Counted from the first letter of the stretch, positions 1-64,000 are shown. The stretch: DNA of 64,000 nucleotides from Pelomonas sp. Root1237 (GCF_001425055.1 NZ_LMDK01000016.1:900773-964772), one strand, 5' to 3'. Numbers and translations are program-made. Notes: a model not told the origin generated them from the sequence alone.

Positions 1-178
1 CCTGAGCTGGCCAGGGTCAAGGCCGCCCAAAACGGCCTGTCCGAGCTGACAAAAGCTGCTGCCTTTCCACGATGCGGCAGAACCCACGTTTTTCATGGGG
101 GAGATGTAGGACTGCGCTGACAGAGACACGCGACGCATGCTGCTGTGCCGGCGGCGCGCCGGCACCCAAAGTCGGAGC

Positions 179-3100
179 ATGTCCGCACCGCCGCAACACC
201 CGCCGCATGACCTGACGCCCACCGGCGCTGCACAAGCCTTCCTACGCCTCGCCGGCGGCGCCGAAGCGGCCGCTGCCCCGGTACGAGCGGTGCAGTTCGG
301 TGCCGACCGCTTTGCCGAACATGGCCGCAGCCTGGCCGCGGCCCAGCGGGTGGACGACCCGCGCCAGCAGCCCCGCCCCTTCTCGCCGCGGCTGCGCAGC
401 AATCTGCAGGTCTGGGCCGCCGCCCTGAGCGTGCTGTCCGAGGAAGGCCTGCAGGCCGACATCGACCCCGCCCACGCCTGGCTGCTGGACAACGCCCGCA
501 TCGTGCAGCAGCAGCTCGACGAGGTGCTGCACGACCTGCCGCGCAGCTACTTCCAGCGCCTGCCCCGGCTGGCCGACGAACCGCTTCAGGGCCTGCCGCG
601 CATCTATGGCGTCGCCTGGGCCTGGGTGGCCCACGCGGACAGCTCGCTGGACCTGGCCCTGCTGCACCACTTCCTGGCCGGCCACCACGAGGCCGAGGCG
701 CTGACATTGCGCGAGCTGTGGGCCCTGCCGTCCACGCTGCGCGTCGTGCTGGTGGAGAACCTGCGCCGCCTGGCCGAGCGCGCCGCCTGGCGTCATCTGG
801 CGCGCCGCGCCGCCCAGCACCTGTTCGAGGCGCTGCCGCAGCTGGACGCGGCAGCGGTGCGCAATCAGCTGCAGCAATGGCAATCGGCCTGGCCGCGCGA
901 CCCTGCCATCACGGCCCTGGCCCTGCGCCTGCACGAGCGGCTGACCGACCGCGCCCTGGGCCAAGCCGAGCAGCGTGACTCCGATGACTCGTCCTGGGCG
1001 GCCGTGCACGCCTGGCTGGCCGAGGCGCTGCCCGACCCAGCCGCTGCGCAGGCCAGCGAGCAGGCCGAGAGCGCGGCCGACCACCAGAGCATTCGCAACG
1101 CCATCAGCAGCCTGCGCAACCTCGGCGCGGCCAACTGGGCCGGACTGTTCGAGGCTGTGCACCCGACGCTGCGCGCCCTGGGCCACATTGCCGTCTACCG
1201 CCAGGAGCACGAGGCCACGCGCGACATGGCCATGCACGCCATCGAGGCCCTGACCGAGCGCCACAACGTACCCGAGGCCGACGTGGCCCAGGTGCTGCGC
1301 CTGCTTTGCAACGACCCCGCCTGGGCCGAGGACGCAGAAGAGCGCGCCCCGCTGTACTGGCTGTCCGGCCCTGGCCGCGAACGCCTGCTGAGCGAACTTC
1401 GCCTCAAGCCTACCGCCGGCGAGCGCTTTGCCGCCGGGCTGCGCCGCCACAGTGTCGCCCTCTATCTGACCAGCCTGGCAGGGTTGCTGATCCTGGCCGA
1501 GCTGACGTTGCTGCTGCTGGGCCTGCCCCCGGGCGCCGGCTGGCCCATGGTGGTGGCGGCCGTGCTGCTGTCGCTGCTGCCGGCCAGCGAGGCCGTGGTT
1601 GCGCTGGCCAACCGCCTCATCAGCGAGTCCGCAGCGCCGGCGCAGCTGCCGCGCCTGACCTGGCATCACGGCATTCCGGCCGGGGCGCGCAGCCTGGTTG
1701 TCATTCCCTGCATGCTGACGCGCTCCAAGGGCATCGCGACCCTGCTCGCCCAGCTGGAGCGCCACCACCTGGCCAACCTGGAAGACGAGGCGCAGTTCGC
1801 GCTGCTCAGCGACTGGACCGATGCCAAGGCCGAGCACCAGCCCCAGGACGCGGGCCTGCTCGCCCAGGCGCGCGCCGGCATCGAGGCGTTGAACCAGCGC
1901 CACGGCACGGCCTGCGAGGGCCGGCCGCGTTTCCTGCTGCTGCACCGCGAGCGGCGCTGGAGCGAGACCGAGCAGCGCTGGATCGGCTGGGAGCGCAAGC
2001 GCGGCAAGACCGAGGCATTGGCCGCCCTGCTGGCCGGTCAGCCGCCCGAGCTGCTGCCTGACCGCTTTGTCGACCTGGGCGAGCTGTCCACGCCCGCACC
2101 GGACATCCGCCACATCATCACGCTGGATGCCGACAACGCCCTGCCCCCCGGCGCGCTGCGCGAGCTGGTCGCCATCGCCGCCCACCCGCTGAACCGCCCA
2201 CGGTTGAGCCGCACATCCAGCGGCGCCGTCACCGTCGTGCGCGGCCACGGCATGCTGCAGCCACGCGTCGCCACGCCGCTGGCCACAGCCGCCGGCAGCT
2301 CCACGGTGCATGGCACCTGGTTCCACAGCCTGTTCGCCGGCCAGCCGGGGCTGGACCCCTACAGCGCCGCCAGCTCCGAGGTCTACCAGGACCTGTTCGA
2401 CGAAGGCAGCGCCGCCGGCAAGGGACTGATCGACGTGCAGGCCGCAGCGCAGGTACTGGCCCACCGCATGCCCGAGGGCCAGGTGCTCAGCCACGACCTG
2501 CTGGAAGGCTCGCTGATGCGCTGCGCCGGCGTCAGCGACGTGGTGCTGGTGGAGCCCGCCCCCATGCATGCCGACGTGGCGGCCTCGCGCATCCACCGCT
2601 GGACGCGCGGTGACTGGCAGCTGCTGCCCTTCCTCGGCCACCCGCGCCGCTGGGGCCTGCACGGCATCCACATCTGGAAGATGCTGGACAACCTGCGCCG
2701 CTCCCTCGTCGCCCCGGCCGCCTTGCTGCTGCTGGTCGCGTCGTGGATGGGCCTGGGCCTGGCGCCGGCGTGGGCGCTGGGGCTGGTGGCCGCCACCTTC
2801 GGCGCCGGGCCGTTGATGGGCGCCCTGGCGGCCTGCGCGCCGTCGGGCGACCGCATCTCCCTGCCGCGCTTTTACCGGCAGGCGGCCATTGAACTCGGGC
2901 GTGCCATCGGCGGCGTCGTCTGGCACATCGCACTGCTTCCGGCGGCAAGCTGGCTCAGCATCGACGCCATCGTGCGCGCGCTGTGGCGCCAGCGTGTCAG
3001 CCACCAGCATCTGCTGGAATGGACCACCGCCGACGCGGCGGAAGCCGCGGCGCGCACCGACTGGCGCTCGCTGTGGCGCCAGCACAAGCATGTGACCTTT

Positions 3101-6100
3101 GCCACCGGCGCGCTGGCCTTGCTGCTGATGACGCCGGCCCTGATCGGCCGCCCCGTCGACTGGGACCAGGCCCTGCCGCTGCTGCTGGCCTGGGCACTGA
3201 CGCCGCTGTGGATAGGCCTGGCCAGCCGGCCGCGCGCCCGGCCGCGCCGCGAGGCCATCACCGACGACGAGCGCCAGTACCTGCTCAGCGTCGCCCGCGA
3301 CACCTGGCGCTGGTTCGAACGCTGGGTCACCAAGGACGACAACGATCTGCCGCCCGACAACGTTCAGTTCGACCCCGACATCGCCGTCGCCCACCGCACC
3401 TCGCCCACCAATATCGGCCTGTACCTGCTGTCGGCCTGCTGCGCGCGCGAGTTCGGCTGGCTGCATGACGTCGGCCTGGCCGAGCGCATCGGCCGCACGC
3501 TGGACACGCTGGACAAGCTGCCCCGCCACCGCGGCCACTTCTACAACTGGATCGACACCCAGCGCCTGGGCGTGCTGGAGCCACCCTACATCTCCAGCGT
3601 GGACAGCGGCAACCTCTGCGCCCATCTGCTGGTGGTCGCGGCGGCCTGCGAGGGCTTTGCGCGCGGGGGCGAGGGCATGCCGCCGCCGCCGGCCGTGGCC
3701 GAGGCGCTGAACGCCGTCGCCATGCGGGCGCGCGCCCTTGCGCTGGCCCACGACTTCAGCTGGCTCTACGACCCGCAGCGCCACCTGCTGCACATCGGCG
3801 CCGTCGCGGCGCAAGGCTCCGAACCCGGTACCGAGCGGCTGGACCAGAACCACTACGACCTGCTCGCCTCCGAAGCTCGGCTGGCCAGCCTGGTAGCCAT
3901 CGCCAAGGGCGACATCCCGCCGGCGCACTGGGGCGCTTTGGGCCGGCCCTTCTTCTCGCGTGGCCGCGTCACCGGATTGAAGAGCTGGTCGGGCTCGATG
4001 TTCGAGATGTTGATGCCCTCGCTGGTGCTGGACGAGCCCACCGGTAGCGCGCTGGCGGAAGCCGCTCGCGCGGCCGTCATGGAGCAGATCCGCGCCGGGC
4101 GTGCGGCCGGCCTGCCCTGGGGCGTGTCCGAGAGCGCCTATGCCAAGCGCGACCGGAGCCTGGCCTACCAGTACGGCCCGCAGGGCGTGGCCAGCCTGGC
4201 ACTGCGCGACACGCCGGTGGAAGAGATCGTCATTGCACCCTATGCCAGCCTGATGGCGACCATGGTGATGCCGCGCGCGGCCGTCGCCAACCTGCGCGCG
4301 CTGCAGGCCCTGGGTGCCCGCCATGAGGGCGGCTTCATGGAGGCGCTGGACTACACAGTCGGCCGCCAGCCCGAAGCCACCAGCGAGACACCCCCGCAAG
4401 GGCGTCGCTTCCAGCGCATCGGCACGACGATGGCCCACCACCACGGCATGTCCCTCGTCGCGCTGACCGAGGTGCTGTGCGGCGGCGCGCCGCAGCGCTG
4501 GGCCGATGCCGAGCCGCGGCTGTGCGCCGTGCGCTGGCTGCTGCACGAGCGCGCGCCGCACAAGGTGGCGCCGTTGCGCGAACCGCCGCCACAGCCGACT
4601 CGAAGCGCACCGCGCCGCGCCCGCATCTCGCTGGTCGTGCCCGAGCTGCATGGCCGCGCCCTGCCCGCCACCGCCTGGCTGGGCCATGGGCGTCTCAGCG
4701 CGATGGTGCGCGAGCATGGCGGCGGCACGCTGGTCTGGGGCGAGCCGGGTTCACTGGTGTTGGTGAGCCGCTGGCGCGACGATCTGCCGCAGGACCTGCT
4801 CGGCCACCACCTGCATCTGCGCGACCTGGACCTGCACTGGAACGGCGCGCCCGAGTCCAGCCCCTGGCGATCGCTCACGCTGCGGCCCACGCCCGGCCCG
4901 CAATGGCGCTATGGCTGCCGCCTGCACCCCGCCAGCGCGCAGTTCACGGCCGAGGGCGAGGAGTTGCACGCCCACACCGAGGCCTGGGTGGCCGTCGAGG
5001 ACGACGTCGAGCTGCGCCGCATTACGCTGCGCAACCTCGCCCATCGGCCGCGCCGCCTGGCGCTGGTATCCAGCTTCGAGCCCGTGCTGGCGCCGGCCAA
5101 GGCCGACCTGGCCCACCCGGCTTTCGGCAAGCTCTTCCTCCAGGCACGTTGGGAACCGGGCCAGCAGGCCCTGAACTGGCAGCGCCTGCCGCGCAGTCCC
5201 AACGAGGCGCCCCTGCACGCGGTGCATGCGCTGGTGGGCGTGGAGCTCGAGGGCGGCGCGCGGCTGGACCGTGTGCGCGCCGGTGCCGACCGTGCCCATT
5301 GGCTGGCCCGCGGCGGCATGCCCGGCCAGCCCGGCGGCGTCATTGCGCATGCCGGCGTGCAAGCGCTGCTGGGCACCGATGTGACCGGCCTCAACACCGC
5401 GTCTGGCATGCTGGACACCGGCAACGACCCGATCTCGCTGCTGCACCTGGTGCTGCAGCTGCCGCCCGGTGCCAGCGTGACGCTGACGCTGGCCACCGCC
5501 GCCGCTCGCGAGCCGCAGACGCTCAGCCACTTGCTGGACAAGCTGCGTCAGCCGGCCCTCGTCGAGCGTGCGCTGACGCTGGCCCACACCATGGCCGGCG
5601 TGCGCACCCAAGGCGCCAGCCTCGCGCCGGGCGCCTGGCGGGCCGGCCTCACGCTGCAGACCCTGCTGACCTCGCAGGCCGCCCGCGAGAACCTGCCTCT
5701 GCCCGAGACCGGCTACGAGCGCGATGCGCTGTGGCGCCATGGCATCTCGGGGGACGACCCCATCATCCTGATGCGCGTGGCCGATCCCACCGGCGTCATC
5801 ATGGTGCGCGAGCTGTGCGCGCTGCTGCAGGCCCAGGGCAGCCCGCTGCCAGTGGACGTCGTCGTGTTGGACGCCGAGCCGCCGTCCTATCTGGCGCCGG
5901 TGTCGCGCGCGTTGCGGTCGCTGGCCGAGCAGCAAACCCATGGGCGCTGCCGCGTGCATGTGCTGTCGGACGAGACCGTGGGGCCGGACACGCGCTTTGC
6001 CCTCAACATGCTGGCGCGCGTGCGCTGGTTCGCCGATGGCCGGCCGCTGGCCCAGCAGCTCGAGCGCCTGGGCCAGAGCCACGAGCAAGCCGCCAAGGCC

Positions 6101-8680
6101 CGGCGCGGCGCCGGCGCGACGCTGGTGTCCGCCCTCGCCGCCCCGCCCGGCGCCGAGGCGCCAGACAGCGACTTCGAGGCCGACAGCGGTGCCTGCCGCT
6201 TCGAGCTGACCGAGCAAAGCCAGCCGGCGCGGCCGTGGATCAACGTCATCGCCAACGAGAACTTCGGCTGCCAGGTGTCCGAGCGCGGTGCCGGCATGGC
6301 CTGGGCCGGCAACAGCCGGCTGCACCAGATCACGCCCTGGTCCAACGACGCGCTGCTGGACTCGCCCGGCGAATGGCTGATCCTGCACTGCCTGTCCAGC
6401 GGCAAGGCCTGGCTGCTCGGCCGCGCCAGCCCGCACCAGAACGTGTCCCACCTGCCAGGAGCTACGGCCATGGCTTTCCAGCTGCCAGGCATGGTGGTGC
6501 GCCTGCGCTGGACGGTGGACGCAACAACCGCCGTCAAGCAATGCCAGGTGGAGTTGCACGCGGCGCCCGGCCGCCCGCCGCGCCTGCTGCGGCTGCTGGC
6601 CGCCGCGCAGTGGCAGCTGGGCATGGACAGTGGTGCGCGCCGCAGTGTCGTGACGCGACTGGAACCGCCCCAGGGCGACGGTCCGCTGCTGGCCCTGGCC
6701 ACGCAGGCCGATGGGCTCAATGGCTTCGGCGGCCACACGGCCTGGATGGCACTGCGCCCGACCCGCGAGGGCGATGCGACGGCCGACCAGATCAACAGCC
6801 TGGCCAGCGATCAGGCCCTGTGGCCCTGGCCCGCGGACGCCGGCTTCACGCCCGACCTGAACCGGCCGCACCCGTGGACGGCCGCCATTGAGGCCAGCGG
6901 CGACCGCCGCCTGCTGTTCGACGACGAAGGCCGTCTCGTCATGCCGCACGCGCTGGATGGCCAGGCCGGTGCTGCCACCGACCCGGCGGCCCTGCTCGCG
7001 GTGCCGATCCGACTGGAAGCCGGCCACGCCTGGCATGGCACGGTGCTGCTCGGCCATGCGCAGAGCCTGCCCGCGGCCCGCGAGCAGGCCGCCAACGCCT
7101 GGGCGGCCGACCCATTGCACCGGCTGGCCGCCCAGCGCGAGGTCTGGCGGGCCTTGAGCGCGCCCGTTCAGGTGGCCACGCCCGACCCCGCCTTCGACGC
7201 GCTGGTGAACCATTGGCTGCCGGCCCAGGTGCTGGGCTGCCGCATCTGGGCGCGCGCCGGCTTCTACCAGGCGGGCGGCGCCTTCGGCTTCCGCGACCAG
7301 CTGCAGGACGCCATGTCCCTGGTGCAGCATGCACCCGAGCGCCTGGCCGCGCAGATTCGCCGCCACGCAGCCCACCAGTTCCCGCCCGGCGACGTGCAGC
7401 ACTGGTGGCATGAGCCGGCCGGTGCCGGCGTGCGCACGCATTTCGCGGACGACCGGCTGTGGCTGGCGCTGGCGCTGGCCTTGTACGTCGAGCGCACCGC
7501 CGATACGTCGCTGGCCGACGAGATGCTGCCCTTCCTGCAGGGACGCCCCGTGCCCGAGGGCGCCGAGGACATCTACGAGGTGCCGGCCATCAGCGACGAG
7601 CAGGCCAGCATCTACGAGCACGCCGCGCGCTCCATCGATGTCAGCCTGCCCGTCGGCGTCCATGGCCTGCCGCTGTTCGGTACCGGCGACTGGAACGACG
7701 GCATGAACCGCGTCGGCGCCGAGGGCAAGGGCGAGTCGGTGTGGATGGGCTTCTTCCTGTGCGCCGTCATCGACGCCCTGCACCCGCTGGCCATCGCCCG
7801 CGGCGAGCAGGCCCGCGCGGCGCGCTGGCGCCAGGCACGCGACAAGCTGGCCAAGGCCCTGGACGCCGAGGCCTGGGACGGCCGCTGGTACCGCCGCGGC
7901 TGGTTCGATGACGGCAGCGTCCTCGGCACCCATGACGACAGCGAATGCCGCATCGACCTCATCGTGCAGGCCTGGGCCGTGCTGACCGGCGCCACCGAGG
8001 CCGACCGCGCCCGCCTGGCCCTGGACAGCGCCTGGCGCGAGCTGCATGACCGCGACGCCCACTTGTTGCGCCTGCTGTGGCCGCCGCTGAAGGACCACCA
8101 GCCACCAGCCGGCTACATCCAGGCCTACCCCGGCGGCGTGCGCGAGAACGGCGGCCAGTACAACCACGCCGCCACCTGGGCCCTGATGGCCAGCGCCAAG
8201 CTCGGTCAGGCCGAGCGCGCCTGGGCGGCCTTCACGGCCATCAGCCCGGCCCACCGCGGGGCACACGGCGCGGCCTATGGGCTGGAGCCCTTCGCCGTGG
8301 CCGGTGATATCGAAGCCGCCGCGCCGCACGCCGGCCGCGGTGGCTGGAGCTGGTACACGGGCGCCGCCGGCTGGCTGCTGCGCGCGGCGGTCGAGTCGCT
8401 GTGCGGCGTCAAGCTGGCCGATGGCCTGCTGCGCGTGCAGCCCTGCCTGCCGCCCCATTGGCCCGAGGCGCGGCTGCGCCTGGTGCACCAGGGTCGGCGT
8501 ATCGACTTGCTGCTGCAGCGTGCCCCGACGGGCGCCGGCACCGCGCCGCCCGCCGGCTACCGCACCCTGGTGCCAGGATCGACGCTGGCGCTCGGGGAGG
8601 TCGAAGGCGACCTGCAGCTTTGGGTGCCAGTCACCGATGCCCTGCCGGCCCGCAGGCCGGAACCGGCGGCAGCGTTTTGA
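179..8680 (+). CDS. ndvB: Cyclic beta-1,2-glucan synthase, NdvB type
   Basis: About 2833 residues, the usual size of this family. The enzyme makes cyclic beta-1,2-glucan from UDP-glucose at the inner membrane; the product goes to the periplasm and serves in osmoadaptation and host interaction. The N-terminal third is a membrane glycosyltransferase (GT84 type). Hydrophobic segments lie near residues 430-480, 840-885 and 970-1015. The nucleotide-sugar motif TLDADN is at D650/D652 and HRWTRGDWQ begins at 806. A glycoamylase-like region follows at about 1030-1450. The C-terminal part is a GH94 phosphorylase-like domain with GDWNDGMN at D2504/D2507; in this family it sets ring size. I chose the ATG at 179 rather than the in-frame ATG at 137 because the extra 14 residues are Arg-rich and look untranslated. 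It stands alone, and no ndvA exporter is visible. Confidence 0.93.
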   Translation: MSAPPQHPPHDLTPTGAAQAFLRLAGGAEAAAAPVRAVQFGADRFAEHGRSLAAAQRVDDPRQQPRPFSPRLRSNLQVWAAALSVLSEEGLQADIDPAHAWLLDNARIVQQQLDEVLHDLPRSYFQRLPRLADEPLQGLPRIYGVAWAWVAHADSSLDLALLHHFLAGHHEAEALTLRELWALPSTLRVVLVENLRRLAERAAWRHLARRAAQHLFEALPQLDAAAVRNQLQQWQSAWPRDPAITALALRLHERLTDRALGQAEQRDSDDSSWAAVHAWLAEALPDPAAAQASEQAESAADHQSIRNAISSLRNLGAANWAGLFEAVHPTLRALGHIAVYRQEHEATRDMAMHAIEALTERHNVPEADVAQVLRLLCNDPAWAEDAEERAPLYWLSGPGRERLLSELRLKPTAGERFAAGLRRHSVALYLTSLAGLLILAELTLLLLGLPPGAGWPMVVAAVLLSLLPASEAVVALANRLISESAAPAQLPRLTWHHGIPAGARSLVVIPCMLTRSKGIATLLAQLERHHLANLEDEAQFALLSDWTDAKAEHQPQDAGLLAQARAGIEALNQRHGTACEGRPRFLLLHRERRWSETEQRWIGWERKRGKTEALAALLAGQPPELLPDRFVDLGELSTPAPDIRHIITLDADNALPPGALRELVAIAAHPLNRPRLSRTSSGAVTVVRGHGMLQPRVATPLATAAGSSTVHGTWFHSLFAGQPGLDPYSAASSEVYQDLFDEGSAAGKGLIDVQAAAQVLAHRMPEGQVLSHDLLEGSLMRCAGVSDVVLVEPAPMHADVAASRIHRWTRGDWQLLPFLGHPRRWGLHGIHIWKMLDNLRRSLVAPAALLLLVASWMGLGLAPAWALGLVAATFGAGPLMGALAACAPSGDRISLPRFYRQAAIELGRAIGGVVWHIALLPAASWLSIDAIVRALWRQRVSHQHLLEWTTADAAEAAARTDWRSLWRQHKHVTFATGALALLLMTPALIGRPVDWDQALPLLLAWALTPLWIGLASRPRARPRREAITDDERQYLLSVARDTWRWFERWVTKDDNDLPPDNVQFDPDIAVAHRTSPTNIGLYLLSACCAREFGWLHDVGLAERIGRTLDTLDKLPRHRGHFYNWIDTQRLGVLEPPYISSVDSGNLCAHLLVVAAACEGFARGGEGMPPPPAVAEALNAVAMRARALALAHDFSWLYDPQRHLLHIGAVAAQGSEPGTERLDQNHYDLLASEARLASLVAIAKGDIPPAHWGALGRPFFSRGRVTGLKSWSGSMFEMLMPSLVLDEPTGSALAEAARAAVMEQIRAGRAAGLPWGVSESAYAKRDRSLAYQYGPQGVASLALRDTPVEEIVIAPYASLMATMVMPRAAVANLRALQALGARHEGGFMEALDYTVGRQPEATSETPPQGRRFQRIGTTMAHHHGMSLVALTEVLCGGAPQRWADAEPRLCAVRWLLHERAPHKVAPLREPPPQPTRSAPRRARISLVVPELHGRALPATAWLGHGRLSAMVREHGGGTLVWGEPGSLVLVSRWRDDLPQDLLGHHLHLRDLDLHWNGAPESSPWRSLTLRPTPGPQWRYGCRLHPASAQFTAEGEELHAHTEAWVAVEDDVELRRITLRNLAHRPRRLALVSSFEPVLAPAKADLAHPAFGKLFLQARWEPGQQALNWQRLPRSPNEAPLHAVHALVGVELEGGARLDRVRAGADRAHWLARGGMPGQPGGVIAHAGVQALLGTDVTGLNTASGMLDTGNDPISLLHLVLQLPPGASVTLTLATAAAREPQTLSHLLDKLRQPALVERALTLAHTMAGVRTQGASLAPGAWRAGLTLQTLLTSQAARENLPLPETGYERDALWRHGISGDDPIILMRVADPTGVIMVRELCALLQAQGSPLPVDVVVLDAEPPSYLAPVSRALRSLAEQQTHGRCRVHVLSDETVGPDTRFALNMLARVRWFADGRPLAQQLERLGQSHEQAAKARRGAGATLVSALAAPPGAEAPDSDFEADSGACRFELTEQSQPARPWINVIANENFGCQVSERGAGMAWAGNSRLHQITPWSNDALLDSPGEWLILHCLSSGKAWLLGRASPHQNVSHLPGATAMAFQLPGMVVRLRWTVDATTAVKQCQVELHAAPGRPPRLLRLLAAAQWQLGMDSGARRSVVTRLEPPQGDGPLLALATQADGLNGFGGHTAWMALRPTREGDATADQINSLASDQALWPWPADAGFTPDLNRPHPWTAAIEASGDRRLLFDDEGRLVMPHALDGQAGAATDPAALLAVPIRLEAGHAWHGTVLLGHAQSLPAAREQAANAWAADPLHRLAAQREVWRALSAPVQVATPDPAFDALVNHWLPAQVLGCRIWARAGFYQAGGAFGFRDQLQDAMSLVQHAPERLAAQIRRHAAHQFPPGDVQHWWHEPAGAGVRTHFADDRLWLALALALYVERTADTSLADEMLPFLQGRPVPEGAEDIYEVPAISDEQASIYEHAARSIDVSLPVGVHGLPLFGTGDWNDGMNRVGAEGKGESVWMGFFLCAVIDALHPLAIARGEQARAARWRQARDKLAKALDAEAWDGRWYRRGWFDDGSVLGTHDDSECRIDLIVQAWAVLTGATEADRARLALDSAWRELHDRDAHLLRLLWPPLKDHQPPAGYIQAYPGGVRENGGQYNHAATWALMASAKLGQAERAWAAFTAISPAHRGAHGAAYGLEPFAVAGDIEAAAPHAGRGGWSWYTGAAGWLLRAAVESLCGVKLADGLLRVQPCLPPHWPEARLRLVHQGRRIDLLLQRAPTGAGTAPPAGYRTLVPGSTLALGEVEGDLQLWVPVTDALPARRPEPAAAF

Positions 8681-8695
8681 AGCCCCAAAAAGCAA

Positions 8696-8715
8696 GCGGC
8701 CCCGAAAGGGGCCGC
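8696..8715 (-). terminator. Rho-independent terminator for the small minus-strand gene
   Basis: A perfect 8-bp stem (GCGGCCCC / GGGGCCGC) closes on a GAAA loop. Read on the minus strand it is followed by TTGCTTTTT, a T-rich tail that suits the gene ending at 8736. On the plus strand no T-run follows, although the hairpin lies 16 bases after the ndvB stop and could also slow transcription there. Confidence 0.7.
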
Positions 8716-8735
8716 CGTAGCGAATCAGGGGAGGA

Positions 8736-8939
8736 TCAGACGACCAAGCTCAACACCACGGCCATGAGGACGCTACCCAGGACGACGGTCGTGAACAGCC
8801 GGTCGCCGATGGCGCTGTCCAGGAATTCCAGCGAGCACAGCATGCGCTGCTTGCGGTCTGACAGCGTGCGGCACTGGCGCAGGTGAACGCCCAGGCTGTC
8901 CAGGTGCTGACGCAGCAGATGATCGGTGGCGCGAGACAT
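8736..8939 (-). CDS. Small hypothetical protein with one C-terminal membrane segment
   Basis: A 67-residue protein of unknown function. The first 45 residues are charged and mostly helical, with a CRTLSDRKQRML stretch. The last 17 or so (from FTTVVLGSVL) form a single hydrophobic helix, so a tail-anchored inner-membrane protein is likely. A strong ribosome site (AGGAGG) sits 6 bases before the ATG, and a terminator hairpin follows the stop, so it looks like a complete one-gene unit convergent with ndvB. I do not recognise the family. Confidence 0.7.
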   Translation of the reverse strand: MSRATDHLLRQHLDSLGVHLRQCRTLSDRKQRMLCSLEFLDSAIGDRLFTTVVLGSVLMAVVLSLVV

Positions 8940-9069
8940 GGATGACCTCCTCTGAAAACGATGCCTTCAACTGTAGAGAGAACCTGGCTTCGTTGCATTC
9001 GGACACGAAGGGGCCCGCGTGTAGGCCTTGTCTGACATTGCGACGCATGCCATGAGGCACCATGCGGCA

Positions 9070-10593
9070 ATGAGCACCAGCCGGCAAGCACTTTGGTTGT
9101 TGACCCTGCTAACCGCGTGGTTTGCCGGCATGGCGCAGGCCGCGCCAGCGGCGCTGCAAGTCGGCTCCAAGCGCTTCACCGAGAGTTATCTGCTGGGCGA
9201 GATCGTCACGCAGACCTTGGTCGGTCAGGGTGTCGCCGCTGAACACCGCCAGGGCCTGGGCAATACCGCCATCCTGGCCGCGGCCCTGCAGCAAGGCCAG
9301 ATCGATCTCTACCCGGAGTACACCGGTACCATCGTGCGCGAGTTGCTCAAGCGCGAGTCATCTGCGGATGCGCAGGCACCGCTGGCGCAGATCAACGCGT
9401 GGCTGAAGCCGCTGGGCCTGAAGGCCGGCGTGCCACTGGGCTTCAACAACAGCTATGCCCTGGCCCTGCGCGAGGCCGACGCGGCGCGGCTGGGCATCAC
9501 GACGATCTCGGAGCTTGCCGCCAAGGCACCGCCGGCACTCAAGGCTGGCCTGTCGCACGAGTTCCTGGCCCGCGCCGACGGCTGGCCGGCGCTGCAGCGC
9601 GCCTACGGCCTGAAGCTGCAACCCGGCGCCGGCCTGGACCACGGCCTGGCGTATCAAGCCCTCGCCAATGGCCAGGTCGACCTCATCGACGTCTACACCA
9701 CCGACGCCCAGCTCGCCCGCCAGCCCGTGCGGGTGCTGCGCGATGACCGCGGCTTCTTCCCGCGCTACGACGCGGTGCTGCTGATGCGGACGGCGGTCGA
9801 CGACAAGCCGTTGCAGGGCCTGGCCGGCCGCCTGCCCGAAGCCGAAATGACCCGCCTGAACGCCGCCGCCGAGCTGGACGGCCGGCCCTTTGCCGACGTG
9901 GCGCACGGCTTCCTGCGGTCAGACTCGGGCGGCACGGGACACCAGGGCTTGATGGACCGACTGTTTGCACCCGATCTGCCCAAGCTGCTCGCCCAGCATC
10001 TGGCCCTGGTGCTGGCCTCGCTCGCGCTGGCCGTGGCCGTGGCCGTGCCCCTGGGCATTGCGGCGCATCGCCTGCCGCGGCTGGCGGCGCCCGTCATGGC
10101 CGTGACGGGCCTGCTGCAGACCCTGCCTTCGCTCGCCCTGCTGGCCTTCCTGATTGCCCTGGTTGGCCGCATCGGCTTCGTGCCGGCCTTGCTGGCGCTG
10201 TTCGTCTATGCACTGCTGCCCATCGTGCGCAACACCCATGCCGGGCTTCAGGCCGTGTCTGGCGGGCTGACCCATGCCGCCTTGGCGCTGGGCCTGACCC
10301 GCGGCCAGACGCTGCGCGCCATTGAGCTGCCACTGGCCCTGCCGACGCTGATGGCAGGGGTGAAGACGGCAGCGGTCACCAACGTCGGCACGGCCACCGT
10401 CGCGGCCTTCGTCGGCGCGGGCGGCCTGGGCGAGCGCATCGTCGCGGGCCTGGCCGTCAACGACAGCAAGCTGATGTTGGCCGGCGCCCTGCCCGCCGCG
10501 GCCCTGGCCGTCATCGTGCAACTGCTGTTTGATGCGCTGGAACGCCGGGTCGCGCACAATGGGCCACAAGAATCTCGGGATCGAGGGGCATGA
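9070..10593 (+). CDS. Osmoprotectant ABC transporter: substrate-binding protein fused to permease
   Basis: About 507 residues. A signal peptide (MSTSRQALWLLTLLTAWFAG, ending AQA) leads into an OpuAC-type glycine betaine/choline binding domain at about 25-290, with GSKRFTESYLLGEI and the IDLYPEYTGT loop typical of the OsmF/OpuCC group. A BPD_transp_1 permease domain of five or six helices follows at about 300-500, with the EAA-like loop around ALALGLTRGQTLRAIELPLALP. The fused order here is binding domain then permease, in one chain. The start at 9070 is chosen because it opens the signal peptide; the ATG at 9028 would add 14 polar residues. It overlaps the next gene by ATGA. The cognate ATPase is not beside it. 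Confidence 0.88.
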   Translation: MSTSRQALWLLTLLTAWFAGMAQAAPAALQVGSKRFTESYLLGEIVTQTLVGQGVAAEHRQGLGNTAILAAALQQGQIDLYPEYTGTIVRELLKRESSADAQAPLAQINAWLKPLGLKAGVPLGFNNSYALALREADAARLGITTISELAAKAPPALKAGLSHEFLARADGWPALQRAYGLKLQPGAGLDHGLAYQALANGQVDLIDVYTTDAQLARQPVRVLRDDRGFFPRYDAVLLMRTAVDDKPLQGLAGRLPEAEMTRLNAAAELDGRPFADVAHGFLRSDSGGTGHQGLMDRLFAPDLPKLLAQHLALVLASLALAVAVAVPLGIAAHRLPRLAAPVMAVTGLLQTLPSLALLAFLIALVGRIGFVPALLALFVYALLPIVRNTHAGLQAVSGGLTHAALALGLTRGQTLRAIELPLALPTLMAGVKTAAVTNVGTATVAAFVGAGGLGERIVAGLAVNDSKLMLAGALPAAALAVIVQLLFDALERRVAHNGPQESRDRGA

Positions 10594-11402
10594 ACGCAAG
10601 GGTGCGATCGGGCTTGTGGCTATTGGGCTGGCTGGTGGCAATGACCGCCGAGGCCGGCTGCTCGCGCCCCCTCAACGTACCCATGGCCCCTATCGGCCTG
10701 AGCGTCAGCTTCGAGGACGGGCGCGCCCAGGGCATTTATCCGACGCTGCTGCGCGAAGTGGCGGCCAGCGCGCCCTGCCAGTTCAATATCCACAAGGTGC
10801 CACGGGCGCGGCTGCAAACGATGTTCGACGCTGGTCAGGCCGACATCCTCATGCCGGCCTCATCAAATCCCGCACGTGATGCCGTGGGCGAGTTCGTGCC
10901 ACTGATCCAGGTGCGGGCCAGCCTGCTGACCCTGGACGCCGACACGCCCGTGCCGCGCTCGCTGGCCGAGCTGCTGGCCCAGCCGGACTACAAGCTCGTC
11001 GTCGTGCGCGGCTTCTCTTTCGGTCCGGCCTATGACGGTGCCATCGCAACGCTGCGCCAGCGCCAGCGCCTCGTCGAGGAGGCCGACCCCACCGGCGTCG
11101 CCCGCGCACTGCGCCAGGGCCTGGCCCAGGCCAGCGTCATGACGGCGTCCATCCTGGTCGGCACGCTGGTCAATGAGCCCGAGCTGACGCCGTTGCTGAA
11201 GCGCCTGCGTGTCGAGCCGCTGGAGGAACTGGGCTGGCACGCCAGCGGCCTGTATCTGTCACGCCGCGGCCTCGTCGAAGCCGACCGGCGCCTGCTGCGC
11301 CAGGCTTTCGGCCAGATGGCACGCAACGGGCGCGTGTGGCAGCTCTTCAACGAGGCCCACCCGGCCGGCAGCCTGGGCGTCAGCATCCGGCCTTTGCCCT
11401 GA
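10590..11402 (+). CDS. Periplasmic solute-binding-like protein (SBP_bac_3 type)
   Basis: 270 residues with a signal peptide ending near TAEAG. The rest resembles the extracellular solute-binding family 3 fold: PLNVPMAPIGLS start, GIYPTLLREVA, and the RARLQTMFDAGQADILMP segment that in this fold marks the first lobe's ligand loop. Such stand-alone proteins are common in this group and often have no known ligand. Its ATG lies inside the stop of the transporter fusion (ATGA), so the two are translationally coupled. It may be a second binding protein for that system or a sensor; the sequence alone does not say which. Confidence 0.7.
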   Translation: MNARVRSGLWLLGWLVAMTAEAGCSRPLNVPMAPIGLSVSFEDGRAQGIYPTLLREVAASAPCQFNIHKVPRARLQTMFDAGQADILMPASSNPARDAVGEFVPLIQVRASLLTLDADTPVPRSLAELLAQPDYKLVVVRGFSFGPAYDGAIATLRQRQRLVEEADPTGVARALRQGLAQASVMTASILVGTLVNEPELTPLLKRLRVEPLEELGWHASGLYLSRRGLVEADRRLLRQAFGQMARNGRVWQLFNEAHPAGSLGVSIRPLP

Positions 11403-11425
11403 TTCAGCGCACCTGGCTGCTTTAG

Positions 11426-11596
11426 TCCAGCGGCAGCCACTGCCAACCCTTGCCCGCCTGGCGCATCCACGCGGTGCGCCTGCCCGGCTGCGGCCACGCC
11501 ACCAAAACCAGGCTCTTCATCGACCACCTGCGCGCGGAGATCGGCGACACGCCCTGGTGGGACCGGCAGTTGCGGGCCATCGCTGTCTCATCCTGA
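11426..11596 (+). pseudogene. Remnant of a LysR-family regulator (C-terminal end only)
   Basis: Between two intact genes one frame reads PAWRIHAVRLPGCGHATKTR, then LFIDHLRAEIGDTPWWDRQL and a TGA at 11594. This matches the end of LysR effector domains, where the pattern (aromatic/basic)-P-x(4)-K-x-R-x-F-I-D-x-L is usual. The frame is closed by a TAG at 11423-11425 and there is no start codon or upstream domain. I read it as the last 55 or so residues of a deleted regulator. It covers most of the otherwise gene-free stretch before the chitinase gene. Confidence 0.6.
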
Positions 11597-11664
11597 TTGG
11601 GGATTCGCTGGCGGCGGCGGGCGCATAAGGTCGACACCTCTTCTTCCTGATGGGAGCCGTTGCC

Positions 11665-12453
11665 ATGTGCATTGCCAAGAGCGTCGGGCTGGGTGCCCGC
11701 AACGATGTCGCCGATGTCCGCATCGTCCAGGTCCTGCTCAACATGAACAGCGAGGCCTGGAGCGGCGCAGCGCTCAAGCAGTTGGGGGTGGACGGGCAGA
11801 TCGGCCCCAACACCATCGACGCGATCCGTGCCTTCGAGACCCAGGCCATGGGCCTGCCGGAGTCGGATGGCCTGGTGACACCGGGCGACGCCACGATGAC
11901 GCGGTTGCTGGCGGGCCTGCCTCCCGGCGCGACCAAGGAGAAGCTCGGCATCGTGATGCCACGGGCCATGCAAAAGCGCATCGACCTCTACTTCGAGCCG
12001 CTGGTGAAGGGCATGACACGCTATGGCATCGACACGCCGCGGCAGATCGCTCACTTCATCGCCCAGCTCGCACACGAGTCCGGCTCGCTGCTCTATTCCG
12101 AGGAACTGGCCAGCGGCAACGCCTATGACGGCCGCACCGATCTCGGCAACACGGAGCCCGGCGACGGCCCACGCTTCAAGGGCCGCGGGCTGATCCAGCT
12201 CACCGGTCGCAACAACTACCGGGACTACAGCAAGTTCACCGGCACCGATTACATCAGCGACCCCACGCAGCTGGCCCAGGACCCGTTCGCCTGCGTCGAC
12301 GTGGCCTGCTGGTTCTGGAAGACGCGTGGCATCGGCCCGCTCGCCGAAGCCGACGACGCCAAGGCTGTCACCAAGCGGATCAATGGCGGCTACAACGGGC
12401 TGGACGATCGCCTGGAGCATCTGGCGCGCGCCAAGGCCCTGCTGGGGCTCTGA
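11665..12453 (+). CDS. GH19 chitinase / endolysin-like protein with N-terminal peptidoglycan-binding domain
   Basis: About 262 residues. Residues 15-80 form a PG_binding_1-like repeat (VDGQIGPNTIDAIRAF). Residues 95-255 match the glycoside hydrolase 19 / phage-lysozyme-like group: AQLAHESG carries the likely catalytic Glu138, FKGRGLIQLTGRNNY is the family signature, and INGGYNGLDDR closes it. No signal peptide is present, as in endolysins and some type VI secretion cargo. GGGAG sits 8 bases before the ATG at 11665, which I prefer to the ATG at 11650. No holin or phage gene lies nearby. It is followed by a strong terminator. Confidence 0.85.
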   Translation: MCIAKSVGLGARNDVADVRIVQVLLNMNSEAWSGAALKQLGVDGQIGPNTIDAIRAFETQAMGLPESDGLVTPGDATMTRLLAGLPPGATKEKLGIVMPRAMQKRIDLYFEPLVKGMTRYGIDTPRQIAHFIAQLAHESGSLLYSEELASGNAYDGRTDLGNTEPGDGPRFKGRGLIQLTGRNNYRDYSKFTGTDYISDPTQLAQDPFACVDVACWFWKTRGIGPLAEADDAKAVTKRINGGYNGLDDRLEHLARAKALLGL

Positions 12454-12500
12454 ACCTCGCGCTGCTGCGACGTCTCCCGACGCCACGCCCAAACGCAAAA

Positions 12501-12529
12501 AAGGCACTTGGCGGTTCGCCAAGTGCCTT
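12501..12529 (+). terminator. Strong bidirectional rho-independent terminator
   Basis: A perfect 13-bp stem (AAGGCACTTGGCG / CGCCAAGTGCCTT) with a GTT loop. An A-run precedes it and TTTGCTTCTT follows, so it can end the chitinase transcript on the plus strand and the tRNA-Lys transcript arriving on the minus strand. Confidence 0.88.
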
Positions 12530-12545
12530 TTTGCTTCTTAAATTT

Positions 12546-12621
12546 TGGTGGGCCCTGAGTGACTCGAACACTCGACCTACGGATTAAGAGTCCGCTGCTC
12601 TACCAACTGAGCTAAGAGCCC
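12546..12621 (-). tRNA. tRNA-Lys (anticodon CUU)
   Basis: 76 nt on the minus strand with the CCA end encoded. The acceptor stem pairs GGGCTCT with AGGGCCC (one G-T pair). The anticodon arm GCGGA-CTCTTAA-TCCGT shows CTT at 34-36, and the T-loop reads TTCGAGT. It is the second of two tandem lysine tRNAs and ends 17 bases before the bidirectional terminator. Confidence 0.95.
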
Positions 12622-12695
12622 TGATTCAACTTCGGGGGACCGAAGCTAAGCCAAAGATTGTAGCGTTGATTCCGTCGAATCGTCGCTCTAAATTC

Positions 12696-12771
12696 TGGTG
12701 GGACGTGCAGGATTCGAACCTGCGACCAACGGATTAAAAGTCCGCTGCTCTACCGACTGAGCTAACGTCCC
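12696..12771 (-). tRNA. tRNA-Lys (anticodon UUU)
   Basis: 76 nt on the minus strand, CCA end encoded. The acceptor stem pairs GGGACGT with ACGTCCC; the anticodon loop CTTTTAA gives TTT; the T-arm reads GCAGGTTCGAATCCTGC. It lies 74 bases upstream of the CUU isoacceptor in the same direction, so the two are probably processed from one transcript. Confidence 0.96.
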
Positions 12772-12838
12772 GTGTCAAGCAGAGCCCGCCATTATAGGCA
12801 GGTTTTTAGAGGCTCCGCAAGAAATCCTTGAATTGCCG

Positions 12839-13621
12839 TCAGCCCGGTTTTCGACTCAGATGCAGGCGCTGCAACTCGGCTGCCGCGCACAGGCCAAAGG
12901 TCGCCGTGACGGTGACGCTGGAGCCGTAACCATGGCAGTTCAGGCTGCCGTCAACATCACAGGCTTCGCCCTCACCTTGCTGCGGCAGATGCACCGGCTC
13001 ACGTGAGTACACGCAGGCGACACCCATTTTCCCGGCACGCGCCGCACCGTGGTGCTTGCGCAGGCGCTGGCGCAGCGACGCCAGCAGCGGATCGTGAGTC
13101 GTGGCGCTGAGGTCGTCGAGCTCCACGCGATGCGGCTCGCGCTTGCCACCGGCGGCGCCGACGGTGACGAAGGGCAGCTCAAGCTCACGCGCCCAGGCAG
13201 CCAGCACGGCCTTGGCGCGGACCTGGTCGCAACAGTCGATGAGCCCGTCGAACTCCGCATCGCCGATCAGCGCGGGCCAATTCTCGGGTTCGACAAATTC
13301 CTCGACGACGTGCACCGCGCAGCCGGGGTGGATGTCGGCAATACGCTGCCTCAGCGCCTCAGCCTTGGCCATACCGACGGTCGACCCGAGAGCCTGGATC
13401 TGGCGGTTGATGTTGGATTCGGAAACCTGGTCCAGGTCGATCAGCGTCAGCTCCGCCGCGCCACTGCGCGCCAGGGCCTCGACGGCCCAGGAACCGACGC
13501 CGCCCAGGCCGACGACCGCGAAGCGCGCGGCGCGCAGGCGCTGGTAGGCGACGTCGCCGTGCAGACGGCGCAGGCCGCCGAAGCGGCGCTCCAGATCAGC
13601 GTCCAGCTGATCAGCGGACAT
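12839..13621 (-). CDS. tcdA: tRNA threonylcarbamoyladenosine dehydratase (TcdA/CsdL family)
   Basis: 260 residues, an E1-like (ThiF/MoeB) ATP-dependent enzyme that cyclises t6A37 in tRNAs to ct6A. The Rossmann motif VVGLGGVGSWAVEALARSG sits at about 35-53, followed by the DLDQVSESNINRQIQA adenylation motif and CCDQVRAKA. LPFVTVGAAGGKREPHRV is a typical TcdA segment. The ATG at 13621 is chosen because the upstream in-frame stretch lies inside cpoB; the cpoB TGA and this ATG share one base (TGATG), so the two are coupled. The gene is the last of the minus-strand tol cluster. Confidence 0.92.
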   Translation of the reverse strand: MSADQLDADLERRFGGLRRLHGDVAYQRLRAARFAVVGLGGVGSWAVEALARSGAAELTLIDLDQVSESNINRQIQALGSTVGMAKAEALRQRIADIHPGCAVHVVEEFVEPENWPALIGDAEFDGLIDCCDQVRAKAVLAAWARELELPFVTVGAAGGKREPHRVELDDLSATTHDPLLASLRQRLRKHHGAARAGKMGVACVYSREPVHLPQQGEGEACDVDGSLNCHGYGSSVTVTATFGLCAAAELQRLHLSRKPG

Positions 13622-14409
13622 CAACGCAGTGCCGCCAACCGTTCCTTGGCGGCCTGGGCGGCCTCGGTGCCGGGATAGGCCTTGATGAGGTCGTCGAGGC
13701 TGCGCCGGGCGGACTTGTTGTCCTTCAGCTCGATCTGGCAATTGGCCAGCGCGAGCAGGGCTTCGGCCGCGCGCGGATGGTCAGGATTGCCGGCGATGAA
13801 AGCTTTGAAGGTCGCAACGGCGTCCTTGTAGTCGCGCTTGCCGTACTGGGCGTTGCCGAGCCAGAAGCGCACCGAGTCGGTATAGCCGCTGGCGGGGTAG
13901 CGCTTCAGGAAGGCATTGAGCGCGGCGACAGCCTCGGCGAAGTCGCCACGGCGCACGAGGCCGATGGCGGCTTCATACTGGTTGCGCTCGTCAGGGTTGA
14001 CCTGGAATTCGCGGCCATCGAGGCTGACCTTCTGCGGCTCCAGCGGCTTGAATCGAGCCTCGACGGACTGCGACTGATCGGCCAGCTTGCGCTGGGTGTC
14101 GGCCAGGTCGCGAGCGAGCTGCTCGTTGGCGCCACGCAGCTTGGCGATCTCGCTGCGCAGCGCATCGATCTGGCCGTTCAGGTCCAGCATGCTGCGGCGC
14201 AGCGGCTGCAACTGATCCTGGACCAGCGTGTTGAGCTGTTCGGCACGCTGCTTGGCAGCGTCCTCGTTGGCCTTCACCGTGCCACGCAGCTCGAGGATGG
14301 CCTTGCGGGCTTCATCATCCTCGAACAGGCCCGCCTTTGCGGGCTGCATGAAAGCCGCGCTCGCGGCCAGCGTCATCAGCGACAGTCGCAGAGCGCGCAT
14401 CACTTTCAC
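13621..14409 (-). CDS. cpoB: Cell division coordinator CpoB (tol-pal system protein YbgF)
   Basis: 262 residues. Signal peptide ending near MQPAKAG, then a coiled-coil trimerisation region at about 30-115 (rich in Q, L, R, E heptads), then three TPR units at about 140-255 (NQYEAAIGLVRRGDFAEAVAAL, SVRFWLGNAQYGKRDYKDAV, AAEALLALANCQIELKDNKS). It works in the periplasm with TolA and PBP1B to link outer-membrane constriction and wall synthesis. The start shown is a GTG that overlaps the pal stop (GTGA); an ATG three codons later (14400) is equally possible. It follows pal directly. Confidence 0.93.
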   Translation of the reverse strand: MKVMRALRLSLMTLAASAAFMQPAKAGLFEDDEARKAILELRGTVKANEDAAKQRAEQLNTLVQDQLQPLRRSMLDLNGQIDALRSEIAKLRGANEQLARDLADTQRKLADQSQSVEARFKPLEPQKVSLDGREFQVNPDERNQYEAAIGLVRRGDFAEAVAALNAFLKRYPASGYTDSVRFWLGNAQYGKRDYKDAVATFKAFIAGNPDHPRAAEALLALANCQIELKDNKSARRSLDDLIKAYPGTEAAQAAKERLAALR

Positions 14410-14942
14410 TTGTCCTTGAGCTCGACGCGACGATTCTTGGCCCAGACTTCTTCGCCGCTGCCTTGAGCGGCAGGGCGCTCCTTGCCGTAGCTGACAGCTT
14501 CCACCTGGTTGGCGCCGACACCCAGCAGCGTCAGCGACTTGGCAACGGCTTCGGCACGGCGCTGGCCGAGGGCCAGGTTGTACTCGCGGCCGCCGCGCTC
14601 GTCGGTGTGGCCTTCGAGGTTCAACGCGGCGCGCTTGTTGGCGTTCAGGCGCTTGGCGTGCAGGTCGACCAGCGGGCGGTACTCTTCCTTGACGACGTCG
14701 CTGTCGTAGTCGAAGTAGACGACGCGATTGGCGCCCTTGTTGACTTCCTGGGTGTACTGGCTGAACAGGTCAACCGTCGGGACAGCGGTCTGCGCGGTTG
14801 TCGGCTGCTGCTCAGGTGTCGCCGGGGGCGGTGTGGGCTGGCGCGTCTCGACCGGCGCGGGCTCGTCCAACTTGACGGCGGAGCTGCAGCCGGCCAAGGC
14901 GGCGGCGGCAATCAAAGTGAGCGCATAGCGGGTCAGTTTCAT
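14406..14942 (-). CDS. pal: Peptidoglycan-associated lipoprotein Pal
   Basis: 178 residues. Lipoprotein signal MKLTRYALTLIAAAALAGC with the lipidated Cys19. A Pro/Thr-rich linker runs to about residue 55, then an OmpA-like domain with VYFDYDSDVVKEEYRPLV, the LEGHTDERGGREYNLALGQR peptidoglycan-binding signature, and GKERPAAQGSGEEVWAKNRR. It anchors the outer membrane to the wall and contacts TolB. It sits 100 bases downstream of tolB and overlaps cpoB, the standard gene order. Confidence 0.96.
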   Translation of the reverse strand: MKLTRYALTLIAAAALAGCSSAVKLDEPAPVETRQPTPPPATPEQQPTTAQTAVPTVDLFSQYTQEVNKGANRVVYFDYDSDVVKEEYRPLVDLHAKRLNANKRAALNLEGHTDERGGREYNLALGQRRAEAVAKSLTLLGVGANQVEAVSYGKERPAAQGSGEEVWAKNRRVELKDK

Positions 14943-15042
14943 TCGAATAGTCTCCACAACAGACAGGGGGCGGGGGATGGGGGGGCGCAGCGCCATCGGC
15001 GGCGCGGGCGCGCCATTGTCCAACACGGTGCGAACTGTCAAG

Positions 15043-16314
15043 TTACTGGCGTGTAAAAGGACCCCACGTGGGTTCACGAACCTCTACCAAAGTGACGAGC
15101 AGCGGCGTCTTCATCTTGCCGTCCAGCGTCGTCGTCATCAGCACTTCCTTGCCGCCGGCACGGCTCGCGTACACGATGAGCTTGCCATTGGGCGCGAACG
15201 CCGGGCTTTCGTCGTCGTTGGCTTCGCTGATCTGCTGTGACTGGCCGGTGCCGAGATCCATCACCGACAGGCGGAAGGCACCACTGATGCGGGTGATGTA
15301 GGCCAGCGTGCGGCCGTCAGGGCTGACCGCCGGGCTGATGTTGTAGTTGCCGTTGAAGGTCACACGCTCGGCCGCGCCGCCACTGGCCGGCATGCGGTAG
15401 ATCTGCGGGCCGCCGCCACGGTCGCTAACGAAAAAGATCTTGCTGCCATCGGGCGAGTAGCAGGCCTCGGTGTCGATGGCGCCGCTTTGCGTGAGGCGAC
15501 GCAGGCCCGAGCCGTCACGGTTGATGACGAAGAGCTGGGTCCCCCCGTCGCGCGACAGGCTGAGCACGAGCTGCGAGCCATCGGGCGACCAGGCCGGCGC
15601 GCTGTTGGTGCCCTTGAAGTCGGCCAGCACGCGGCGGCCGCCAGTCTGCACGTCCTGGACGCGCACCGTGGCCTTGCGGCTTTCGAAGGTCACGTAGGCG
15701 AGTTCGCGGCCATTGGGCGCCCAGGCTGGCGAGATGATGGGATCGGGGCTGGTCAATGCGACCTTGGCGCCCTCGCCGTCTGCGTCGGCAACGACCAGGC
15801 TGTAGCGCGGGCCGGCCTTGGTCACATAGGCCATGCGGGTGGCGAACACGCCGCGCTCGCCGGTGAGCTTCTGGTAGATGGTGTCGGCGATGCGATGCGC
15901 GGCAAGGCGGGCATCATCGGGATGCACGGCATGCGCTTCGCCGAGGAGCTCGGTGCGGTTGACGACGTCCCAGAGCTTGAAGCGGATATCCAGCCGTCCG
16001 TCGGCCAGGCGGGTGATCGAACCCGCCGCAAGCGCATCGGCCTGGCGGGCCTTCCAGTCGGGCCAGGCCGGGCTGCTCGTCTCGTTCAGCCCGGTGGGTG
16101 CATCGACGCTGCGAAACAGGCCGCTGCGTTCCAGGTCGGCGCGCACGATGGCGGCGATCGGCTGGGCCGAGGCCTTGGCGTCATCGCGGAAATCGACGAT
16201 GGCCACCGGGATGCGGGTGCCGCCCGTGCCGGCGATGTCGATGCGCACCTGGGCCAGGGCCGAGGCGGCAGGAAAGGCCGCAAGCGCGGCAAGGCTGAGA
16301 CGGCGAGAGATCAT
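15043..16314 (-). CDS. tolB: Tol-Pal system protein TolB
   Basis: 423 residues. Signal peptide ending ASALAQ, an N-terminal domain at about 25-160, then a six-bladed beta-propeller built from WD40-like repeats such as SPAWAPNGRELAYVTFESRK, APAWSPDGSQLVLSLSRDGG and ACYSPDGSKIFFVSDRGGG. It is the periplasmic partner of Pal and TolA. It starts the tolB-pal-cpoB-tcdA run on the minus strand. Upstream lies rng, not tolQRA, so the inner-membrane half of the system must be encoded elsewhere. Confidence 0.96.
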   Translation of the reverse strand: MISRRLSLAALAAFPAASALAQVRIDIAGTGGTRIPVAIVDFRDDAKASAQPIAAIVRADLERSGLFRSVDAPTGLNETSSPAWPDWKARQADALAAGSITRLADGRLDIRFKLWDVVNRTELLGEAHAVHPDDARLAAHRIADTIYQKLTGERGVFATRMAYVTKAGPRYSLVVADADGEGAKVALTSPDPIISPAWAPNGRELAYVTFESRKATVRVQDVQTGGRRVLADFKGTNSAPAWSPDGSQLVLSLSRDGGTQLFVINRDGSGLRRLTQSGAIDTEACYSPDGSKIFFVSDRGGGPQIYRMPASGGAAERVTFNGNYNISPAVSPDGRTLAYITRISGAFRLSVMDLGTGQSQQISEANDDESPAFAPNGKLIVYASRAGGKEVLMTTTLDGKMKTPLLVTLVEVREPTWGPFTRQ

Positions 16315-16365
16315 GCAGTGGACTTTGCAGTGCGGTCCGGAATTCTGCCGCAGTGCCGCGCCACT

Positions 16366-17859
16366 TCAGAGTAGGACGATGTCGTAATGTTCCGTCTGGT
16401 TGGTCGGCTCGGCGGTCAGCGAGATGGGCTTGCCGATGAAGTCCGACAGGCCGGCCAGGTGGGCGCTCTCTTCGTCGAGCATCATCTCGACGACGTTGGC
16501 GGCGGCCACGACGCGGAACTCCCGGGGCGAGAACTGGCGTGCCTCACGCAGGATCTCGCGCAGGATGTCGTAGCAGACCGAACGCGCCGTCTTGACCTGG
16601 CCGCGGCCCTCGCAGGTCGGGCAGGGTTCGCAGAGCATGCGCGCCAGCGACTCGCGCGTGCGCTTTCGCGTCATCTCGACCAGGCCCAACTGCGTGAAGC
16701 CGCCGACGGTCACCTTGGTGCGGTCCCGGCCCAGCTGCTTGCGGAACTCGGCCAGCACCGCCGTCCTGTGCTCCTCACGCGTCATGTCGATGAAGTCGAC
16801 AATGATGATGCCGCCCAGGTTGCGCAGCCTCAGCTGGCGGGCGATGGAGCCCGCCGCTTCGAGGTTGGTCTTGAAGATGGTGTCGTCGAAGTTCTTGGCA
16901 CCGACGAAGCCGCCGGTGTTGACGTCGATGGTCGTCATCGCCTCGGTCTGGTCGAACACCAGCGAGCCGCCGGACTTCAGCTCCACCTTGCGCGCCAGCG
17001 CGCGGGCGATCTCGGCATCGACATTGCACAGGTCGAAGATGGGCCGTTCACCGCGGTAATGTTCCAGCTTGGCCGTGGCGGCCGGCATGAAGGTCTCGCC
17101 GAAGCCGCGCAACACGTCGTACTGCATCTTGGAGTCGATGCGGATGGAGCCCGTGCGTTCGCTCGTCAGGTCGCGCAGCACGCGCTCGACGAGGCTCAAG
17201 TCCTGGTGCAACAGGCTGGCCGGCGGCGTTGTCAGCGCACCCGCGCGGATCTGCTGCCAGGTCTTGCGCAGATAGGCGATGTCGGCACCGAGCTCCTCGT
17301 CGCTGGCGTCCTCTGCGTTCGTGCGCAGGATGAAGCCGCCGCCACCGCCCTGCTCCTTTGTCCCCACCAGTGCGACCATGCGCGCGCGCAAGGCCTCGCG
17401 CGCCTCGGGCGAGCCGATCTTCTGGCTGACGCCGATGTGCTCGTCCTGCGGCAGATAGACCAGCATGCGGCCGGCGATGCTGATCTGGCTGGACAGCCGT
17501 GCGCCCTTGGTGCCGATGGGGTCCTTGATGACCTGCACCGTCAGCGGTTGGCCTTCGAAGATGAGGCGCTCGATGGGCGTGGGAGGCACCTCGACGCCAT
17601 GGCCGTTCTGGTGCCGGCCATGTCCGAACTGCGAGGCACTGTGCAGGTCGGCAACGTGCAGAAAGGCGGCGCGCTCCAGGCCGATGTCGATGAAGGCGCT
17701 CTGCATGCCCGGCAGCACGCGCACCACCTTGCCGAGGTAGACGTTGCCCACCAGGCCCCGCTCCAACGTGCGCTCGATGTGCAGCTCCTGCACCGCGCCG
17801 TTCTCGACCACGGCCACCCGCGTCTCCTGCGGTGACCAGTTGATCAGGATGTCTTCCAT
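16366..17859 (-). CDS. rng: Ribonuclease G
   Basis: 497 residues. An endoribonuclease of the RNase E/G family that matures the 16S rRNA 5' end and decays mRNAs. It opens MEDILINWSPQETRVAVVEN, then an S1 domain at about 38-125, with the DNA-binding-like region and the metal-binding DVNTGGFVGAKN motif near 300. The zinc-link CEPCPTCEGRG is near 400. It lacks the long C-terminal scaffold of RNase E. The ATG at 17859 has AGGCAAGAG just before it; the upstream in-frame ATG adds 15 residues outside the family. Confidence 0.95.
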   Translation of the reverse strand: MEDILINWSPQETRVAVVENGAVQELHIERTLERGLVGNVYLGKVVRVLPGMQSAFIDIGLERAAFLHVADLHSASQFGHGRHQNGHGVEVPPTPIERLIFEGQPLTVQVIKDPIGTKGARLSSQISIAGRMLVYLPQDEHIGVSQKIGSPEAREALRARMVALVGTKEQGGGGGFILRTNAEDASDEELGADIAYLRKTWQQIRAGALTTPPASLLHQDLSLVERVLRDLTSERTGSIRIDSKMQYDVLRGFGETFMPAATAKLEHYRGERPIFDLCNVDAEIARALARKVELKSGGSLVFDQTEAMTTIDVNTGGFVGAKNFDDTIFKTNLEAAGSIARQLRLRNLGGIIIVDFIDMTREEHRTAVLAEFRKQLGRDRTKVTVGGFTQLGLVEMTRKRTRESLARMLCEPCPTCEGRGQVKTARSVCYDILREILREARQFSPREFRVVAAANVVEMMLDEESAHLAGLSDFIGKPISLTAEPTNQTEHYDIVLL

Positions 17860-17919
17860 CTCTTGCCTTTGAATGCTGATGCGTGCCGCCGGTGGAGGCG
17901 GCACGCATCAAAACTCAGG

Positions 17920-18525
17920 TCAGAACTCAAAGCCGAATTTGTCCAACAGCTGCGCCGTCTCAAAGAGGGGCAACCCCATGATGCCCGAGTAGCTACCGGC
18001 AATCTTCACGATCCAGGCGGCTGCCTGGCTCTGGATGGCATAGGCGCCAGCTTTGCCGAACGGCTCGCGGCTGGCGACGTAGCGGTCGATCTGCGCGGCC
18101 GACAGCGGCGCGAATTCCACGTGAGAGACATTCAGCGCCGCCACACGACGCGCCGCGTCGGCCACGGCGACGGCCGTGATGACTCGGTGCGTGCGGCCTG
18201 ACATCAGCGCCAGCATGCGCGCCGCATCGACGTCGTCCGCGGGCTTGCCGAGGATGAGTCCGTCGATGGCCACCGTGGTGTCCGCGCACAGGATGGGCGC
18301 CGGTAGCAGGCCGCGCGCGGTGAGGCGCACCAGCGCCGCATCGAGCTTGGCGGCCGTGACGCGGGCGCAATAAGTCTCGGGCACCTCGTCGGGTTGGACC
18401 GCCTCCAGCGCTTCCGCATCTTCGTCGGCACCGGGCAGCAGCAACTCATGCCTGACGCCGAGCTGCTCCAGCAACTGGCGGCGGCGCGGGCTTTGCGAGG
18501 CGAGGTAGATGAAGTTTGGAATCAT
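17920..18525 (-). CDS. maf: Maf-family nucleotide pyrophosphatase
   Basis: 201 residues. Maf/YhdE proteins hydrolyse non-canonical or methylated NTPs and affect septum formation. The start [18 protein letters not shown] carries the conserved S-x-S-P-R-R loop, and [19 protein letters not shown] carries the catalytic Asp region. [12 protein letters not shown] and [14 protein letters not shown] are the family's C-terminal signatures. It overlaps rlmH by four bases (ATGA) and precedes rng by 60 bases, in the common beta-proteobacterial order rsfS-rlmH-maf-rng. Confidence 0.94.
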
Positions 18526-18989
18526 TCGCGGTGATACGGGTGGCCGGTCGTCACGGTCCAGGCGCGGTACAGGCCTTCGGCCAGTAGCACGCGGGCGAAG
18601 GCATGGGGCAAGGTGAGGTCCGACAGCCGCAAGGTCTCGTCGGCCGTGGCCTTGAGATCGGGATGCAGGCCGTCGGGCCCGCCGATGATGAGGGCGGCAT
18701 CGCGGCCCTCACCCATCCACAGCTTCAGCCGCTCAGCCAACTGCACTGAGGTGCGGCGCTCGCCACGCTCGTCCAGGATGATGCGGCGCACGCCCTTGGG
18801 CAAAGCTGCCTCGATGCGTGCGGCCTCGGCCGCCATCAACTGCTCCGCCGTCTTGCTGCCGCGCGTCTCGGCCTTGACAGCCTTCAACTCCAGCTTGAGC
18901 TCGGGCGGAAAGCGCTTGGCGAAGTCCTCGTAGGCGGTGTCGGCCCAGGCCGGCTGGCGCTGGCCCACGGCGACGAGGAAAAGGCGCAT
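18522..18989 (-). CDS. rlmH: 23S rRNA (pseudouridine1915-N3) methyltransferase RlmH
   Basis: 155 residues, the standard length of this SPOUT methyltransferase, which methylates pseudouridine 1915 in helix 69 of 23S rRNA. The knot region shows [10 protein letters not shown], followed by [20 protein letters not shown] and the C-terminal GHPYHRE that ends almost every RlmH. It overlaps the genes on both sides by 1-4 bases, so rsfS, rlmH and maf are one coupled unit. Confidence 0.97.
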
Positions 18990-19738
18990 CAGCCCTTTTT
19001 CGGCGCCGCGCGGCCGGCAGGCTTGGCAGGCGCGCGAGGTGCTGCCTTGGCGGCTGGCTTGGCCGCAGGCGCGACCCGCTTGGCCGTAGCCGCCTTGCCG
19101 ACGCCCTGGCCAGCGCCGACCTTCACGGTCTTGACGGGGGCCGCCGTCTTCACGCCCACGCTGCGGGTCACGCCCTTCTTGGGCGCCTGGGTGCCCGCCG
19201 CGGCCTTCTTGGCAACCGCCTTCTTGGCGGCCGCCGACGGCACCGCCTTGTTGGCGCCCGCCTTGGCTGCGGGTTTCGCGGCGGGTTTGGGCGCTGCCCT
19301 GGTCGTGATGGGCTTGGACGCCGTGGCCTTGCGCGCCGTCTTGACCGGTGCGGCAGCGGGCTCCTCGGAGGCCTTGACCAGCCTGGTCTCGGTGCTACCG
19401 AGCTTGAGCTTGACGGGCTTGTCGCCCCAGATCTCTTCGAGGTGGTAGTAGTCGCGGATGGCGGGCTGCATCACGTGGACGACGGCGGCGCCGCAGTCGA
19501 CGATGATCCATTCGCCGTTGTCCTCGCCCTCGGTGCGCATGACCTGCATGCCGCGCCCCTTGACCGTTTCACGCACGCTGGACGCGAGGGCCTTGGTCTG
19601 CCGGTTGCTCGTGCCCGAGGCGATGATGACGCGCTCGAACAGCGGCGACAGATGCTCGGTGTTGAACACAACGATGTTCTGGGCCTTGACGTCTTCGAGA
19701 CCATCGACGATGGCTCGTTGCAGCTTGCGAATGTCCAT
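18989..19738 (-). CDS. rsfS: Ribosomal silencing factor RsfS with a long Ala/Lys/Pro-rich tail
   Basis: 249 residues, about twice the usual 105-130. Residues 1-115 are a normal RsfS (Iojap) domain: [39 protein letters not shown] and [12 protein letters not shown]. It binds L14 on the large subunit and blocks subunit joining in starvation. From about 118 to 249 the protein is low-complexity, made of Ala, Lys, Pro, Thr and Val with AKPAAK-type units, very basic and probably disordered. Such tails are seen on histone-H1-like proteins and suggest extra RNA or ribosome contact. No frameshift is needed to explain it. The gene directly follows nadD. Confidence 0.93.
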
Positions 19739-20326
19739 TCAGTGCTTCTTCTCGTAGAGGCGGTGCGAGGCAATATAGCTCGCCACCTCGGCGCCCACCA
19801 TGGGGCTGATGTCCTCGCCGCGCGCGACGGCGTCGCGCACGGCGGTGGACGAAAGGGGAATTTCGGGCAGGGCCAGCACCTGCAGGCGGTGTGCCGGCAG
19901 GCCCGGAGGGGTCACGACGGCCTCGCCAGCACGCGGCACGACGACCAGCGTCGCCAGCGTGGTGATGGTTTCAACTTGGTACCAGCTCGGCAGGCGGGCG
20001 TACTGGTCCTGGCCGATCAGGAACATCAACTCCGTGCCAGCGTTCTGGCTGGCGAACTCACGCAGGGTATCGGCCGTGAAGCTGGGGCCGCGGCGATGCA
20101 GTTCGCGCTCATCGAGCACGAAGCGCGGCTCTCCGGCGATGAGGCGCTTGATCATGCCTGCGCGGTGCACGGCGGCGGCCATGATCTGGTCGGGCTTCTG
20201 CCACTGCCGGCCGGCGGGCAGCCAGACCATGCGGTCCGGCGCCAGCGCGTCCAGCGCAAAGCGGGCGAAGGCCAGGTGGCCGAGATGGGGCGGGTCAAAA
20301 CTGCCGCCGAAGATTGCCAGTTTCAC
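19739..20326 (-). CDS. nadD: Nicotinate-nucleotide adenylyltransferase
   Basis: 195 residues. NadD joins nicotinate mononucleotide and ATP to give NaAD in NAD synthesis. The nucleotidyltransferase signature [20 protein letters not shown] is at the N-terminus, and the ISSTxxR-type motif appears as [12 protein letters not shown] near 160. I place the start at a GTG (20326) that overlaps the hemF stop as GTGA and begins VKLAIFGGS; a longer frame from 20434 lies wholly inside hemF. It abuts rsfS, its usual neighbour. Confidence 0.94.
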
Positions 20327-21258
20327 AGCCACAGTGCGGTGGGTGTTTCGCCGGCCCAATCGCGTGGGCGCAGGAAGTCGCTGTACAGCTTCGCCTCGGG
20401 CGTGCCCGGCTCGGGCGCCCAGTCGTAGCGCCACTTCACTTGTGGGGGCATGGACATGAGGATGGATTCGGTGCGGCCGCCCGACTGTAGGCCGAACAGG
20501 GTGCCGCGGTCCCAGACGAGATTGAACTCGACATAGCGACCACGGCGATAGGCCTGGAAGTCGCGCTCACGTTCGCCATAGGCATACCCCTGGCGGCGCT
20601 CGACGATGGGCAGATAGGCAGCCAGGAAGGCATCGCCGACGGAACGCATCAGCGCAAAGCCCGTGTCGAAGCCACCTTCGGCGAAATCGTCGAAGAAGAT
20701 GCCGCCGATGCCGCGCGGCTCCTGGCGGTGCTTCAGGAAGAAGTAGTCGTCGCACCAGGCCTTGAACTTCGGGTAGAGCTCGGTGCCATGCGGTTGCAGC
20801 GCGTCGCGGCAGACGCGATGGAAATGCTGCGCGTCGCGCTCGTAGCCGTAGTAGGGTGTCAGGTCCATGCCGCCGCCGAACCAGGTCACGGCAGGCAGCC
20901 CAGGCGGCAAGGCGATGAAGGCACGCACATTCATGTGCACCGTCGGCACGAAGGGGTTGTGCGGGTGCAGCACCAGCGACACGCCCAAGGCCTCGAAGGG
21001 CGCTCCGGCGAGTTCGGGGCGATGCTGCGTCGCTGACGGCGGCAGCACGCGGCCCTTCACATGCGAGAAGTTGACGCCACCGCGCTCGAAGACCGGGCCG
21101 CCCTCGATGAGCCGCGACAGGCCGTCGCCTTCGAGCCGGCCACCGGGCTCGCGTGTCCAGCCGTCGGACGCGAAGGCATTGCCGTCGACCCCTTCCAGCG
21201 CCGTGACGATGCGCTGTTGCAACTCGAGCAGATAGTCGCGGACGGCTTGGGTGTTCAT
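20323..21258 (-). CDS. hemF: Oxygen-dependent coproporphyrinogen III oxidase
   Basis: 311 residues. HemF decarboxylates coproporphyrinogen III to protoporphyrinogen IX with O2 in haem synthesis. Family segments present are [35 protein letters not shown] with the metal-linked His/Asp residues, [10 protein letters not shown] and [20 protein letters not shown]. The ATG at 21258 gives the standard [18 protein letters not shown] start. It overlaps the nadD GTG and the upstream acyltransferase stop. Confidence 0.97.
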
Positions 21259-21896
21259 GTGCGCGGGCCGGTGTTCGATGAGCGAGGCTGAATCGGACTG
21301 GCCAGTTCGGGGCGCTTGCCGACGCGCGTGCCGAAATAGGCGGCAAAGAGCGCGAAGTCGGCCTGCACATCGCCGGTCAGCATGACGAAGCGCGTCACCG
21401 AGACGACGCGCTGCTCGAAATCGAAATAGCACAGCCCCACCGGCACGCCGGCCTGCACGGCCACCTGGTAAGCGCCGGTGCGCCAACCGCTCTTCAGCGA
21501 ACGCGTGCCTTCGGGTGCGGCGGCCAGCCAGAAGCGCTCGCCACGCGCCGCGGCGGCCTGCATCTGGCGCACCGTGTCAGCGACGATGCCATGCGAGCTG
21601 CTGCGATCCACGCCGACACCGCCGATCCAGCGCATCCAGTGGCTGAGCAAGGGCGTCTTGAACAGGCTGTCCTTGCCCCAGAAGCGCAGCTGGATGCCGA
21701 CGGCCCACTTGGCCAGCAGGCCGATGACGAAGTCCCAGTTGGAGGTGTGCGGATAGACCAGGATGACGCCCTGCTCCGCTGGCACGCCGGGTGCATCCAC
21801 CGTCCAGCCGAACAGGCCCAGCAGCCAGCGCGCCAGGGCGCTGGACGGGCCATGCGGGCGCAGGGGCCCGGTCAGGACAATGGGTGCTGCGTTCAA
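21255..21896 (-). CDS. 1-acyl-glycerol-3-phosphate acyltransferase-like protein (PlsC fold)
   Basis: 213 residues. The HTSNWD motif (in [18 protein letters not shown]) replaces the classical HxxxxD but keeps His and Asp five apart. [11 protein letters not shown] is the substrate motif (EGTR), and [11 protein letters not shown] lies between them. This HTSNWDF subgroup is common in proteobacteria and thought to acylate lysophospholipids or ornithine lipids. No signal peptide; a hydrophobic stretch at 22-35 may hold it at the membrane. The start is a TTG overlapping the purD stop (TTGA); no better codon is nearby. Confidence 0.8.
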
Positions 21897-23179
21897 CGCT
21901 TGATGGCCCGATGGCCGATGTCGCTGCGGTACTGGCGGCCCGCGAACTGGATGCCCGTGGCCAGCTCATAGGCACTCTGCGCGGCGGTGCGCACGGATTC
22001 ACCCAGGGCCGTCACGCAAAGCACGCGGCCACCGCTGGTGACGAGCTGGCCATCGACCATCGCCGTGCCGGCGTGAAAGACCATGGCCTCGTCGTCATCT
22101 TCCGGCAGGCCGCTGATGGCGTCGCCCTTGCGCGGGTTGAGCGGGTAGCCCTCGGCCGCCAGCACGACGCCGAGCGCCACGCGACGGTCCCACTGCAGCT
22201 CGACCTCGTCCAACGTGCCATCGGTCGCGTGCATCATCAGCTCGAAGAGATCGCTCTTGAGCCGCATCATGATGGGCTGGGTCTCGGGGTCGCCCATGCG
22301 CGTGTTGAACTCGACCGTGCGCGGCTGGCCGTGCTCGTCGATCATCAGGCCGGCGTACAGGAAGCCAGTGAACGGATGGCCGTCACGCGCCATGCCGGTG
22401 ATGGTCGGCTGGATGATCTCGTGCATGACCTTGGCATGCACATTCGGCGTCACGACCGGCGCAGGCGAGTAGGCGCCCATGCCGCCGGTGTTGGGGCCGG
22501 CGTCGCCGTCCAGCAGGCGCTTGTGGTCCTGGCTGGTGGCCAGCGACACGACATGCTTGCCATCACAGACGACGATGAAGCTGGCCTCCTCGCCTTCGAG
22601 GAAGTCCTCGATGACGACGCGCGCACCGCCGGCGTTGTGCGTCACGCCCAGCTTGTTGTCCTCCAGGATCCACGAGATCGCCTCGTGGGCCTCGGCCAGC
22701 GTCATCGCGACGACGACGCCCTTGCCTGCTGCCAGGCCGTCGGCCTTGATGACGATGGGCGCGCCGCGGCCGTCTACATAGGCGTGAGCGGCCGCGGCGT
22801 CCGAGAAGGTTTCGTAGGCTGCCGTCGGAATGCCATGGCGCTTCATGAAGTCCTTGGCGAAGGCCTTGGAGCTCTCGAGCTGGGCCGCGGCCTTGGTGGG
22901 CCCGAAGATGCGCAGGCCCCGCGAGCGGAACTCGTCGACGACGCCAGCGGCCAGCGCGACCTCGGGGCCGACGACGGTCAGCGTCATCTTCTGTTCGACG
23001 GCGAAGTCGGCCAGCGCCTTCACGTCGGTCATGCCGATGGGCACGGTCTCGATCTGCTCGTCACGCGCCGTGCCGCCGTTGCCGGGGGCGACGTACACCT
23101 GGCTGACGCGTTCGCCCTGGGCGAGCTTCCAGGCCAGCGCGTGCTCGCGGCCACCATTGCCAATGACTAGGACTCGCAT
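21893..23179 (-). CDS. purD: Phosphoribosylamine-glycine ligase
   Basis: 428 residues, an ATP-grasp enzyme making glycinamide ribonucleotide in purine synthesis. The N-domain starts [20 protein letters not shown]; the ATP-grasp part contains [38 protein letters not shown] is the PurD signature; [12 protein letters not shown] carries metal-binding residues near 285. It overlaps yebC by one base and the acyltransferase by four, so the three form one transcription unit. Confidence 0.97.
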
Positions 23180-23901
23180 CAGTTCAATTCTGCGTTGTGA
23201 TAGACCGCTTGCGTGTCGTCGAGGTCTTCGATGACGTCAAGCAGCTTTTGCATGCGTTCGGCGTCTTCGCCGGTCAACTCGATCGTGTTCTCGGCCCGCA
23301 TCGTCACTTCGGACAGCTCGGGTACCAGGCCGGCGGCTTCCAGCGCGGCCTTGACGGCTTCGTAGTCGGCTGGCGAGGTCAACACCTCGATGGCGCCGTC
23401 GTCGCCGGTGACGACATCTTCGGCGCCGGCGTCCAGCGCCACTTCCATGACCTTGTCTTCCGACGTGCCCGGCGCGAACAGCAGCTGGCCGCAATGCTTG
23501 AACTGGAAGGCCACCGAGCCGTCCGTGCCCATGTTGCCGCCGTATTTGCTGAAGGCATGCCGCACCTCGGCCACGGTGCGAACGCGGTTGTCCGTCATCG
23601 TGTCGATCATGATGGCCGCGCCGCCGATGCCATAGCCTTCATAGCGGATTTCTTCGTAGGTCAGGCCATCGATGTTGCCGCTGGCCTTGTCGATGTTGTA
23701 CTTGATGCGGTCGGCCGGCATGTTGGCGGCCTTGGCCTTGTCCACCGCCAGACGCAGGCGCGGGTTGTCCTTGATGTCGGGGCCGCCCTGGCGCGCGGCA
23801 ACGCTGATCTCACGAATGATGCGGGTCCAGATCTTGCCGCGCTTCTCGTCCTGACGGCCTTTGCGATGCTGGATGTTGGCCCATTTGGAATGTCCGGCCA
23901 T
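23179..23901 (-). CDS. yebC: YebC/PmpR-family protein
   Basis: 240 residues. [20 protein letters not shown] is the invariant start. [20 protein letters not shown] and the [13 protein letters not shown] segment follow. YebC proteins are known as DNA-binding regulators and, in more recent work, as factors that relieve ribosome stalling. AAGGAG lies 10 bases before the ATG. It heads the long minus-strand block and faces the divergent metalloprotease gene across about 366 bases. Confidence 0.96.
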
Positions 23902-24121
23902 GTGGCTCTAGCTCCTTTGGCAGCACGGCGCAGATGCCATGCAACCCTCGATTCTACGAGGCCGCCTCCTGTCCCCGACCCCACCGCCTGCTCGCGGGCG
24001 TCCATCTTCCCGCGGCCTCGCCAGCGCCAACGCGCCCGGAATTTCATCATGCATTCGCAGCCCGGACTGGCCTAACTGCGGGGGTGTGCGGCATGCGGAG
24101 CTCCCGGCCCGCTGGGACCTT

Positions 24122-24156
24122 CCCCCTAGAAATCTCCCCCTAAGGGCGTCCCCCTA
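24122..24156. promoter_or_regulatory. Triple direct repeat CCCCCTA at exact 14-bp spacing
   Basis: Three copies of CCCCCTA begin at 24122, 24136 and 24150, so the centre spacing is exactly 14 bp. The middle and right copies extend to CCCCCTAAG. The array lies about 110 bases before the metalloprotease start, in the 366-base gap between yebC and that gene. Iterons at fixed spacing upstream of a secreted-protein gene are what a regulator binding site would look like. No regulator is assigned. The rest of the gap (23902-24121, 24157-24257) shows nothing I can name. Confidence 0.5.
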
Positions 24157-24267
24157 AGAGCTGCAGTCTTCCTCACGTTGAAGGGTGAGGGGTGGGTGAA
24201 GCCCTGCAGGCCGGCGCCTAGCTTTGAGTCGTCCCTGCCCGCCAGGGTCCGCTCTCAGGAGATTTTC

Positions 24268-26307
24268 ATGACCCGTTTGTCCGCTCATTTCCGATGGACT
24301 GGCTGCTTAGGTGCAGCGCTGCTGTCCACATCCGTCCAGGCCGCCCCGGTCTGCTATCACAACTACGGCGCCATCGACGCGATGAAGCCGAACAAGCTCT
24401 TCCTCTACTACCCGACGGCCAACGACGCCACGTTTCCCGCCTACGCGACCAACGTCTCGCCCGCACGCACCTTCGCCATCGGCTCGCTGCCGGGCGCGCC
24501 TGCCGGCACCACCACCCAGCTGCGCGACCGCATCTTCGACGTGGTGTCCACCGACTACTGCGAGTTCAACGTCCAGGTGCTGCCACCCACGACGACCAAC
24601 CCGGACGCGCTGGGCGCGCCGCCGGCGCGGCGCAACATGGTCGCCATCGGCGCTGACACCGACCCCTCACTGTTCGGCATCGCCGAGGCGGTGGACACCG
24701 GCGACGCCGACGTCATCGACCACGCCCGCGTCTTCGGCGGCTCCTATGGCGTGTTCTGCAGCGCCGAGCTTTCCGGCGCCAACAACACGCTGGACCGCTG
24801 GGCCCTGGGCATCGGCGGCACGGCCGCGCACGAGGCCGGGCACAACTACGGCCTCTCGCACAGCGCGGTGGTGCACACCGGCGAGGACGCCTTCATCCAC
24901 CACATCATGCCCGCCGGGCCTTCCATGCCCTGTACGAATCGCGTCGGCGAACGCCGCCACTTCAGCGATCAGGACTTCGGCATCCTGGCCAACAACGTCG
25001 GCCTGACGCTGCAATCTCTGGCCAACTGGGACTTCGTCAACCCCAATTCCGCCACCGCGTCGCGGCTGCGCATGGAGGTGCTCAGCCTCAGCACCACGCT
25101 CACGCCGGTGTCCACCTATACCGGCTCGCTGAGCCCCTGGAACCCGCCCAGCGTGGTGGCGTCCGGCACGCGGACCTTCAAGGGCACCAGCTACCACCGC
25201 TACTTCGTAACCTGGCAGTCCGCCAAGGGCTGGGCCAGCCCCAACCAGCCCGGCAGCATCGCCGGCCAGGTGCGCGGCGCCGAGCAGTTCCACGTCGGCA
25301 CGCATTTCGCGGAAGAGAACATCCTCAACACCACGACCCAGGTGGTCATCGCCGACGCGACCCTGCTGGATGCCGGCGGGTCGGCGCTGCCCCTGCACCC
25401 ACGCGTGCCCACTTTCGACACCGGCACCCTGTCGGCGGACGGCAACTTCATTCTGGGCCTGGCCAACCTCGCAGCGGCCAATCTGGTGCTGCGCAACTGG
25501 CGGGGCTTCGTGCTGCCGCGGCCCGCACACATCGACAGCATGTTGTTCGACCCCACGGGTGGCGTGAAGCTGTTCGACAACCAGCAGGAGCCGATCACGC
25601 CATGGCGCCAGCTGCAGTTGCCGACGGCCATGGAACTGCCCGCCGGCTCGACCGACAAGCCCGGCGAAGCCCGCTTCGTGCTCGGCAACCTGCTCAAGGA
25701 CGGGCACAACGTGCGCATCAAGTTCCGTGGCCAGGTCACGGACGCGACGGCCGGCGCACAGGAAGTCAACCCCGACGTGAAGGGCGCGCTGGCGACGGAC
25801 CCCTTCCCCGGCGCCTCGGTCTTCCTCGAAGGCGACCTGGTTGAGCCCAATGCGCTGCAGTGGGACGCCGACAAGAAGACCTTCGTCACCAAGGACCTGG
25901 TCACCCACGTGTTCCTGCAGGTGGCCGGCAAGCGTGCCAAGCCGGTGGACGGCATCCTGATCGGCCTGCTGCGCGGCAAGGTGGTCTGCGCCAACCTGAA
26001 CACCCGCCAGTCGGTCAGCGTTCAAGCCAATACCGATGGCAGCTTCGACTGCGAAAAGGCCGGTCTCGTCTCCCTGCACGGGGAGCGGGTGCAGGTCTCG
26101 CAGGTAGGCCTGGTCAACACGCAGTTGCCGGCCGTGCAGGTCGGCGGCATGGACATCGCCAAGGTCACCTGCACCAACCTGCGCTCGCGCCAGTCCGTGT
26201 CGTTCAAGCCCGAAGTCAGCACCAATGCGCTCGACTGCGTGAAGGCCGGCCTCGGCGTCGAGCAGCAGAGCACGCTGCAGATCACGCAAATCGGCACCGT
26301 GCGCTGA
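24268..26307 (+). CDS. Secreted metzincin-like zinc metalloprotease with two C-terminal repeats
   Basis: 679 residues. Signal peptide cleaved near SVQAAP. The catalytic zinc motif HEAGHNYGLSH (residues 188-198) is the full HExxHxxGxxH of metzincins, and HHIMPAG about 15 residues later supplies the Met-turn. The region from 250 to 570 is beta-rich and unassigned. Two repeats of about 45 residues end the protein: each reads V-x-C-x-N-L-x-x-R-Q-S-V-S, then a D-C-x-K-A-G-L unit, then a Q-(V/I)-(S/T)-Q-(V/I)-G ending. AGGAGA lies just before the ATG at 24268. It is followed 43 bases later by a PEP-CTERM gene, perhaps as an operon. Substrate unknown. Confidence 0.75.
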   Translation: MTRLSAHFRWTGCLGAALLSTSVQAAPVCYHNYGAIDAMKPNKLFLYYPTANDATFPAYATNVSPARTFAIGSLPGAPAGTTTQLRDRIFDVVSTDYCEFNVQVLPPTTTNPDALGAPPARRNMVAIGADTDPSLFGIAEAVDTGDADVIDHARVFGGSYGVFCSAELSGANNTLDRWALGIGGTAAHEAGHNYGLSHSAVVHTGEDAFIHHIMPAGPSMPCTNRVGERRHFSDQDFGILANNVGLTLQSLANWDFVNPNSATASRLRMEVLSLSTTLTPVSTYTGSLSPWNPPSVVASGTRTFKGTSYHRYFVTWQSAKGWASPNQPGSIAGQVRGAEQFHVGTHFAEENILNTTTQVVIADATLLDAGGSALPLHPRVPTFDTGTLSADGNFILGLANLAAANLVLRNWRGFVLPRPAHIDSMLFDPTGGVKLFDNQQEPITPWRQLQLPTAMELPAGSTDKPGEARFVLGNLLKDGHNVRIKFRGQVTDATAGAQEVNPDVKGALATDPFPGASVFLEGDLVEPNALQWDADKKTFVTKDLVTHVFLQVAGKRAKPVDGILIGLLRGKVVCANLNTRQSVSVQANTDGSFDCEKAGLVSLHGERVQVSQVGLVNTQLPAVQVGGMDIAKVTCTNLRSRQSVSFKPEVSTNALDCVKAGLGVEQQSTLQITQIGTVR

Positions 26308-26350
26308 AGGCGCCGACCACCCTTTCCTACCCTGTTGTCTGGAGACCCTG

Positions 26351-27061
26351 ATGAAGCAACTCAAATTCACATTGGCCGCACTGAGCCTGGTGGCATCGAC
26401 GGCGATGGCCGCGGGCGTCACCAATGGCGACTTCACCGGCGGCCTGACGGGCTGGGCCAAGGCCGGCAACGTCGCCGTGGACACAACCAGCCAGTTCGGC
26501 GCCCCACCTGCCGGCTTCACCGCCCAGGCCGTGCTCGGCACAGCCGACACCTCCGGCTTCCTGTTCGGTGGCAGCGCGGTGGCCGCAGCCTCGCTGGAAT
26601 CCTTCGCCGGGCTCGGGGCCGCCTCGCTCAGCGGCATGGGTGCCGTCGTCGGCTCCGGGCTGAGCGCGGACTTCACGGCCGCCGCCGGCGAGCGGCTGAT
26701 CTTCCAGTGGAAGTTCATGAGCAACGACCCACCGGGCACCCCGGCCGACGACACGGCCTACGTCGTGCTCGACAAGACGACCGTCATCAAGCTGACCAGC
26801 GTCAACAGCGCCACCTTCCTGGGCGGCTCGGCATCGCCGCTGTTCGACGAGACGGCCTACCTGACCTTCACCAGCGCGCCGCTGACCGCCGGGGCACACA
26901 ACGTCAGCCTGGGCGTGTTCGACGGCTTCGACGCGCTCGGCGCCTCGGCGCTGGCCGTCGCCGACGTGCACCTGGCGCCGGTGCCCGAGCCGGCGTCAGG
27001 CCTGCTCCTGCTGCTGGGCGGCTCGGTGCTGCTGGGCCTGGCCAAGCGCCGCGCCAGCTGA
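26351..27061 (+). CDS. PEP-CTERM sorting domain protein
   Basis: 236 residues. Signal peptide MKQLKFTLAALSLVASTAMA; a Gly/Ala/Ser/Thr-rich beta body starting VTNGDFTGGLTGW; and a C-terminal tripartite sorting signal: VPEPAS, the hydrophobic stretch GLLLLLGGSVLLGLA, and basic KRRAS. Such proteins are cut by an exosortase and usually exported with exopolysaccharide. GGAGA lies 8 bases before the ATG. No exosortase is in the window. A second, more divergent protein of this sort is at 45916-46521. Confidence 0.9.
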   Translation: MKQLKFTLAALSLVASTAMAAGVTNGDFTGGLTGWAKAGNVAVDTTSQFGAPPAGFTAQAVLGTADTSGFLFGGSAVAAASLESFAGLGAASLSGMGAVVGSGLSADFTAAAGERLIFQWKFMSNDPPGTPADDTAYVVLDKTTVIKLTSVNSATFLGGSASPLFDETAYLTFTSAPLTAGAHNVSLGVFDGFDALGASALAVADVHLAPVPEPASGLLLLLGGSVLLGLAKRRAS

Positions 27062-27171
27062 GCGCCAGCGGGCACGTCACAGCCTCCGGACAGCGGCTGC
27101 GGTGAGTCGAAGTGGTCAAAGCGGACCGCTAGACTCGCCGCAGCCTACCTGCCCCTGATCCGGAGACCCCC

Positions 27172-28704
27172 ATGCCCGCCGACCCCATCCTGCTGGCCCG
27201 CCATGAGCAGACCGAGTGCCTGCTGCTGCCCGCGCTGGCCAACCGCCACGGCCTCATCACCGGCGCCACCGGCACCGGCAAGACCATCAGCCTGCAGAAA
27301 CTCGCCGAGAGCTTTTCCAAACTGGGCGTGCCGGTCTTCATGGCCGACGTGAAGGGTGACCTGACCGGCATCAGCCAGGCCGGCAACCCGAGCGAGAAGC
27401 TGCTCGGCGTGCTCAAGGAGCGCGGCCTGGAGGCGCCCGAGAAGCTCGCCTGCCCCACCACGCTGTGGGACGTCTTCGGCGAGCAGGGCCACCCGGTGCG
27501 CGCCACCGTGTCCGACATGGGCCCGCTGCTCTTGAGCCGCATGCTGGCGCTCAACGAGACGCAGGCCGGCGTGCTGCAGATGGTGTTCAAGATCGCCGAC
27601 GACAACGGCCTGCTGCTGCTGGACCTGAAGGACCTGCGCGCCATGCTGCAGCATGTGGGTGACAACGCGAGTCAGTTCACGACGCAGTACGGCAATGTCT
27701 CGGCCGCCAGCGTCGGCGCGATCCAGCGCGGCCTGCTGCAGATCGAGGCCCAGGGCGGCGACAAGTTCTTCGGCGAACCGATGTTGAACATCGCCGACTT
27801 CATGCAGACGGAATCGGGGTTGGGCGTCATCAATGTGCTGGCCGCCGACAAGCTGATGAACGCGCCGCGGCTGTACGCGACCTTCCTGCTGTGGATGCTC
27901 AGCGAGCTGTTCGAGACGCTGCCCGAGGTCGGCGACCTGGAGAGACCCAAGCTGGTGTTCTTCTTCGACGAGGCCCACCTGCTGTTCAAGGATGCGCCCG
28001 ACGCCCTGGTCGAGCGCATCGAGCTGGTCGTGCGCCTGGTGCGCTCCAAGGGCGTGGGCGTGTACTTCGTGACGCAGAACCCGCTGGACATTCCCGACGC
28101 GGTGCTGGGCCAGCTCGGCAACCGCGTGCAGCACGCCCTGCGCGCCTTCACGCCGCGTGACCAGAAAGCGGTCAAGAGCGCCGCTGACACCATGCGTGCC
28201 AAGCCGGGGCTGGACATTGCCACCGCCATCATGGAGCTGGCCGTCGGCGAGGCCCTGGTCAGCCTGCTCGACGAGAAGGGCCGGCCGAGCATCACCGAGC
28301 GCGTCTTCGTGCTGCCGCCCGGCAGCCAGATCGGCCCGATCACGCCGGCCCAGCGCCAGCAGCTCATCGCCAGCTCGCTGGTCGCCGGCGTCTACGAGAA
28401 GCATCTGGACCGCGAATCCGCCTACGAGAAGCTCGCCGGCAAGCCCGCAGCGGCGCCCTCGGGCGGCCAGGTTCCCCAAGGCGGTACCGCCGCGCCAGCC
28501 CCTGCCGATGCCGGCGGCGGCATGCTGGGCGGGCTCAAAGACGTGCTCTTCGGCACCACCGGCCCGCGCGGCGCCCATCACGCCGGCCTGGCCGAGACCG
28601 CAGCCAAGTCGGCCGTGCGCAGCATCGGCTCGGCCGTCGGCCGCGAGATCATCCGCGGCGTGCTGGGCAGCATCCTGGGCGGAAGCGGCAGCCGCCGGCG
28701 CTGA
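27172..28704 (+). CDS. HerA-like ATPase, DUF853 (YjgR) family
   Basis: 510 residues. Walker [19 protein letters not shown] is near residues 30-47 and Walker [13 protein letters not shown] near 262. [20 protein letters not shown] is the sensor/arginine-finger area of the FtsK-HerA class, and the C-terminus is Gly-rich ([16 protein letters not shown]). The family is widespread, predicted to act as a hexameric DNA-dependent ATPase, with no settled role. The ribosome site is GGAGA before the ATG. It ends 81 bases before a histidine-kinase gene; a functional link is not evident. Confidence 0.9.
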
Positions 28705-28785
28705 ACGCCGTGCGCCTCGCGCCGCGTCGGCCCCGCTCGTCGCAGACCACTTGCACCAGTGCGCAGGCCACATGATGCTGGCCGC

Positions 28786-29856
28786 ATGACCTCCACCGAC
28801 CGCAACCACGACTGGACGACGCATGTGGGCGGCACCGCCCTCATCTGCGTCGTCGTCGGCCTGCTGAACTTTCTGCTGCAGGGCGGCAGCTTCGGCATTG
28901 CGATGCTGTATTCCTTCACCGTCGGCGCGCAGATCTCGCTCTACATCTCCCTGCTGATGGCCGGCGTGGCCCTGCTGCTGCGCCGCCGGGGCGGCGACTC
29001 GCCCCAACTGCGCCACGGCTGGGTCGGCTGGGGCTGGGTGGCCCCCTGCGTGCTGCTGGGCGCGCTGGCCGGCTACGCGGGCGGGCTGTGGCTGGGCGAC
29101 CTCCTCAGCGGCCGGCACGCCAGCCGGCCCTGGGACATGCCCGGCGGCCGCGCGGCAGTGTCGGTGAGCTTCGTGCTGCTGGTGTCGGTGCTGGGCACCT
29201 TTTTCTTCTTCTCGCTGTTCAGGCTGAACGCGTTGCGGCTGGAGCAGGCCCAGGCCCAGCGCCAGGCGGCCGAGGCGCGGCTGACGCTGCTGCAGAGCCA
29301 GCTCGAACCCCACATGCTATTCAACACGCTGGCCCATCTGCGCGTGCTGATCAAGCTGCGGCCCGACGAAGCCCAGCGCATGCTGGACCAGCTCATCGCC
29401 TATCTGCGCGCCACGCTGCAAGCCAGCCGCGCCACCGAGCACCCACTGAGCGAGGAGTTCGAGCGCCTGTCGGACTACCTCGCGTTGATGCAGCTGCGCA
29501 TGGGCGAACGGCTGCGCGTGAAGCTGGTTCTGCCGGCCGAACTGGGGGGCCTTCCCATCCCGCCGCTGCTGCTGCAGCCGCTGGTGGAGAACGCCATCAA
29601 GCATGGGCTGGAGCCGCATGTGGAGGGCGGCGAGCTGCGCGTGACGGCGGCGCGCGATGACAAGCGCCTCATCCTTGAAGTGGCCGACAGCGGCGCCGGT
29701 CTGGCCACGCCCGGCGAGTTGACTGGCGTCGGGACGGGATTCGGCCTCGCGCAGGTGAAGGAGCGCCTCGCGCAGCGCTATGGCGATACCGCCAGCTTCG
29801 CGCTGACACCTCAAACCGGCGGCGGCAGCGTCGCCCGCATCGAGATTCCGACATGA
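28786..29856 (+). CDS. LytS/YehU-type sensor histidine kinase
   Basis: About 356 residues. Four hydrophobic helices occupy residues 15-140 (CVVVGLLNFLL, ISLYISLLMAGVALLL, CVLLGALAGYAGGLWL, SFVLLVSVLGTFFFFSLF). The His_kinase dimer region has the phospho-acceptor at H176 in EPHMLFNTLAHL, where most relatives read EPHFLFN. The HATPase domain follows with LLLQPLVENAIKHG and GTGFGLAQVKERL. The ATG at 28786 is preferred to 28759. It overlaps the response regulator by ATGA, so the two form a pair. Confidence 0.92.
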   Translation: MTSTDRNHDWTTHVGGTALICVVVGLLNFLLQGGSFGIAMLYSFTVGAQISLYISLLMAGVALLLRRRGGDSPQLRHGWVGWGWVAPCVLLGALAGYAGGLWLGDLLSGRHASRPWDMPGGRAAVSVSFVLLVSVLGTFFFFSLFRLNALRLEQAQAQRQAAEARLTLLQSQLEPHMLFNTLAHLRVLIKLRPDEAQRMLDQLIAYLRATLQASRATEHPLSEEFERLSDYLALMQLRMGERLRVKLVLPAELGGLPIPPLLLQPLVENAIKHGLEPHVEGGELRVTAARDDKRLILEVADSGAGLATPGELTGVGTGFGLAQVKERLAQRYGDTASFALTPQTGGGSVARIEIPT

Positions 29857-30638
29857 CCACCGCCCTGATCGCCGAAGACGAGCCCCTGCTCGCCGAGAAC
29901 CTGCGCGCCGAACTGGCCGCCGCGTGGCCAGCGCTGGACATCGTCGCCCAGGCCGGCAGCGGTACGGTCGCCGTCGAGCTGGCGCTGCAGCACCGCCCCC
30001 AGGTCTGCTTCCTCGACATCCGCATGCCTGGCATGACGGGGCTGGAAGCCGCCCAGGCCATCAGCGAGGACTGGCCCGACGACGCTGGCGCTCTGCCCCT
30101 GTTCGTCTTCGTGACGGCCTATGACCAGTACGCGCTGCAGGCCTTCGAGACCGCCGCGGCCGACTATCTGCTCAAGCCCGTCACGCCCGAGCGCCTGGCC
30201 CAGTGCGTGGCGCGGCTGCAGGCCCGCCTGGCCGAGCCCGAGCAAGTGGCACAAGGCGACGCGACGCTGGCCTCGCTGCGCCAGTTGCTGACCCAGGTGA
30301 GGGCGCCAGCACCGAGGTTGCGTCATCTGCAGGCGGCCGTCGGCGATGCCATCGAGCTGGTGCCGCTGGACGACATCGTCTACCTGGAAGCCGCCGACAA
30401 ATACGTGCGCGCCGTGACCGCCGAGCGCGACTACTGGGTGCGCGTGTCGCTGCGCGAACTGCTGCCGCAGCTGGACGCCGAGCGCTTCTGGCAGGTGCAC
30501 CGCTCCACCGTCGTCAACATCGACGCCGTGGCGCGCGCCCTGCGCCAGGAAAACGGCACGGTGCTGCTGGAACTGCGCCTGCGCCCCGAAAAGCTGACTG
30601 TCAGCCGCGTGCACGCAAATCGTTTCAAAGCCCTGTAG
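29853..30638 (+). CDS. LytTR-family response regulator
   Basis: 261 residues. The receiver domain starts TTALIAEDEPLLAENLRAEL with phospho-acceptor D55 in CFLDIRMPGMTGLEAA and conserved LLKPV near 110. A LytTR DNA-binding domain covers about 160-260 (VYLEAADKYVRAVTAERDYWV, then FWQVHRSTVVNIDAV). It is translationally coupled to the kinase. This class controls nearby membrane or envelope functions; its target here is not visible. Confidence 0.94.
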   Translation: MTTALIAEDEPLLAENLRAELAAAWPALDIVAQAGSGTVAVELALQHRPQVCFLDIRMPGMTGLEAAQAISEDWPDDAGALPLFVFVTAYDQYALQAFETAAADYLLKPVTPERLAQCVARLQARLAEPEQVAQGDATLASLRQLLTQVRAPAPRLRHLQAAVGDAIELVPLDDIVYLEAADKYVRAVTAERDYWVRVSLRELLPQLDAERFWQVHRSTVVNIDAVARALRQENGTVLLELRLRPEKLTVSRVHANRFKAL

Positions 30639-30689
30639 CCGCGCGATAGCGGGACCGGGATGAAAACCGTATAAACGGTTTCCATCTTT

Positions 30690-30944
30690 ATGAGCCACGC
30701 CCGCAAACCCGCCCCTCCCGAACGCGCCAAGCTCGTGCGCGACGGTTTCACCATGCCCGAAGCCGACTACGCGCTGCTGAAGGAACTCAAGCTGCGCCTG
30801 CACGACGTGAAGCGTGAAGCCAAGAAGAGCGAGCTGCTGCGCGCGGGCTTGCAGGCCCTGGCCCAGCTCGACGCCAAGGCGCTGGCCGCCGCGCTGGACC
30901 GGCTGGCGCCGGTCAAGACCGGACGGCCACCGAAGGCGGGCTGA
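30690..30944 (+). CDS. Small basic protein of unknown function
   Basis: 84 residues. Similar short proteins in Burkholderiales share the form KLVRDGFTMPEADYALLKEL, then REAKKSELLRAGLQAL, then KTGRPPKAG at the end. The RDGFTMP strand followed by two helices is reminiscent of ribbon-helix-helix DNA-binding proteins, but this is only a shape argument. It has its own start 51 bases after the response-regulator stop and is followed 10 bases later by a membrane-protein gene. Confidence 0.72.
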   Translation: MSHARKPAPPERAKLVRDGFTMPEADYALLKELKLRLHDVKREAKKSELLRAGLQALAQLDAKALAAALDRLAPVKTGRPPKAG

Positions 30945-30954
30945 GGAGAACACC

Positions 30955-31770
30955 ATGCTCGACGCAACCTACTGGTGGCACCTGCTCTGCGCCATCGCCG
31001 GCCTCAATCTGATCGCCTGGACGGCCTCGACCGCCTGGCTGCACCGCAACCGCCCCGACGGCACCACCTGGCCCCACCAGCGCCTGCAGTTGCTGCTGTC
31101 GGCGCTTTACGTGCTGGGCTGCGGCTACCGCTCCTTGCTGCCGGTCTTTGACGTGCCGCGCCTCGTCATGGTGGATTCCTGGGCGTCCAGCGTGCTGGTC
31201 GGCCGCACCGTCGCCACCATCGCCGAGCTGAGCTTTGCCGCCCAATGGGCACTGCTGCTGCGCGGCGCGGCGCTGGCGACCGGGCACCGCTTCAGCCTCC
31301 GGGTAGCGGGCGCCGTGCTGCCGCTGATCGCCATCGCCGAGGTCAATTCCTGGTATGCCGTGCTGACGACGCGCAATATCGGCCATGTCGTCGAAGAGAC
31401 CCTGTGGGGCACGGTCGCCCTGCTCAGCGTGCTGGCGCTGCTGTCCATGTGGCCGCACGCCACGCGAGCGGCGCGGCGCTGGCTGGGCCTGGCCATCGTC
31501 GCAGGTGCGATCTACGCGGCCTATATGTTCGCGGTGGATGTGCCCATGTACTGGGCACGCTGGCTGGCCGACGAAGCCGCCGGCCGGGCCTACCCCAGCC
31601 TCGTGGCGGGTGTGGCCGATGCCAGCAGCCGCTGGACGGTCTCGCACGACTGGGCGCATTGGCGCAGCGAAGTCGTCTGGATGACGCTGTACTTCAGCGT
31701 GGCCGTCTGGATCAGCATTGGGCTGGCCCATGTGCGGCTGCCGCTGCGGGTACAGCAGCCACGTCCTTAG
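30955..31770 (+). CDS. Multi-pass membrane protein of unknown function
   Basis: 271 residues with about six predicted helices (WWHLLCAIAGLNLIAWTAS, LQLLLSALYVLGCGYRSLL, VGRTVATIAELSFAAQWALLL, VAGAVLPLIAIAEVNSW, LWGTVALLSVLALLSMW, LGLAIVAGAIYAAYMFA). Charged and aromatic residues cluster near TTRNIGHVVEETLWG. No family is recognised. GAGGAGAA precedes the ATG at 30955, which begins only 10 bases after the preceding small gene, so the two are probably co-transcribed. Confidence 0.75.
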   Translation: MLDATYWWHLLCAIAGLNLIAWTASTAWLHRNRPDGTTWPHQRLQLLLSALYVLGCGYRSLLPVFDVPRLVMVDSWASSVLVGRTVATIAELSFAAQWALLLRGAALATGHRFSLRVAGAVLPLIAIAEVNSWYAVLTTRNIGHVVEETLWGTVALLSVLALLSMWPHATRAARRWLGLAIVAGAIYAAYMFAVDVPMYWARWLADEAAGRAYPSLVAGVADASSRWTVSHDWAHWRSEVVWMTLYFSVAVWISIGLAHVRLPLRVQQPRP

Positions 31771-31824
31771 AATCGGCGCACTGCGGGCCTGGAACACGGC
31801 CCGCTTCCATTTCCAGAGCCGACG

Positions 31825-33594
<1,770 letters not shown>

Positions 33595-33597
33595 CCC

Positions 33598-33822
33598 TCA
33601 GTCGCGCGCGCCCCCGCAACGCAGCACGATGGGCACGGCGTATTCGCGGCCGACGACGGCGCGGGCGAACAGATAGTTCTGCCGCGCCCGGTCGCTCAGG
33701 GAATCCAGCCGCACGCCACCCTGCGCATCACAGGGAAAGGCCAGTCCGCGGCCGGCCTGGAACAGGGATTCGAAACGCAACTCGTAGTTGTCGCTCATCA
33801 GGGGCATGGGGCGTGAGTTCAT
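33598..33822 (-). CDS. Short conserved protein of unknown function
   Basis: 74 residues. The core NYELRFESLFQAGRGLAFPC, then SLSDRARQNYLFARAVVGRE, is a pattern I know from many short Burkholderiales proteins without assigned role. There is no signal peptide or membrane segment. AGGT lies 5 bases before the ATG at 33822. It is convergent with glnS, 3 bases apart, and has no partner gene on its own strand. Confidence 0.75.
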   Translation of the reverse strand: MNSRPMPLMSDNYELRFESLFQAGRGLAFPCDAQGGVRLDSLSDRARQNYLFARAVVGREYAVPIVLRCGGARD

Positions 33823-33950
33823 GGGGCACCTCGTCTTGCTTGCAGACTAGGCGCCGCATGGGGCCCTTGCGCGTGAAAAGGTCGCAGCTGAACTTGCTGC
33901 CCCCCGCACTTGACTGCCCGGGCGCCAAGATGTCACGCCCGTAGCATGTC

Positions 33951-34853
33951 CTAACGCAGCGCCCCGCGCAGCACGTCGATCTGGAAGGGCCGGTCGTTCA
34001 TCTCGATGAGGGCCGGGCTGGGCACGTTCAGCGTCATCAACCGGCGCTGAGGCAGGTTGAGCAGCGCCAGCGAGGGCTGCAGGTGCTGGCGCAGCAGAGC
34101 CTGCAGCGAGCCGTCAGCAAAGGCCTGGCGCAGGCCGCGCGCAATGCGCTCGATGGCTTGCTGGTTGCCGGGATGGGTATAGATGTATTGCGGCAGGTCG
34201 TAGGACAGCAGCAGGCTGTCGTCCAGCGCCAGACCCTTGAGGCCGGTGTGGGCCTGCACTTCCTGGCCGACCTCGAGCACGCTGCGGCAGAACAGGTCGG
34301 CCCGGCCGATGGCCACCATCTGGAACAGCGCCTCGTAGCCGTTGGCCTCGGCGACCGTGAAGCCGTTGGCGCGCAGGATGTCCGCATCGGCCCAGCCGCG
34401 GCCCTGCACGTGGCGCAGCCGCGCCACCGCGCTCAAGGTATCGGCCTCGCGCACGACGGCGCGTTGGGGCGTGTGCACGAAGCAGACGCGGTAGCGATTC
34501 ACGCCCAGATGAATGGGAAAGAGCACCGGCACCAGGCCCGCGGCCCGGCCGGCTTCCGGCCCGGTGACGACGAGGAAGTTCGGTGCGGCCTGCTGGGCGG
34601 CTTCCAGCAGCGCGCGCCGCTTGTTCATGGGCGCTGACAGCTGCAGGCGGTAAGCGCCGTCGGTCGCGCGCGTCTTGTCCAGCGCCAACTGCACCGCATC
34701 GCGGATGTAGGCGTTGCGCAGGTCGGCCTCGCTGTCAGGCGCACGCAGCGTCAGCGTCAGTTCCTGCGCATGGGCCACTCCGGCTGCCACCGCGAGCAGC
34801 GCTGGCAGGCCCTTCAACAGGCGGCGTCTGAGCAGGTCGAGGATGCTGGACAC
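33951..34853 (-). CDS. Periplasmic solute-binding-like protein
   Basis: About 300 residues. A signal peptide runs from LRRRLLKGLPALLAVAAG to VAHAQ. The rest looks like a divergent SBP_bac_3 fold: TLRAPDSEADLRNAYIRDAV, RVCFVHTPQRAVVREAD, VAIGRADLFCRSVLEVG, and a helical end. I place the start at a GTG (34853) that puts a normal signal peptide at the N-terminus; a GTG at 34898 is also possible. No ABC genes are nearby. A related stand-alone protein lies at 10590-11402. Confidence 0.65.
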   Translation of the reverse strand: MSSILDLLRRRLLKGLPALLAVAAGVAHAQELTLTLRAPDSEADLRNAYIRDAVQLALDKTRATDGAYRLQLSAPMNKRRALLEAAQQAAPNFLVVTGPEAGRAAGLVPVLFPIHLGVNRYRVCFVHTPQRAVVREADTLSAVARLRHVQGRGWADADILRANGFTVAEANGYEALFQMVAIGRADLFCRSVLEVGQEVQAHTGLKGLALDDSLLLSYDLPQYIYTHPGNQQAIERIARGLRQAFADGSLQALLRQHLQPSLALLNLPQRRLMTLNVPSPALIEMNDRPFQIDVLRGALR

Positions 34854-35050
34854 GGGCCGAATGTAGCTCTGCCAGCCAGGCCCGGGAATGGTGACCACCC
34901 CTGAACGGGCACGTTATGGCGCAACTGGAGATCGTGACTTCCTCCACGCATTTCCACCCTCAGCGCCGCGCCCTTGCAATTGCTCACAATCCGCCCGCAA
35001 CGGCCTCCCTAGCATCGCGTTCGGCTCTCTTTCGGGGGCCCTCGAACCCC

Positions 35051-35551
35051 ATGCCGGCCGCCACAACCAATCCGCCCCAACAACCTGCCCAGCCGCGGCT
35101 GCTGAGTGGCGCGGGCGGCCGCTCGGGCACCACCACGGCGACCGAGGCGACGTCCTTCGCCGCCACGATTCCCTTCAACCGGCCCCAACCGGCAACCGCG
35201 CGTGCGGCGGCGGCACCCGCGCCTGCCAGCGGCGCGCTGCCACGCTGGGCCAAGGGCGTTGTCATCGGCGGCGTGCTGCTGGCCGTGGCCATGCCGGCCT
35301 CGGTGCTGATGTCGCGCTCCATGCTCGTGCAGGAAGCACTGACCGAGCAGAGCAGCTCCAAGGCGGCGATGGTCTGCACCGGCGGTGAAGGGAAAGCTGT
35401 CGACGACTCCAGCCTGCTGGGCTGGCTGTTCGGTGGCTCCTATTTCAGCTGCGGCGACTGGGAGACGCGCGAGGCCCGCGTGCAGCGCGATCGTGATCGC
35501 GATCAAGCCAACTACATGGCCCGCGAACGGGCCAAGCAGGGGCTGAATTAG
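35051..35551 (+). CDS. Hypothetical protein with a single membrane segment
   Basis: About 166 residues. A Pro/Ala/Thr-rich N-terminal region is followed by one hydrophobic helix (GVVIGGVLLAVAMPASVLM) near 75-95. A small C-terminal domain contains two cysteines (MVCTGGEG and YFSCGDWE), and a charged tail has RVQRDRDRDQANYMARERAK. The cysteines could form a disulfide if that side faces the periplasm. The ATG at 35051 is chosen over 34916 because the longer form adds 45 residues without a fold pattern. The TAG stop lies exactly at the left edge of the inverted-repeat element at 35552. Confidence 0.6.
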   Translation: MPAATTNPPQQPAQPRLLSGAGGRSGTTTATEATSFAATIPFNRPQPATARAAAAPAPASGALPRWAKGVVIGGVLLAVAMPASVLMSRSMLVQEALTEQSSSKAAMVCTGGEGKAVDDSSLLGWLFGGSYFSCGDWETREARVQRDRDRDQANYMARERAKQGLN

Positions 35552-35817
35552 AGGGCCTGTTAGCGCCACGGCAATGGGCCGCGTTGTGGCCAGAAAGGCC
35601 GCAGGCACGACAGCAGACCGTAAGCTGGGCTCATGCCCAGCGAGGATCTGCAACACAGCATGCGGTCTTTCTGGCCGCAACCCTTCGGGAAGGCCCGCCG
35701 CAAGGGGCCACTCGTTGTTGCAGCCCTGGCCCGCACGCGAGTGCGGGCAGCGCGCTGCGTCTAGATTGGCCCCTTGCGGCGGGCCTTCGCGACCCATTGC
35801 CGTGGCGCTAACAGGCC

Positions 35818-35819
<2 letters not shown>
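35552..35819. repeat. Structured inverted-repeat element, long form (copy 1)
   Basis: 268 bases between two convergent genes. The outer arms, 35552-35583 and 35788-35819, are reverse complements over 32 nt with one mismatch. Inside lie two hairpins. Hairpin A (35584-35603 with 35661-35680) pairs 20 nt with only two G-T pairs and holds an inner stem GCTGGGC-TCAT-GCCCAGC at 35624. Hairpin B (35689-35710 with 35767-35788) is a perfect 22-bp stem holding GCCCGCAC-GCGA-GTGCGGGC at 35729. A CTTCGG turn links A and B. There is no reading frame of note. Both flanking stop codons touch its ends, and the dbpA TAG overlaps it. Confidence 0.85.
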
Positions 35820-37215
<1,396 letters not shown>

Positions 37216-37235
37216 ACCGCGATTGTCGTTGGGGC

Positions 37236-37580
37236 TCAACCGCCGGCTCGCTTGACCGTCCAGCCCTCGGGCCGCGCCTTCAGCCAGACCATCACCTTGT
37301 CCAGATGGTCGCCCTGGATCTCGATGACGCCGTCCTTGACCGTGCCGCCGCTGCCGCACAGGGCCTTGAGCTGCTTGGCCAGCGCGGTCAGGGCCGCGTC
37401 GTCCAGCGGCAGGCCCTTGATGACGGTCACGCCCTTGCCCTTGCGCCCCGCCGTCTCGCGGCTGACGCGCACGATGCCGTCGCCCGCCGGGCGGAGCTTG
37501 GCCTTGCAGACGCATTGAGCGATGGGTTGCCCGCAACCGGGGCAGACCCGGCCGACGTCGGTCGAGTAGACGAGGCTCAT
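37236..37580 (-). CDS. yciH: SUI1/eIF1-family translation factor (YciH)
   Basis: 114 residues. The N-terminus has a likely zinc knuckle (CPGCGQPIAQCVC). The SUI1 fold follows: VRVSRETAGRKGKGVTVIKG, then LAKQLKALCGSGGTVKDGVI and EIQGDHLDKVMVWLKARPEG. Bacterial YciH is known to inhibit aberrant initiation under stress. It starts 4 bases inside the upstream peptidase gene (ATGA-type overlap) and lies 20 bases before dbpA, so these three may be co-transcribed. Confidence 0.93.
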   Translation of the reverse strand: MSLVYSTDVGRVCPGCGQPIAQCVCKAKLRPAGDGIVRVSRETAGRKGKGVTVIKGLPLDDAALTALAKQLKALCGSGGTVKDGVIEIQGDHLDKVMVWLKARPEGWTVKRAGG

Positions 37581-39790
37581 GGCGCTGGCTTCAGATGCCG
37601 CTCGAAAAAGGCATCCATCGTGCGGTAGAGATGCAGCCGCGCTGCGCGGCCGGCGATGCCGTGGGCCTTGCCGGGGTAGATCTGCAGGTCGAAGGTCTTG
37701 CCGGCGGTCTGCAGGGCCTCGACCAGGCGCAGCGTGTGCTCGAACAGCACGTTGTCGTCGGCCGTGCCGTGCACCAGCAGCAGCGGTTTGCTCAGCAGCG
37801 CTGCGCGAGCGGGCAGATTGGCGCTGGCGTACGTCGCCGCTTTGCCGCCCTCCGGCATGCCGAGATAGCGCTCGGTGTAGGCCGTGTCGTAGAGCGTCCA
37901 GTCAGTCACCGGCGCAACGGCGACGGCAGCCGCGAACGGCGTGTCGGCATCCAGCATCGCCCGCGCGCCAAGGAAGCCACCGTAGCTCCAGCCGAAGAAG
38001 CCTATGCGCGTCGGGTCCACGCTGTTCACTCGGCTGGGCAGTTGGCGCACGGCCGCAAACAGGTCGGCCACTTCGTGCTGGCCAAAGGACCGGTAGTGGG
38101 CACGCGTGAAGGCGCGGTCACGGTGCTCCATGCCGCGCACGTCGAGCATCAGCACGCCATAGCCGCGCTGCTGCCAGTAGGCGATCAATGGCATGTCGCG
38201 GCCCCAGCCCCAGTTGACCGTCGCGGAGCCCGGGCCGCCATAGGCCAGCACGATGGCGGGATGCTTGCCCTGGCCGGGACGGCTGGCGGGCGCGAAGAAG
38301 AAGGCATTCAACGGCGTGCTGCCGTCGGCCGCCGTCAGGTCCAGTGCCAGCGGGACGTTGGCGAAGGCCTCCAGCGCCGGGTCGGGCGCATCACCGGCCA
38401 GGGCGATGGCACTGTCGCGGCCCAGGCTGCGCAGTTCCAGCCGCGGTGGCTGGCCCCAGGCCGAGCGGGTGACGAGCAGGCGGGCGCAGGCTCTGTCGGC
38501 CTTGGCATCGCGCCACTGGCGTTCAGCCATGCCTGACAAGGCTTGGGCCTTGCCCCCGGCCAGCGGCTGCAGGTAAAGCTCCCTGGTCCTGCCGCGGTCG
38601 CCGGCGGCGGCGAAGACGACACCTCGCTCACCCACGCACACCGCATGCGCCACCGCTTCGGCCTGCTGCGTCAGCGGGGTGCGCTGTCCGGTCGCGCGGT
38701 TGACCAGCAGCAACTGGCGACGGCCCGTTGCCTCGCTGGACCAGAGCAGGCCGCGCGGCGTCTCGATGAGATCGTCATGGACTTCGACCCAGGCCGCATC
38801 GGTCTCGACGGTGATGTCGCGTGGCGCGGCATTGGGTTTGAACTCGGTCAGCGTCAATCGCGTCTGGTCGCGGTTGAACCATTGCAGCCAAGGCGTGCCG
38901 TCGGCAAACCAGCCGGCGCGAGAGATGTACTCGGCGCCGGTCGGCAGCTGCAGCGCATGCGCCTCTGCGGTGGCAACGCCGATGACAAAGGCGGAGACCT
39001 GGGCATTCGCTTCACCGGCAGCCGGATAGCGTTGCTCCGTCATCTCGGTGCGGTCCGCAAAGATCTGCGCCCGCGTCTTCAAGCCCACGCGCTGTTCGTC
39101 GACGCGCAGCGCCAGCAGCTGACGCCCATCGGGGCTCCACCAGAAGCCGCGATGCCGGCCCAGTTCCTCCCCGGCAATGAACTCGGCCAGGCCCCAGGTC
39201 ACACGGGGATTCATGCGCGCACCGAACAGCGGGCGTGGCTGTGCGCCGGCCTGCAGGGGCAGCACCATCAGCTCGCCGCCCTGCACATAGGCCAGGGTCT
39301 TGCCGTCGGGGGCGCAGCGCGGGTCCTGCTTGGGCGCCTCGGGCGTGTTCGTCAGGCGCTGGGCCTCAGGGCCCCCGGCGCTCAACTTGACCAGATAGAG
39401 GTCACCCGACAGTGGAAAGAGCAACGCGCTGTCGCCGCTGCCGCACCACTGGTAGCCGGTGATGCCGCGCTGGTTGATGCGCTGGCGCTCCAGCGCCATC
39501 TTCTCGGCCTCGCTGAGCTTCTGGGCCGCGCCGCCGAGCAGGTCGGCCGCGCTGACCAGCTTGCGCGGCTCGCCGCCGCTGCTCGGCTGGGCCCAGAGCT
39601 CCAGCACCTCGCTGTCCGCCGCCGACGGGCGCAGGAAGCTGACCCATTGCCCGCCGGGCGAGATCTCGGCCTGGCGCGGCAGGCGGCCGGCGAGCGGCGG
39701 GTCAGCGGTGAGGCGTTCGAGGGTCAGGGTCTGGGCCGAGGCCGCGCTTGTGACGCAGAGGGCGGCCAGCAGGGTCATGAGGATCTTCAT
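37577..39790 (-). CDS. Dipeptidyl-peptidase IV-like S9 family serine peptidase
   Basis: About 737 residues. Signal peptide ending SAASA. An eight-bladed beta-propeller of DPPIV type fills about 35-490 (ISPGGQWVSFLRP; EFIAGEELGRHRGFWWSPDG, the DPPIV glutamate pair region). An alpha/beta hydrolase domain occupies 500-735 with GWSYGGF (Ser602), VHGTADDNVL (Asp at 678 or 679) and KAHGI (His710). It removes X-Pro dipeptides from N-termini in the periplasm. The ATG at 39790 follows a GTG one codon earlier. It overlaps the SUI1-family gene by four bases. Confidence 0.93.
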   Translation of the reverse strand: MKILMTLLAALCVTSAASAQTLTLERLTADPPLAGRLPRQAEISPGGQWVSFLRPSAADSEVLELWAQPSSGGEPRKLVSAADLLGGAAQKLSEAEKMALERQRINQRGITGYQWCGSGDSALLFPLSGDLYLVKLSAGGPEAQRLTNTPEAPKQDPRCAPDGKTLAYVQGGELMVLPLQAGAQPRPLFGARMNPRVTWGLAEFIAGEELGRHRGFWWSPDGRQLLALRVDEQRVGLKTRAQIFADRTEMTEQRYPAAGEANAQVSAFVIGVATAEAHALQLPTGAEYISRAGWFADGTPWLQWFNRDQTRLTLTEFKPNAAPRDITVETDAAWVEVHDDLIETPRGLLWSSEATGRRQLLLVNRATGQRTPLTQQAEAVAHAVCVGERGVVFAAAGDRGRTRELYLQPLAGGKAQALSGMAERQWRDAKADRACARLLVTRSAWGQPPRLELRSLGRDSAIALAGDAPDPALEAFANVPLALDLTAADGSTPLNAFFFAPASRPGQGKHPAIVLAYGGPGSATVNWGWGRDMPLIAYWQQRGYGVLMLDVRGMEHRDRAFTRAHYRSFGQHEVADLFAAVRQLPSRVNSVDPTRIGFFGWSYGGFLGARAMLDADTPFAAAVAVAPVTDWTLYDTAYTERYLGMPEGGKAATYASANLPARAALLSKPLLLVHGTADDNVLFEHTLRLVEALQTAGKTFDLQIYPGKAHGIAGRAARLHLYRTMDAFFERHLKPAP

Positions 39791-39822
39791 CACGACATGC
39801 TAGCCGCGCCTCGGTCCAGGGC

Positions 39823-40227
39823 TCAGGCAGGCACGGCCGCGGTCGCCAGCTCGAAGCCCTCGTCCAGCCAGCCGGTGATGCCGCCGGCCATGATCTTCAC
39901 CGGCCGGCCCAACCGCGCCAGGCGCAGCGCGCCGCGGGCTGCGCCGTTGCAGTGCGGGCCGGCGCAGTAGGTCACGAAGAGGGTGTCCTTGGACCAGGCA
40001 GCCAGCTTGCTCTCGACAAGCTTGCCGTGCGGAAAGTGGATGGCGCCTGGCACATGACCGCGGGCGAACAGCTCGGCGGAGCGCACGTCCAGCAGTACGA
40101 AATCGGCGCCTTGGGCCAGCGCATCGTGCACGTCCCAGCAGTCGGCCTCGAAGGTGAACTCAGCGGCGAAGTGGGCCTCGGCCAGATGGGCGGGCGCGGC
40201 GGGAATGGCGGTGACTTGGCTGGGCAT
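39823..40227 (-). CDS. Rhodanese-like domain protein
   Basis: 134 residues, a single rhodanese domain. VLLDVRSAELFARGHVPGAI is the conserved CH2A/B region; the active-site loop reads YCAGPHCNGA, where the first Cys is the sulfur carrier. A long helical N-terminus (APAHLAEAHFAAEFTFEADC) precedes it. It probably acts in sulfur transfer or detoxification; the partner is unknown. AGGAG lies 6 bases before the ATG. It is divergent from the GlxA-type regulator, so the two may be related in function. Confidence 0.88.
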   Translation of the reverse strand: MPSQVTAIPAAPAHLAEAHFAAEFTFEADCWDVHDALAQGADFVLLDVRSAELFARGHVPGAIHFPHGKLVESKLAAWSKDTLFVTYCAGPHCNGAARGALRLARLGRPVKIMAGGITGWLDEGFELATAAVPA

Positions 40228-40291
40228 TTCGGCTCCTGGTTGATGGTGTCGTCATCGTGCCCAGCGGGGCGCTGCGCCACAATTGGCGCAC

Positions 40292-41278
40292 ATGACAAGC
40301 ATCGACAAGATTTCGCCAACGACGACGGGGCCGCTTGTCGTCGCGCCGGTCTACGACGGCCTGTGCACCTTCGAGTTCGCCATTGCCGCCGAGGTCTTCG
40401 GCCTGGCGCGGCCGGAGATGGGCCTGGGCTGGTATCGCTTCGCCAGTGCCGCCATCGAGCCCGGGCCGCTGCGCGCCCACGGCGGCTTGAGCGTGACGAG
40501 CGACGGCGGCATCGAGCTGCTGGACCAGGCCGACCTCATCGTCATGGCCGGCTGGAAGGGTGCCGACGTGCCGGTGCCCGAGGCGCTGGCCAAGCGGTTG
40601 CGCAAGGCCTGGCAGCGCGGCGCGCGGCTGGCGTCGATCTGCTCGGGCGCTTTCGTGCTGGCCGCCACCGGCCTGCTGGACGGCCGCCGCGCGGCCACGC
40701 ACTGGCGCTATGCCGACAAGCTGCGCGAGCGCCACCCGGCCATCGACATCGATGCCGGCGTGCTCTACGCCGAGGAGGACCGCGTCTTCACGTCGGCCGG
40801 CAGCGCGGCGGGCATCGACCTGATGCTGCACCTCGTGCGCAGCGACTTCGGCGTGGAGGCGGCCAACAGCGTCGCCCGCCGCCTCGTCATGCCGGCGCAC
40901 CGGGGCGGCGGGCAGGCGCAGTTCATCGAGCGACCGGTGCCGCGCGACCGCACGAACCGGCTGTCCGGCCTGATGGACCTGGTGCGCGCCGACCTGCGCG
41001 CGCCATGGACGCTGGAGCGCATGGCCGTAGCCAGCGCCATGAGCCCGCGCACGCTGTTGCGGCGCTTCACCGAGGCCACCGGCCAGTCCCCCGGCGACTG
41101 GCTGATCGCCGAGCGCGTGGCCGAGGCGCAGCGACTGCTGGAGGCCAGCAGCCTGCCCGTTGAAAGCATTGCGGCCGAGGCGGGCTTTGGCAGCGTGCAG
41201 TCGCTGCGCCACCACTTCCAGGCCCGGCTGGGGCTGGCGCCGCGGGCTTATCGGAGCAGTTTTGGGGTGGCGCGGTAG
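40292..41278 (+). CDS. GlxA-family transcriptional regulator (DJ-1/PfpI domain plus AraC helix-turn-helix)
   Basis: About 328 residues. Residues 10-185 form a class I amidotransferase-like (DJ-1/PfpI) domain with the nucleophile-elbow equivalent ASICSGAFVLAATGLLDGRR, and residues 215-325 an AraC-type double helix-turn-helix ending VESIAAEAGFGSVQSLRHHF. Relatives respond to amines or amides such as glycine betaine and carnitine. The ATG at 40292 is chosen; a TTG three codons earlier is possible. It is divergent from the rhodanese gene by 64 bases, a likely shared control region. Confidence 0.92.
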   Translation: MTSIDKISPTTTGPLVVAPVYDGLCTFEFAIAAEVFGLARPEMGLGWYRFASAAIEPGPLRAHGGLSVTSDGGIELLDQADLIVMAGWKGADVPVPEALAKRLRKAWQRGARLASICSGAFVLAATGLLDGRRAATHWRYADKLRERHPAIDIDAGVLYAEEDRVFTSAGSAAGIDLMLHLVRSDFGVEAANSVARRLVMPAHRGGGQAQFIERPVPRDRTNRLSGLMDLVRADLRAPWTLERMAVASAMSPRTLLRRFTEATGQSPGDWLIAERVAEAQRLLEASSLPVESIAAEAGFGSVQSLRHHFQARLGLAPRAYRSSFGVAR

Positions 41279-41905
41279 GGATGCGTCTTGGAAGACGTGC
41301 GTGGGCCGGAAGACTGCTTCGGCTGCAAGCTGGCCTGCGCCTCGGCGCGTTCGCTGACAGCTTCCGACCCGTTGCAGCCGCAAGGTCAAGCGTCGCGGGC
41401 GTCCGCAAAGTGCCCAAAGCCGAAATTCGAGATCTGTACCGATAGACGGCCCGACAGCGGCTGCAGTCGTTCGCGTCCCCGAGCTGAGCCCACAGTACGC
41501 GGCACGAACCAGTCATCGACTCATCCGTCCGGTCGCCGTCTTCAATGACCGGTCTCGGGGCTGGTGCTGTCATCCAGCTTTCGTGGGCGGCATGTCGCAC
41601 CGTCAACTGGCAGTCGAATTCGCGACTTTTGGCCCGCCCATCGCGGCCGGGGATGTCGCTGCGAGCCAAGGAACTTGAGCGCGGGGCTGCTCGCTTGCCG
41701 GCACCAGCCCGACTGCTCAAGACATACCCACTTCTAGTTCCTACCCGCGCTCGAACTCTCCGCGTTCATAAACGATGCCCAATATTTCGTCATCCCAAAA
41801 TTTAAGGATAGGGTTAATCTTGGGCGACACAGCTTTCATATTGCGGCATTACAAGCTAAAACATCGCCTGCATCTTAACTGCAATCAACCTACGCGGAGG
41901 ACAAC
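41279..41905. other. Gene-free stretch at the left edge of the AT-richer block
   Basis: 627 bases with no convincing gene. GC falls sharply after about 41720, marking the start of acquired DNA. The last 130 bases are clearly AT-rich and probably hold the promoter of the following cluster, but no clean -35/-10 pair stands out. GGAGG lies at 41896-41900, just before the next gene. Confidence 0.5.
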
Positions 41906-42271
41906 ATGGCAACAGCGCGTCGTGTCAAGACAGACCATTTGATTCAGGCCGATGTTACTGATTCGAAAGCCAAGGCTGGCATTTGGTTTAGTGAGCAAAA
42001 GGGTTTTAAATCAAAGCAGAAGAAGGTCATGGAATGTATCGCGAGCAAGGTCGACTGGATAAAACTTCCCGGTGCGATCTTGGCCATATCGCAGAAGCCC
42101 CATGGCATCGTCGTAATTGCGCCGAATCCGTCCCTTCCAGGAATCATTGTCCTCGCCGATGGAACCACAAAATCAAATACCGAGGCGCTTCAGCGGCGCT
42201 ACACGAAGCTCATTGAGGAATGCACCAAGAGCCTAAGCATCGCCACCGAGAAGACAGAAACCAAGAATTAA
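41906..42271 (+). CDS. 121-residue protein heading the radical SAM cluster; precursor or carrier candidate
   Basis: A small basic protein of unknown family. A strong ribosome site (GGAGG, 5 bases spaced) supports it. Residues 25-45 are lysine-rich (GFKSKQKKVMECIASK), 50-85 are hydrophobic and beta-like (LPGAILAISQKPHGIVVIA), and the last 30 are helical then polar, ending SLSIATEKTETKN. It has two cysteines (in MECIAS and EECTKS). Its stop is 2 bases before the radical SAM gene, so they are co-translated. It could be a substrate with a modified C-terminal tail, a leader-recognition partner, or a structural subunit. Nothing in the sequence decides between these. It lacks the GC bias of its chromosome neighbours. 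Confidence 0.65.
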   Translation: MATARRVKTDHLIQADVTDSKAKAGIWFSEQKGFKSKQKKVMECIASKVDWIKLPGAILAISQKPHGIVVIAPNPSLPGIIVLADGTTKSNTEALQRRYTKLIEECTKSLSIATEKTETKN

Positions 42272-42273
42272 CT

Positions 42274-43581
42274 ATGGACTCGGCGACAAACGATCTTTTG
42301 TGGAGTCGCTATCCGGTCTTCAATTCCGGGAGTGATTATGTTGTTCTTGATGCGGTCTCACTTGAAAGTGTTTTCCTCAACTCAAGTGAAATCAAGTCAC
42401 TAAACACGGGGAAGGATTCGGCAGCCAAACGCCTATTGACTGACCTAGGCTTCTCGGAACTTGAATCCATCAGGACCAACCGCGACTCTTTACTGCTTCG
42501 ACTCGCCAATTCGCAGCCCCGGTCAGCGCCGGAACGAGTATGTGGATTTCGTATTGTCGTCACCGACAAATGCAATATGGATTGCAAGTACTGCTTTGTC
42601 CAGACCAATACAGGCGCCAAAGATATAACCCAAGAGGAACTGGAAGAGGGATTAACCTTCCTTTTTGAGTCTAACCAAGGGAGAGACAAGGTTTCCATTC
42701 AATGGTTTGGCGGCGAGCCAACAATTCGTTTTGATCTAATGGAGTACGGTGACCATTTCGCACGCAGTCTCGCAAAGAAATTAAAAGTGCGCGGAGTACA
42801 ACATACCGTTGTAACAAACGGCATGCGGATAACTGATAAAATGCTCTCCCATTTTAAGGAGTTTCATTATGGCGTCGGAGTCTCATATGACGGCCCGCCC
42901 GCAATCAATCAGAAATATCGAACTCTTTTGAACGGCACTCCGGCCGACTCCAAGATCGAACGAAGCATCTCAAAGCTGGTAGGCGCCGGCGACATATTGG
43001 TTGGATTGAATATAACTCCCACGCCATTTAACTACGACAACCTAAATCAAATAGTCGAGTACGGCATATCATCGCTAGGCGTACGTTTTCTCTATGCAAA
43101 CACACCAATTCCCGCGACTGGGAAATGGGAAGTTCCCGGAAAAATACTAGCAGAAAGCTTAGTGAATGCTCGTTTCAGAGCACTTCAGCTTGGAGGAATC
43201 TTCCACTCTGCAGCTGACCGTGTGTATCAAGCACTAGACGCTCGTCGATCAACTGCATATGAGCACTTGCAAGCTGGCAATGCAATAGTTGCTGCCTTGT
43301 TGCCAGGATCGAAAATAAGCATATGCGATATCAATTGGAAAAATCCGGAATTTATATTTCCAATAGAAAAGATTCGCGCTGACAGTTCGCTGTTAACTCG
43401 ACTAAACAAAGAAATTGCACCGTATAGCGATTGCGAGCGATGTCCGGCCATAGCGGTTTGCGGTGGTCCAAGTAAGAACGACGCATTTCTGACGTCCATT
43501 GATCTCCCAGACCCAGAGTTCTGCGCCTTTTATCAACGATTGGTGGAGTTGGCGCTTTGGGATGACACCGGTCTTCAGTGA
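42274..43581 (+). CDS. SPASM-domain radical SAM protein
   Basis: 435 residues. An N-terminal region of about 90 residues precedes the core and could recognise a substrate peptide. The radical SAM cluster motif TDKCNMDCKYC gives C100, C104 and C107; WFGGEPT (GGE motif) and VVTNGMRI follow. The C-terminal SPASM-type cysteines are C351 (SICDIN), C387, C390, C396 (CERCPAIAVC) and C417 (FC), enough for auxiliary 4Fe-4S clusters. This arrangement is typical of enzymes that modify peptides (RiPP maturases) or act as sulfatase-maturase relatives. It directly follows the 121-residue protein and precedes a second radical SAM enzyme by 6 bases. The AT-rich codon use marks it as acquired. Confidence 0.88.
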   Translation: MDSATNDLLWSRYPVFNSGSDYVVLDAVSLESVFLNSSEIKSLNTGKDSAAKRLLTDLGFSELESIRTNRDSLLLRLANSQPRSAPERVCGFRIVVTDKCNMDCKYCFVQTNTGAKDITQEELEEGLTFLFESNQGRDKVSIQWFGGEPTIRFDLMEYGDHFARSLAKKLKVRGVQHTVVTNGMRITDKMLSHFKEFHYGVGVSYDGPPAINQKYRTLLNGTPADSKIERSISKLVGAGDILVGLNITPTPFNYDNLNQIVEYGISSLGVRFLYANTPIPATGKWEVPGKILAESLVNARFRALQLGGIFHSAADRVYQALDARRSTAYEHLQAGNAIVAALLPGSKISICDINWKNPEFIFPIEKIRADSSLLTRLNKEIAPYSDCERCPAIAVCGGPSKNDAFLTSIDLPDPEFCAFYQRLVELALWDDTGLQ

Positions 43582-43587
43582 GACGAA

Positions 43588-44523
43588 ATGAGACGCACCG
43601 CGCTGATATCTGTTTCCGAACGCTGTCTGATTGGATGTACGTTTTGCTTCCGTGCCGACACTGGTCGAGCGGATATGTCGGTGGCAACGTATTGTCGTGC
43701 GCTTACTCGCTTGCGCGATATTGGTGTAACTGCAATCTGTCTCACTGGCGGTGAGCCGACACATCATCCCCGTTTTGCGCAGTTTGTGCGAATTTCGCAC
43801 CAGTACGGAATTTCCGTATCCATCATAACTGCCGCCGGCAATGCCATTGGTGAAAAGCGGCTAAGTCGCATGTCGCGACTGCTTGAGCGTGTGACCGTAT
43901 CGGTCGACTCCAGTGCCGTTCAGAGAATTGGGCGCACTTCACGAACGCTTGAATCCGGCAAGCGCTTGCTTGAGGCGTGTTCTGAAGCCAACTCTAGAGC
44001 GATTAGCTTCTCTTTTTACGACCTAAATGGCAATGAAGTTGACGACGTATATAGAAGTGTGAAGGCGTCTCAGTGTTCCATCGAGTTCTCGCCTTTGGTA
44101 TTTTCAGAAATTCAAAGGAATAGAAGCTTTCCAAGGTACAGCACCGATGTGCTACGCGAAGATATCAAGAAATTGGAGGCTAGATTTCTTCTACCTGTTG
44201 AATTTTACCAAGGACTCGAGAGTAGATTGAGCCCCCCCTCACAAGGGCGATGTTGCGGCAACCAAATCTACATATCACCTTCTGGTGAAATCCGTCTATG
44301 CCCCTATGGGAAGTCGCTTGCTTCAGTCTTTGACGATCCTGCCACGGTGAAAGAAAATACGAAGAATGGCTACTGCTCTGCAGATGTTAGATGCAGCTTC
44401 TATTGCGCCGCGAAAAATCGGTCTAGTGATAGGCACAATGCGCCTAGCAGGGGTATTCGATGGTCTGAAGGTGCGCCCCCGCAGCCGACACAACGTACAG
44501 CGATTTTTATCGCGAGCGATTGA
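43588..44523 (+). CDS. Second radical SAM protein (MoaA/twitch-like)
   Basis: 311 residues. The motif CLIGCTFC (C13, C17, C20) is at the extreme N-terminus, followed by CLTGGEPTHHPRF (GGE motif) and the beta-strand SIITAAGN. C-terminal cysteines form a second set: C222/C223 (RCCGNQ), C238 (RLCPYG), C263, C270 and C274 (YCSADVRCSFYC), suggesting one auxiliary cluster. IYISPSGEIRLCPYG is typical of such domains. After about residue 276 the protein turns into a tail (KNRSSDRHNAPSRG onward) that lies over the aldo/keto reductase frame and does not look like a fold, so the true end may be near 44415. It acts with the first radical SAM enzyme by context. Confidence 0.82.
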   Translation: MRRTALISVSERCLIGCTFCFRADTGRADMSVATYCRALTRLRDIGVTAICLTGGEPTHHPRFAQFVRISHQYGISVSIITAAGNAIGEKRLSRMSRLLERVTVSVDSSAVQRIGRTSRTLESGKRLLEACSEANSRAISFSFYDLNGNEVDDVYRSVKASQCSIEFSPLVFSEIQRNRSFPRYSTDVLREDIKKLEARFLLPVEFYQGLESRLSPPSQGRCCGNQIYISPSGEIRLCPYGKSLASVFDDPATVKENTKNGYCSADVRCSFYCAAKNRSSDRHNAPSRGIRWSEGAPPQPTQRTAIFIASD

Positions 44524-45172
44524 TTTTGGCTTTCGCTCATTTGATACCGCGCCAATATACTGCCGTGGCATCGCGGAGGAGGCGCTTGGCGATTTTTCCT
44601 CAGAGGATCTGGCGATCACAACCAAGGTCGGCGTTAACATTGATTCCACGCTGCCTCAATTAGCATACTCATACAGCGAGTATTGGAGAAGTCTGGAGGG
44701 GAGCCTGACCAGGCTTCGTAGATCGCGCGTCAGTTGTCTACTTTTGCATAATCCGGCGGTGCGGCAGGTTCGTTCGGATGATTTTCTTCGGTTCTGTGAA
44801 GACGTGTTACGGCAAGGAATTTCTCATCGCGTGGGATGCTCAGTCAGCGATTCTGTAACATTTCGAGCGGCAGTCGAGCTCTCGCCTAATAGCGACATAA
44901 TGATAAGCAGACAGCTCCTGAATAGCCCATCTGTGCTGAATCGAAGCCGCAAAGCCGGTCAACGAATATTGGTCCGTACTCTATTTGGCGGGACATTTGC
45001 TAACACTCCGGCACGTATTCAGCCGTCGCAGATAGTGAATGAGGCGATCAGCACTTTGAGGGGTGCGCTACCCTTAGCTCAGTTGGTAATCGCACCTCAT
45101 ACGCTAATCCAATTGACTGCGTACAAGGATGACATAAATTCTGCATCTCAAGGCGGAATGGCGGGCTTGTGA
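44366..45172 (+). CDS. Aldo/keto reductase-family protein, overlapping the radical SAM gene in another frame
   Basis: 268 residues as drawn; an ATG at 44384 is a second possible start. IGLVIGTMRLAG matches the family's first strand. All four catalytic-tetrad positions are present: D60 and Y65 (FDTAPIY), K87 (ITTKVG), H128 (LLLHNP). So it should bind NAD(P)H and reduce a carbonyl, or work in reverse. The usual family length is 270-330, and the C-terminus may be short. It overlaps the radical SAM gene by about 158 bases in the +1 frame. Removing one A from the A5 run at 44413-44417 would join the two proteins in frame (YCAAK then IGLVIG). It is either a real overlap, a natural fusion with a frameshift, or a base-call error. 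Confidence 0.78.
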   Translation: MATALQMLDAASIAPRKIGLVIGTMRLAGVFDGLKVRPRSRHNVQRFLSRAIDFGFRSFDTAPIYCRGIAEEALGDFSSEDLAITTKVGVNIDSTLPQLAYSYSEYWRSLEGSLTRLRRSRVSCLLLHNPAVRQVRSDDFLRFCEDVLRQGISHRVGCSVSDSVTFRAAVELSPNSDIMISRQLLNSPSVLNRSRKAGQRILVRTLFGGTFANTPARIQPSQIVNEAISTLRGALPLAQLVIAPHTLIQLTAYKDDINSASQGGMAGL

Positions 45173-45915
45173 CAAGGTCACCGCCGGCAACTGACCAACA
45201 TCAATGCTGATTGGTTCCAACGTGCGCATTGAGGCGGCGGATTCACTCGGCGTCCGTTAGTCTCTGGCGCCGAGGCTTAGGCGCAGATACCAACTCAGAA
45301 CCCACGGTCTTGACGGCACGCCCCAGCAGTGCGTGTTGTTCGATATTTGCAGCCGACAGCTTATCCGGGAGGACAAGACCGTATGCCTCTACATGTTCTT
45401 CACCTTCGCACGAGGGCGTCACACTTCCACCCAGACGCCTGTTCAGCCACTGATAGAACACGTCATGGTGCCAGTACGCATGCCTGGCGACAATTTCTGC
45501 GGACGTAGCTCGCCGCGCTCCAGGTCGTTTGATATGGTGCGCTTGCAGACCTTGAGAATTGCCGTGCCGTCGTTGCGAGAAAGCGCTTTGAAAGGAGAGC
45601 TGCCGTTGATCCCGGCCGCACCTCACTCTTTGGTCGGCTGAGGCAAGACCAACTCTCAAGGTCCGGTTCCGGTGGTGGATCAGTCATGCAACTGCGAAAC
45701 CGTCAAACGACCGGTGCTGGCAGCAGCGGTCGATGGGCCGCCGACACTGGATGCCAGCCCCAGCCTCCTGCTGCCACCCGGTCATTTTCGGCTTTGGGCA
45801 CTTTGCTGCCGTCCAATGGCACTGACGAGCGACGGCTCCTGGCCGAGACGTCAAAGGCGGCTAGCCGCGTCGCTGGTCGAGGCGCGCCACGTTGCAGCGA
45901 TGCCCCTTAAGCGCG
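45173..45915. other. Gene-poor stretch after the radical SAM cluster, with integron-like end motifs
   Basis: 743 bases. Open frames exist on both strands, including one of 138 residues on the minus strand (45243-45659) that I cannot assign or support. At 45207-45256, read on the minus strand, GACTAACGGACGCC begins a segment ending CGCCTCAATGCGCACGTTGG, reminiscent of a degenerate attC. At the right end CCCCTTAAGCGCGTTAGAC (45903-45921) contains a GTTAGAC core heptamer. Confidence 0.4.
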
Positions 45916-46521
45916 TTAGACCCTGCGGCGGATCCTCATGGCAAACATCAGACCTAGGCCGGCACACAGTAGAGCATGGGGTGCAACTTCCGGAACTGCG
46001 CTGACTCTGAAGCCAAGGTCCATTTCGTCGAATCGATTCCAGTTGCCGTTGAATCCCTGCCATTCTTCGCCGAGTGGCATCGGGGCGCCCCATGGCATGT
46101 TTGCCGAAAACCAGTCAGGTGAGCCAATTGTGAAACCGTATGTGCCCGCAGGGACTGTCCAGTTCAAGCCATCAATGCCTACCCATTCGAAGGGGAAGGC
46201 CGTTGGCCAGGGAACGGCTTTCTGCGCGCTGAAGAGCAGCGGGCCGGTGGGCGAACCCGCGTGCAACGACACGGCCAAGGTGCCACCTCCGAACACGACC
46301 ATGAAGCCTTCGATTGCCGAGATAGTCGTTGATGAACTGACCGAGAACGACCCCCCAGTACTCACGGTTCCGTCTAACACGGATCCAAGGGGCGAAGACG
46401 TGGATCCAACGCCCGTGTTAGCCGGTTGACCCGTGTCCACGACGTACACCGCGTTCGCGGCGCCGGCAAAACTGAGTAGCAAGGCCAGCGCACCACAGCT
46501 CTTCACCGCAAACCCATTCAT
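45916..46521 (-). CDS. PEP-CTERM-like secreted protein
   Basis: 201 residues. Signal peptide MNGFAVKSCGALALLLSFAG to ANAVY. A Gly/Ser/Thr-rich beta body has two long Ser/Thr stretches and WPTAFPFEWVGIDGLNW. The C-terminal VPEVAPHALLCAGLGLMFAM then RIRRRV is the PEP-CTERM pattern with a VPEVAP variant of the usual VPEPxxxxL. GGGAG lies 7 bases before the ATG at 46521. Its TAA stop is embedded in GTCTAAC, the reverse complement of a GTTAGAC integron core site, as in many gene cassettes. Confidence 0.7.
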   Translation of the reverse strand: MNGFAVKSCGALALLLSFAGAANAVYVVDTGQPANTGVGSTSSPLGSVLDGTVSTGGSFSVSSSTTISAIEGFMVVFGGGTLAVSLHAGSPTGPLLFSAQKAVPWPTAFPFEWVGIDGLNWTVPAGTYGFTIGSPDWFSANMPWGAPMPLGEEWQGFNGNWNRFDEMDLGFRVSAVPEVAPHALLCAGLGLMFAMRIRRRV

Positions 46522-46739
46522 TGCATTTCTCCCTGCGTTTTGTGAGGCACGCAGAATACGACGCAGTCGAACTAGGGCATCCTGCGCACACCCCCCTGAC
46601 TCGAGTGTTCGCAGCGCGCGCCGGCCCAATGCGACGCAGTGGGCGATTTCGCTGTAAAGCCGACGTGGGGAGTGTCAGCCGATCCAGACCGGCTTGAAGG
46701 TCTCGTTGGCCTTGCGGGCTTCGAGGGACCATCTCCCCT

Positions 46740-46922
46740 TCATGTGTGCGTGCTTCCGCGGGGTTCCCTACGAAGTGCCGTCGATGCAGCGGTCGCATAT
46801 GCATCGTGGGCCGCTGAGTGCGTATCGAACGGGCCGATGCACAGCAGTGTTTCGTCGTGAGGAACTACGGCGACCCAGCGGTCGCCTTCGGGCACCACAC
46901 CGATTACTTGGGCGGACATCAT
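46740..46922 (-). CDS. Possible 60-residue protein
   Basis: A weak candidate. The frame reads VIGVVPEGDRWVAVVPHDET, then a GPFDTHSAAHDAYATAAS segment. The order beta-strand, aromatic, GPF-x-T, A-A-x-x-A-Y-x-x-A resembles the AP2/integrase-like DNA-binding fold in miniature. The ribosome site is weak. Its TGA overlaps an ATG that opens a 22-residue peptide ending at 46674. It lies in the 480-base gap between two accessory genes; nothing else is seen there. Confidence 0.35.
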   Translation of the reverse strand: MMSAQVIGVVPEGDRWVAVVPHDETLLCIGPFDTHSAAHDAYATAASTALRREPRGSTHT

Positions 46923-47000
46923 CTCGGCCGGATTTGCCTCGGCCTGTTCGTCGGTCCCACATCGCAGGTTGACACGGCGGTTACGCTCGATACTCCTTTC

Positions 47001-47690
47001 ATGACCACCCTGGTTTTGTTGCCTGGCATGGATGGCACAGGCTCGCTGTTCGATCCCCTCGTAGAGGCGCTAGCTGGCAAGGTTCAAGTCGAGGTGGTGC
47101 GGTATCCATCGGCGCCACCGGCCGGGTATTCCGTACTTGAGCGCTTGGCGGAAGCAAGTCTGCCGGCCGAGGGTCCGCTGATCTTGTTGGGTGAATCCTT
47201 CTCCGGCCCGATTGCCATCTCACTGGCAGCGAACCACCCCGGGAGGGTCATGGGCCTCATCCTTTGCTGCACCTTTGTACGCAACCCGTACCCCGGTCTA
47301 TCGCTGCTCAAGAACCTGACCGGGCTGGCCCCCGTCAAGGTGGTGCCCACGCGCCTTGCAGCGGCCCTGCTCTTGGGACGGTTTGAAACGCCAAAGCTCC
47401 GAGCTGCTCTTGGCTCAGCGCTGGCGGGTGTTTCAGCCACAGCGCTGCGATCACGTTTGAAGGCCGTTCTCTCGGTCGATGTCGCTTCGGACTTCGGTCG
47501 GGTCAGCGCTCCCATCCTGTACCTGCGTGCGAGCGAGGACCGCGTGGTCCCGGCCTCAGCGGGGGACATCATTCGTGCCATTCAGCCTGCGGCGCGCGTG
47601 GTGCAGATCTCTGGCCCACATTGCCTTCTTCAAGCGGCGCCAACCGAGGCTGCAAGGGCAATCCAGCAGTTCGTGCAGGCCGTCGGGTAG
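47001..47690 (+). CDS. Alpha/beta hydrolase
   Basis: 229 residues. VLLPGMDGTGSLFDPLVEAL is the oxyanion-hole region. LLGESFSGPIAI is the nucleophile elbow (G-E-S-F-S-G, Ser near residue 75). The acid is in ASEDRVVP and the His in GPHCLLQAAP. This fits a small esterase or thioesterase-like hydrolase with no signal peptide; the substrate cannot be inferred. The ATG at 47001 opens the first strand directly; a longer frame from 46818 has no domain in its added part. It lies in the accessory region with no operon partner. Confidence 0.8.
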   Translation: MTTLVLLPGMDGTGSLFDPLVEALAGKVQVEVVRYPSAPPAGYSVLERLAEASLPAEGPLILLGESFSGPIAISLAANHPGRVMGLILCCTFVRNPYPGLSLLKNLTGLAPVKVVPTRLAAALLLGRFETPKLRAALGSALAGVSATALRSRLKAVLSVDVASDFGRVSAPILYLRASEDRVVPASAGDIIRAIQPAARVVQISGPHCLLQAAPTEAARAIQQFVQAVG

Positions 47691-47858
47691 CCTGTGTGGC
47701 CGCTTCCGGCGTATTCGCGAACGGGTAGTCCCGGCCAGGAGCGGTCTGTGGTCAATGTCGGCTTGCTGTCGCGTCGACAGTCCAGCGGACACCTTGATCG
47801 CATGCTCGAATGTTGGGCAGAAATCGTTAACGATCCACCTACAACAAGTTAGACCCGA

Positions 47859-48653
47859 ATGAACCTCCTTCGCCTTTCGGATCTCAGCAGCGCCGACCTT
47901 CTCAAGGTCTGGGATCTTGTGGCCAGTCCGCCAACGCAGTTGTCTGGCACGGTCGCTTGGTCCTTCGAGGGTAACGGCATCCGGACTCGAACGACTTTCA
48001 TCCAGGCGTTCCGGGAACTTGGGTTGGCCTTTACTGAGCTGCCAAACTTCCTCAAGACCGGCGAGCGAGCTTGCGACCTAGCCGGTTACCTCGATCCGTT
48101 CTATGACATTTACGTGATCCGCGAGTCCAATCACGCGCGCCTGGCCGAATTCACAGAGGCCACTTGCAGGCCCGTGATCAACGCAATGTCCAATGTCGGC
48201 CACCCGTGCGAAGTACTCACGGATGCCTACTACGTCCACTCAAGACTGCTTCCGCTGGAGCGAGCTCGAATCTGCCTCTGGGGGCCGCCAACGAACGTGT
48301 TCCGTTCTTGGCATGAATTGGCCGGCGTACTCGGATTCACTGTCACGCACGTTTGCGACGCTCAGTTCCATGAACCAACGAGAAGCGTGACATTCACGGA
48401 GGAGTTGCCACCATTTGCCGACATCGTGATCACCGACGGGTGGCCCGCCGGTGCGGAAGGCTCTCGTAGGTCACTGACAGAAGCGCTCCTTGCCGAGATG
48501 GGTTCGCCCAAGCTGCTACCCACCCCGCCGTTCGCGATTGGGCGTGAACTTTCATTCGATCCGCTGGCGTACTCGGGCTTTGTTGGCTATCAGCAAAAGG
48601 AGCTCCTCTTGCCCGTACAAAGAGCCCTAATGCGGTATGCACTAAATGGCTAA
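47859..48653 (+). CDS. Degenerate aspartate/ornithine carbamoyltransferase homologue in an integron-like cassette
   Basis: 264 residues, shorter than the usual 300-330. The N-terminal domain shows FEGNGIRTRTTFIQAF where enzymes have F-x-x-x-S-T-R-T-R, and HPCEVLTD where they have HPCQ-x-L-x-D. The second domain lacks the HCLP or HPLP loop (TDGWPAGAEGSRR sits there). Both Arg of the phosphate loop remain, but the Ser and the Gln are lost. I infer that it does not carry out normal carbamoyl transfer. Its TAA lies in GGCTAAC at the start of an attC-like site, and GTTAGAC (47848-47854) lies just before the ATG. Confidence 0.7.
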   Translation: MNLLRLSDLSSADLLKVWDLVASPPTQLSGTVAWSFEGNGIRTRTTFIQAFRELGLAFTELPNFLKTGERACDLAGYLDPFYDIYVIRESNHARLAEFTEATCRPVINAMSNVGHPCEVLTDAYYVHSRLLPLERARICLWGPPTNVFRSWHELAGVLGFTVTHVCDAQFHEPTRSVTFTEELPPFADIVITDGWPAGAEGSRRSLTEALLAEMGSPKLLPTPPFAIGRELSFDPLAYSGFVGYQQKELLLPVQRALMRYALNG

Positions 48654-48724
48654 CCCTTCCACCGAGCGGACGTCTTCCAACGCGCTTCGCACGCTTCCAG
48701 CCGCCGCTCATGTTCAACGTTGAA
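48649..48724 (+). other. attC-like integron recombination site
   Basis: Starts GGCTAACCCTTCCACCGAGC and ends GCCGCTCATGTTCAACGTTG, then AAC. This follows the plan of Xanthomonas/Pseudomonas-type attC sites (AACCCTTCCAxCGAGxGGAC at the left, CTCATGTxxAACGTT at the right). GAGCGG pairs with CCGCTC. The left AAC contains the upstream gene's stop and the right end is a GTTGAAC heptamer. The inner stem is weak. Supported by sequence pattern only. Confidence 0.6.
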
Positions 48725-49010
48725 CGGCAGCTTTCTGGCTGTTCACTTCACCAAGGCCGACTTCCGCTCTCGGTCGGGATCACCCGTTCGACCCGTCAGG
48801 CAGCAGACATTCGTCGCGGGTTGGCGCGGTGAGCGGCGGCCAGGCCGCCTGGGTGGCTGCTTCACCCGCGACAGCGGTCATCACAGGTGGCAAGTCGACA
48901 GGTGAGCCGATGACGGCTTCGTGGCCTGGACCGAGAAGCCGGCTACTGGCCGCGAAAGACGGCAGTCGCTGCAAAGCGGTCTCTGAGCAGCCGCCACGAG
49001 CCACACCCGC
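48725..49010. other. Spacer between the integron-like cassette and the regulator gene
   Basis: 286 bases in which I see no gene, RNA or clear repeat. GC rises again toward the downstream regulator, so this is where acquired DNA meets chromosome. Confidence 0.5.
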
Positions 49011-51500
49011 CTACCGTCGCAACACCAACCCCTCCACCGCCTCATCCCCCAACGCCCTCCCCTCCGCCTCCAGCGCCGCGGTGATGTCGCTGCCCAGCAA
49101 GGCCCGGCCGGCGTCCAGCGCGCCGTCCAACGCGCGAAGTTCCAGTGAGTCCAGCGTCGTGTCGTTGGCCGTCCAGCGCGTACGCGCATGACCGGCGAGG
49201 CGGCAGGCGGCTTCGATGCGGCCGTGGGCCACCAGCAGCGGCAGGATGCCGAGCCAGGCCACCGTCGTGCCGAAGCGCCGCTGTGCGGCCAGGGACCGCG
49301 GCAGCAGGGCCTGCGCCTCGTCAAGCCGGCCCAGGCCGATGAGGGCTTCGACGAGGGCGTTCAGCACCCAGGGCAGGCTGCCGTTGCTGCCACTGCCGTC
49401 TGCATCCAGCACCTCCAGCAGGGCGCGGGTGCGCGTGGCGCCTTCCTCGAAGCGGCCCAGGCGCACCAGCGTCAGGCAGATGTTGTTCTCGGCCACCTGC
49501 ACACGCTGTGACTGGCCGAGTTCGCGGGCGGCGAGCTGCTCGCGCTCCATGCAGGCGAGCAGTTCGGCGGTGTCGCGGCGCAGGCGGGCCACCACGGCCA
49601 GCGCGCCGTTCAGGCGCAGCCGCGTCGGGGCCGAGTCGTCGCCCGCGGCCAGCTCGCGCAGCAGCGTGCAGGCCTCGTCCAGCTCGGGCGCGTCCTCGGT
49701 GAAGGCGCGCACCCAGTGGGCCGCGGCGATGAGCAGTTCGGCGGGGTTGCCCAGCGGCCGCCAGAGGTCGACGGCCTTGCGCGAGACCGGCACGGCGCGC
49801 GGGTCGCTGCGGATGAGCAGCAGGTAGCCGAGCATGGACCACCACAGCGCCTGCACCTGCGGTGGCACCGCCTCGCCGCGGGCCTCCATCGCGGGCAGCA
49901 GCGACAGCATCCACTCCGTCACCTCGTGGCGCCAGACGGTGAACACCATCACCCGCGCGGCGCGGGCGCCGATCTGGGCGGCGGTAGCGAGGTCGTGCTC
50001 GCGCGCCCACAGGAAGGCCTCGCGGACGTTCTGCATGTCGGCCAGCCACAGCGCCGCATCGTCGCTGGGTGCAATCAGCGCCAGCACGGCCACGGCATGC
50101 CGGCGGCGTGCGGAATGGCCGTCGGCGTCGCCGAGCCGGGCCAGCGCATGGGCTCGCATCGTCTCCAGCAGGCGGTAGCGCGGCGGGTCCTGGTTGTCGA
50201 GGCTGACCAGCGAGCGCTCCACCAGCGTGGCCAGGCCGTCGACGACGTCCCAGCGGCTGGTGTGCTCGTCGCTGCTGAGCGTGACGGCCAGGTCCAGCGT
50301 GAAGCCGCCGGCGAACACGCCCAGCGCGCGATAGAGGCGCTGCTCGGCCGGCTCCAGCAGGCCGTGGCTCCAGTCCAGCGCGTCGAGCAGGTTGCGGTGG
50401 CGGGCCGATGAATCGCGCCGGCCACGGGACAGCAGCGCGAAGCGCTCGGCCAGCGCGTCGTGCACGGCCTGCAGGCCCATCAGCGGCACGCGCGCGGCGG
50501 CCAGTTCCAGCGCCAGCGGCAGGCCGTCAAGCTGCCGGCACAGCGCGGCGAGCAGCGGGAGCGACCTGGCGGACACGTCGAAGCGTGCGTCCACCGCGCG
50601 GATGCGGGCCACCAGCAGCGCCAGCGCGCCCTCGCGGGGGTCGGGGCCGTCGACGCCCTCGGCCACGGGCAGCGGCTCCAGGCGCAGCAGGCGTTCGCCG
50701 GCCACGCCCAGCGGCAGCTGGCTGGTGACGAGCAGGCGCAGCCGGGGCAGCGTGGCCAGCTGGGCGGCCCACTCGGCGCAGACCGCGGCGAGGTGCTCGG
50801 CGTTGTCCAGCACCAGCAGCAGGTCGACGTCGGCCGGGATCAGGTTGAGCAGCTGGGGCAGCGCCTCGCCCGGGCTCAGCTGGCCGCCGAAGGCACGGAC
50901 GATGCCATCGGGTAGTTGTGCGGGCAGCGTCAGCGGCGCCAGGTCGACCCAGGCACTGCGGCCCGGCCAGCGCGCCAGCGCCTCGCGCGCCAGGCTGCTC
51001 TTGCCCACGCCGGGGCTGCCGACGACGCTCACGCAGCCGGGCGCGGCGAGCGCCTGGCGCAGGCGGGCCAGGTCGGCGTCGCGGCCGAACAGCGTGGTCG
51101 TGTCGGACGCGGGCGGCGGCGCGGCGGCGGCCTGTGCCTCGTCGTGCCGCGCGGCGGTGAAGCGGTAGCCGCGCCCGGGCACGGTGGCGATGGCGTCCTC
51201 GCCCAGCAGGCGGCGCAGCGCGTTGACCTGCACGCGCAAGTTGCCCTCTTCCACCACCAGCCCGGGCCAGACGCGCTCGATCAGCTCGGCCTTGGTGAAC
51301 AGATCGGCGGGGCGGGCGGCCAACGTAAGCAGCAGGTCCAGCGCGCGGCCGCCCAGGGCCGAGGGCTCGCCGTCCACCAGCAGCCGGTACTCCGCCGGGC
51401 GCAGCTCGAAGCGGCCGCCCGGGCCGAAGCGCAGCGGCTGGGTCGGCGGGTGGGCGGGTTCGGTGGCAGGCAAGGCGGCTCCGGTGATTGCGCCGGGCAC
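49011..51500 (-). CDS. Winged-helix/ATPase/TPR transcriptional regulator (AfsR-like)
   Basis: 829 residues. Residues 20-110 are an OmpR-type winged helix (YRLLVDGEPSALGGRALDLL, then VRVQVNALRRLLG, GRGYRF). An NB-ARC-type ATPase follows with P-loop VVGSPGVGKSSLAREAL near 168 and Walker-B-like DLLLVLDNAEHL. Helical TPR-like repeats fill the C-terminal 400 residues. Such one-component regulators sense by the repeats and switch by ATP. The start is a GTG at 51500; no better codon was found. It is divergent from the hemerythrin-like gene, 92 bases apart. A paralogue is at 57180. Confidence 0.88.
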   Translation of the reverse strand: MPGAITGAALPATEPAHPPTQPLRFGPGGRFELRPAEYRLLVDGEPSALGGRALDLLLTLAARPADLFTKAELIERVWPGLVVEEGNLRVQVNALRRLLGEDAIATVPGRGYRFTAARHDEAQAAAAPPPASDTTTLFGRDADLARLRQALAAPGCVSVVGSPGVGKSSLAREALARWPGRSAWVDLAPLTLPAQLPDGIVRAFGGQLSPGEALPQLLNLIPADVDLLLVLDNAEHLAAVCAEWAAQLATLPRLRLLVTSQLPLGVAGERLLRLEPLPVAEGVDGPDPREGALALLVARIRAVDARFDVSARSLPLLAALCRQLDGLPLALELAAARVPLMGLQAVHDALAERFALLSRGRRDSSARHRNLLDALDWSHGLLEPAEQRLYRALGVFAGGFTLDLAVTLSSDEHTSRWDVVDGLATLVERSLVSLDNQDPPRYRLLETMRAHALARLGDADGHSARRRHAVAVLALIAPSDDAALWLADMQNVREAFLWAREHDLATAAQIGARAARVMVFTVWRHEVTEWMLSLLPAMEARGEAVPPQVQALWWSMLGYLLLIRSDPRAVPVSRKAVDLWRPLGNPAELLIAAAHWVRAFTEDAPELDEACTLLRELAAGDDSAPTRLRLNGALAVVARLRRDTAELLACMEREQLAARELGQSQRVQVAENNICLTLVRLGRFEEGATRTRALLEVLDADGSGSNGSLPWVLNALVEALIGLGRLDEAQALLPRSLAAQRRFGTTVAWLGILPLLVAHGRIEAACRLAGHARTRWTANDTTLDSLELRALDGALDAGRALLGSDITAALEAEGRALGDEAVEGLVLRR

Positions 51501-51592
51501 TGTAAGGCCGCGGGTTTAACAACGTTGAACAACCATCGAACCGCGCCTGCCGCGAGCATTCGTCCCACAGCAACACGCCACCAGGAGCCGCA

Positions 51593-52285
51593 ATGACCGA
51601 ACCCGAAGTCTCCGTTCCCGCCATCATGCGCAACTACCACGAGGTGCTGCGCAACGACCTGGCCAAGGTGCTGGCGCCGCTGGCCGAGCGCGGCGACCTG
51701 GGCGGTTTCGCGCCGGCCTGGGCCGCATATGTCGACGCCATCGCCGTGCATGCGGCCATGGAAGACGGCGTGGAGGGCGCGGGCGGCGGCATCACGTCGA
51801 TGCTGGACCTGCATTTCGACGGCGCTGCAAACGCAGCGATGTTCCGCGCCGAGCATGTCGACGAGCACGAACTGCAGGCCGCCGTGACGCGTGCCATCCC
51901 GCTGGGCGTCGGCGCGCTGCGCGATGCCTTCGCCGCCTACCGCGGCTGTGCCGAGGCGCACCTGCTGCACGAGGAGGACATCATGATGCCCCTCGTTAAC
52001 CGCCTGCCCAAGGAAGGCAAGGCCGCCCTCTTCGCCCAGTGGTGCGTGTCGGCCGGCATCGCCCACGGCGGCTTCGACCACCTCGTGACCCACGGCGTCG
52101 CGTCACTGGCCGCGTTCGGCAGCACCAAGAACTCACCCGTCGGCGCCACGCGCGTGTTCGTGCACTCGCTCAAGACCGTCTGCACCCCCGAGCAGTGGGC
52201 GCGCTACGGCCCGATCGCCCGCCGCGCGATCCCGCCCGAGGTCTGGGCGGGCGTGCTGGCCGAAGTCCCGAGCCTGGCCGCCTGA
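51593..52285 (+). CDS. Hemerythrin-like HHE domain protein
   Basis: 230 residues, all-helical. Candidate di-iron ligands are in HAAMEDG, HVDEHEL and HLLHEEDIMMPLV, with further His in CVSAGIAHGGFDHLVTHG. Such proteins bind O2, NO or act in iron and oxidative stress. AGGAG lies 6 bases before the ATG. It diverges from the AfsR-like regulator and is followed 150 bases later by a peroxiredoxin gene, with repeat element copy 2 between them, so a stress role is likely. Confidence 0.82.
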   Translation: MTEPEVSVPAIMRNYHEVLRNDLAKVLAPLAERGDLGGFAPAWAAYVDAIAVHAAMEDGVEGAGGGITSMLDLHFDGAANAAMFRAEHVDEHELQAAVTRAIPLGVGALRDAFAAYRGCAEAHLLHEEDIMMPLVNRLPKEGKAALFAQWCVSAGIAHGGFDHLVTHGVASLAAFGSTKNSPVGATRVFVHSLKTVCTPEQWARYGPIARRAIPPEVWAGVLAEVPSLAA

Positions 52286-52289
52286 TTTC

Positions 52290-52329
52290 CATAGACCTGT
52301 TTCGATCAAGCTCATGCGGAACAGGCCCT
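52290..52329 (+). terminator. Imperfect hairpin after the hemerythrin-like gene
   Basis: CCTGTTTCG pairs with CGGAACAGG (nine pairs, one G-T) just after the stop at 52285. It has no T-run but sits where a terminator would. Its ends (CCTGTT / AACAGGCCC) resemble the ends of the repeat-element family, so it may be a decayed copy. Confidence 0.4.
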
Positions 52330-52347
52330 TGCTTCCTTCCTATCATG

Positions 52348-52404
52348 GGGCCTGCTAACACTGCGGCAATGGGCCGCGAATTGCCGCAGTGTTAGCAGGC
52401 CCCA
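52348..52404. repeat. Structured inverted-repeat element, short form (copy 2)
   Basis: 57 bases forming one perfect hairpin. The 24-nt arms begin GGGGCCTGCTAACACTGCGG and are exact reverse complements; the 9-base loop is GGGCCGCGA. The left arm plus loop match the ends of copies 1 and 3 (GGGCCTG, then GGCAATGGGCCGCG), but the middle block AACACTGC is different. It looks like a long element with the interior deleted. It lies in the leader of the peroxiredoxin gene. Confidence 0.8.
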
Positions 52405-52434
52405 CCCCCACCCAAGCCCCCAACGGAGACCACC

Positions 52435-53094
52435 ATGTCCCTGCGCATCAACGACATCGCCCCCGACTTCACCGCCCAGACCACGCAAGGCGAGATCAAG
52501 TTCCACGACTGGATCGGCGACAAGTGGGCCGTGCTGTTCTCCCACCCCAAGGACTTCACGCCGGTGTGCACGACCGAGCTGGGCTATATGGCCAAGATCG
52601 AACCCGAATTCACCAAGCGCAATGCCAAGCTGATCGGCCTGTCGGTGGACCCGGTCGACAACCACCACCGCTGGGCCGCCGACATCGAGGAGACCCAGGG
52701 CCATCTGCCCAAGTACCCCATGATCGGCGACAGCGACCTGGCCGTCGCCAAGCTCTACAACATGCTGCCGGCCGATACCGAAGGCACCTCCGAGGGCCGC
52801 ACGGCGGCCACCAATGCCACCGTGCGCTCGGTCTTCATCGTCGGCCCGGACAAGCGCATCAAGCTGATGCTGACCTACCCGATGACCACCGGCCGCAACT
52901 TCGACGAGATCCTGCGCGTGCTGGACAGCATGCAGCTGACCGCCAAGCACAAGGTCGCCACGCCGGTGAACTGGAAGCAGGGCGACGACGTCATCATTGC
53001 CGGCTCGGTAAGCGACGAGGACGCCAAGACGCTGTTCCCGGCCGGCTGGAAGGCGCCCAAGCCCTATCTGCGCATCACCAAGCAGCCCACCTGA
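52435..53094 (+). CDS. 1-Cys peroxiredoxin (AhpC/TSA, Prx6 type)
   Basis: 219 residues. PKDFTPVCTTELGYMAK holds the peroxidatic Cys (PVCT) near residue 47. The C-terminal part lacks a second conserved Cys of 2-Cys enzymes and has the longer Prx6-type domain (VATPVNWKQGDDVIIAGSVS). It reduces hydroperoxides in the cytosol. It follows repeat-element copy 2, and GGAGA lies near 52425. Its last 31 bases overlap the convergent kinase gene. Confidence 0.95.
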   Translation: MSLRINDIAPDFTAQTTQGEIKFHDWIGDKWAVLFSHPKDFTPVCTTELGYMAKIEPEFTKRNAKLIGLSVDPVDNHHRWAADIEETQGHLPKYPMIGDSDLAVAKLYNMLPADTEGTSEGRTAATNATVRSVFIVGPDKRIKLMLTYPMTTGRNFDEILRVLDSMQLTAKHKVATPVNWKQGDDVIIAGSVSDEDAKTLFPAGWKAPKPYLRITKQPT

Positions 53095-55841
53095 GACCCG
53101 CACGCCTGGGCTTCCAGGCGGTGCAGCGGCGCGCTGTAGTAGGGGCTGACACCCGGTTGGGTGGCCAGCGCCGTGCGGGCCAGCGCGGCCCAGCGCGCGG
53201 CCTGGTCGCGGTCGCCAGCGCGCCAGGCGCACAGCGCGGCCACGCCGTGCAAGCGCGCGATCTGCGGCGCGGCCGGGTGGTGCGGCAGGCTCAACGCGGC
53301 GAAGAAGGCGCGCATGCGGGCCAAGCCGGCGCGGGCGTCCGGCTGCAGGCACTGGCCTTCAGCGCGCAGCAGCTCAGGCCCGGTGGCGAAGCCGGCCGTC
53401 AGCATGGCGTCCTGCGGCTTGACATCGTGGCGCGACGCCAGCGCCAGCGCCTGGCGGGCCAGCGCCGCGTCGCCACTGTCGACAAGGACGCGGGCGCGGG
53501 CCTCGCGCAGCACCTCTTCGTACCAGGCCGGGTCGTGCCCTGCGCCGCGCAGCGCTTCGGGCGCCGGCGCTTCGTCAAGAAAACGCAGCGCGCCGGCCAT
53601 CTCACCCGCCATGCTGGCGTTCAGCGCCTGCTTGCGGATATCTCCGGCCAGCAGCGGATGCAGGCCCTTGCCGGCCACTACACGGGCCTGGCGGCGCAGC
53701 GCAAAGCGCTGGGCCGCCAACTCGTGCTGCCCGCGCTCCATGGCTGCATCGCCGGCACGGCCGTGCGCAATGGTCAGTTCGACCGGGCGGTGCAGCAGCC
53801 GCAGGCGCTGCGTGTAGTCGGCCTCCACCAGCGGCGCGCCCTGCGCCACATCGCCCCAGCTCAACAGCAGGTTGCCCAGATGCCCCTGCACCTGGGCGAG
53901 CAGCAGCGGCGGCACACCGTCGCCCAGGGCGCGCAGCCGTTGCAGGCAGGCCTCAAGCTCGGCGCGCACGCGCTCGAAAGGCAGCGACAGCGTCGTCGCA
54001 TACATGGCCGACCAGACGTTGGCCGCGCCGACCTCCGCGCGCACCGCGTACAGGCCACCGCGCTCGCGCAGCGTGGCCAGAGCCGGCGCGAGCAGGGCCA
54101 GGGCGTCGTCGTGCCGACCCTGCTGGGCGGCCCAACGCGCGCCACGCAGGCCGGCCTCAGCGGCAGCCAGCGCGTCCTCGCCTGCAGCGGCGGCGCGGAA
54201 CTCAACCAGGGCCTCGGGCTCATGGCCACGGCGGTTCAGCAGCTCGCCGCGCAGCAAGTGGCGCCACGCCTGCCCGGCGGCATCGGCTGGCGCGGGCAGG
54301 CGCGCCAGCAACGTCTCGGCCTCGTCCATGCGACCCAGATCGACGAGGGCACGCGCCTTCAACAGGCCGGTGTCCACGTCGCCGGGCGTGTCGGGCAGGG
54401 CCGCCAGCACCTCGTCCGGCCGCCCGGCGTCAAGCCGCGCACGCCCCAGGCGCTGCGCAGCCGCGCGTGTCTCGTCGGCCGGCGCGGCCTGGGCACGCAG
54501 CGAGGCCAGTTCACGCTCCCGCAGGTTGACGGCCAGTGGCGCGGCCCCCATGGTTTCGTAGGCATCGCCCAGCACGCGGTAGAGCCGGGCCCGCTGGGCG
54601 GGATCGCCGGCAAAGCGTTGCTCAATCAGCTGCGCACCGCGCTCCAGCAGCGGCACTTCGCCGTCACCGTGAGGATGACGGGCCTGCGGCTCGGCGCCAA
54701 AGCGGAACATCTCGGCGACGAACGTCGTGGCCACGTTCTCGCGCTCGGCGGCCTGAGCAGCGCGCTGGCGCTGGCCAGCCAATTGCACGGCCAGGGCGCC
54801 AACCACAACCAGCACGCCGCCAGCCAGCATCGCGGCACGACGGCGACGACGCAGCAACAGGCCCAACCGCCGCAGCGGCGCCGCAGGGCGCGCCTGCACC
54901 GGCTCCTGACGCAGCCAACGCTCGACCTCGTCGGCAAGCGCGTCGGCGCTGGCGTAGCGCCGGCCCGGCTCCGTCGCGCAGGCGCGGGCGACGACAGCGG
55001 CCAGGTCGGCATCGCCCGCCTCTGCCACCAACTCGCCCAGCATGACGCCCAGTGCATAGACGTCGACTTGCACGCTCAGCTCACCGCCCAGCAGCAACTC
55101 GGGCGCCGCGTAACGCGGCGTGCAGGCCGGCGGCGGCGCGCCCGGGCCGACGACGCCCAGCACGGCGGCGATACCGAAGTCCAGCAGATGCGGCCGGCCC
55201 TCGGCGTCGACCAGCACATTGGCCGGCTTCAGATCGCGATGCAGCACCAGGCGGCCATGGGCATACGCCAGCGTGCGGGCGATCGTCACGAACAGGCGCA
55301 GCCGCGCCGGCAGCGCCAGTCCGGCGGCCGCCTCGTCCAACGGCCGCCCCTCGACGTAGGCAATGGCCAGATACGGCCGCGGCTGGCCGTCGGGGCCGGG
55401 CTCCAGGCCGGCGTCGTACAAACGCGCGATGCGCGGGTGCTCCAGGCGGGCGACGAGACCGGTCTCCCGGGCAAAGGCCTCGCCGTCAGCCCAGTGCCCG
55501 CGAGGCAATTTCAGCGCCACCTGGCGCTCGAACAGGCCGTCAGCCCGATCGGCCAGCCACACCTCGCCCATGCCGCCGCGGCCCAGCGGGCGCAGCAGCC
55601 GATAGGGCCCGACACGCTCGCCCGCCCGCAGAGCGAGCGGTTCTGCCAGGCCTGGCAGCGCGGCGAGGAAGCCCTCGTGCTCCCCGGCGTCATGGCGATC
55701 CAACATCTGCGCCAAACGCTCGCGCAGCGCCCCCAGGGGCAGCGCCGCCAGCCAGGCCGGGCGCGCCGCGGGCGCCAGTTCCAGGCCCTCGTCCAGCAGT
55801 TGGCTCAGCGTGCGCAGCTCGTCGAAGGACATCGCAGTCAT
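53064..55841 (-). CDS. Serine/threonine protein kinase with TPR-like C-terminal region
   Basis: 925 residues. A Hanks-type kinase domain covers about 70-310: GRGGMGEVWLADR (P-loop), VALKLPRG (Lys), LHRDLKPANVLVD (catalytic loop), LLDFGIAAVLG (DFG) and ELLLGGELSVQVDVYALGVM. One membrane helix (AAMLAGGVLVVVGALAVQLA) is near 335-355. The 550-residue C-terminal part is helical and repeat-like (TPR or similar), the sensor side if it is outside. This architecture is common in Burkholderiales and myxobacteria. An ATG at 55832 is an alternative start. Its 3' end runs 31 bases into the peroxiredoxin gene. Confidence 0.9.
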   Translation of the reverse strand: MTAMSFDELRTLSQLLDEGLELAPAARPAWLAALPLGALRERLAQMLDRHDAGEHEGFLAALPGLAEPLALRAGERVGPYRLLRPLGRGGMGEVWLADRADGLFERQVALKLPRGHWADGEAFARETGLVARLEHPRIARLYDAGLEPGPDGQPRPYLAIAYVEGRPLDEAAAGLALPARLRLFVTIARTLAYAHGRLVLHRDLKPANVLVDAEGRPHLLDFGIAAVLGVVGPGAPPPACTPRYAAPELLLGGELSVQVDVYALGVMLGELVAEAGDADLAAVVARACATEPGRRYASADALADEVERWLRQEPVQARPAAPLRRLGLLLRRRRRAAMLAGGVLVVVGALAVQLAGQRQRAAQAAERENVATTFVAEMFRFGAEPQARHPHGDGEVPLLERGAQLIEQRFAGDPAQRARLYRVLGDAYETMGAAPLAVNLRERELASLRAQAAPADETRAAAQRLGRARLDAGRPDEVLAALPDTPGDVDTGLLKARALVDLGRMDEAETLLARLPAPADAAGQAWRHLLRGELLNRRGHEPEALVEFRAAAAGEDALAAAEAGLRGARWAAQQGRHDDALALLAPALATLRERGGLYAVRAEVGAANVWSAMYATTLSLPFERVRAELEACLQRLRALGDGVPPLLLAQVQGHLGNLLLSWGDVAQGAPLVEADYTQRLRLLHRPVELTIAHGRAGDAAMERGQHELAAQRFALRRQARVVAGKGLHPLLAGDIRKQALNASMAGEMAGALRFLDEAPAPEALRGAGHDPAWYEEVLREARARVLVDSGDAALARQALALASRHDVKPQDAMLTAGFATGPELLRAEGQCLQPDARAGLARMRAFFAALSLPHHPAAPQIARLHGVAALCAWRAGDRDQAARWAALARTALATQPGVSPYYSAPLHRLEAQACGSQVGCLVMRR

Positions 55842-55922
55842 GCGCCGCAGTTTGCGGTCGGCAGGCCGCCCGTGCCGTCCCCAACTCGGTGGACAGCGGG
55901 CAGCCTGGCCTGCGCCGTTGCG

Positions 55923-56012
55923 TCAGACCGCCGTCATGACCGGGTCGATGAGGCGGCGCACGCCCGCAACCAGGACCTGTGCCGCTGTAGGTGCAGGCCT
56001 GCACAGGCGCAT
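55923..56012 (-). pseudogene. Remnant of a DUF4242-type gene
   Basis: The last residues of this minus-strand frame read QVLVAGVRRLIDPVMTAV and stop, against QVSQVRRIIDPVTAEV at the end of the intact DUF4242 protein at 56787-57062. The rest of the domain is missing upstream. I read it as a broken duplicate, one on each side of the DUF899 gene. Confidence 0.5.
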
Positions 56013-56084
56013 GGCCGAGACCGATGTCGCCGGCGGAGCGGGCCGGACAACATCAGCCTGTTGCACAGTTGCAGGAGACACCGC

Positions 56085-56783
56085 ATGCCTGACCTGACCT
56101 CCGCCACCGAACTGGCCTCCCGGGCCAAGACACCCTTTCCCGGCGCCTCCGCCGAGTACGAGCAGGCCCGCAAGGCCCTGCTCGCCGAGGAGATCGAGTT
56201 CCGCCGCCACATGACGCGCCTGACCGAGCAGCGGCGCGCGCTGCCACCCGGGCCGGTCATCGCCAAACCCTACAAGTTCAAGGACGAGCAGGCCTTCGAC
56301 GTCAGCCTGCTCGAGCTGTTCGGCGACAAGGACACGCTGGTAACCTACTTCTGGATGTACGGTCCGCAACGCGAGCGCCCCTGCCCGATGTGCACCAACT
56401 GGCTGGGCGCCGTCAACGGCAATGCCGCCGACATCAAGCAGCGCGTGGCGCTGAAGATCCTCGGCCGCTCGCCGGTCGAGCGGCAATACGCCTTCGCCCA
56501 AGAGCGCGGCTGGCGCGATCTCAACTTCGTGCAGACCGTCGGCGACGACTACGCCAAGGATCTTGGCATCCTGCAGCCCGACGGCAGCGAGTACCCGGCC
56601 CTCGTGGTGTTCAGGCGCGACGGCGAGCAGGTCAGGTTGTTCTGGGCCAGCGAGATGACCAAGGCCATGGGCGACCCCGGCCAGGACCCGCGCGATGCGC
56701 CGGACGTCGCCTCGCTGTGGTCCGTGCTGGACCTCACGCCCGAGGGGCGGGGCACCGATTGGTACCCCAAGCTCCAATACTGA
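56085..56783 (+). CDS. DUF899 thioredoxin-like protein
   Basis: 232 residues. FWMYGPQRERPCPMCTNWLG is the DUF899 signature with the CPMC pair in a thioredoxin-like fold. LVVFRRDGEQVRLFWASEM and GRGTDWYPKLQY follow. Members are predicted dithiol proteins of unknown substrate. AGGAGA lies 7 bases before the ATG at 56085. It is convergent with the DUF4242 gene (3 bases apart), and a remnant of a second DUF4242 gene lies just upstream. Confidence 0.85.
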   Translation: MPDLTSATELASRAKTPFPGASAEYEQARKALLAEEIEFRRHMTRLTEQRRALPPGPVIAKPYKFKDEQAFDVSLLELFGDKDTLVTYFWMYGPQRERPCPMCTNWLGAVNGNAADIKQRVALKILGRSPVERQYAFAQERGWRDLNFVQTVGDDYAKDLGILQPDGSEYPALVVFRRDGEQVRLFWASEMTKAMGDPGQDPRDAPDVASLWSVLDLTPEGRGTDWYPKLQY

Positions 56784-56786
56784 AGC

Positions 56787-57062
56787 TCAGACCTCGGCCG
56801 TCACCGGGTCGATGATGCGGCGCACCTGGCTGACCTGGTCCGCCGGGAAGCCGCCTAGCCGCGCATGCTCACGCACCTTGGCCTCGTCTGGCGCGTTGTA
56901 GACGCAGTAGATCTTGTCGTCGGTCACGTAGCTGTGCACCCACTGGATGCTGGGGCCCAGGTCGCGCAGCACGCCGCAGGACGTGGCGGAAATGCCTTGC
57001 AACTGCTCGGCCGTGAGCTGACCGGCGCCGGGGATGTTTCTTTCGATGACGTACTTGGGCAT
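56787..57062 (-). CDS. DUF4242 protein
   Basis: 91 residues. The start YVIERNIPGAGQLTAEQLQG and end VSQVRRIIDPVTAEV are typical. The fold is ferredoxin-like, the function unknown; members are often near nickel-responsive or stress genes. AGGAG lies before the ATG. It is divergent from the AfsR-like regulator at 57180 across 117 bases, in the same layout as the first regulator and its hemerythrin-like neighbour. Confidence 0.85.
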   Translation of the reverse strand: MPKYVIERNIPGAGQLTAEQLQGISATSCGVLRDLGPSIQWVHSYVTDDKIYCVYNAPDEAKVREHARLGGFPADQVSQVRRIIDPVTAEV

Positions 57063-57179
57063 GGAGAACTCCTGTTGAAGCGGGCCTGCCGGAAGTCGAC
57101 CGGCCTGACGCCATCCTCTTTCCAGGGAGTGGGCGACGTCCTTTAGCCGGCTTGAAATCTGGCTAAATTCGACCCTTCG

Positions 57180-59627
57180 ATGTCCACCAACCGATTCCGC
57201 TTCGGCGACTACAAGCTGCTTCCGGCCGAGCGCCTGCTGTTCCGCCGCGGCGCCGAGGTGGCGTTGACGGCGCGCGCCTTCGAGCTGCTGGTCGCGTTTG
57301 TCGAGAGGGCCGGGCAACTGCTGGCCAAGGACGAGCTGCTGCGGCGCGTCTGGGCCGGTGTCGTCGTCGAGGAGAACAACCTCGCCGTGCAGGTCGGCGT
57401 GCTGCGCAAGCTGCTCGGCGCCGAGGCCATCACGACCATCCCCGGCTTTGGCTACCGCTTCGCGCTGCCGGTGCTGGATGTGGCCGAGGCCGCGCCCAGC
57501 GAGCCTGGCCTGGGTGCCCGCGGCCGTCTGCCGGTGCGTCTGCCGCCGCTGATCGGCCGCGAGACTGAGCTGGGCGAGCTGCAGGCCATGCTGCGCGACC
57601 AGCCGGCCGTCACGCTGTGCGGCGGCCCAGGCGTCGGCAAGACGCGGCTTGCGCAGGAGCTCGCGCTGAGCCTGCGCGGCGACCACGCCGACGGGGCCTG
57701 GTGGGTGGACCTGACGCTGCTGCGCGAGGACGAGCCCGTCGTGGCCGCCGTGGCCCGCGCGCTGGGCCTGCCACCCGGCCCGGACCCGCTCGCGACGCTG
57801 GCGGCCAAGCTGTCGGCGCTGGCGCTGCTGATCGTGCTGGACAACGCCGAGCACCGTGCCGCGGATGTCGCCGAGCTCGTCTCGACGCTGGTGCGCGACA
57901 CCGAGCGGGTCAGTCTGCTCATCACCAGCCAGCTGCCGCTGCAGGCCCAGGGCGAACGCGTCTACCGCCTGGAGCCGCTGCCCCTGCCCGACGCCGTGCG
58001 CCTGCTGGCCGCGCGCACCGGCGCGGCCGAAGCGGGCGTCAGCCACCGGGCCGAGGAGATCTGCGAGGCGCTGGACTGCAACCCGCTGGCCATCGAGCTG
58101 GCCGCTTCGCGCCTGGATGTGCTGGGGCTGGACGGCCTGGCCGCGCGGCTGCACCAGCGGCTGACGCTGCTGGCTCCCAGCGATGCGCGCAGCCCGTCGC
58201 GCCGCAATGCGCTGGCCGAAGCCCTGAGCTGGTCGCACGAATTGCTGGCCGAGCGCGAACGCCTCGTGCTGCGCCGCCTGGCCGTGTTCCCGGGCAGCTT
58301 CTCGCTGGAAGGCGCAGCCCTGGTGCTGGCCGACGACAAGCTGCCTGCCGCAGCCGCGGTGGCCGCAGTGCTCAGCCTGGTCGAGCGATCCCTCGTCAGC
58401 ATCGACCGCGGCACGGCGCAGCGGCGCTTGCGCTTGCTGGAAACCATGCGCCTTTTCGCGCTGGACAAGCTCGCCGCCGCCGGCGAGACGGCGTTGGCCC
58501 AGGCCCGCCACTGCGCGGGGCTGCGCTGGCTGCTGGACGACGCCTACGAAGAGTCATGGCGGCTGCCGTATGCCGCCTGGAAATCGCGCTATGAACCCGA
58601 GTTGCCCGGGCTGTGGGCAGCGCTGGCATGGGCCGGCGAGCACGACTTGACCGGCGCCGTGGCCCTGTTCGGCGCCGCCGCGCCGCTGTGGATGCCCCGC
58701 GCCACGCAGGCCCGCCCGCATGCACTGGCGCTGGCCGCGCGGCTGGCGGACGACACCACCATTGCAAAGCCGGAGCTGGCCCGTTTCTGGTCGGCCTGCG
58801 CGCGCTGTCACAGCGCCATCCACCCGGGCCTGGCGCGCGACGCCGCCGAGCGCGCCGCCCGGCTGTACCGCGAGCTGGGCGACGAGCGTGGCGAATACCT
58901 GGCCCTGGTGGAGCACGCCTTCAACTGGCGCGTGGACGGCCCCGAAGCCCGCGCCGCACTGGCCGCCGCGCGCACGCTGGAAAGCCCCGGCTGGCCGGCC
59001 GCCGTGCTGGAGCGCGGCCTGACGACCGAGGCCGTGCTGCATCTGACCTCAGGCCGGCACGAGGAGGCCCGGCGTTGCTACCAGGCGGCGCTGGCGCTGT
59101 GCGAGCGTGGTGGCTTTGACGCCGGCGTGATGCGCGCCCGGCTGAACCTGGCCGACCAGGCCCGTGCCGCCGGTGAGCTGGACCTGGCCGTGCAGCTGGG
59201 CGAGGCGCTGCTGGCCGAGCCGGGCGATGCCGGCGACCTGGCCTGCTTGGCCACCATCATGGGCAACCTGATCGGCGCGCTGGTCGCACAGGGCCGGTTC
59301 GAGCGCGCCCGCGAGGTGGCGCGGCAAGCCCCAAGCCGCCTGGGTCGGCTGGCGGTGGATGACCAACTGTGGGTGTCGCTGGACGCGCTGGCGCTGCTGC
59401 ATCTGCAAGCCGGCCGCACGGCGCTGGCCGCGCAACTGGCCGGCGCGGCGGACCGGGAGTTCGAGGCTCACGGGCAGATGCAGCGCCAGCCCAACGAGGC
59501 TGCCGACCGCGCGACACTCGCGGCAGAGCTGGCGGAGCGGTTCAGCACGGAGGACGTGGAACGGCTCGCGCAGGAAGGTCGGCGCATGAAGCTGTCCGAC
59601 GCGATGCGCGCGGCCTTCGAGCTGTGA
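57180..59627 (+). CDS. Winged-helix/ATPase/TPR transcriptional regulator, paralogue of the one at 49011
   Basis: 815 residues. Winged helix at 5-95 (FRFGDYKLLPAERLLFRRGA, then LVAFVERAGQLLAKDELLRR), P-loop CGGPGVGKTRLAQEL near 150, Walker-B-like LLIVLDNAEHRAADV, and a helical repeat region from about 430. The order and the DNAEH motif match the regulator at 49011, so they are paralogues. It diverges from the DUF4242 gene and probably controls it. Confidence 0.88.
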   Translation: MSTNRFRFGDYKLLPAERLLFRRGAEVALTARAFELLVAFVERAGQLLAKDELLRRVWAGVVVEENNLAVQVGVLRKLLGAEAITTIPGFGYRFALPVLDVAEAAPSEPGLGARGRLPVRLPPLIGRETELGELQAMLRDQPAVTLCGGPGVGKTRLAQELALSLRGDHADGAWWVDLTLLREDEPVVAAVARALGLPPGPDPLATLAAKLSALALLIVLDNAEHRAADVAELVSTLVRDTERVSLLITSQLPLQAQGERVYRLEPLPLPDAVRLLAARTGAAEAGVSHRAEEICEALDCNPLAIELAASRLDVLGLDGLAARLHQRLTLLAPSDARSPSRRNALAEALSWSHELLAERERLVLRRLAVFPGSFSLEGAALVLADDKLPAAAAVAAVLSLVERSLVSIDRGTAQRRLRLLETMRLFALDKLAAAGETALAQARHCAGLRWLLDDAYEESWRLPYAAWKSRYEPELPGLWAALAWAGEHDLTGAVALFGAAAPLWMPRATQARPHALALAARLADDTTIAKPELARFWSACARCHSAIHPGLARDAAERAARLYRELGDERGEYLALVEHAFNWRVDGPEARAALAAARTLESPGWPAAVLERGLTTEAVLHLTSGRHEEARRCYQAALALCERGGFDAGVMRARLNLADQARAAGELDLAVQLGEALLAEPGDAGDLACLATIMGNLIGALVAQGRFERAREVARQAPSRLGRLAVDDQLWVSLDALALLHLQAGRTALAAQLAGAADREFEAHGQMQRQPNEAADRATLAAELAERFSTEDVERLAQEGRRMKLSDAMRAAFEL

Positions 59628-59628
59628 C

Positions 59629-60558
59629 TCAGGCAGCGAACAGGCGCGTCGCCAAATCGTCGGCCGAGTTCACGGTGCGCAGCTCGGCATAGGCCGCTTC
59701 GGCCTCGGGGTAGGCGCGCTTCAGATAGTGCAGCCACTGCTTGAGTCGACCGCCCTGATGCTTGGCGGCGACCGTGGCACGCACCTGGTCGAAGAAGACC
59801 TGCATCAGCGGCAGCAGCTCGCGCCAGGGCACCGGGTCTGCGCGCGCGCCGGCGACACGCAGCGCCAGGCCCGGGTCGGCCACCATGCCGCGGCCCAGCA
59901 TCAGGTGTTCGCAGCCGCTGCGCTCGCGGGCCAGCTCGGCATGCTCGACGGTCCAGATCTCGCCGTTGGCAATGATGGTGATGGGCACGGCCTCGCGCAC
60001 GGCGGCGATGCGCTCCCAGTAGGCCGGCGGCTTGTAGCCATCAGCCTTGGTGCGGGCATGCACGACGATCTCCTGGGCGCCCGCGTCGTGAATAGCGCGG
60101 GCCACGTCGAGCGTGCGGCTGTCATCCATATAGCCCAGGCGCATCTTGGCGGACACCATCACGTCCATCGGCACCGCACGGCGCACGGCCGAGACGATCT
60201 CGTGGATCAGCTCGGGTTCGTCCAGCAACACGGCACCGCCACGGTGGCGGTTGACGCACTTGGCCGGGCAGCCGAAGTTCAGGTCGATGCCCTCGGGCTT
60301 CAGCTCGGCAAGTCGCCCGGCGTTCTCGGCCAGGCAGGTCACGTCGGAACCCAGCAACTGCGGATGCACCGGCACGCCGGCAGCCGTGCGCCCACCGTTC
60401 CTCAGCTCCGGCACGATGCGCGTGAACACGCGGCCGGGCAGCAACTGGTCGGTCACGCGGATGAACTCGGACACGCAGCGGTCCACGCCGCCGACGCGCG
60501 TGAGCACGTCGCGCAGGATGTGATCCAACAGCCCTTCCATGGGCGCCAAGAGGATCAT
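59629..60558 (-). CDS. dusC: tRNA-dihydrouridine synthase, DusC type
   Basis: 309 residues. FMN enzyme reducing uridine to dihydrouridine in the tRNA D-loop. MILLAPMEGLLDHILRDVLT is the DusC-type start. LNFGCPAKCVNRHRGGAVLL holds the catalytic Cys. KMRLGYMDDSR and HARTKADGYKPPAYW follow, and GRGMVADPGLALR ends the barrel. It overlaps the M48-like gene by four bases (ATGA). Confidence 0.93.
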   Translation of the reverse strand: MILLAPMEGLLDHILRDVLTRVGGVDRCVSEFIRVTDQLLPGRVFTRIVPELRNGGRTAAGVPVHPQLLGSDVTCLAENAGRLAELKPEGIDLNFGCPAKCVNRHRGGAVLLDEPELIHEIVSAVRRAVPMDVMVSAKMRLGYMDDSRTLDVARAIHDAGAQEIVVHARTKADGYKPPAYWERIAAVREAVPITIIANGEIWTVEHAELARERSGCEHLMLGRGMVADPGLALRVAGARADPVPWRELLPLMQVFFDQVRATVAAKHQGGRLKQWLHYLKRAYPEAEAAYAELRTVNSADDLATRLFAA

Positions 60559-61076
60559 TTCGACTCCTCTTGGTTCATCAAATAGAGCCGCAGGTCGAAC
60601 TCGAGTTGGAAGTAGTCCGGCTCCATGTGCTGGCAGAGCTTGTAGAAGGGCTTGTTGTGCTCCAGCTCCCGAAGATGCGCCAGCTCGTGCACGACGATCA
60701 TGCGCAGCAGCGCGGCCGGCGCCTCCTTGAACAGCGTGGCCACGCGGATCTCGCGGCGCATCTTCAGCTTTGAGCCTTGCACCTGGGTGCGGCGGGTGTG
60801 CGTGCCCAGCGCCTGCTGCAGCACGCGCAGCTTGGCGTCATAGCCGACGAAATTCAGCGGCTCGGCATTGCGCAGGTGGCGGGCCTTGAGCGCCTGCACG
60901 TAGTCGAACAGGGCGCCATCGCTGCGCACCTCGTGGCGCTCAGGCAGGCGGCGGGCGAGATGGTCGGCCAGGCGGCCGTCCAGCCGCAGCTGTTCGGCCT
61001 GGGCAATGAGTTCGGGCGGGTAGCCAGCGAGGTAGCGGGCGGCAAGCATGCAGTCGGGATTCAAGGCGCGGCGCAT
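60555..61076 (-). CDS. YgjP-like (WLM/M48-type) metallopeptidase-domain protein
   Basis: 173 residues. The zinc site VVHELAHLRELEHNKPFYKL gives HExxH with the trailing H-x-x-F-Y, as in the YgjP/DUF45 group. EPLNFVGYDAKLRVLQQAL precedes it. No signal peptide. Function is not settled for this family. It is coupled to dusC by ATGA and follows ribH by about 25 bases. Confidence 0.85.
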   Translation of the reverse strand: MRRALNPDCMLAARYLAGYPPELIAQAEQLRLDGRLADHLARRLPERHEVRSDGALFDYVQALKARHLRNAEPLNFVGYDAKLRVLQQALGTHTRRTQVQGSKLKMRREIRVATLFKEAPAALLRMIVVHELAHLRELEHNKPFYKLCQHMEPDYFQLEFDLRLYLMNQEESK

Positions 61077-61101
61077 CGAGTGCGCCGCGCGGGTAGCGAG
61101 G

Positions 61102-61593
61102 TCAGGCGACCAGCGCGTTCAGCTGGTCCAGGCTCGCTATTGTCGCGAGGCAGGCGCGTGCCACCTCCTGGCCCTTGGTGGAGAAATGCTCGGCAAAGAA
61201 GCGCTTGTGCTCGCCATGCTCATGAAAGTGGTGCGGCGTCAGCACGGCGGAGAAGACCGGCACGTCGGTGTCCAGTTGCACGTCCATCAGCGCCTGGATG
61301 ACGGTCTGGGCGACGAAATCGTGGCGATAGATTCCGCCGTCGACGACGAGGCCGCAGGCGATGACGGCATCGAAGCGGCCGCTGCGCGCAAGACGCTTGG
61401 CATGCAGCGGGATCTCGAAGGCGCCGGGCACGTCGATGACCGTGACCTGTTCCGCGGGGATTCGACATCGGTCGAATTCATGCCGAATGGCCGACACGGC
61501 GACGCCGACGATGTCCTTGTGCCAGCTGGCGGCCACGATGGCCACGCGCGGCAGGCGGGTCAGGTTGAAGGTGGGATTGAGGGTCTGATTCAT
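61102..61593 (-). CDS. ribH: 6,7-dimethyl-8-ribityllumazine synthase
   Basis: 163 residues. Makes lumazine from the ribityl-pyrimidine and a four-carbon phosphate in riboflavin synthesis. RVAIVAASWHKDIV, VIDVPGAFEIPLHAKRL, AVIACGLVVDGGIYRHDFVA and the FSAVLTPHHFHEH loop are family features. The ATG at 61593 is chosen because an upstream frame would run through the leader. It lies about 90 bases behind an FMN riboswitch on the same strand, so flavin represses it. Confidence 0.93.
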   Translation of the reverse strand: MNQTLNPTFNLTRLPRVAIVAASWHKDIVGVAVSAIRHEFDRCRIPAEQVTVIDVPGAFEIPLHAKRLARSGRFDAVIACGLVVDGGIYRHDFVAQTVIQALMDVQLDTDVPVFSAVLTPHHFHEHGEHKRFFAEHFSTKGQEVARACLATIASLDQLNALVA

Positions 61594-61684
61594 GGTGTCC
61601 TCTTGAAAGACGGTTTTTCCAGAATCAGGGCAAGCGCACGCAGCAGCGGCGTGCCCGCTCAAGCAAGCACGCCGACGCTCCGCG

Positions 61685-61826
61685 ATCTCTTTCATCCGGA
61701 CTGTGACCGTCGGCCCTGGCATCGCACCAGGTCTGCTGACCCCGACAGCCGAAACCATCGGGCGCTCGCGGGCTCGTGCTTGCGCACATACCGCCGGTGG
61801 GGAATTTCGCCCCGCCCTGAGAACGC
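61685..61826 (-). ncRNA. FMN riboswitch (RFN element)
   Basis: Read on the minus strand, the leader contains the RFN conserved blocks in order: TTCTCAGGGCGGGG, CCCCACCGGCGGTA, GCCCGCGAGCG, the GGTCAGCAGACCTGGTG block, then CCAGGGCCGACGGTCACAGT and CCGGATGAAAGAGA. The pairing stems are present. It is placed to control ribH translation or transcription by FMN. Its 5' end is 10 bases from the right-hand repeat element. Confidence 0.95.
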
Positions 61827-61836
61827 TGCCGGTCTT

Positions 61837-62099
61837 GGGCCTGTTCCCCCAATGGCAATGGGCCGCGAAGTCCAGCCGCCAGGGTCAATCAAGGCGCGGC
61901 ACGCCGCCCGCACTCATGTGCGGGCAAGTGGCGCAACGCCGAGTGGCCCTGGCGGCTGGCCTTCCCTAAGGGTTGTGCCCATAAAGGCCGCGCGCTGCAT
62001 TGCAAATCCTCGCCGGATCTTCAATCCGGCTGCGGTTTGCGCCTTGCTCGCGGCCTTTATGGGCGCAACGCGACCCGTTGCCATTGGGGGAACAGGCCC
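61837..62099. repeat. Structured inverted-repeat element, long form (copy 3)
   Basis: 263 bases, an inverted relative of copy 1. Outer arms 61837-61867 and 62069-62099 pair 29 of 31. Inside, hairpin B' (61872-61887 with 61944-61959) pairs 15 of 16 and encloses GCCCGCAC-TCAT-GTGCGGGC. Hairpin A' (61973-61992 with 62049-62068) pairs 19 of 20 and encloses GCCGGAT-CTTCA-ATCCGGC. The segment TTGCAAATCCTCGCCGG (62000-62016) matches copy 1 (reverse complement, 35637-35653) at 15 of 17. It fills the space between the ribH riboswitch and the ferredoxin gene. Confidence 0.85.
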
Positions 62100-62144
62100 C
62101 GCCGGCACACGGATGCTAGCGGTGCTGACGGCATGATGGCGGTC

Positions 62145-62426
62145 ATGTCCGAGACAGCCCTATTTCGCGTGACCTTGCTGCCCGGTGGCGAGAGCTTCGA
62201 CTGCGCCGCCGACCAGCCCCTGATGCTGGCCGGCCTGGCCGCCGGCGTCGCGCTGCCCTGGTCCTGCCGCAACGGCACCTGCCGCACCTGCATCTCGCAG
62301 CTGCTGCAAGGCCGCATCGAGCACAACATTCCCTGGCCCGGCCTCTCCGCTGAAGAGAAGGCCGAAGGCTGGGTATTGCCCTGCGTGGCCTGCCCGCGCA
62401 GCGACGTCGTGCTGCAGTGGGTGTGA
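62145..62426 (+). CDS. 2Fe-2S ferredoxin
   Basis: About 93 residues. The plant-type cluster motif PWSCRNGTCRTC and the final Cys in LPCVAC give the four ligands. It would shuttle electrons to or from an oxygenase or reductase that is not nearby. ATGs at 62133, 62136 and 62145 are possible starts; I favour 62145 (MSETALFRV). It begins about 45 bases after repeat element copy 3, and no other promoter-sized space is present. Confidence 0.88.
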   Translation: MSETALFRVTLLPGGESFDCAADQPLMLAGLAAGVALPWSCRNGTCRTCISQLLQGRIEHNIPWPGLSAEEKAEGWVLPCVACPRSDVVLQWV

Positions 62427-62429
62427 CGA

Positions 62430-64000
62430 CTACTTTCTGGGCATGACGAGCTTGTTGCCGCCCTGGATCAGCGTCACCGAAGCGGCCTGGCCCTCCTCGG
62501 CGCCGAAGTCGAGCTGGGCGTCGACCTGGGGCACATGCACGCGGCGCGGCGTGCTGGCCTTCAGCTCGAAGGCCGGCTGGCCAGGTGCCTGGCCTTGCAG
62601 ACGGCCCTGGTCGTCGATGAAGACCTTGACCGCGAATTGCGGCGAGCTGTAGTCGCCCACCAGGGCCTGCATCTGGGCCGGCGTGAGCGCCATGAAGGCG
62701 ATCTCGCTCGGCAGCTCGCCGCTGCGCGCCCAGCGCTCGACGTCGGCGCTCTCGCCATTGTTGAAGACACGCGCCGCCACGGCCTTGCCATCGGCACCAC
62801 GCTCGATCTGCAGCTCGGTCAGTGAGTCGGGAAGGGCGAACCGGTCATTGCCCAGCGCAATCAGCGCGGTGCTGCCGCCGCCGCTGCGCTGGCTGTGCAG
62901 CACGCCGTCCTTCACGCGCAACATGCGGGTCTGCTTGTCCTCGCGAACAAACACGCCCTCGGCGGACTTGAGCTGCTCGGCGGCCACGGCCACGGCCTTG
63001 GGCTCGGCAAAGGGCTCGCCGACGGCGAAGGCGGCCAGCTTGCGGGCCACCAGATCCATGGAGAAGCCGGGCCCATCGCTGTTGCGAAGGATGACGATCG
63101 TCGTCTGGCTCTGCGGCAGGTAGTTCAGCGTCGACACGAAACCATGGATGCCGCCGCCATGCATCAGCATCGGCTGGCCGCGCAGCGTGGCGGTGGTGAT
63201 GCCAAAGCCATAGTGCGAGGGCTTGGCCGGGCCTTCGGGCGTCGTCATCCGCTCGTAGCTGGCTTTGCTGATGAGCTTGCCGCCATGCAGCGCCTGGTTC
63301 CAGCGCCACAGGCCTTCGGTATTGCCGATCAGTGCGCCGGCCGCGTGGGGCTGGGTCATGCTGAGGAAGCCGGCTGGCGCCACCTCGCGCTGGGCATTCA
63401 GCGTGTAACCCTGGGCCATGCCCTTGAAGAGCCTGTCGCCAGCCTGGTAGTGCACGCTGGTGATCTGCGCCGACTTGAGCAGCAGCTCGTCGATGGACTG
63501 GTGCCAGCTCCTGCCCGAGATGGCCTCGACGACGGCGCCGAGCAGTACATAGCCGGAGTTGTTGTAGGCCCACTTCTCGCCGGGCGGGAAGTCCGCCGGC
63601 AGGTCCTTGAACTCCTTGATCAGCTCGGCCGTGCTGAGGTCGCGGCGCACCGGGTTGCCCATATAGCCCGGGATGCCGGTGTAGCTCTTGACGCCCGAGG
63701 TGTGGTTGAGCAGCTGCAGCAGCGTGATCTGGCTGCCATTGGGATAGTCGGGCAGGAATTTGGACAGCGGATCATCGAGCTTGGCCTTGCCCTCATCGAT
63801 CTGCTTGAGCAGGGCCGCGGCAGCGAACTGCTTGGTGACGGAGCCGATGCGCATCAGCTGGTCGGGCTGCAGGGGCACGCCGAGCTCGATGCTGGCCATG
63901 CCGCGAGCGCCCTTGTAGAGAAGCTGGTCACCGCGCGCCACCAGCACCGTGACGCCGGGGCCATCGCGTTTCAGCTTCTGCGCGTCGAGCAGCTGTTCGG
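62430..64000 (-). CDS. Beta-lactamase-fold serine hydrolase (class C-like), cut by the window edge
   Basis: At least 523 residues; the N-terminus lies beyond the window, since the frame stays open to 64000 (EQLLDAQKLKRDGPGVTVLV). The serine-x-x-lysine motif is in IGSVTKQFAAAA, the Y-x-N element in WAYNNSGYVLLG, and the third box region in MHGGGIHGF. A C-terminal extension of about 150 residues follows. Relatives are esterases, D-aminopeptidases or penicillin-binding-like enzymes; no resistance role should be assumed. The stop is 4 bases from the ferredoxin stop. Confidence 0.88.
   Translation of the reverse strand, partial: EQLLDAQKLKRDGPGVTVLVARGDQLLYKGARGMASIELGVPLQPDQLMRIGSVTKQFAAAALLKQIDEGKAKLDDPLSKFLPDYPNGSQITLLQLLNHTSGVKSYTGIPGYMGNPVRRDLSTAELIKEFKDLPADFPPGEKWAYNNSGYVLLGAVVEAISGRSWHQSIDELLLKSAQITSVHYQAGDRLFKGMAQGYTLNAQREVAPAGFLSMTQPHAAGALIGNTEGLWRWNQALHGGKLISKASYERMTTPEGPAKPSHYGFGITTATLRGQPMLMHGGGIHGFVSTLNYLPQSQTTIVILRNSDGPGFSMDLVARKLAAFAVGEPFAEPKAVAVAAEQLKSAEGVFVREDKQTRMLRVKDGVLHSQRSGGGSTALIALGNDRFALPDSLTELQIERGADGKAVAARVFNNGESADVERWARSGELPSEIAFMALTPAQMQALVGDYSSPQFAVKVFIDDQGRLQGQAPGQPAFELKASTPRRVHVPQVDAQLDFGAEEGQAASVTLIQGGNKLVMPRK

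Follow-up and report, generated by a model that had tools for sequence, protein, structure and literature searches.

Four genes of the window recur in actinobacteria as a conserved, unnamed gene cluster that most likely makes a modified, ribosomally derived product

Do four AT-rich, closely spaced genes in an otherwise GC-rich genome form a biosynthetic unit and, if so, what would that unit make? The genes lie in the window, that is, the whole 64-kb stretch of DNA analysed here, and an initial annotation proposed that they constitute an unrecognised peptide-modification cluster. The features of the locus are as follows.

41906-42271, + strand: small basic protein, 121 aa, pI 9.66, preceded by a GGAGG ribosome-binding site
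41906-41998, + strand: N-terminal tail of the small protein (residues 1-31), candidate core and modification site, given its conservation despite predicted disorder
42274-43581, + strand: SPASM-like radical SAM enzyme, 435 aa, Pfam Radical_SAM; 2-base gap after the small-protein gene
43588-44523, + strand: second radical SAM enzyme (rSAM2), Pfam Radical_SAM; 6-base gap after the SPASM-like gene
44366-45172, + strand: aldo/keto reductase (AKR), Pfam Aldo_ket_red, 4.7e-15

The layout is as originally described: all four genes are on the + strand with gaps of 2 and 6 bases and one overlap, and neither a transporter nor a protease gene adjoins them. The rSAM2 and AKR reading frames share 158 bases; because rSAM2 homologues end some 30 residues before the window protein does, the tail of the latter is probably not conserved, and the AKR may start slightly downstream of the called start. 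The reported AT-richness is also evident, with GC content of 0.47 to 0.52 in the four genes (about 49% overall) compared to 70% for the genome and 0.70 to 0.73 for the adjacent genes. The third-position GC is flat in the four genes, compared to 0.93 in the AraC-type gene located just upstream (overall GC 0.727). A search for a separate, hidden precursor gene upstream (41290-41905) yielded no convincing small ORF.

Both radical SAM enzymes match the Radical_SAM family of Pfam (E-values of 6.9e-14 and 2.5e-11) and contain intact radical SAM motifs, CNMDCKYC at residues 100-107 of the SPASM-like enzyme and CLIGCTFC at residues 13-20 of rSAM2. The assignment of the first enzyme as a SPASM protein holds in part: the radical SAM core and the C-terminal cysteine tail, C-x2-C-x5-C...C (C387, C390, C396, C417) along with C351, are present, but the SPASM domain model (TIGR04085/PF13186) is unmatched, with no Pfam match in this protein and no TIGR04085 match anywhere in the window genome, so that the label is based on the tail motif, in which the cysteine set is incomplete compared to SPASM. 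The nearest NCBIfam families are the RiPP maturases PapB, nif11 and HxsB, all far below the cut-offs (97 bits against 340, 86 against 519 and 79 against 370, respectively), and the closest solved structures to the model of this enzyme are CteB, TigE, anSME and ChlB. Its N-terminal region of about 85 residues is predicted by AF2 to adopt a beta-beta-beta-alpha-alpha-alpha order at positions 15-79, which is RRE-like, at pLDDT values of only about 30 to 47. rSAM2 belongs to the MoaA/PqqE/viperin-like type of radical SAM enzymes with extra C-terminal cysteines, a feature pointed out in the initial annotation; these residues (C222, C238 and C273) are conserved in the orthologues at 33 to 40% identity. 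The AKR is recognised well above the Pfam cut-off (56 bits against 24), and the catalytic tetrad D60/Y65/K87/H128 is intact, as claimed.

Relatives of the cluster are found far from the window genome. Pattern scans of genome and viral contigs with the SPASM-like protein alone retrieved nothing; the relatives surfaced only once rSAM2 had been compared, in an alignment, with a remnant carried by a Streptomyces plasmid. With rSAM2 as the key, a scan covering 84,980 species genomes identified 29 loci, which belong to Streptomyces, Nocardiopsis and closely related genera, and in 27 of these, the genes for the small protein, the SPASM-like enzyme (46 to 48% identity between the window protein and the actinobacterial orthologues) and rSAM2 are present in the same order; of the SPASM gene, the other two loci retain only fragments. 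When sampling was extended, 8 of 298 Streptomycetaceae genomes and 16 of 239 from Streptomyces proved to encode the SPASM relative. In a second branch, comprising five Streptomyces (G1364, G1399, G1393, G1452 and G1128), the core genes are followed by an AKR gene whose product is 34 to 38% identical to the window AKR (E-values of 1e-34 to 1e-38) and retains the tetrad. All four genes, including the orthologous AKR, occur in order in the first four of these genomes; in G1128, no rSAM2 was found. In the tree of the SPASM-like enzyme, the window protein joins the AKR branch with support of 100/99, albeit on a long branch. The initial annotation would have been contradicted had the four genes co-occurred nowhere else, which is not the case. 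Because the same gene set recurs in another phylum, chance grouping is excluded, and the cluster is a real, conserved, unnamed system.

Within the phylum of the window, the system was not found in about 700 sampled genomes. The searches used the small protein on 300 genomes at the order level and, at strict thresholds, the SPASM-like enzyme on 61 related genomes and 398 from across the phylum; they recovered the genome that contains the window but no relative that was convincing, with a single borderline match of E 0.008 in the order-level search with the small protein. A plasmid search with the small protein and with the AKR (threshold of E 1e-5 for the latter) gave no relative. A Streptomyces plasmid encoding two radical SAM enzymes and an aminoacyl-tRNA synthetase-like protein (L003) was set aside given the 24% identity and different partners, and the matches in Bradyrhizobium, Mycetohabitans, rhizobia and Campylobacter belong to other systems.

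The small protein belongs to no known family: there is no Pfam match, only one chance-level NCBIfam match far below the cut-off, and only chance matches in a profile search of solved structures. The relatives that adjoin the SPASM gene are 42 to 53% identical to it, and the residues that are invariant over 40 distinct sequences fall into two clusters, one in the N-terminal tail (H11, L12, A15, D16, S20, K23, G25, W27 and E30) and the other in a hairpin (around N74-P-x-L-P-G to G86). AlphaFold predicts residues 25-110 as a confident beta-alpha-beta4-alpha domain (AF2 pLDDT of about 91 for residues 31-110), which resembles TBP, domain 4 of phosphohexomutases, BamC and KA1 domains; given that a Foldseek search with the model produced no match below E 0.001, the TBP-like label denotes fold resemblance only. 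Residues 1-20 are predicted to be disordered (pLDDT of about 41), and yet residues 11-31 show a mean identity of 93%, with 9 of the 21 positions invariant. In the window protein, the tail (residues 1-24 when delimited by the TBP-like domain) features D19 and the K23-AGI-W27 stretch; position 19 is D in 35 of the 40 sequences and G in the remaining 5. Greater conservation in a predicted disordered stretch than in most of the folded part is the pattern to be expected of a modified core, so that the core would be placed at the N-terminus, followed by a recognition domain, and the tail is the likely site of modification. Such an arrangement, with a folded C-terminal domain and an N-terminal core, is unusual for a precursor and counts against a RiPP-like reading.

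The genes beside the conserved core differ between the two branches. In what we denote the JmjC branch, the three core genes are followed by a gene for a JmjC/cupin-type protein of about 261 aa and then, nearly always, by a convergent gene for an archaeal-type AspRS. An AspRS gene is located 1.7 to 5.5 kb from the cluster in 43 of the 45 fetched JmjC-branch stretches (some genomes were fetched twice), and of the two stretches without one, L013 stops at a contig end and L035 is a decayed locus. These AspRS belong to two non-orthologous subfamilies that are only 40% identical and occupy different positions. In the AKR-type Streptomyces relatives, genes for PhyH-like oxygenases, one or two per cluster, come in addition. 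A single relative in the window's subclade (G1364, locus L095) also encodes a YcaO and a TfuA, both of the type that thioamidates McrA glycine, and these lie with PhyH beside the two radical SAM genes. A nearby permease is present in only some relatives. Fused bacterial-type GlyRS genes are found near the G1364 and G1399 clusters, 4 and 10 kb away and on opposite sides, and none was detected in the fetched sequence of the other three G19 clusters. The linked synthetases are putative second copies; the usual enzymes of Streptomyces are an AspRS of bacterial type and a GlyRS that is dimeric. The oxygenases, YcaO/TfuA and synthetases of the relatives were not foreseen in the initial annotation.

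Residue 19 of the small protein appears to match the synthetase. The window protein and every JmjC-branch small protein have D19, and those of the five Streptomyces of the AKR type have G19; among clusters with a linked synthetase, D19 is paired with AspRS and G19 with GlyRS. The match reflects few independent events: since D or G follows the tree, and GlyRS is found in only two related genomes, the synthetase link is a strong lead rather than proof. AspRS2 is found in 61 of 298 Streptomycetaceae compared to 8 of 298 for the cluster and hence has other contexts. Solo AspRS2 genes also occur, two of them (L085 and L086) alongside decayed JmjC remnants, as expected if resistance outlives production. 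Extra synthetases for self-resistance are an established pattern, exemplified by the additional AlaRS, AcmD, of the ascamycin cluster (PMC12945691). We found no literature on synthetase-linked radical SAM peptide clusters.

The window itself is a pared-down case. No archaeal-type AspRS was found in the window genome, where only weak matches (29 to 33%) in seemingly ordinary synthetase frames were detected; no JmjC relative was detected in that genome either, and the 64-kb window contains no PhyH, YcaO or TfuA. Accordingly, the window represents the AKR branch in minimal or incomplete form, with the four-gene core and D19.

Comparison with known systems places the cluster near, but outside, several of them. 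The SPASM-like enzyme resembles RRE-bearing radical SAM/SPASM RiPP maturases (PapB, nif11-like and HxsB; CteB, TigE and SuiB) in the core, the cysteine motif, the RRE-like N-terminal order predicted at low confidence and the adjacent small protein; it differs in the scores far below all curated cut-offs and the incomplete SPASM cysteines, and its partner, instead of the usual short leader-core peptide, is a 121-aa protein with a folded C-terminal domain. HxsABCD also combines two radical SAM enzymes with a small protein, and there are weak HxsB, HxsC and HxsC4 matches, but the small protein has no HxsA or HxsD match in NCBIfam, the partners are an AKR and synthetases, and the HxsB score is 78.5 bits against 370. 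Locus L095 can be likened, by gene content alone, to the TfuA-YcaO thioamidated RiPP cluster of B. thailandensis, in which a fused tfuA-ycaO gene accompanies two radical SAM genes (PMC8120280), whereas YcaO and TfuA are missing from the window and from all but one of the five AKR-type relatives. In the presence of a synthetase gene beside biosynthetic genes, the relatives resemble the ascamycin AcmD cluster (PMC12945691). Microcin C is a ribosomal peptide that inhibits AspRS (PMC9239234), here a putative target as well; in contrast to these precedents, no nucleotide-transferring ThiF enzyme was seen, and the window has no synthetase. Finally, K23-xxx-W27 is invariant in all 40 distinct sequences, as in streptide-type KxxxW peptides, and rSAM2 weakly matches TIGR04080, although these matches span only about 80 residues of the radical SAM core; a streptide-like Lys-Trp crosslink is speculation.

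Taken together, the cluster is most likely RiPP-like; the similarity to peptide maturases and the JmjC, PhyH, YcaO and TfuA tailoring genes fit a modified peptide. We infer the substrate role, chemistry, product and target as follows. The small protein would be the ribosomal substrate, recognised through its C-terminal TBP-like domain, and the modified part would be the unstructured, conserved tail (approximately residues 1-31), where the SPASM-like enzyme and rSAM2 would introduce radical modifications, possibly at the invariant K23 and W27 or around position 19. The AKR would reduce a carbonyl that arises during the modification, and in the relatives from Streptomyces, further steps would fall to Fe/2-oxoglutarate oxygenases and, in one case, to YcaO/TfuA. 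The released product would most likely inhibit the aminoacyl-tRNA synthetase for the amino acid at position 19, Asp or Gly, and the producer would owe its self-resistance to the additional synthetase gene. That the four genes form one conserved RiPP-like unit of this kind, with a radical-modified tail and a synthetase-inhibiting product, has in our judgement about an even chance of being correct. Weighing against it are the low-confidence RRE prediction, the lack of a neighbouring protease or transporter gene, and the missing archaeal-type AspRS and JmjC relative in the window genome. The modification role is supported by context, and the synthetase-inhibitor role is a testable hypothesis. The more specific proposal of a RiPP-like class in which a tail on a folded protein gives rise to synthetase inhibitors, a single residue sets the target (Asp19 for AspRS, Gly19 for GlyRS) and a foreign synthetase protects the producer is advanced tentatively, as an idea that could well fail. 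The overall claim of an unrecognised peptide-modification cluster thus stands as regards the recurrence of the genes, the lack of a known unrelated function of the small protein and the proximity to RiPP maturases among families and structures; the SPASM model is unmatched, and the modification is deduced.

A possible but rather unlikely alternative is that the small protein is not a source of product but has a function of its own, as a carrier, a scaffold or a subunit that bears a cofactor, and keeps its modification permanently, as in the quinohemoprotein amine dehydrogenase/PQQ type. The high-confidence TBP-like domain and conservation along most of the protein length speak for such a role, as does the maturase of quinohemoprotein amine dehydrogenase, which ranks among the better family matches for the SPASM-like protein and its orthologue, but the clusters encode no conserved partner enzyme subunit, the disordered tail ranks among the most conserved parts, and extra synthetases with YcaO/TfuA fit a product better. 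The synthetases, which accompany nearly all JmjC-type clusters, might instead supply aminoacyl-tRNA as a building block, in a PEARL-like or AcmF-like manner, with Asp or Gly being joined to a scaffold protein on which the modification takes place. Synthetase-like enzymes can indeed be biosynthetic (PMC12945691); nevertheless, no gene for a LanB/PEARL-like ligase is found among the conserved neighbours, and AspRS2 is kept without the cluster, as expected for resistance, which makes this scenario improbable.

Under another scenario, the window cluster was acquired horizontally and recently, and it is silent or lacks some of its parts. Import as such is probable, judging from the differing GC content (0.49 against 0.70) and the absence from the sampled congeners, none of which encodes a relative of the SPASM-like enzyme at E<=1e-20, and the window has neither the oxygenases nor the synthetase known from the relatives. 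The four intact frames, conserved catalytic residues and tight spacing argue for selection on the window cluster, however, so we doubt strongly that this scenario explains the locus. Least credible is a role as phage-related or anti-phage cargo, with the radical SAM enzymes making a viperin-style antiviral nucleotide: pVip and viperin models match the radical SAM cores, several Streptomyces loci border phage tail genes, and the first two genes are found on three IMG/VR contigs, but the scores are generic for a radical SAM core, PADLOC has no model for the small protein or the AKR, and viperin systems need neither a dedicated small protein nor a second, SPASM-like enzyme. With 53 bits against the viperin NCBIfam cut-off of 180, the defence reading was set aside.

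If the RiPP-like reading is correct, the cluster would represent a family of natural products derived from proteins, still without a name and compact in its genetics, that occurs in actinobacteria and in a single genome from a different phylum. To our knowledge, ribosomally made inhibitors of AspRS or GlyRS are rare, and for AspRS the known case is microcin C; the linked synthetase would be a built-in clue to the target, making the mode of action directly testable, and if one residue switches the target, the scaffold could be programmed. Even if the synthetase reading is left aside, the combination of partners is new to radical enzymology: a small protein that joins a conserved disordered tail to a folded domain, two radical SAM enzymes and a reductase of their own.

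The GC content of the window remains reduced (0.59-0.62) beyond the end of the cluster, at 45173-49000, a stretch that spans three genes:

within 45173-49000, alpha/beta hydrolase
45916-46629, minus strand, PEP-CTERM-like secreted protein
47859-48653, ornithine carbamoyltransferase-like gene, 2.7 kb 3' of the cluster

Possibly, the cluster and this continuation form one imported island. The ornithine carbamoyltransferase-like gene scores 76 bits against the family model, compared to the cut-off of 306, and its motifs are altered (GIRTR, HPCE); it may be a paralogue that serves a different function.

Among Streptomycetaceae, the archaeal-type aspartyl-tRNA synthetase AspRS2 is found in 61 of 298 and is commoner than the cluster; fragments of the JmjC gene sometimes adjoin it (genomic stretches L084-L094 and L099-L101). 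A different two-radical-SAM cluster lies on a plasmid of Streptomyces sp. NBC_01727 (L003:5715-12756). Besides the two enzymes it encodes a peptide of 66 aa that contains Cys, an MFS transporter and a protein resembling class II synthetases, and it is a second candidate for a synthetase-linked peptide cluster. Two large proteins with zinc-ribbon-like cysteines adjoin clusters of the aldo/keto reductase type:

L127:1583-3478, 632 aa
L096:2941-5124, 728 aa

No family was found for either protein, and no relatedness between the two was detectable.

Several Streptomyces versions of the cluster have genes for phage tail proteins (tail completion and major tail) as neighbours, at differing positions (L020:359-1994, L024:15528-16742). 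In IMG/VR, the first two genes of the cluster are present on three contigs (L143-L145). On a Streptomyces scopuliridis plasmid (L006:8001-8168), a 57-residue remnant of the second radical SAM enzyme lies amid IPT/TIG-domain genes, which we take as a sign that the cluster undergoes both gain and loss.
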